DNA of 20,135 nt, from IMG/VR virus record IMGVR_UViG_3300043119_000513, positions 1 to 20,135 of that record. One strand, written 5' to 3'. Made by a program: the position numbers and the translations under genes. Shown piece by piece: positions 1-20,135 of this stretch (the stretch's first letter is position 1; each line of letters opens with the position of its first letter). The notes below the pieces were generated by a model. That model saw only the letters and a program-made list of their open reading frames with translations. It had not been told where the DNA came from and did not search any database. The stretch comes from a virus.

Positions 1-806
1 GCCGCTTGGCTGGCCGACGACAGAGCGCCGCGCGTGGTGGCGTCGAAGTTGCCGGGACCGTTGCGACCGTTGCCGGGAGGGGCATCGGGGTTGCCCTGCA
101 TCGGAGCGCCAAACTCGCCGGTCGTGGAATCGAACGGCGCCACGAAACCGCCTTGCGGCACATTGACCGGCGTAAGCGGGACCATGCCCTCGGCCACCGT
201 GTTACCGGACGGCAGATTGACGATGCGCGAGCCGGACGCGAGCGTGGGGTTCTCCGCGTTGAAGCGGGCCGTGCGGTCAGCAAACGACGGCTCGACGGTC
301 AGCATTTCGCGCGGATCGACACCAGGGCCACCCATGCCGACAACGCGGTCGCCAACGACGACCTTGCGCTCGTTCATGATCGGAGCGCCGTTGACCTGAC
401 CGGGCGTCACAATGGCCGTGCCTTCAGCCGCAGCCATCGGCGCGAGACGACGTGCGAGGTTTTCCCCGACAGCGCCCGGATTGGTCTGCATCGCCAGCCA
501 CGCGGTGTCGCCGCCGAACTGCTGGGCAATGTCGAGCCTGCGTTGCGCCATCATGCGCTCCTGCGGCGCATCAGCCTCCGCTTGCAGCCGGGCGCGTTCG
601 CGGTCGAGAGCGCCCGACACCGTGCCGTCGCCCTCGCTCGAAAAGATGCCGTCCAGAACGCGCCAAGGCGAGACACGCGCTCGCTGTGCCGGTGCGGGAT
701 CCGGGGCAGGGGCCATGCGAGGCCCGCCCGACTGGATCAGTTGCATCACATCCGGCGAGAGGAGGCTGTAACGCTGCGCTTGTTGGGGGCGATCAATGAG
801 ACCCAT
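1..806 (-). CDS. Phage virion-associated protein, 3' end cut by window edge
   Basis: An open frame starts with ATG at 806 (MGLIDRPQQAQRYSLLSP...) and runs 268 codons without a stop to the left window edge, so the C-terminus is missing. I do not recognise a named family. The visible part has an Ala/Gln/Arg-rich, probably helical stretch (about residues 55-125, including QERMMAQRRLDIAQQFGGD), then a Gly/Pro/Asn-rich region with PGQVNGAPI and PSGNTVAEG and a low-complexity Gly/Asn tail. It begins 3 bases after the stop of the preceding gene in the late operon and is the most promoter-distal gene seen. By position after the adaptor and tail genes it may be an internal virion, ejection or tail component; that is inference from context only. 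A long frame on the opposite strand over this region is a GC-rich shadow. Confidence 0.75.
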   Translation of the reverse strand, partial: MGLIDRPQQAQRYSLLSPDVMQLIQSGGPRMAPAPDPAPAQRARVSPWRVLDGIFSSEGDGTVSGALDRERARLQAEADAPQERMMAQRRLDIAQQFGGDTAWLAMQTNPGAVGENLARRLAPMAAAEGTAIVTPGQVNGAPIMNERKVVVGDRVVGMGGPGVDPREMLTVEPSFADRTARFNAENPTLASGSRIVNLPSGNTVAEGMVPLTPVNVPQGGFVAPFDSTTGEFGAPMQGNPDAPPGNGRNGPGNFDATTRGALSSASQA

Positions 807-809
807 CAG

Positions 810-1376
810 TTACTTCCCGTAGCTGCCGGTGAGGCCAAGGCTGGTCCCCGTGCCCTTGCTGACCGACGTGCCCTGCATGGTCTGGGTGACCTCGTTGGCG
901 AAGCCGCCGCGAAGCTGGTTCAGCAGTTGTTGCAGGGCGAGCTGGAACTGGTTCTGGTTCTGGTTCTCGCCCATCGCCACGCCACGCGCGTCGGTGTAAG
1001 CCTTGTCGTTGAGGCCGGCGATCAGCGAGGCCCGGTCGCGCGACTGGCTGCCTGCCAGTTCCGCCTCGTAGATCCCACGCCGGTTGTCACCGAAGGCCCC
1101 AGCCTTGGCGAAATCCGATTGCTGCTGGGCACGGGCGACCGCATCACGCTGATCGGCTTGGCCAATCGAGGCGTTGATCACATCCTCGGTGTAGGGCGAC
1201 TGATATTGGCCAATCGAAGCCGGGTCGAACCGCCCGTAGCTCATGCCCTGCACGTCCGAGATGCCATCGTTCAGCATCCCCGCCGCACGGTCAGACAGAG
1301 TGTTCGTCTGGACTTGGTTGGTGGTCGAGGACTGGCGCTTCTTGTCCTTTTGCCCGCTGCCGCCAATGCTCGCCAT
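810..1376 (-). CDS. Probable DNA-ejection / internal virion type protein (188 aa)
   Basis: This 188-residue protein starts with ATG at 1376, the base after the upstream TGA. The N-terminus is polar (MASIGGSGQKDKKRQSS). The middle holds the pattern SPYTEDVINASI followed by a helical stretch ending in AGAFGDNRRGIYEAELAG. From memory, this pattern (N/SPYT..V...., then AGAFG..R.) recurs in virion proteins of many podoviruses encoded near the tail genes, often labelled ejection or tail protein. The C-terminal half is Gln/Asn-rich (GENQNQNQFQLALQQLLNQL) and then Gly/Ser/Thr-rich. There is no signal peptide or membrane segment. The gene sits in the late operon between a small acyltransferase-like protein and an unfinished virion gene. 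The structural role is fairly likely; the precise one (ejection versus tail) is inference. Confidence 0.75.
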   Translation of the reverse strand: MASIGGSGQKDKKRQSSTTNQVQTNTLSDRAAGMLNDGISDVQGMSYGRFDPASIGQYQSPYTEDVINASIGQADQRDAVARAQQQSDFAKAGAFGDNRRGIYEAELAGSQSRDRASLIAGLNDKAYTDARGVAMGENQNQNQFQLALQQLLNQLRGGFANEVTQTMQGTSVSKGTGTSLGLTGSYGK

Positions 1377-1721
1377 TCAAAGCTCCTTCCAGATCACCGG
1401 GTCAGCCGGTTGGTATCCGTGTTTTCGTGCGTATCGCAGCCAGCCCTTGCGGCCCGTCGCGCCTGTCATGTCGCAGCCGTTCAGCCGTCCGAACGCCTCG
1501 ACGGTCGGCCCCAGGTCACTCATCGCCTTGAGCGAACCGCCCGCCGCGAAGATGTGCATCACCTTGTGGCGCGGGCTTTCGATGAACTCCCCGACCATGC
1601 ACCCCTCGGGATGCACGAACAGGTGAAACGTCCCCGTCAGGATGCCCTGCCAGATTTCGTCAGCCGTCCAGCCCGACCCCTCAAGGGCCGAGGTGATCCA
1701 GCCCCTAACTTGCGAGTCCAA
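1377..1721 (-). CDS. Conserved phage protein, acetyltransferase-like small fold (114 aa)
   Basis: The frame opens with TTG at 1721 and overlaps the end of the preceding gene by 17 bases; no in-frame ATG lies nearer than the middle of the protein. The sequence has the shape of a small phage family often found next to tail and head genes: an N-terminal helix ending in ADEIWQGILTGTFHLF, a strand region with MVGEFIESPRHKVMHIFAAGG, then a helix and a C-terminal GRKGWLRYARKHGYQP. The last motif resembles the end of GNAT-type folds, but I see no clear acetyl-CoA loop, so enzyme activity is not claimed. The order LF..PEG...GEF...P....HIFAAGG.L..M.DL is what I associate with this family. Role in the virion or in assembly is unknown. 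Confidence 0.78.
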   Translation of the reverse strand: MDSQVRGWITSALEGSGWTADEIWQGILTGTFHLFVHPEGCMVGEFIESPRHKVMHIFAAGGSLKAMSDLGPTVEAFGRLNGCDMTGATGRKGWLRYARKHGYQPADPVIWKEL

Positions 1722-1899
1722 GGACCGTCGCCAGATCAGCGTGCTTGTATGACCGATCCGGGAAGAGGATCAGGTGCGTCCCGTCCGTGGCCACAGAAAC
1801 GACCGTAGGGGCCTCCGGGTCGCCATGCGTGACGGTTGCCCGGTTTCCCTCGACTTGCGCCTCCACGCCCTCGGGAAGCGCATCCAGAGCGATCCTCAC
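1705..1899 (-). CDS. Small phage protein of unknown function (64 aa)
   Basis: I start this gene at GTG 1899, because GTGA forms a 4-base overlap with the TGA stop of the preceding gene (stop 1898-1896), the junction type used throughout this operon. A longer version beginning upstream would lie deep inside the preceding gene and add an unconvincing Gly/Arg-rich extension. The resulting protein, MRIALDALPEGVEAQVEG..., is acidic with alternating strand-like segments (RATVTHG, TVVSVATDG, HLILFPDRS) and ends in a short helix (ADLATVLGLAS). It looks like a small beta-rich domain. I recognise no family. It is packed between two equally small conserved phage genes in the tail-proximal part of the late operon. 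Confidence 0.65.
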   Translation of the reverse strand: MRIALDALPEGVEAQVEGNRATVTHGDPEAPTVVSVATDGTHLILFPDRSYKHADLATVLGLAS

Positions 1900-2105
1900 A
1901 GCGCCACCGCCGACAATGCGCCCGCGTTGCTGACCTGAATGTCCCACCGCGAGCCATTCGGGGACGACAGGATCAGCCGTTCCGACCCGGCGACCTCGAC
2001 ATCCTGCCCGGCCTTGCGGCTCTTGGCGTCCATCTTGTCGAGTTCGGTGCGGAGGCGGTCCTGGTCCTCGCGGGAATAGGCGTTCGGTGCGCGGGGAAGG
2101 CTCAT
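1896..2105 (-). CDS. Small conserved phage protein (69 aa)
   Basis: The gene starts at ATG 2105, sharing ATGA with the stop of the 490-residue tail gene upstream. The N-terminus MSLPRAPNAYSREDQDRL is followed by a charged helix (RTELDKMDAKSRKAG) and then a beta-rich end with ERLILSSPNGSRWDIQVS and a small-residue tail. The arrangement 'LPRAP..Y....', a helix, 'D..V....RLIL.SPNG.R..I.V...G.L...AL' is a recurring small-protein type in podovirus late operons. The helix plus terminal strands could form a trimeric or membrane-side tail component, but no function is established from the sequence. Coupling on both sides (ATGA here, GTGA at its end) indicates co-translation with its neighbours. Confidence 0.72.
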   Translation of the reverse strand: MSLPRAPNAYSREDQDRLRTELDKMDAKSRKAGQDVEVAGSERLILSSPNGSRWDIQVSNAGALSAVAL

Positions 2106-3574
2106 CGACCGGCCCCCGGCTTCACGTCAAACCGCACCTTGCCCATGCGAAAATCCACGTCCGCATCTCCGGTGTAGGTCACCGCCACGCGCCGGGCCGA
2201 GAACCGCAGATCGGTCTTCGCCGTGGCCGTCACCGCCGCAACCGAGCTTGCCGAGTCCATCGGGTAGTCGGCCACCGAGAAGGAGACAGCGAGCGACCCC
2301 AGCGTGGCCTCGTCGGGGATGTAGGCATGGACTTCCATCGTCCGATCCCCGCCCGCAATCTCCACCGGACCCGAGGTCAGGTAGGGTTGCCGGCCATCCT
2401 TCACGTTCCCGGTTTCGTGCGAGTAGATGTAGCCGTCGTTCCCGACCAGTTGGGGGTATTGCAGGGGCGCGCGGTCAACGCCGCAAAGCCTCGACAGCGC
2501 CCCGATATTCCAATGCCCCTCGCGGTAGTTATAGACCACATAGCGGTCCACCTCGGTCGATCCAGACGACGGGTAGTGCCACCACACCTCGCCCCAGAGC
2601 GAGTTATGCCAGCCGGTCACCTTGCTGATCTGCGTCCGGTTCAGGTCCGAGAACACATAGTCCGACACATCGCACGGCACCGCATCGACGTAGCCGTTGT
2701 AGCCCCAGAAGCCGTTGACGCCGAACCAGAAGACCTGTCCGTTCGCCGCCACGACCGCCGCGCCCTTGGACGCCACGCCGCACCCGGTCTCAAGCCGCTC
2801 GAATGAATAGACCAGCGGCAGGCCAACGAAGGTCGCCCGGTGAACGTCCGTGTCGGTCCACAGCAGATAAGCCCCCTGGACCCTCTTGCCGCACTTCAGC
2901 CCGCCGTTCGTCTGGAGCCGCTTTCCGCCCGCCAGATTGGTGGACGAGGGCGTCCAGTCGGTATTGTCCTCGGCGTCGCACCAGTCCAACGCGCGGGGGT
3001 CGCCGTTGGCTGCGAGCGCGAACATGATGCGCTCGTCCGTCACCAGAATGGCCTCGGCGGTCGGCGCGTTGGTGATTGGCGCGGCAACGGTCGAGGTGTC
3101 CAGTTGCCACTCGTAGATCGTGGAGCCGATGGTGCCGACAAGGTATTGGCCCCAGTTGTCGAGGGACCACACCGCTGCCGGGATGACGTTTGACGAGTCC
3201 AGCCGGGGCGTCCCATACAGGCCCAGCCCGTAACCGCCCTCTCCGTAACCGCCGCCGATGAAGGCATCCGCCAGACCAGCCGTGAAGCCGGTTGTCGGGG
3301 TGATGTCGCTCACCGCACCCGAGCGCGAGACGGCGTAGAGCTTCGAGTGCGTCCCCACGCCGGTCCAGTTGGTGTTCGTATCCGCCAGCCACGCAATGAT
3401 GGCCCGCGCCTTGCCAGTCATGGCCGAGCTTGAGCGCGTGACCCAGCCACCGACCGGGCCGGACTTGCCCTCATGGAACCGCCACAGGTCGGCGTCGTAG
3501 AACCGGCCTTGCGACTGGTATTGCGTTCCGTTCCTGTAGATCCCTGGGGGGATGTCCAGCGCGATCAGGGCCAT
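2102..3574 (-). CDS. Podovirus tail / DNA-stabilisation protein, propeller-like (490 aa)
   Basis: This protein begins MALIALDIPPGIYRNGTQYQ, followed by GRFYDADLWRFHEG and GPVGGW. This opening is typical of large structural proteins next to the head-tail adaptor in podoviruses, filling the place of P22 gp10 or T7 gp12 (tail hub or packaged-DNA stabilisation). The body is rich in Gly, Trp and Tyr with repeated short strands and turns, such as KLYAVSRSGAVSDITP, GLYGTPRLD, GQVFWFGVNGFWGYNG and YVVYNYREGHWNIG, which suggests a beta-propeller. There is no signal peptide or membrane segment. The ATG at 3574 overlaps the upstream TAA by one base (TAATG), and its TGA overlaps the next start. Placement right after the fibre and adaptor genes supports a tail function; which homologue it matches is inference. 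Confidence 0.85.
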   Translation of the reverse strand: MALIALDIPPGIYRNGTQYQSQGRFYDADLWRFHEGKSGPVGGWVTRSSSAMTGKARAIIAWLADTNTNWTGVGTHSKLYAVSRSGAVSDITPTTGFTAGLADAFIGGGYGEGGYGLGLYGTPRLDSSNVIPAAVWSLDNWGQYLVGTIGSTIYEWQLDTSTVAAPITNAPTAEAILVTDERIMFALAANGDPRALDWCDAEDNTDWTPSSTNLAGGKRLQTNGGLKCGKRVQGAYLLWTDTDVHRATFVGLPLVYSFERLETGCGVASKGAAVVAANGQVFWFGVNGFWGYNGYVDAVPCDVSDYVFSDLNRTQISKVTGWHNSLWGEVWWHYPSSGSTEVDRYVVYNYREGHWNIGALSRLCGVDRAPLQYPQLVGNDGYIYSHETGNVKDGRQPYLTSGPVEIAGGDRTMEVHAYIPDEATLGSLAVSFSVADYPMDSASSVAAVTATAKTDLRFSARRVAVTYTGDADVDFRMGKVRFDVKPGAGR

Positions 3575-4284
3575 TAGAGCTTGATGACCGCGAGGGCTGC
3601 GATGTTCTTCGGCGCGGTCTCGGCCCCGCCGCTCGCTGCGGTGTCGTAGGCCGAGATTGACTCACCGCCGCCGACCGTGCCCGTGGTGGTGCCGAACTGA
3701 CCGGCCTCGCCGCTTGCAGCAGGAGGCGTGACCGAGTGAACGTGCGAGGCGTAGGTGTCGGCGGCATAGGAGCCGAGACGGCGCGACGTATCCACCCCCC
3801 GGCCATCGTCCAGACCACGCAGGAACATGGCCCGCGCGTCGGGGACGGTCAGCCGCTTGTTCGCCGCGAAGTCCGTCGCCGCATCCGCGCCGCGCGTGGA
3901 GCCGGCACCCGCCGAGGTCAGGATCGGGGAATCCGTCGCGTTCAGTGCCCACAGCAGGGCAAACAGCGCCGCCGTGTCCGCATTGGCGCGCGTGGCACCC
4001 GAGGAGGCGTTGCCGATGGTGCCGCCGTTCATCTTCACCCAGCCGGACGGGGCCGACGAGTAGAGGCCGAACTTGATGTCTCCGGTGTGGACATAGTTGG
4101 CCGACAGGGTGGCGAGCGTGGCTTCCGCCGTGTTCAGGTCCGTCTCGGTCGTATTGGCCAGCGAGGCCAGCGCCACCAGATCGACACGCGCCGCCGTCCA
4201 GTTGGCATTGTTCTCGGTGCCCCAGGTATCGTAGTCGGCACCCACGGTCGGGACGTTGGTGGTCAGCGTGATCGACACAGCCAT
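3574..4284 (-). CDS. Tail fibre protein with tail-collar-like C-terminal domain (236 aa)
   Basis: The N-terminal 65 residues are a short Thr/Asn-rich segment (AVSITLTTNVPTVGADYDTWG) and a likely trimerising helix (LNTAEATLATLSANYV). From about residue 66 the sequence follows the phage tail-collar/short-fibre pattern: IKFGLYSSAPSGWVKMNGGTI, then FALLWALNATDSPI, then AANKRLTVPDARAMFLRGLD, LGSYAADTYASHVHSVT, and finally ETAPKNIAALAVIKL. The His-x-His in ASHVHSV and the closing PKNIALxxxIK are hallmarks of this domain, where histidines coordinate metal ions in related fibres. It probably contributes to host recognition or closes the tail tip. The gene is coupled by TAATG on both sides to the adaptor and the 490-residue tail gene. 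It is short for a complete receptor-binding fibre, so another fibre may lie outside this window. Confidence 0.88.
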   Translation of the reverse strand: MAVSITLTTNVPTVGADYDTWGTENNANWTAARVDLVALASLANTTETDLNTAEATLATLSANYVHTGDIKFGLYSSAPSGWVKMNGGTIGNASSGATRANADTAALFALLWALNATDSPILTSAGAGSTRGADAATDFAANKRLTVPDARAMFLRGLDDGRGVDTSRRLGSYAADTYASHVHSVTPPAASGEAGQFGTTTGTVGGGESISAYDTAASGGAETAPKNIAALAVIKL

Positions 4285-4892
4285 TAGAAGGCTCTCCCGG
4301 CTCTGGCGTTCAGGGTGGAGGGGTAGGCCGTGCGCTTGTCGTCCTGCTCGATGGCTTGGACAGCCTCCGCATAGGCGTTGCGGATCACTTGGCGCTCATC
4401 GTCGCGGAAATAGATCAGGGCCTGCGACAGGGCGCCGTAGAGGTAGGCGTCCGGGTGCCGCTTCAGCAGCCAGTTCGTCGCGCACTGGGCCGACAGGGCC
4501 GGGATACGCTTACGGTAGCGCAGCCGGACGGAATAGGTGCTGTCCGGCACCGGGTCGAACGAGATAACGTCCGTGACCGTGTAGCGCGTCGGCTTGCCGG
4601 TCCCGAGGGCCGAGTCGAAGGCTTCCGGGGGCGCATATTCCAGCGCCAGCGCCGGGCTTCCCTCGATCCGAAAGGACCGGACGCCCGCGAAGTCGCACGG
4701 CAGCGCCATCGTCTCGCCCGAGATCGTGTAGGTGGCCGACGCGGTCATCTCCCGCGTGTCCAGTTCGCGGTTCATCTGGGCTTCCGCCAGCGTGATGAAG
4801 TCCGCAGCCTTGGCATCCACGCCCGCCAGCCCCGCCTTGTTGAGGAAGTCAGCAACAGCGGTCTTGAGTGTGGCGTAGGAGGTCAGGGCCAT
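4284..4892 (-). CDS. Head-tail adaptor protein (SU10/T7 gp11-like, 202 aa)
   Basis: The protein starts MALTSYATLKTAVADFLNK and then has DFITLAEAQMNRELDTREM, a helical motif that in my reading is the signature of the adaptor family of SU10- and T7-like podoviruses (T7 gp11, tail tubular protein A). Further support is the order of LPCDFAGVRSFRIEG, PPEAFDSALGTGKPTRYTV, the strand region with VRLRYRKRIPAL, and NWLLKRHPDAYLYGALSQAL followed by a C-terminal helix. Such adaptors form a 12-subunit ring between portal and tail. About 200 residues is the normal length. It sits after the capsid gene and before the fibre and tail-hub genes, as in SU10-type genomes, and is joined to the fibre gene by TAATG. 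Confidence 0.85.
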   Translation of the reverse strand: MALTSYATLKTAVADFLNKAGLAGVDAKAADFITLAEAQMNRELDTREMTASATYTISGETMALPCDFAGVRSFRIEGSPALALEYAPPEAFDSALGTGKPTRYTVTDVISFDPVPDSTYSVRLRYRKRIPALSAQCATNWLLKRHPDAYLYGALSQALIYFRDDERQVIRNAYAEAVQAIEQDDKRTAYPSTLNARAGRAF

Positions 4893-5237
4893 TTAGATCG
4901 TCCCCTCGCGCGTCTTGAACATCCAGTTTTCGTCAAGCCAGCGCGAAAACGCCTTCTTGTCGCCCGGTGTGCCCCGCGTCGGATCGGGCAGAATCCCGCG
5001 CTTCTTCAGGTCTTCCCAGATCGTCAGAGGCAGCGTGGCCATCTTGGTGCGATGGTCGAACCCGTCGCCCCACTTGTCGCGGCCCGAAGAGAAGTGCGCC
5101 CGCTGGAGCTTGTTGAGTTCCAGGATCGCCGTCATGTCCTGCGAGGTCCGAATGGTGGACACGCCGGTCATTTCGTCGGTCTCGATGTATTGGCTGATCC
5201 CGGTCAGGGGATCGTAGTCGAGGAGCCGTTCAGACAT
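4893..5237 (-). CDS. Conserved phage protein of unknown function, first gene after the capsid terminator (114 aa)
   Basis: The start at ATG 5237 has a ribosome binding site GGGGA five bases upstream, and the stop is immediately followed by the adaptor start (TAAATG). The N-terminus MSERLLDYDPLTGISQYIE reads like an acidic peptide that could dock on another virion protein. The middle (TSQDMTAILELNKLQ) is helical, and the C-terminal half is basic and aromatic (SSGRDKWGDGFDHRTKMATLP...IWEDLKKRGI...WLDENWMF). I believe this DYDP.TG......E....G...I...QD...ILE.NK..R type occurs between capsid and adaptor genes of several podovirus groups, but it has no function that I know of. Its position suggests a head-completion or assembly role. 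Confidence 0.8.
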   Translation of the reverse strand: MSERLLDYDPLTGISQYIETDEMTGVSTIRTSQDMTAILELNKLQRAHFSSGRDKWGDGFDHRTKMATLPLTIWEDLKKRGILPDPTRGTPGDKKAFSRWLDENWMFKTREGTI

Positions 5238-5250
5238 TCATTTCCCCATG

Positions 5251-5279
5251 AAAAAGGGGGCAGCCGAAGCCACCCCCTT
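5251..5279 (-). terminator. Intrinsic terminator after the major capsid gene
   Basis: On the minus strand an 11-bp stem (AAGGGGGTGGC / GCTGCCCCCTT, with two G-T pairs) closes a TTCG tetraloop and is followed by a run of five T. It begins 24 bases after the stop of the major capsid gene and ends just before the next gene. This is a textbook rho-independent terminator in the direction of late transcription. Because the downstream genes have no obvious promoter of their own, it probably lowers rather than abolishes tail-gene transcription relative to capsid. Confidence 0.9.
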
Positions 5280-5302
5280 CTCAGTCGTCAGTCGTCGGTC
5301 GA

Positions 5303-6256
5303 TCAGGAAAGATCGCGCACAACTGCCATTGCTTGTTCGTTGGAGACCTCCAGACCGGCCTCCTCGATCATGTGATACTTGTGGCTGTCGCCGGTCTTGG
5401 CCAGCTCTTCCACGAAGTAGGGACGCAGGACGCGCTTCTTGGCCTGCGAGGGGTCGATCAGGTACGCCAGATCGGTCGGCATGAAGCGGTTGGGAACCAC
5501 GTTCAGATTGCCGAAATCGGACACATACACGTCCACGGCACCGATGATGGTGGCCTGTTGCGCGCCTTGAACGGCAGAGCGGATTTCCGCGATACCGGCG
5601 AAGGCCGAGGTCTCTTGCTTCTTGGCCGGGGAGACCATCAGCATCGAGACTTCGCCGCCCGAGTTATACTGGAGCAGCAGGGCAGCCTTCAGGAGCGACT
5701 CCGACCAAGCGCGGTTGGTGCCGTCCGTGCGGGCCGTGACCGGAACGCCGCCCGTGATCGTGTAGGCGGTGCCGGACGTGCCGTTGGTGTCGTTGGTGAA
5801 CAGCCAAGTGTCGAGCGAGGCGGTCACGCGGGCCGTGGTGGAGTTGCCGGCCACGGCGACGTTGGTGCCGGTGAACGACAGTTCCTGGTCCCGCTTGATC
5901 TCCTTGCCGCGCTTGGCGGTCTGGTAGGCGATCTCGGACTTGCGGCCCGCCTTCTTCACCCGTTCAGCGGTCCCCGAGATGGTAAACGCCTTCTTGTAGA
6001 TCTGGGTGTAGTTGACGTAGCGCGTGGTCGCGGCGACGGCCTGAGCGGCGGTGTCGTCGCCCTCGATGGTCGCGTTGGCGGCGGCAGCGGCGAGGCTGTC
6101 GGTCTGCCAGTCGAACTGCGAGTTGTCGCACGACGCCTTGCCGATGTTGGACAGGAACGGCGTGTCGGTCGGGCTGATGTTGGAGATGACATCCGAGAGG
6201 TCTTCACGGACGCCGATGAGGTCGTAGCGGTCGAAGGTGTCAGAAGGTTGGGCCAT
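5303..6256 (-). CDS. Major capsid protein, SU10 major head protein family (317 aa)
   Basis: The opening is DTFDRYDLIGVREDLSDVI followed by NISPTDTPFLSNIGK. This is the signature of the SU10-type major head protein family (also known as DUF5309), whose members build HK97-fold icosahedral capsids. Further matching segments are DWQTDSL, RYVNYTQIYKKAFTISGT, the helix with KRGKEIKRDQELSF, a Gly/Thr-rich insertion near the middle, and DVYVSDFGNLNVVPNRFM followed by DLAYLIDP near the C-terminus. About 320 residues is normal for this family. The gene lies directly after a scaffold gene (TAATG overlap) and ends at a strong terminator, as expected for the most abundant virion protein. I am confident of this call. 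Confidence 0.93.
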   Translation of the reverse strand: MAQPSDTFDRYDLIGVREDLSDVISNISPTDTPFLSNIGKASCDNSQFDWQTDSLAAAAANATIEGDDTAAQAVAATTRYVNYTQIYKKAFTISGTAERVKKAGRKSEIAYQTAKRGKEIKRDQELSFTGTNVAVAGNSTTARVTASLDTWLFTNDTNGTSGTAYTITGGVPVTARTDGTNRAWSESLLKAALLLQYNSGGEVSMLMVSPAKKQETSAFAGIAEIRSAVQGAQQATIIGAVDVYVSDFGNLNVVPNRFMPTDLAYLIDPSQAKKRVLRPYFVEELAKTGDSHKYHMIEEAGLEVSNEQAMAVVRDLS

Positions 6257-7197
6257 TAGCCTAGCATCCTCAGAATAGCGGCTTCAGCGTCATTGACGGA
6301 GCCTGATTGACGGAGACGTTGTTTGGCGCGCTGGAGGTCTTGAGCCTTGGACGGGGCGGCAGTTGCCGTTCCCGGCTTGGCGACCTTCCTTGCTTCGACC
6401 GTGGACCGCACCTTGCCGCTCTTGGCGACGAGATCGCGGTAGGCCATCGCATCCCGAAGGACACGGACGGCCCGGTGATCGAAAACCTCATCGAGTTCAG
6501 CATCCGAGAAGCCGATGGACTGGCCGTATTCCCGGAGCTTGGCGGTCTCGGCCTTGGCGGTGGCGGGGTCTTTCCACTCGGGGATTGCCGAGAGGAGCTT
6601 TTCCGCTTCCTGCGCCGCGAGCGATTGACGCTCACGGGCCTCTTCCTGCGCCTGTTCAGCGTTCAGCCGTTCGGCCTCAAGCGCCACGCCGCGCCGTTGT
6701 TCGGCCCACTGTTGATGCTGGAGCATCTGAGCGGACCATTCGGCAGGGTTGGAGTAGCGAAGGGACTGATCGACTCGCGGCTGATTGGCCTCGATGATCT
6801 GCTGGACGGTCTGGAGCTTGCCCAGATACTCGTCACGCGCCGCCGCAATAGCCGCCTTCTCTGCCTTGGATTCCTCGGCGAGGGCTTGCGTCTTGCGGGT
6901 ATAGTCCTGCTCTCGGGAGTAGCCTTTCAGCGCCTCGTCAAGCGTCACCTGGACCTCTTCGCCCGCCACTTTGACGGTGTAGAGGGCCGGCTGCTCTTCG
7001 GGGGCCTCCGTCTCTTCCTGATCGTCGGACTCGCCTTCAGGGTCGGATTGCTCCAGTTCCTCGTCGGCGTCGGAAGCCTCAACGGCCTCCTGCGTCTCGT
7101 CAGTCTCGCTGTCGGCAGGGCCTAGCAGACTTTCGATCCGTTCGGCGGCGTCAGCCACCGTCGCACCAGTGGCTTGCGCCGTGCTGGAGTCGTTCAT
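6256..7197 (-). CDS. Capsid scaffolding protein (313 aa)
   Basis: The protein has the typical architecture of podovirus scaffolds. Residues about 25-72 are extremely acidic (for example DADEELEQSDPEGESDDQEE). Next comes a short folded segment (LYTVKVAGEEVQVTLDEALKGY), then long charged helices from about 95 to 215 rich in Glu, Ala, Gln and Arg. The C-terminal part turns basic (KSGKVRSTVEARKVAKPG; RAKQRLRQ), the usual capsid-binding end. The segment VTLDEALKGYSREQDYTRKTQ is one I associate with phage scaffolds encoded just before the capsid gene. Here the TAA overlaps the capsid ATG by one base. The ATG at 7197 has a weak AAGAG ribosome binding site. No protease domain is visible. Confidence 0.88.
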   Translation of the reverse strand: MNDSSTAQATGATVADAAERIESLLGPADSETDETQEAVEASDADEELEQSDPEGESDDQEETEAPEEQPALYTVKVAGEEVQVTLDEALKGYSREQDYTRKTQALAEESKAEKAAIAAARDEYLGKLQTVQQIIEANQPRVDQSLRYSNPAEWSAQMLQHQQWAEQRRGVALEAERLNAEQAQEEARERQSLAAQEAEKLLSAIPEWKDPATAKAETAKLREYGQSIGFSDAELDEVFDHRAVRVLRDAMAYRDLVAKSGKVRSTVEARKVAKPGTATAAPSKAQDLQRAKQRLRQSGSVNDAEAAILRMLG

Positions 7198-7247
7198 GTA
7201 GTGCTCTTGGAGTGCGCCGCTGGCCAGTGGCCGTCACGGCTGGTGAC

Positions 7248-7520
7248 CTAGCGTCGGGCTGACTTTGCCAGCCGGGCGCGTAGGAAAGAGGCGTCGTCCA
7301 CGTCCCGCTTCCACAGCGAGACAAGGGCGTCGATTGCGGCGACCTGAGCGTGTTGCTCGTCGCGCAGGGTAGGGGCCGACCGGGCAGCGTTGCGCCAGTC
7401 CGAAATGATCCGCTCCGACATCCGGTGCAGGCCGTCCATCACCCCGGCATTGTCGAGGAGCGCCTGAGCGTCCGCGCCGCGCCGATAGACGGCGGCGATC
7501 TCGTCGTCAGTCAGCGACAA
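7248..7520 (-). CDS. Small helical protein of the portal-scaffold interval (90 aa)
   Basis: I take TTG at 7520 as the start: an AAGG sequence lies a few bases upstream, and the overlap with the preceding 59-residue gene is then only 14 bases. The product (MSLTDDEIAAVYRRGADAQALL...) is almost wholly helical and charged, with a conserved-looking start DDEIAAVYRRGADAQ.LL, a central WRNAARSAP and a C-terminal helix ending in basic residues. Small helical proteins with this 'EIA..YRRGADAQ' opening commonly sit between portal and scaffold genes in related podoviruses. Function is not established; it might assist head assembly. A 50-base spacer with two small hairpins separates it from the scaffold start. 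Confidence 0.75.
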   Translation of the reverse strand: MSLTDDEIAAVYRRGADAQALLDNAGVMDGLHRMSERIISDWRNAARSAPTLRDEQHAQVAAIDALVSLWKRDVDDASFLRARLAKSARR

Positions 7521-7686
7521 CGGGCACCTTGCGGGGCTTGGGGGCGGGCGGGCTGTGCAGGGCCTCGTTCGGCACCCGCAGATGCGTCACGGCCTGAGTG
7601 CCGACGCGGGCGAACCGCACCACGCAGAAGCCGTCACAGACCTGGGTGACCTCACCCTCGGCCAGAACCTTGTCGCCTATGTTCAT
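7507..7686 (-). CDS. Small protein encoded after the portal gene (59 aa)
   Basis: This short gene fills the space between the portal and the 90-residue gene. ATG at 7686 forms an ATGA overlap with the portal stop. The product begins MNIGDKVLAEGEVTQV and continues with CDGFCVVRFARVG and THLRVPNEAL, then a Pro/Lys-rich tail (SPPAPKPRKVPVVAD). The first 40 residues look like a small SH3-like beta-barrel (GDKVLAEGEVTQVCDGFCVVRF). I recognise no named family. The two-sided tight packing (ATGA before, 14-base overlap after) makes it very likely to be translated. Confidence 0.7.
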   Translation of the reverse strand: MNIGDKVLAEGEVTQVCDGFCVVRFARVGTQAVTHLRVPNEALHSPPAPKPRKVPVVAD

Positions 7687-9806
7687 CCGGCTATCCCGCC
7701 CTGATCCGGGCCGTTGATCGAATACGATTGTGCGGCGTTCATGCGGTTGGCCTCGCTTTTCAGGGCGAACTCCATCTGCATTTCCTCACGCTTGAGGTTC
7801 AGTTCCGCGTTGGCCAGTTCACGCTTGAAGGCCAGATCGGCGGCTTGCTCCTCGCGGCGCTGCTGCATTTCCAGCGCGTGTTTCTCGCGGGCCAGTTGGA
7901 GGTCGCCCGCCGCCTTCTGCTCGTCGCGCTGGGCCTGAGCCTGCGCCTTGGCGGATTCCAGTTCGATGCGGGCCTTGGCTTCCTCGACCTTGGGATCGGG
8001 CATCGGAGGCTCTTGCCCCTTCGCCGCCATCCGCTCCATCGCCTCCGGGCTTTCCGGGTCGGTGAAGAACGCGGTCGGGTCTTTGAAGCCGCCCGTCTCG
8101 ATGAGTTTGGCCAACGTGTTGAAATACTGCTTCGGCGTCACCAGCGGGTTATCCGGCCCGACCGTGCTGATGATCATTTCCTGCTTGGCCAGCATCATCG
8201 ACAGAAGCTGGACCTTCTCGGCGTTTGTCCCGCCACCCAGGGCGACGTTGGGCACCACATCCATGTTGACCCGCCACGAACGCGGATCGACCGGCACCCA
8301 CTGGTTCCGCAGCTTCACCATGCGCGATTGACGCTGGTTCTCGGCGGTCAGTTTCAGCAGGCCACGGAACAGTCGGCGCACACCCGAGGCCATCACGCGG
8401 GCGATCAGTTCAATCCGCTCCTGCGAGCGCGAGAACTGCCCGTTCGCAGCCGTGGCCGTGGTGTTCTGCAATGCCTCGGCATCCAGACCCATCGACACCT
8501 TGGACATCCCCGTGCGGTTCTCGCGCAGTTCGTCCATGTAGGTGATCAGCGGGAAGGCAGCCTGCGACGTGTTCGGTGCCGCCGCGAAGAAATAGGCTTC
8601 CGAAGGCGAACCCTCGGCCCGCAGCACCGCACCGACCTCAGTGTTCATGGCGTCTTCGATGTTGCCGCCACGGCCAACGACCGTCCGGGGGAACACCGAC
8701 TGGGCCAGACCGTCAGCCCACGCCCGCAGCGCCTTGGTCTTCGTCCACTGGATGTCGGAAACCTTGTCCGACACCGACTCGCCAAAGAAGCTATGCGGCT
8801 CCGGGTCGCATTGGAGGTCCGTGAAGGGCCGCTCGTCCACCGGCTCGTTGGCCACGATCTTGAACGACGGCCCCAGGGTGCAGATCCGACGCAGTTCGGC
8901 AATGCCGTCGTCGTCGAAGTCCACGTTGATGTAGCTCTCGACATACAGCACCAGCCGGGCGCTATCGTCCGAGGTCGAGCCGCCGATGGTGTCCCGATAC
9001 GGCTGGCGAGCAAGGCGCTCGTCCGAGGTGTCCAGTTCAGAACCGTCCGTCGAACACGACAGCACCAGATCCCGGTCGTAGCCCATCGCCACCAGTTCGG
9101 AGACGCGCTTTTCACAACGGTGGCCGACATAGCCCTCGTCGTCCAGCGTCCGCATCCGGCGACCGATCAGAAGCTCGTCAGGCGGGACCGCAGCGATCCG
9201 CACCCGATCCACCCGCTTCTTGAGCCGCAGAGTGACGTTCAGCCCCTCGTCGCCCTCGGAGGTCTCGACAATCTCGGCCTCAACGGACTTCTGGAGGTCT
9301 TCCAGCAGTTGCGTCAGGGCCATCTCGTCGAGGCCGGTGTATTTCGTGGTCGAGACGGTGAAACTGTCGTCCCACCACCACTTGATGAAGCCGACCTTCT
9401 CCCGGAGCGCGTTCTTGATCGCAGCCAGGAACACCTCGAAGCCGTCGTTATCGACCGTGACGACGTAGTTGATGTAGTCCGTCGCCTGCTCGGCGTTGGC
9501 AACGTCTTCTTCCGACTCCGGGGCGAACTCCACCACGTTCTCGGAGCCGAAGAACACCCGCATCAGGCTCGGCAGGATGGCGTTGATCGTGTCGTGAACG
9601 TCGCGGGACACGATCTGCGACCGGCCCGCCTCCTCGTCGCCGTAGGGACGCCCGAAATAGCGGTCGATGGCCTTGGCGCGTTGAGGCCCGATGTCCGAGT
9701 CGATAAAGCTCGTCGCGTCCTCGATCTCAGAGGAGAGGATGGACGCAAGCGCGGCCTCATCCATCCCGGTCGAGACGGCCTCGTCGTCGTCCTCGGACTC
9801 ATACAT
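7683..9806 (-). CDS. Portal protein (P22 gp1-like, 707 aa)
   Basis: This is the largest gene of the window and encodes a 707-residue protein, close to the 725 residues of P22 portal. Key regions are the N-terminal acidic segment, RYFGRPYGDEEAGRSQIVSR with DTINAILPSLMRVFF (clip/stem start), the segment around VGFIKWWWDDS, IAAVPPDELLIGRR, the Asp-rich VDFDDDGIAELRRIC, DPEPHSFFGESVSDKV, and ENRTGMSKVSMGLDAEALQNT, which I recognise as common to podovirus portals. From about residue 600 to 690 it becomes a long Ala/Glu/Gln/Lys/Arg coiled coil (KVEEAKARIELESAKAQAQ), matching the helical barrel at the portal C-terminus. Twelve copies form the DNA channel at one vertex. It is joined by TAATG to the upstream gene and follows terminase, as expected. 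Confidence 0.92.
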   Translation of the reverse strand: MYESEDDDEAVSTGMDEAALASILSSEIEDATSFIDSDIGPQRAKAIDRYFGRPYGDEEAGRSQIVSRDVHDTINAILPSLMRVFFGSENVVEFAPESEEDVANAEQATDYINYVVTVDNDGFEVFLAAIKNALREKVGFIKWWWDDSFTVSTTKYTGLDEMALTQLLEDLQKSVEAEIVETSEGDEGLNVTLRLKKRVDRVRIAAVPPDELLIGRRMRTLDDEGYVGHRCEKRVSELVAMGYDRDLVLSCSTDGSELDTSDERLARQPYRDTIGGSTSDDSARLVLYVESYINVDFDDDGIAELRRICTLGPSFKIVANEPVDERPFTDLQCDPEPHSFFGESVSDKVSDIQWTKTKALRAWADGLAQSVFPRTVVGRGGNIEDAMNTEVGAVLRAEGSPSEAYFFAAAPNTSQAAFPLITYMDELRENRTGMSKVSMGLDAEALQNTTATAANGQFSRSQERIELIARVMASGVRRLFRGLLKLTAENQRQSRMVKLRNQWVPVDPRSWRVNMDVVPNVALGGGTNAEKVQLLSMMLAKQEMIISTVGPDNPLVTPKQYFNTLAKLIETGGFKDPTAFFTDPESPEAMERMAAKGQEPPMPDPKVEEAKARIELESAKAQAQAQRDEQKAAGDLQLAREKHALEMQQRREEQAADLAFKRELANAELNLKREEMQMEFALKSEANRMNAAQSYSINGPDQGGIAG

Positions 9807-10405
9807 TAGGCGACCTTCACTATCAGAGCCGCCGAGTTGCTGGTCGAGGCGCTGAAACTTGTCGGGGACACACCCGTCAGGTCAGGCCACGTCCCGAAAG
9901 CCTGCGTATAGGTCAGGTTCGCACCGCCGAGGTTGCCAGCGACAGCCAGCGCGAGAGTCGGGGAGCCGAGGACGTTTGCCCCTAGCGCGCCTGCCGGGTT
10001 TGGGCCGAGGAAGATGGACGACGCACCCGACGCATCCACGTTCACGGCCTGCCAATAGGTGCCAGCAGGCAGGGTCACGTCAGCGCCGGTGATGTCTGCG
10101 CTAAACCGGCCCGCCGTCGTGGTCGAGATGCTGCCAATCGAGGCGAGAACAGCGCCCGGCGTGTTGGTCGCCGGATTGTTGGCATAGATCGCCAGTTGGA
10201 ACAGGCCCGAAGCCGAACCAATAGCGAGCGCCGCGCCAAGCTCGGAAATCTTCATCGGGCGAAGAACCTCAAACGGCGAGGCGCGGATGAGGCCAGCCGT
10301 CGTCGCCGTGCCCTGGGTCACGCCACCGCAGCGCACCAGCACATAATTGCCGACGATGGGCGCGGCAGGAACAAACGCGGGCGGGGGCGTATAGGCCGGA
10401 ACCAT
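9806..10405 (-). CDS. Beta-sandwich-like virion protein between terminase and portal (199 aa)
   Basis: The protein starts MVPAYTPPPAFVPAAP, a Pro/Ala tether, and continues in a Gly/Ala/Thr/Ser-rich domain of alternating strands: LRPMKISELGAALAIG, LFQLAIYANNPATNTPGAVL, then a segment with ADVTLPAGTYWQAVNV, and TYTQAFGTWPDLTGVSPTSF. The order 'MK..ELG......G....AIY.N....PGA.LA..G....T.......T..LPAGTYW.AV' is one I have seen in domains attached to phage head or tail fibres, fitting a jelly-roll or lectin-like surface protein. A Pro-rich N-terminus plus beta domain suggests a capsid or tail decoration, perhaps binding cells. No catalytic residues are apparent. Placement before the portal rather than with the fibre genes is unusual and may mark a moron-like insertion. 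Confidence 0.8.
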   Translation of the reverse strand: MVPAYTPPPAFVPAAPIVGNYVLVRCGGVTQGTATTAGLIRASPFEVLRPMKISELGAALAIGSASGLFQLAIYANNPATNTPGAVLASIGSISTTTAGRFSADITGADVTLPAGTYWQAVNVDASGASSIFLGPNPAGALGANVLGSPTLALAVAGNLGGANLTYTQAFGTWPDLTGVSPTSFSASTSNSAALIVKVA

Positions 10406-10407
10406 CG

Positions 10408-10692
10408 TCAGGCTCCGATCACATAAACAACGTCACCCGCCGTGCCGATGATGAAAGCCGCCTGCACCAGATTAACCGGCAGGCTCAACGATGCTCCAGC
10501 AGGCAAGGCCCAGCCGTTGCCGGTGCCGTCGTCGGTTGCCGTGACGGTCGAGCCGCCAATGAACACCTTGCCAACGTTCGTATCCTTGGCGCGAATGGTC
10601 ACGCCCGAGCCGATTTGCCCACCAGCAGCGAGCGCGACAGCCGAAGCGGTGACGACCTGTTGGTCGGCATAAATGGCGTCGGTGAATGCCAT
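10408..10692 (-). CDS. Small beta-rich virion protein (94 aa)
   Basis: ATG at 10692 overlaps the TGA of the terminase gene by one base. The sequence MAFTDAIYADQQVVTASAVAL is followed by strand-forming segments GVTIRAKDTNVGKVFIGGST, TVTATDDGTGNGWALPAGAS and LSLPVNLVQAAFIIGTAG, ending DVVYVIGA. The pattern (small residues, V.I.A.....KV.IG.STV..., LPAG.S..LPV.L...FI.G.....V.Y...) is what I know from small phage surface domains that form trimers on capsids or on fibre heads. The domain style resembles that of the next gene, and the two could work together. I assign a structural role with moderate confidence and no exact identity. Confidence 0.78.
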   Translation of the reverse strand: MAFTDAIYADQQVVTASAVALAAGGQIGSGVTIRAKDTNVGKVFIGGSTVTATDDGTGNGWALPAGASLSLPVNLVQAAFIIGTAGDVVYVIGA

Positions 10693-11966
10693 CAGGACAC
10701 CCCTTTGATGTTGCGTTTGATCGGAGCCAAGGAGCGCGGCTCCTCATACGTCGAGGCCATCAGGCCGAAGCTGTCCGCGCCGTGCGAGGACCAGTCGTGG
10801 TTCGGACCCAGCCCAATCCCTCGGGCGTCGTCCTTCTTTTCGTGATAGGCACCCAGCGCGTCGATCCCAGGCTGCGTTGTCGCCTGATTGAACCAGATGC
10901 GCGGGAACCAACGCCGAGCCGCCTCAATCCGCTGAGAGGCAGCCCCACGGCCCTGATTGGGAACAACCGTCACCGAGAAACCCGCCGCTCTCAGCGCGCC
11001 CTCGTATGAGGCGTCAAACACCTTGTCATGAGCCGCGCCGTCGTGGGGCAGGAAGCACTCGGCCTTGCCGTATCCCGATGCCCGCAGCCAGTTGATGTGC
11101 GTGGCGAGGTCTTGGCCCTGCGCCTCGTAGTAGGCCAGCACCTTGATCTTCTCGCCGATGAACTGGCAGACCCAGATCGTCGTTGCGTCGGCCTTGGCAC
11201 CCGTGCCGCCGATGTCCCAAAACGCCCGGTAGGCCATCAAGGGATCGGCTGAAATCTCTCCGATGCGGCCCTGCGCCTTCGCGGCAGTCAGGTGGGCCGC
11301 GTAGTAAGCGCCCTCGGTGATGGCCTCATAGCCACCTTCCCAGATATGCTCGTATTGGTCCGGCTTCATCCGAAGGTCGTCCAGACGCTCTTGCTCCAGC
11401 TCTGCCGGGAACCACGGATTGTCGGACCAGTTGGCCCGGACCACCACGGCCCCGGTCGGCGTGTCGTCGCCCCGCAGCATCTTGTCCACCGGGTCAGACT
11501 TGCGGCGCGGGTTCCATGAGAACCACAGTTCCGACCCCGGCTTGCGGATGGTCGGGCGCAGCAGCGTCAGGGACCGGGCTGAGAGCGTCTGGGCCTCCTC
11601 GACCCACGCCACGTCGAACCCCTCCAGCGACTTCACCGAGTCTGCCGTGTGGTCCTGCATACCCTGATAGACGATTATCCCACCGCCCGGCGTCACTGTG
11701 ACCGCCTTCTGGCAGTCGAACACCGAGCCGACGCCGTGGGCCGCGATCTTGTCCTCGATCAGCCGCTTGGCCGACTGGTTCAGATCCTTTTGCACCTCCC
11801 GGATGCACACGCCCCGGAACCCCGGCTGCGTCAGCGCCGCCTCGACCATGAGGTCAGCGAAGAAGTGCGACTTGCCAGAACCCCGCCCGCCCCATGCACC
11901 CTTGTATCGCGTCGGGTGCAGCAGCGGCTCGAACACCGCCGCCGTGGGCAGTTCAAGCTCCGACAA
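10692..11966 (-). CDS. terL: Terminase large subunit (424 aa)
   Basis: This is the packaging motor ATPase and nuclease. I start it at TTG 11966 (MSELELPTAAVFEP), with GAGG four bases upstream; TTG 11978, 12 bases earlier, is an alternative without a good ribosome binding site. Walker A is GGRGSGKS (residues 26-33), Walker B FDVAWVEEA (117-125), and the coupling motif is near ELWFSWNP (146-153). The nuclease half has FWDIG (Asp251), PHDG (Asp309) and NHDWSSHGADSFG (Asp398), the expected acidic residues of the RNase H-like fold. Length is normal for a TerL of this type. It lies directly after TerS with a short overlap and is followed by structural genes. Confidence 0.94.
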   Translation of the reverse strand: MSELELPTAAVFEPLLHPTRYKGAWGGRGSGKSHFFADLMVEAALTQPGFRGVCIREVQKDLNQSAKRLIEDKIAAHGVGSVFDCQKAVTVTPGGGIIVYQGMQDHTADSVKSLEGFDVAWVEEAQTLSARSLTLLRPTIRKPGSELWFSWNPRRKSDPVDKMLRGDDTPTGAVVVRANWSDNPWFPAELEQERLDDLRMKPDQYEHIWEGGYEAITEGAYYAAHLTAAKAQGRIGEISADPLMAYRAFWDIGGTGAKADATTIWVCQFIGEKIKVLAYYEAQGQDLATHINWLRASGYGKAECFLPHDGAAHDKVFDASYEGALRAAGFSVTVVPNQGRGAASQRIEAARRWFPRIWFNQATTQPGIDALGAYHEKKDDARGIGLGPNHDWSSHGADSFGLMASTYEEPRSLAPIKRNIKGVS

Positions 11967-12339
11967 TGCGCCTCGCAATGCCGGTGAACGCCAGCGCCCC
12001 GTCGATCTGGGACTTATCGACCACCAGCCCGTTGAGCTTGCAGGCGTCCATGACCGATGCGCGAGAGGCTTGCAGGCCGGATGCGTCCCCGATCTGCTCG
12101 CCCTTTTCAGCCAGGCGCAGCAGATGCTCGGTGGCCGAGGCGATGGTCAGGCCGACCTTTGCAGCCGCCTTTTCCTGTATCTCGGCGACCCTTGCCCGGA
12201 CCTTTTCATTACTTGTCAGTCTGGATGCGTTCGGCTCGCTTGCGGCGTAACCGGCATCGACATACGCCTCGGCTTGGCTTTTGCCTTTGGCGAGTTCCTG
12301 GGCGAAGCGTTCGTGCTTCGGATTGGTGAGTGCTGGCAT
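11953..12339 (-). CDS. terS: Terminase small subunit (128 aa)
   Basis: The ATG at 12339 gives MPALTNPKHERFAQELAKG. An upstream in-frame extension to 12429 looks like non-coding leader translated by chance, so I reject it. The N-terminal helix-turn-helix contains NPKHERFAQELAKGKSQAEAYVDAGY and NASRLTSNEKVRARVAEIQE, the DNA-binding module of many TerS proteins, followed by a helical oligomerisation region (ASATEHLLRLAEKGEQIG) and a C-terminal tail. TerS binds the packaging-initiation site, which often lies in or next to its own gene. It ends inside the start of TerL. The ribosome binding site is weak. Confidence 0.9.
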   Translation of the reverse strand: MPALTNPKHERFAQELAKGKSQAEAYVDAGYAASEPNASRLTSNEKVRARVAEIQEKAAAKVGLTIASATEHLLRLAEKGEQIGDASGLQASRASVMDACKLNGLVVDKSQIDGALAFTGIARRIVGA

Positions 12340-12536
12340 TGTGTCCGGTCGTAGGTGACCGCTCCCGTCGTCAGACCCTTTCGGGCGTCCTGACTGAATG
12401 TGGTCCGAGCGTTCCCGCCTTGCCTGCAATCATCCGCCCCGGAGGACGCCGCGCCACAGTTGGCTTTTCGCCATAAGGTCGGGTGGTGTCTGCCCCGCTC
12501 GGGGTGGGTCCAGCGAAAGGAAGGCGCGGATGAAAC
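12340..12536 (-). other. 197-base spacer upstream of terS, with a GNRA-type hairpin
   Basis: No convincing gene fits between terS and the 131-residue gene. The minus strand carries an imperfect hairpin at 12370-12394: GTCAG pairs with CTGAC, then an inner CCC-GAAA-GGG closes a GNRA tetraloop, with a small bulge. A short GC palindrome (CCCCGAGCGGGG) and a distant 7-base complementary pair (CATCCGC / GCGGATG) are also present. None has a T-run, so these are not intrinsic terminators. Phage packaging sites often lie beside terS, so this is a reasonable place to look for a pac or cos site; nothing in the sequence proves it. Confidence 0.4.
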
Positions 12537-12932
12537 TTAGGGCACGTCGATGATGTTGACGTGCAGAACGATCTCGCCGTCCTGCGAGGCAGCGGTGCCG
12601 CCCGAACTGGCAACGGTGAAGTGGACAGTGGCCGGCGCAGCCAGAGCGGCGCGGCGCATGGCATACAGGACGGTCAGGGCCGAGTAGCCCTGGGCCTTCA
12701 GATCCACGTCCGCGACATACTGCTGGCCGTTCGCAGCCGAGCCGAGGCGCAGATTGGTGTTGGTCGGGGTGCCGGGGATGGCAACCGGGGTGTCGCGGTC
12801 GATCCCCTCGACGATAGCGCCGAACGGAAGCTCGAACGTCCCGGCAGCAGCACCGTCAACGATGGTGATCGGGACGCGGATGGTCTGACGGAGGAAGCCG
12901 TTGCCCTCCAGCTTTTGACGCACGTTGGCCAT
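12537..12932 (-). CDS. Beta-rich phage protein, possible virion decoration (131 aa)
   Basis: ATG at 12932 has a very strong ribosome binding site (AGGAGG, five bases away). The protein begins MANVRQKLEGNGFLRQTIRV and then alternates strands and turns: PITIVDGAAAGTFELPFG, TNTNLRLGSAANGQQYVADV, TVLYAMRRAALAAPATVHF, ending IVLHVNIIDVP. It looks like a compact all-beta domain without catalytic motifs. Being placed before the terminase genes, with the best translation signal of the late region, suggests an abundant product such as a decoration or head-fibre protein; that is inference. The region downstream (12340-12536) appears non-coding. Confidence 0.78.
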   Translation of the reverse strand: MANVRQKLEGNGFLRQTIRVPITIVDGAAAGTFELPFGAIVEGIDRDTPVAIPGTPTNTNLRLGSAANGQQYVADVDLKAQGYSALTVLYAMRRAALAAPATVHFTVASSGGTAASQDGEIVLHVNIIDVP

Positions 12933-12959
12933 CTGGGCCTCCTGATGGGTTGTGGGTGG

Positions 12960-13160
12960 TCAGGCTTTCGGCCTGTGGAAACCGATGGTCGGGCGGTTCG
13001 TCGCCCTCATGGCGTGATGCGCGGCCTCACTCACCGAGCGGAACCGGGGAGCCTCATCGCTCATGTCGTAAGCCGCACCCATGACGTAGTGCGGAGCATC
13101 GTCCTCATACCAGTCGTCGCAGGAGCGGGTCGGCTTGACCGCAGGACGCCTGACCTTCAC
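12960..13160 (-). CDS. Small protein at the start of the late operon (66 aa)
   Basis: The frame is open further upstream, but the upstream part is Pro/His/Gly-rich and lies over a structured leader. I therefore start at GTG 13160 (MKVRRPAVKPTRS), which has AGGAG eight bases upstream. The protein is basic at the N-terminus, acidic in the middle (CDDWYEDDAPHYVMGAAYDMSDEAPRF split by turns) and ends with a helix (RSVSEAAHHAMRATN) and basic tail. I recognise no family. It is the first gene behind the promoter at 13321-13349 and lies 27 bases from the next gene. Confidence 0.6.
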   Translation of the reverse strand: MKVRRPAVKPTRSCDDWYEDDAPHYVMGAAYDMSDEAPRFRSVSEAAHHAMRATNRPTIGFHRPKA

Positions 13161-13320
13161 CGGGGACGCTCCTGATATGGGTATCCACGCCTCACCGCCT
13201 CTGAGCGCAGTAGTGCCTACGGGCTTGCCGTGGCCATGAGGAGCGTTGTGCGGGGGCGTGGATGCTGGATGGCCGCGAGGGGCCAATGCCTGAGCGGCGC
13301 AAAGCGCCTCAATACGGATT
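13161..13320 (-). promoter_or_regulatory. Long structured 5' leader of the late operon
   Basis: About 150 bases separate the predicted transcription start (near 13314) from the first start codon. On the minus strand a 3-base-loop hairpin (GGCGC-TTT-GCGCC, 13296-13308) is followed by a 77-base segment (13185-13261) closed by a perfect 7-bp helix (CCACGCC / GGCGTGG). It ends about a dozen bases before the AGGAG at 13169-13173. I compared the 77-base segment with a tRNA and found no T-arm or D-arm pattern. The structure could control translation or transcription of the first late gene, or may be a by-product of high GC content. Confidence 0.35.
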
Positions 13321-13349
13321 ACCCTGCCCCAGACTTAATCGCGGGTCAA
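13321..13349 (-). promoter_or_regulatory. Predicted sigma70-type promoter of the late operon
   Basis: On the minus strand TTGACC (13349-13344) is followed after exactly 17 bases by CAGGGT (13326-13321). The -35 box matches five of six consensus bases; the -10 box keeps the two most conserved positions (A2 and T6). It lies in a non-coding gap between the early and late leftward genes, just upstream of the first small late gene. No other promoter of similar quality is seen before terminase. Confidence 0.5.
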
Positions 13350-13350
13350 G

Positions 13351-13379
13351 GGGTGGTGCGAACATTTCCGCAACCACCC
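13351..13379 (-). promoter_or_regulatory. Hairpin abutting the late promoter
   Basis: On the minus strand GGGTGG-T-TGCG pairs with CGCA-CCACCC around an 8-base loop, giving a 10-bp stem with a one-base bulge. It starts 13 bases after the stop of the 188-residue gene and ends one base before the TTGACC of the late promoter. No T-run follows, so it is not a normal intrinsic terminator; it may act as a pause or attenuation site, or as a binding site for a late regulator. Confidence 0.5.
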
Positions 13380-13391
13380 AACATCTAGCGA

Positions 13392-13958
13392 TTACGCCGC
13401 CATCCTCCGCTCGCGCCGCTCTCTCACCAGCCGGTTGATGTTGGTCTGCACCCAGCGCAGTTGGCCACACGCCATCCGCACCGCCGCGCCCTGCGCCACC
13501 GGGTTGGTCTCTCCGGTGCAACGCTCGACAATCGGACGCCAGCGGGTCAGCAGGGCTTGATCCGGCTTCAGGAGGTCGAACAGCATCCGGGTCAGGTTCG
13601 GCGGCAGGGCCTCGGTGGCCGTCACCAGATACAGGTCCGCGTCGATCATGGTCTGTGACACGTTCTGCCCTGGTGCGCCCTCTGCCGATCCCCGAATGTA
13701 GTCCGGGCGACGGTCGGAGCCGTTCTCGCCGGACGCCGTGCGGATCAGTTCCTCCAGCCATTGCACCGCCGCTTGATCGTCTGGCCGGCCCTTCAGCAGC
13801 AGGGTGAAGCAGTCGGGGCGATAGCGGGCGAGGATTTCCTCGTTCTTCGGATCTACGTTCACCGCAATCCCCCGGCTTTCGAGTTCGCGGCGCTCTGCCC
13901 GGCGCTCGACAATCGAGGCCATGTCCTGCGGGGCGGTGGGCTTCTTGCGGCGGGCCAT
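13392..13958 (-). CDS. Unknown phage protein at the early/late boundary (188 aa)
   Basis: ATG at 13958 has the site AAAGGA six bases upstream, a better start than the TTG 15 bases earlier. The N-terminus is very basic (MARRKKPTAP), followed by a charged helix (MASIVERRAERRELESRG), then segments around DPKNEEILARYRPDCFTLLL, GAPGQNVSQTMIDADLYLV, LFDLLKPDQALLTRWRPIVE, and a basic helix at the end (INRLVRERRERRM). I recognise no family. The predominantly helical, basic, possibly DNA- or RNA-binding character and its position as the last early gene, just before the late promoter, resemble the location of lambda Q-type late regulators. That is a positional hypothesis; there is no motif that proves it. 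Confidence 0.75.
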   Translation of the reverse strand: MARRKKPTAPQDMASIVERRAERRELESRGIAVNVDPKNEEILARYRPDCFTLLLKGRPDDQAAVQWLEELIRTASGENGSDRRPDYIRGSAEGAPGQNVSQTMIDADLYLVTATEALPPNLTRMLFDLLKPDQALLTRWRPIVERCTGETNPVAQGAAVRMACGQLRWVQTNINRLVRERRERRMAA

Positions 13959-13969
13959 GCTGTGTCCTT

Positions 13970-14788
13970 TCAAGCGGCTTGTCGGTCAATCAGGTGAGCA
14001 GGAACGCGGCACCCAGGCTCGCCGGGACGCGGGCCGAGGTTGTCGCTCCACCACCCCTCGTCACGGTTCAGGGCGACCACGGCTGACCAGCGGTCGTCGG
14101 TCCAGACGGTCGGAGCCTCTGTCGCCTCCACGAAGCTCGCCCATCGGTCGTTCTGGATCAGCCGGTGGATGCCCTTGGCGGTCTCGCCCTGGTACGACTT
14201 CGAGGCGTAGGCGGCTTGCAGGCCAGCGATGATGGCCGGCAAGGCGTGACCTCGGGCCTTCGCGGCTGAGAGTGCGGTTTCAACGTCCTTGCGGCTGGAT
14301 CGCTCTCGGGCTTGGCGAGGCGCTATCGACCAGATCGCTTCCACGTCGGCGCTGGCAGTCGCCGCTTTCGTGCGGCGGGCCGGAGGCTCGGCGGACAAAG
14401 AAGGTTCTTGATGGTTATTTGGTGGTTCAAACGTAGTGAGGTACGCAACTGTTTCCCCACCCCCTGAAGCAGTTTCCCCACGTGGGGAAATGGTTGCGCC
14501 ACGTGGGGAAATAGTTTCCCCACCCAGTTTCAGGGTGATTATGTCGCTCGAACGCGAGCCGTCAGCCCGCGACCGGGCCTCTCTTTCCAGCAGTCCGGCA
14601 TCCTCCAGACGCTTGAACGTGGTCAGGATGGTGCGCTGCGAAAGGCCGGTGTCGGATGCAAGCGCCTTGTGCGAAGGCCAGCACCGCATCGCGTCGTCGG
14701 CGTAGTTCGCCAGCGCCAGCAGCAGCAGCTTTTCGGACGGCTTGAGACCCTGGGCCTTCAGGGAGAGGGCGATAGCTTGAACGCTCAT
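13970..14788 (-). CDS. Replication initiator with N-terminal winged helix (272 aa)
   Basis: Start is ATG 14788, overlapping the helicase stop (ATGA); an upstream extension would lie inside the helicase gene. Residues about 10-75 form a winged helix-turn-helix of the phage replication-organiser kind: LKPSEKLLLLALANYADD, CWPSHKALASDTGLSQRTI and RLEDAGLLERE. A linker at 89-112 has repeated ISPRG peptides. It is encoded by a cluster of 9-bp repeats, a candidate origin (see separate entry). The C-terminal part (SADVEAIWSI...GETAKGIHRLIQNDRW...) is helical and resembles the helicase-interaction ends of lambda O-like or DnaT-like proteins. Next to the DnaB-type helicase, it should bind the origin and recruit helicase. 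Confidence 0.85.
   Translation of the reverse strand: MSVQAIALSLKAQGLKPSEKLLLLALANYADDAMRCWPSHKALASDTGLSQRTILTTFKRLEDAGLLEREARSRADGSRSSDIITLKLGGETISPRGATISPRGETASGGGETVAYLTTFEPPNNHQEPSLSAEPPARRTKAATASADVEAIWSIAPRQARERSSRKDVETALSAAKARGHALPAIIAGLQAAYASKSYQGETAKGIHRLIQNDRWASFVEATEAPTVWTDDRWSAVVALNRDEGWWSDNLGPRPGEPGCRVPAHLIDRQAA
14397..14523. other. Candidate replication origin: iterons plus AT-rich stretch inside the initiator gene
   Basis: Five exact copies of the 9-mer TTTCCCCAC lie within 72 bases: three direct (14452-14460, 14473-14481, 14515-14523) and two inverted (14482-14490, 14503-14511). Copies two and three form a perfect 18-bp palindrome. The distances 14452 to 14473 and 14482 to 14503 are both 21 bases, two helical turns. 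Immediately beside them, 14397-14440 is about 61% A+T, clearly richer than its surroundings. Phage lambda has the same arrangement: iterons and an AT-rich unwinding region within the initiator gene O. Confidence 0.7.
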
Positions 14789-16206
14789 TGCATCCCCATC
14801 CGATCCCGGATCGCGGAGCAAGCGATGTCGCACATGGTCTCGACCTCGCCGGTCGGCCCGTTGTTGTTCTTCTCGACCAGCCAAAAGAGCTTGCGGCGCA
14901 CCTTGTCCAACCGTGAGCGCCATTCGCTCATGGCCTCAAAGTCGCTCTCGTCCTCCGGGCGGCGGCAGTAATACTCCGGGCGGTAGAGGAACATCACCAA
15001 CCGGGCGTCCTGCTCAATCTCGCCGGACCAACGAAGATCCGACAGGCTGGGCCGCTTGTCCTTGTTGTCGCGCTTCTCCACGTCGCGGGAGAGCTGGCAC
15101 AGGGCGACCACGGGCACGTCGAGGCGCTTGGCCATTTCAGCCAGGCCCCGCGAAATGTCCCCGACCTCGGCCACCTTGTTGCCCTTGCGGTCGTTGTCGG
15201 CCTTGGCGATGGTCAGGTGGTCCACGATGATCGCGCCCGGCTCGATCCCCTGCCGTTGCCAGTCTCGGATTGCCTTGCGGGCGCAGGCTTCCATTGCGGA
15301 GGTCGTCAGGCCGGGGCGGGTGTCGAACAACAGGGGCCAGCCGGCCATCGTGCGTTCAGCGGCTTCAAGGGCTTCCCATTGATGGCGCTCAAGCTGGCCA
15401 CGGTCGGCGTCGAAATAGGACGGGTTCTCGCTCTTGCCGCTGAACACCGGGGCGTTCTGGTTGAAGGCCAGATCGCAGGCCATACGCAGGCCGAGGGCGA
15501 CCTTCGGCATCTCCATCGAGAAGAACGCCACGCCCTTGCCCTGAGAGGCCAGAGCGCGACCGAGGCTCAGGCCCGCACTCGACTTGCCCATTGCCGGGCG
15601 TCCCGCAATGATGGCCATCTCGCCACGACGCAGCCCGCCTGTCAGCCGGTCCAGTTCGGTCAGGCCGGTCGGCAGTTCAATCCGGCCCTTGCGCTCCTGG
15701 GCCGCGCGAACCGCACCGCCGATGATCGCATCTGCCCGGCTCCATGCGGAGGGGGAGGGGCCGGTGTCGGCAAGGTCGGACACAGCACGTTCGGCGTCGA
15801 TCACCCGCTCCGAGCCGGGCTTGTCCGGGTCACGCGCGGCCTCGGCAATCTCACCGGCCACGCGGATCAGTCCCCGGCGCATCGCTGCGTCTTGCACGGC
15901 GCGGGCATATTCAGGGGCGTGGCGGGGGGCTGGAGCGCGATCCACCATGTCCGCGAGGTATCGCAGGCCACCGAACTGATCCCACGCAGGCGAGGCTTTC
16001 AGGCGGTCGGCAAGGATGGTCGGCTCGGCAAGGCGACCGGCACGAACAAGGTCCGTCATCGCGGTCCAGATCAGACCGTGGAACGGCTCAAAGAAGTCAG
16101 CCGCCCGCACGTCGTCGGGCATGGCCTCGTTGTCGAACAGGACAGCCCCGATCAGGGCCTGTTCAGCGTCGAGGTTCTGCGGCAGGGGCGAGCTAAGGCC
16201 GATCAC
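14785..16206 (-). CDS. dnaB: Replicative DNA helicase, DnaB family (473 aa)
   Basis: I start at GTG 16206 (MIGLSSPLPQNLDAEQA) because GGAGG lies six bases upstream; the ATG 18 bases earlier would add a tail typical of read-through. The N-terminal domain (NLDAEQALIGAVLFD...) is followed by the RecA-like motor: GRPAMGKS Walker A (202-209), SMEM with the catalytic Glu (about 232), IIVDH Walker B (326-330), CQLSRDVEKR (370-379), and LSDLRWSGEIEQDARLVMFL (388-407), all standard DnaB motifs. At 473 residues it is full length. It unwinds DNA at the phage fork as a hexamer, loaded with the adjacent initiator. No separate primase or loader is visible in this window. Confidence 0.93.
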   Translation of the reverse strand: MIGLSSPLPQNLDAEQALIGAVLFDNEAMPDDVRAADFFEPFHGLIWTAMTDLVRAGRLAEPTILADRLKASPAWDQFGGLRYLADMVDRAPAPRHAPEYARAVQDAAMRRGLIRVAGEIAEAARDPDKPGSERVIDAERAVSDLADTGPSPSAWSRADAIIGGAVRAAQERKGRIELPTGLTELDRLTGGLRRGEMAIIAGRPAMGKSSAGLSLGRALASQGKGVAFFSMEMPKVALGLRMACDLAFNQNAPVFSGKSENPSYFDADRGQLERHQWEALEAAERTMAGWPLLFDTRPGLTTSAMEACARKAIRDWQRQGIEPGAIIVDHLTIAKADNDRKGNKVAEVGDISRGLAEMAKRLDVPVVALCQLSRDVEKRDNKDKRPSLSDLRWSGEIEQDARLVMFLYRPEYYCRRPEDESDFEAMSEWRSRLDKVRRKLFWLVEKNNNGPTGEVETMCDIACSAIRDRMGMQ

Positions 16207-16312
16207 GCCGCGCCTCCATTGCATCCGCCACCGGACGCGGGACCGGGGCGGCGAGAGGCGAACGCAGGGCGCGGATCAGCGCCTCGGCCACAGTGACAGG
16301 CTTGACGGTCAT
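16193..16312 (-). CDS. Small overlapping peptide between gcrA-like and helicase genes (39 aa)
   Basis: ATG at 16312 shares ATGA with the stop of the GcrA-like gene, and the TAG at 16195-16193 lies 13 bases inside the helicase frame. The peptide begins MTVKPVTVAEALIRALRS, has a Pro-rich centre and ends MEARRDRP, so it is a short helix followed by a basic tail. A GAGG lies five bases before the start. I recognise nothing like it. Its two-sided coupling argues that it is translated, perhaps mainly to carry ribosomes from the upstream gene to the helicase start. Confidence 0.55.
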   Translation of the reverse strand: MTVKPVTVAEALIRALRSPLAAPVPRPVADAMEARRDRP

Positions 16313-16989
16313 GCCGCCCTCGCCGCTTTCCGGTGATCCTTCGGGGACCACGCCTTGCGAAGACCGCCCATCGCCTTGCGGTGGGCCTTGCAATAGGTCT
16401 CGTCGGTCGGGAAGCAGCAGGACAGGACTTCATGCCGCTTGCCCAGCGGGAACGCGCACTGGCCGCTCTCGCGCTCCATCCACGGACGGGCGAACGACAC
16501 ATCGGCCAGGATCACCGTCTCGCGCTCAACCTTGGCGGTCTGGATGCGCTCGCGCTTGGCTTGCTTCTCCCGCGAGGCCAACTGCGCCCGCAGCCGTTGC
16601 GTCTCGCGATTGCCACCCGAGGCGCGAGGGAACTCCGCTGCCAGCTTCAGGCGGTGCACCTTGCCGATGACGGCGTTGCGGCTGACCTTGATGCCGAACC
16701 GCGCCGAGATTCGACTGGCCATCTCGCTGACGTAAATGCCCTCGATCCAGAGGGACCGCAGCATCTCCAGCACCTCAGGAACCTCCCACAGGGTCGCCTT
16801 GCGCTCCACCACCGTCCGCACCTTGCCCAGCAGGGGCACACCGAGGCGGCGGCACCGGGCGACGACCGAGGACCGCGACCGGCGCTCATGGGTCGGAGGC
16901 AGCAGGACGGACGCAATCTTGCCTGCCGAGCATCCGAGCGCGGCCAGTTCGATCACGCGGGCGTCGTCGGCTTTTGTCCACTCGCTCAT
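16309..16989 (-). CDS. gcrA: GcrA-like transcription regulator with two HTH modules (226 aa)
   Basis: ATG 16989 has GAGGGG seven bases upstream. The central segment, LRSLWIEGIYVSEMASRISA followed by SRNAVIGKVHRLKL (residues 78-116), is the hallmark DNA-binding part of GcrA, an alphaproteobacterial sigma70 cofactor tied to GANTC methylation and cell-cycle genes. The C-terminus has QCAFPLG (Cys178), Cys191/192 and YCKAHRKAM (Cys200), as in the GcrA C-terminal domain. The N-terminal 50 residues (EWTKADDARVIELAALGCSA ... RSSVVARCRRLGVPL) look like a second, diverged copy of the same HTH. A basic, coiled region (130-160) joins the parts. At 226 residues it is longer than typical GcrA (about 170). 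It may redirect host RNA polymerase toward phage promoters. Confidence 0.85.
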   Translation of the reverse strand: MSEWTKADDARVIELAALGCSAGKIASVLLPPTHERRSRSSVVARCRRLGVPLLGKVRTVVERKATLWEVPEVLEMLRSLWIEGIYVSEMASRISARFGIKVSRNAVIGKVHRLKLAAEFPRASGGNRETQRLRAQLASREKQAKRERIQTAKVERETVILADVSFARPWMERESGQCAFPLGKRHEVLSCCFPTDETYCKAHRKAMGGLRKAWSPKDHRKAARAA

Positions 16990-16991
16990 GG

Positions 16992-17348
16992 TTATTCCCC
17001 TCTTGTGTGTGGTTGAACGGTGACGCGGACGACGGCTTCCCGCTGAGGCGGGGCGTCGGACCACGAAAGGGTGATGCGCTGGCAGCAGGAGTCGTCGATC
17101 ACCAGACCGCGCTCCACGATCAAATCCAGGGTTGCCTTGGCAAGATTGTCGAGGTCGCGAGCGCGCCGGTCGGGCCGGTCAAAAATCATCTCAATGATGA
17201 ACGGGCCAGCAATCAGCCCAGCAGGAACGCGAGGCCCCGCGGCGGCTTTCCATGCCTTGTATCCAGCCGAGAGATAGCGGCGAGCCTTGCCTGCAAAGAG
17301 ACCGTTCGTGGACGGGGGGAACGGCAGATCGAAGCTAACCGCGCTCAC
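16992..17348 (-). CDS. rusA: RusA-type Holliday junction resolvase (118 aa)
   Basis: GTG at 17348 forms GTGA with the stop of the upstream gene. The protein has the RusA pattern: N-terminal LPFPPSTNGLF, a basic region (ARRYLSAGYKAWK), a hydrophobic strand with IIEMIFDRPD, then RARDLDNLAKATLDLI carrying catalytic Asp65 and Asp67, and GLVIDDSCCQRI carrying the third acidic site (Asp85/Asp86). The end is strand-rich with VRVTVQP. RusA enzymes work as dimers, cutting four-way junctions made during phage replication and recombination, usually before packaging. The normal length is about 120 residues. It sits in the replication operon immediately before the GcrA-like gene, separated by two bases. 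Confidence 0.93.
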   Translation of the reverse strand: MSAVSFDLPFPPSTNGLFAGKARRYLSAGYKAWKAAAGPRVPAGLIAGPFIIEMIFDRPDRRARDLDNLAKATLDLIVERGLVIDDSCCQRITLSWSDAPPQREAVVRVTVQPHTRGE

Positions 17349-17563
17349 GACGCCCTCGCCCGGCGCAGGGCCTCATGCAGAGCTTCCTGCTTCGGGTTCA
17401 CCGGCTTCTTGCGGACGTGGCCGCGAACGGGAACCACATCCGACCGGACGAGTTCTACACGCAGCAGGCCGAGCGCATCGGCCAGTTGCTCGTTCGTCGG
17501 ACGGACAGGCTTGGCCGGCGGGGTAATGGCCGTCGTGAAGATGCGGGACAGAGCGCGGATCAT
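17345..17563 (-). CDS. Small basic phage protein (72 aa)
   Basis: I start at ATG 17563, which overlaps the stop of the previous gene (ATGA). The longer frame beginning at 17686 would sit entirely inside that gene. The peptide starts MIRALSRIFTTAITPPAKP, continues with RPTNEQLADALGLLRVELV and ends in a very basic segment (RGHVRKKPVNPKQEALHEAL plus RRARAS). The NEQLADALGLLR piece may be a short helix. I recognise no family. The coupling to neighbouring genes on both sides and its place in the early operon are the only hints. Confidence 0.65.
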   Translation of the reverse strand: MIRALSRIFTTAITPPAKPVRPTNEQLADALGLLRVELVRSDVVPVRGHVRKKPVNPKQEALHEALRRARAS

Positions 17564-17775
17564 TGCGTGTTCCCCGTGTTGTGCGGTGTCCACGGGCGGA
17601 ACGACTGGGGTGCGTCGAGCGCAGCCTTCAGATCGGCGGCGAGCGTCCGAACCCGCTTGCGAAGACGCATGACGGTCAGGTCGCACGGGGAAAACCCCTC
17701 AGAGAGTTGGCCTTCCAGCGCAAGGACAGCCTCGACCAACTGAGGGGCGAGCTTCAGGGTGGGATTGAGGTCCAT
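17560..17775 (-). CDS. Small helical phage protein (71 aa)
   Basis: ATG at 17775 has AGGGGG five bases upstream; a GTG one codon earlier is too near that site. The sequence begins MDLNPTLKLAPQLVEAVLAL and then has EGQLSEGFSPCDLTVMRLRK and a basic helix (RVRTLAADLKAALDA), ending in a polar tail (PQSFRPWTPHNTGNTQ). It is largely alpha-helical, and no known motif is visible. It is part of a chain of short, coupled genes between the regulatory genes and RusA. Confidence 0.65.
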   Translation of the reverse strand: MDLNPTLKLAPQLVEAVLALEGQLSEGFSPCDLTVMRLRKRVRTLAADLKAALDAPQSFRPWTPHNTGNTQ

Positions 17776-17921
17776 CACCGCCCCCTGCGAATGATGCGGG
17801 CCAGCGCGCGGACCATGATCCAGACGCCGCTTGACGACACGACCTCGCCAGCCTTGTTAAGCGTCCAGCCGAGGCCCCAGGCCAGCCAACCCAAAGGCTC
17901 TCGCCTCAAGTTCCTGAACAT
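17775..17921 (-). CDS. Small Trp-rich, possibly membrane-associated protein (48 aa)
   Basis: The frame is open from 17987, but its first part lies deep inside the preceding HTH-like gene. ATG at 17921 is a plausible start, still overlapping that gene by 65 bases; GTG nearer 17830 would give a still shorter peptide. The product has a hydrophobic centre (LGWLAWGLGWTL) and a C-terminal helix with VWIMVRALARIIRRGR, so it could sit at a membrane. The stop overlaps the next start. Without a clear ribosome binding site the start is uncertain, and the gene itself is only moderately supported. Confidence 0.4.
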   Translation of the reverse strand: MFRNLRREPLGWLAWGLGWTLNKAGEVVSSSGVWIMVRALARIIRRGR

Positions 17922-18255
17922 GGTCCCGCTTACGCGCGCGGCTTTCTTGAACACGGGCGGTCTCCTCGATGATGCGTTGAAGGTCATCGGCGTAGGTCCG
18001 CCCGCTGAACGCCTCTCCGACCGCCTGCGCGAGTTCCCACGGCCACACCTGAAACGCCTTCGTCAGCGTCCGTTCAGATGCGTGGCCCTTGGTCACGTTT
18101 GCAGCAGCGGAGAGGGTGCAGTTGAGCGCCTTCGCCGTTTGTTTGATGGTGTCGCGGGGGAAGCGTTGACGGACAAAAGCCGCGAGAACGCCTCCGACGT
18201 TGAGGGTCGATTGGTGCCAATCGTCGGACAAGAAACTCACTCCAGTCTGGGCCAT
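17857..18255 (-). CDS. HTH-like early regulatory protein (132 aa)
   Basis: ATG 18255 begins MAQTGVSFLSDDWHQSTLNV. Residues about 23-70 (VLAAFVRQRFPRDTIKQTAK...LSAAANVTKGHASERTLTKAF) look like a helix-turn-helix unit of the type that in related alphaproteobacterial prophages precedes replication genes; the second helix (LSAAANVTKG) would be the recognition element. The C-terminal half is a long charged helix (DLQRIIEETARVQESRARKR) that could serve for dimerisation. I know no exact family name. The first 25 codons contain the 16-bp palindrome CGATTGGTGCCAATCG (18208-18223), which may be an internal operator or chance. Confidence 0.7.
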   Translation of the reverse strand: MAQTGVSFLSDDWHQSTLNVGGVLAAFVRQRFPRDTIKQTAKALNCTLSAAANVTKGHASERTLTKAFQVWPWELAQAVGEAFSGRTYADDLQRIIEETARVQESRARKRDHVQELEARAFGLAGLGPRLDA

Positions 18256-18311
18256 TACAGGGACACCAGAAGGGGCCGCACCGGCACCGGAACGGACTTG
18301 AGGACAACGAC

Positions 18312-18491
18312 GTGGCCCAGATCATCACCGTGCACTTTGGCGAGCGGCGGGTGATCGATTGGGGGACAGACAGGTTTGCGGAGGCGGCTAGGCGATGCGA
18401 AGCCGAAGCCCTCCTGCAACCGGACAGGATTGCGGACGCGCTGCGAAGGTGCGCCACCAAATACCGGGCAGCAGAAGGGGGCGGGGGATGA
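18312..18491 (+). CDS. Small + strand gene opposed to the leftward operon (59 aa)
   Basis: GTG at 18312 has GAGGA seven bases upstream. The protein reads MAQIITVHFGERRVIDWG, then DRFAEAARRCEAEALLQPDR and a helix with IADALRRCATKYRAA. It is a balanced, charged, mostly helical sequence that looks like a natural small protein. Its stop lies inside the loop of a + strand intrinsic terminator (18480-18503), a classic arrangement for a stand-alone gene. The opposite strand also has an open frame here (18255-18539) whose product is Pro-rich and unconvincing. I prefer the + gene, but only an expression experiment can settle it. No obvious promoter is found upstream. Confidence 0.55.
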   Translation: MAQIITVHFGERRVIDWGTDRFAEAARRCEAEALLQPDRIADALRRCATKYRAAEGGGG

Positions 18492-18503
18492 CCCCGCCTT
18501 TTT
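18480..18503 (+). terminator. Intrinsic terminator on the + strand
   Basis: GGCGGGG (18480-18486) pairs perfectly with CCCCGCC (18492-18498) around a 5-base loop (GATGA), and TTTTT follows. The loop contains the TGA stop codon of the small + gene. It should end rightward transcription before the Cro-like gene and repressor. Read leftwards it lacks a T-run, so it should not stop the leftward operon. Confidence 0.8.
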
Positions 18504-18538
18504 GCCGTGGGAAATGATGTTCATCCCCCGGCTCGACA

Positions 18539-18736
18539 TCAGCCGTGCATCTTTTCGAGCAGGGCGATTTCGTCGTCGGTCAGGTTGGCAATCGGGCCAA
18601 ACTTGACGCCCAGCTCTCGAAAGATGCGGAGCGCCATCGTCACGGACGGACCCTCACCGCGAACAATCTGGTGCGCGTAAGGCTTGCTCACCCCGATGCG
18701 TTGAAGGTCTGCGGCTTTGACAGTGGAAGCGTTCAT
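18539..18736 (-). CDS. Cro-like helix-turn-helix protein (65 aa)
   Basis: I start at ATG 18736 (MNASTVKAADLQRIGVSKPY); an upstream extension would run through the promoter and operators. The protein is a single compact HTH domain: AADLQRIGVSKPYAHQIVRG with recognition helix near SKPYAHQIV, then SVTMALRIFRELGVKFGPIA and an acidic C-terminal helix (LTDDEIALLEKM). It is the first leftward gene, opposite to the repressor, as Cro is to CI in lambda. It has no ribosome binding site and the predicted transcription start is within a base or two of the ATG, so it may be made from a leaderless message. Confidence 0.8.
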   Translation of the reverse strand: MNASTVKAADLQRIGVSKPYAHQIVRGEGPSVTMALRIFRELGVKFGPIANLTDDEIALLEKMHG

Positions 18737-18743
18737 GCCGTCA

Positions 18744-18772
18744 ATGTATGCCGAGCGCATACCATGAAGCAA
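18744..18772 (-). promoter_or_regulatory. Leftward early promoter covered by an operator
   Basis: On the minus strand TTGCTT (18772-18767) stands 17 bases before ATACAT (18749-18744); CATACA at 16 bases is an alternative -10 reading. The perfect operator at 18746-18762 lies across the -10 region, so bound repressor would block polymerase. Transcription would begin near 18737, at the start codon of the Cro-like gene. Confidence 0.55.
18746..18762. promoter_or_regulatory. Operator site 1 (perfect)
   Basis: GTATGC-CGAGC-GCATAC is a perfect inverted repeat with 6-base half sites and a 5-base spacer. The identical half sites recur at 19242-19258 over the rightward promoter. It overlaps the -10 box of the leftward promoter. 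Confidence 0.75.
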
Positions 18773-18781
18773 GCGGAAAAA

Positions 18782-18798
18782 GTATGCGGAGCGTGTCC
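18782..18798. promoter_or_regulatory. Operator site 2 (one good half site)
   Basis: GTATGC followed, at the same 5-base spacing, by GTGTCC, which matches only three of six positions of the expected GCATAC. It starts 36 bases from operator 1. It shares the longer word AAAAAGTATGCGG with the site at 19207, which supports it as a genuine weaker site. Confidence 0.5.
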
Positions 18799-18832
18799 CG
18801 ACAATCCAGATCGGGCGGCGCATCTTCACGGC

Positions 18833-19138
18833 ATGGAGAAAGCAAACCATTTGAGGGCTTGGCGGCAGTTCCGGCGCATGACGCTTGAACAGGTCGGGGA
18901 CGCCATCGGCACCACTAAGGCCGTGATCCAGCAGCTTGAGTCCGGGCGCACAGCCCTATCCCAAAAGTGGCTGAACAAGCTGGCCCCGGTGTTCGGCACT
19001 ACGCCGGGCTTCCTGCTAGACCACGATCCTAACGACATCGACGCCGCGTTCCTGGATGCGGCGATGTCCGTTCCTAAAGAGCGACGGGCGCAAGCGGTCG
19101 AGATACTGGCGACCTTCCGAAAAGCCGCAAAAGGCTAA
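18833..19138 (+). CDS. HTH (XRE-family) phage repressor, CI-like (101 aa)
   Basis: ATG 18833 gives MEKANHLRAWRQFRRMTLEQ. Residues about 6-62 are a classic XRE/lambda-repressor HTH: LRAWRQFRRMTLEQVGDAIG, then TTKAVIQQLESGRTALS with recognition helix near KAVIQQLE, then WLNKLAPVFGTTPGFLLDHD. The last 35 residues form a helix (VPKERRAQAVEILATFRKAA). There is no S24 self-cleaving peptidase domain, unlike lambda CI. The gene is flanked by matching operator pairs on both sides, and divergent from the Cro-like gene, so it is the likely lysogeny repressor. No ribosome binding site precedes the ATG, suggesting a leaderless or weak message. An upstream in-frame extension overlaps the operators and is rejected. 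Confidence 0.85.
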   Translation: MEKANHLRAWRQFRRMTLEQVGDAIGTTKAVIQQLESGRTALSQKWLNKLAPVFGTTPGFLLDHDPNDIDAAFLDAAMSVPKERRAQAVEILATFRKAAKG

Positions 19139-19160
19139 CCACCCGACAGCCGCAATCTGA

Positions 19161-19186
19161 CCCAAAAGCCCGCCCGGCTTGGGTTT
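19161..19186 (+). terminator. Possible weak terminator after the repressor gene
   Basis: CCC and AAGCC pair with GGCTT and GGG around a CGCCC loop, leaving an AA bulge, and only three or four pyrimidines (TTTC) follow. It begins 22 bases after the repressor stop. The short T-run makes it a weak candidate. Confidence 0.35.
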
Positions 19187-19206
19187 CATGCTGGCCGGCG
19201 CAAAAA

Positions 19207-19223
19207 GTATGCGGCGCCGCTAC
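19207..19223. promoter_or_regulatory. Operator site 3 (one good half site)
   Basis: GTATGC is followed at 5 bases by CGCTAC, matching three of six positions of the expected half site. It lies 35 bases before the perfect site 4, mirroring the 36-base distance on the other side of the repressor. It also lies inside a larger near-palindrome (19203-19227, AAAAGTA ... TACTTTT around GCGGC-GCCGC), so a terminator-like role is possible as well. Confidence 0.5.
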
Positions 19224-19230
19224 TTTTGTG

Positions 19231-19259
19231 TTGCGTCCCCGGTATGCGTTCGGCATACT
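19231..19259 (+). promoter_or_regulatory. Rightward early promoter covered by an operator
   Basis: TTGCGT (19231-19236) is separated by 17 bases from CATACT (19254-19259), a good sigma70-like pair. The perfect operator at 19242-19258 covers the spacer and the -10 box. Transcription would begin about 20 bases upstream of the first rightward gene. Confidence 0.65.
19242..19258. promoter_or_regulatory. Operator site 4 (perfect)
   Basis: GTATGC-GTTCG-GCATAC has exactly the same half sites and spacing as operator 1 but a different spacer sequence. This is what is expected when a dimeric repressor reads the two half sites and ignores the centre. It overlaps the -10 of the rightward promoter. Confidence 0.75.
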
Positions 19260-19286
19260 CTCCTCACACACCGAGGAGACAGCCAG

Positions 19287-19586
19287 ATGGCCACCGCCGA
19301 AACCATCACCCCGACCGAAGCCCGCCGCCAGCTTGAGTGGCTGCGCTTTTCCAGCGAAGTCGGTGACGCCGCCCGCAAGTCCGAACTCCGCGCCATCATC
19401 CGCGCCGCCGATGAGGTCGAGGAAACCGATCCGGCTGAAATGCTGAAATGGGCCGAGCGTCTGGAAAGCTGGGCCGCTCACTACGACACCCAGGGCCGCG
19501 AGTTTCAGGCCACGGAAAACCGCGAGATTGCGGCCCGCTATCGCCGCTGCGCCGACCGCGCTCTGGGCCTGAAGGTGGCGGCATGA
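19287..19586 (+). CDS. First rightward early gene, unknown helical protein (99 aa)
   Basis: ATG 19287 has GAGGAG eight bases upstream and lies just behind the operator-controlled promoter. The sequence MATAETITPTEARRQLEWLR continues with charged helices (KSELRAIIRAADEVEETDPA; EMLKWAERLESWAAHYDTQG; ENREIAARYRRCADRALGLK). It is entirely alpha-helical in appearance and has no motif I recognise. It is coupled to the next gene by ATGA. Being first under the repressor-controlled promoter, it should be expressed early after infection or induction. Confidence 0.8.
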   Translation: MATAETITPTEARRQLEWLRFSSEVGDAARKSELRAIIRAADEVEETDPAEMLKWAERLESWAAHYDTQGREFQATENREIAARYRRCADRALGLKVAA

Positions 19587-19834
19587 GCGCCCCCCAATAC
19601 ATCGCCAGCGGCGGCGTCATCTTCCAGCGCGAACACGCCCCGATGACGATGGCAGCGGCCCGCCTCGCGGTCGGCATTCACCGGATGAACGCCTCTCACT
19701 GGCTGACGACAGGCGAGGAACGGACGCTTGCTGCCCGCCTCGCACTGGCGAAGACCGAGATGGCGCTGGCCAACGAACTCGAAGCCGCAATCGCCGAGAT
19801 CACCAACCCGCAAGCCGAAAGGGCAGCCGCATGA
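19583..19834 (+). CDS. Second rightward early gene, unknown (83 aa)
   Basis: ATG 19583 overlaps the previous stop (ATGA), and its own TGA overlaps the start of the next gene in the same way. The product begins MSAPQYIASGGVIFQREHAP, followed by helices (MTMAAARLAVGIHRMNASHW; EERTLAARLALAKTEMALAN; ELEAAIAEITNPQAERAAA). I recognise no family. It is translated as part of a tightly linked early group of three genes. Confidence 0.78.
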   Translation: MSAPQYIASGGVIFQREHAPMTMAAARLAVGIHRMNASHWLTTGEERTLAARLALAKTEMALANELEAAIAEITNPQAERAAA

Positions 19835-20135
19835 CCGACGCCGCAGTTATCGAAATCAAGCACCGCCACACCGGCAAAGTGTTGTTCACCGCCAAAGGCG
19901 CGATGACCGTTGCTGCTGCACTGGCAATGGCCGTGGCTGCCGGCGCGAACCTGAGGAGCGCGGACCTGAGTGGCGCGGACCTGAGGAGCGCGGACCTGAG
20001 GAGCGCGGACCTGAGGAGCGCGGACCTGAGTGGCGCGGACCTGAGGAGCGCGGACCTGAGGAGCGCGGACCTGAGGAGCGCGGACCTGAGTGGCGCGGAC
20101 CTGAGGAGCGCGGACCTGAGGAGCGCGGACCTGAG
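19831..20135 (+). CDS. Pentapeptide-repeat protein, C-terminus cut by window edge
   Basis: ATG 19831 forms ATGA with the previous stop. Residues 1-38 are a small domain (MTDAAVIEIKHRHTGKVLFT ... MAVAAG) of the kind often found before pentapeptide repeats. From residue 39 the sequence is an unbroken run of A-D/N-L-x-x pentapeptides (ANLRS, ADLSG, ADLRS). Such repeats fold into a right-handed four-sided helix and can mimic DNA, as in the Qnr/MfpA proteins that bind gyrase; many others have no known role. The frame is open to the window end, so length and C-terminus are unknown. As an early, repressor-controlled gene it might act on a host protein. Confidence 0.88.
   Translation, partial: MTDAAVIEIKHRHTGKVLFTAKGAMTVAAALAMAVAAGANLRSADLSGADLRSADLRSADLRSADLSGADLRSADLRSADLRSADLSGADLRSADLRSADL
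19951..20135 (+). repeat. Perfect 60-bp tandem repeat within the pentapeptide gene
   Basis: From 19951 to the window end the sequence repeats with a period of 60 bases without a single mismatch: a 30-base partial copy, two full copies (19981-20040 and 20041-20100) and a 35-base partial copy. Each unit encodes four pentapeptides: three ADLRS-type and one ADLSG-type. Below this lies a 15-base sub-repeat. The array may continue outside the window. Confidence 0.97.

Follow-up and report, generated by a model that had tools for sequence, protein, structure and literature searches.

The viral contig considered here (the window) is the complete 20,135-bp record IMGVR_UViG_3300043119_000513, which was searched in full for all motif statistics given below. 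Near one end it carries four copies of the word GTATGC around a gene for a compact helix-turn-helix (HTH) protein. The question raised by this locus is whether these words are the operators of a phage repressor and, if so, whether they follow the oL/oR plan of lambda, as the original prediction proposed, or a plan of their own. Judged from sequence comparison, the locus is very probably a temperate-phage immunity region, with a lambda-like organisation and an operator number like that of N15 and phiKO2, in which dimers of the repressor and of a Cro-like protein would act on the dyads.

The word starts on the plus strand at 18746, 18782, 19207 and 19242, as predicted, and reverse halves start at 18757 and 19253. 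Six of its eight copies in the 20,135 bp fall within the two operator segments, while shuffling gives an expectation of about 3.2 across the whole window. The first and last sites are perfect GTATGC-N5-GCATAC palindromes (18746–18762 and 19242–19258), as had been claimed, and they are the only such dyads in the contig; the proposed motif search in the rest of the genome covers this contig, where the perfect dyad does not recur. The window contains seven perfect dyads of the 6-N5-6 form when any sequence is allowed, and GTATGC is the sole half-site used twice. Dual use of a half-site of any sequence was seen in 18 of 300 dinucleotide shuffles, and a GTATGC dyad in none of the 300. A chance repeat was rejected on the basis of this result and of the confinement of the perfect dyads to two promoters.

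The inner sites (18782 and 19207) each keep one perfect half and match at 9 of 12 bases overall, and the spacings within the pairs are exactly 36 bp (18746/18782) and 35 bp (19207/19242); in these respects the original description was accurate. Places that match at no fewer than 9 of the 12 bases number eight in the contig, and five of these lie inside 18746–19258. One site that had not been listed, GCATGG-AGAAA-GCAAAC at 18831–18847, lies over the repressor start codon; it matches at 9 of 12 bases, a score equalled in 2% of shuffles. The outer sites are 496 bp apart. The proposed mirror image holds for the positions of the sites, strong outside and weak inside, but not for the half-sites, as the left half is the one retained in both weak sites. 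The features of the region are collected in Table 1.

Table 1. Predicted features of the immunity region, in window coordinates.
Feature	Position	Strand	Description
Cro-like gene	18539..18736	-	65 aa, HTH; HTH_3, E 1.6e-4; recognition segment GVSKPYAHQ
Predicted cro promoter	18745..18772	-	TTGCTT (18772-18767), 16 bp, CATACA (18750-18745)
Operator A (O_R1-like)	18746..18762	no strand	Perfect dyad GTATGC-N5-GCATAC over cro promoter -10 box
Operator B (O_R2-like)	18782..18798	no strand	Half operator GTATGC-GGAGC-GTGTCC, 36 bp from A
Predicted repressor promoter, leaderless	18798..18826	+	CCGACA, 17 bp, CATCTT, 6 bp to ATG
Candidate operator C (O_R3-like), degenerate	18831..18847	no strand	9/12 bases, over repressor start codon
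Compact repressor gene	18833..19138	+	101 aa, Cro/C1-type HTH; HTH_31 1.6e-8, HTH_3 1.3e-7
Weak operator, O_L2-like	19207..19223	no strand	GTATGC-GGCGC-CGCTAC, 35 bp upstream of outer site
Predicted rightward early promoter	19231..19259	+	TTGCGT, 17 bp, CATACT
Operator, O_L1-like	19242..19258	no strand	Perfect dyad over rightward early promoter -10 box
5'-terminal hairpin of rightward transcript	19259..19279	+	TCTCCTC-ACACACC-GAGGAGA, 7-bp stem, ribosome-binding site in 3' arm
First gene of rightward (P_L-like) early operon	19287..19586	+	99 aa, unknown function, conserved in relatives

The proteins encoded on either side of these sites have been classified by domain searches. The HTH_3 and HTH_31 matches of the 101-residue repressor exceed the curated cut-offs, placing it among the Cro/C1-type (XRE) HTH proteins, and its recognition helix reads TTKAVIQQL. 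The HTH_3 score of the Cro-like protein (22.1 against a Pfam cut-off of 23 bits) falls just short, and roughly 10 bp separate the cro start codon from the outer operator. The AlphaFold model of the repressor is all-helical (pLDDT 88.7), with the HTH helices at residues 18–25 and 29–37, and its nearest folds are SinR, the DNA-binding domain of P22 c2 and DdrO. No S24 peptidase or oligomerisation domain was found in the repressor by domain search or in the model, which contains the HTH and short helices only; the modelled C-terminal region is short and helical, with no known tetramerisation domain. The minus strand continues beyond cro with small genes, a RusA-like resolvase, a DnaB-like helicase and an O-like replication initiator. 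Repressor and cro are thus transcribed divergently and the replication genes follow cro, as is typical of lambda-type regions, and the repeated dyads appear to overlap both early promoters, as they do in such regions.

Two other features of the contig were observed. A 251-aa open reading frame at 16309–17064 corresponds to phrog_16311, of unknown function; its N-terminal part resembles GcrA-type cell-cycle regulators by eye, and it is conserved in the related locus L003 and more distantly in L012. The contig end (19950–20135) lies inside a run of 15-base repeats, gcggacctgaggagc / gcggacctgagtggc, which would encode pentapeptide repeats.

Whether the sites are read by the neighbouring proteins has been probed by comparison with homologous loci. 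Scanning viral contigs with the repressor alone, in a search seeded by exact 8-mers only, gave no matches; two-sequence alignment of the repressor identified 32 viral loci. Relatives in bacterial genomes were found at five loci, four of them in Brevundimonas, and the two that were checked are single hits in whole genomes. Such loci in Brevundimonas genomes fit the expectation for a temperate phage. The comparison set consists of 23 non-redundant loci from phages and Brevundimonas genomes. A 17-bp dyad is present at the equivalent place before cro, over the -10 box, in 23 of 23 loci, each with its own word, where these A sites were chosen by symmetry in a defined interval and the B, C and downstream sites were then searched for independently. 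The half-sites fall into the classes GTATGC, CCTCGC, CTTTGC, CCCTAC, CTCCAC/CTTCAC and ATTCGC.

The remaining sites follow a common plan. When each locus was searched downstream of the repressor gene with its own half-sites over a spacing range of 18–60, the best pair was 34 or 35 bp apart in 21 of 23 loci and 25 bp apart in the other two; the own pair outscores the best pair built from the half-sites of other classes in all loci but L032 and L036. The two with 25-bp pairs (L014:6291-6364 and L022:6297-6370) have a possible third site 32 bp before the pair. On the cro side, the profile of own half-sites has two maxima relative to site A, at +35 (z 5.1) and at +69 (z 4.9). The A-proximal half of the +35 site matches at 5.26 of 6 bases, and its distal half at 1.96 of 6, which is background. 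The third site, C, lies at +69, or at +80 in most loci of the GTATGC class. Across the family, the cro side therefore carries three sites at 35 + 34 bp spacing, of which the central one is a half-site, and the opposite side carries two. The two-site design that was originally proposed does not describe this plan, although in the window itself only the first two cro-side sites (+36) are clear, the third being represented by a candidate that is degenerate or shifted over the start codon. The broader proposal of a lambda-like oR/oL plan fares better, as the layout is conserved across the 23 loci while its sequence changes.

A strict sigma-70 consensus scan found no promoter in this region, and the promoters in Table 1 are read from the family alignment on the operators rather than from mapped starts. 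In that alignment, both early promoters have a cTTGc -35 box shortly before the outer operator, and the far half of the operator coincides with the -10 box; the boxes keep a fixed distance from the operators across the family. Sequence and alignment thus agree with the claim that each perfect site overlaps the -10 box of one of two divergent early promoters. The repressor promoter of the family is predicted to have a.GAC -35 box at the inner cro-side site, a spacer of about 17 bp, CACAAT or CATAAT, and 6 bp before the ATG. Site 18782 has its centre 43 bp ahead of the repressor ATG, the predicted start, with equal geometry in the relatives. This position, -43 of the predicted repressor promoter, is that of lambda O_R2, which lies near -42. 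The weak cro-side site reported originally is present, but it is more than a spare site: it is a half-site throughout the family and holds this position relative to the predicted repressor promoter.

The rightward transcript is predicted to begin with the hairpin listed in Table 1, and a hairpin with a different stem sequence is predicted at the matching place in about 20 of the 23 loci. In 13 clear cases, with stems picked from the folds, the arms of each locus pair at 99% with one another and at 73% after swapping between loci, and none of 5000 swaps matches the native value. Possible roles of these hairpins are masking of the ribosome-binding site, protection of the mRNA or an effect on antitermination.

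If the sites are operators, the words should vary with the protein segment that reads them. Among the loci, half-site distance correlates with the distance between repressor recognition helices (Mantel r 0.67, and partial r 0.51 given the remainder of the HTH domain; p 2e-4); no correlation is seen with the C-terminal region of the repressor (r 0.07, p 0.19). The window repressor itself separates the two levels. Overall it is nearest to repressors of the CCTCGC class (61–69% identity, compared with 49–57% for members of the GTATGC class), but both its recognition helix (TTKAVIQQ) and its operator place it in the GTATGC class. The Cro proteins of every GTATGC-class locus share a (V/I)SKPY(A/S)HQ segment.

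Further evidence comes from relatives that carry different repressors. L003 is approximately the same phage on both flanks (89–97% identity over several stretches) with a different repressor. BLAST identity between L003 and the window breaks off at 18635, a point in cro that separates the HTH from the C-terminal half, and begins again at 19259; identity to L012 and L013 likewise resumes exactly at 19259, the base after the outer operator. At the equivalent places L003 has the dyad GTTCAC-N5-GTGAAC, perfect at 7973, followed 34 bp away by a half site whose retained half is the one beside the perfect site, and its second pair (6979/7013) is also spaced by 34 bp. L012 and L013 have CGTTAC-type dyads at 33–34 bp spacing. 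As the repressors and dyads differ and the DNA on the right side is shared only from 19259 onward, the operators have been swapped together with the repressor and the head of Cro. This joint exchange is as expected if the operators are what these proteins read. The cro gene of the window is itself recombinant, with a head like that of GTATGC-class phages, a tail that is almost the same as in the heteroimmune L003, and a break near 18635.

Taken together, this comparative evidence strongly supports the sites as functional operators. The layout in 23 loci, the coupling of helix and half-site and the operator swap all argue for the original proposal that they serve the compact HTH repressor and the Cro-like protein. 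The opposing explanation, that the sites are chance repeats or belong to a host factor such as a Caulobacterales cell-cycle regulator acting at promoters, is extremely improbable: the motif is short and about three GTATGC words are expected in the window, but the half-site changes with the phage repressor while its position stays, and a host factor would keep its word.

In the mechanism suggested by these data, dimers of the repressor and of the Cro-like protein would bind 17-bp sites composed of two GTATGC half-sites. Occupancy of the outer sites would mask the -10 box of the cro promoter (at 18746) and that of the rightward early promoter (at 19242), turning the lytic genes off. Repressor bound to the half operator at 18782 most likely supports or activates its own leaderless promoter, comparable to lambda CI at O_R2, while at high dose the degenerate third site, which overlaps the start codon, may permit repression. 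Repression of the rightward promoter would be strengthened by the inner site at 19207. Binding, activation, autorepression and the preference of each protein for particular sites are what we infer here; by analogy with lambda, the repressor most likely decides between dormancy and killing.

Other roles for the inner sites have been weighed. They could be auxiliary sites for repression of the early promoters (or sites for Cro), with the repressor gene expressed under a cII-like activator or constitutively. This explanation is rather unlikely. It agrees with the retention of only one half by the inner cro-side site in nearly all relatives, and the other half overlaps the predicted repressor -35 box, such that symmetry may have been lost to promoter sequence. 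The centre of 18782 at -43, in a geometry shared by relatives, argues against it, as does the preservation of the retained half in almost all loci despite differences in class sequence. Looping of the intervening 460–500 bp by repressor bound at both groups, with the inner sites stabilising the loop, was part of the original lambda analogy; it finds no support in the sequence and is less probable still. Two groups of two sites each are what a loop needs, and lambda loops over 2.3 kb (PMC3708714, PMC5880393). However, the distance between the outer O_R and O_L sites ranges from 452 to 5,909 bp among relatives, and thus no phasing is conserved; the modelled C-terminal region of the repressor also lacks a recognisable means of tetramerisation. 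The 34–36 bp spacing corresponds to approximately 3.3–3.4 turns rather than whole helical turns, so that neighbouring dimers would not be on one face of the DNA, and side-by-side cooperativity of the lambda type is not implied. A non-cooperative lambdoid repressor, that of 933W, has been reported (PMC3317979).

It is tentatively possible that the family has an operator grammar of its own, composed of 17-bp sites at 35 + 34 bp (not whole helical turns), with the middle site kept as a lone half-site beside the -35 box of a leaderless repressor promoter, self-activation from this half operator without a lambda-type oligomerisation domain, and a swap of an immunity cassette of about 0.6 kb. In that reading, the right edge of the cassette would be the last base of the outer operator.

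Comparison with known systems places the locus close to lambda. Relative to the lambda map the window is the reverse complement, such that the promoter originally called rightward is the equivalent of P_L. The two systems share a repressor divergent from cro, an O-like initiator and DnaB-like helicase behind cro, a further early operon downstream of the repressor, dyads of 17 bp that cover the -10 boxes of the two early promoters, a leaderless repressor transcript (predicted here) and an inner site near -42. Adjacent operators in lambda are spaced by approximately 23–24 bp, both O_R and O_L have three sites, and CI has a C-terminal domain (S24) for autocleavage and oligomerisation; here the spacing is 34–36 bp, O_L has two sites, the third O_R site is weak and the 101-aa repressor has no S24 domain. 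Due to these differences in spacing, O_L number and S24, the locus is not filed as strictly lambdoid. In addition, the inner cro-side site of the window is a half operator, and the repressor gene lies directly beside the second promoter. In lambda, activation proceeds from O_R1 and O_R2 and repression from O_R3 (PMC3708714).

In the immB region of N15 and phiKO2 (CB, Cro), three O_R sites separate the repressor from cro and O_L has two (PMC4997575), and the 3 + 2 count appears to match the family plan described here. The N15 sites are 16-bp T-A-N10-T-A elements, all three within an 80-bp substrate, in contrast to 17-bp sites at 35 + 34 spacing over 86 bp, and O_L controls a different operon here. 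A correlation between the Cro recognition helix and the O_R half-site is attributed to Hall et al. (2005, J Mol Biol 350:667) where that work is cited in PMC4997575. As described there, the coupling is of a similar kind; here it concerns the repressor in Brevundimonas-linked phages, where operator and helix are swapped as one cassette. In the Cluster A mycobacteriophages (L5, Bxb1, Trixie), repressors and site motifs diverge jointly and define immunity groups (PMC6550527); these phages have 20–30 asymmetric stoperators genome-wide, whereas the sites here are at two promoter regions only. The cyanophages Mvi-Yong1342-1 (Microcystis) and Pam1 (Pseudanabaena) have a similar divergent pair of Cro-like and repressor genes, and their Cro proteins share 42–45% identity with that of the window over about 50 aa. 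GTATGC dyads were not seen near these pairs. BLASTN of the region against phage records returned no match, and no description of a Brevundimonas phage switch was found in the literature searched.

A lambda-like switch in Brevundimonas-linked phages therefore appears to be undescribed in that literature. The loci provide a natural example of how a phage changes immunity type, in which the layout is kept while the DNA word and the helix that reads it change together. As about six operator specificities are read by one repressor fold, the set offers a test bed for the joint change of repressor and operator specificity. It may also be used to study recombination of immunity cassettes, as well as the working of a lambda circuit without the lambda-type C-terminal domain and with sites 35 bp apart.
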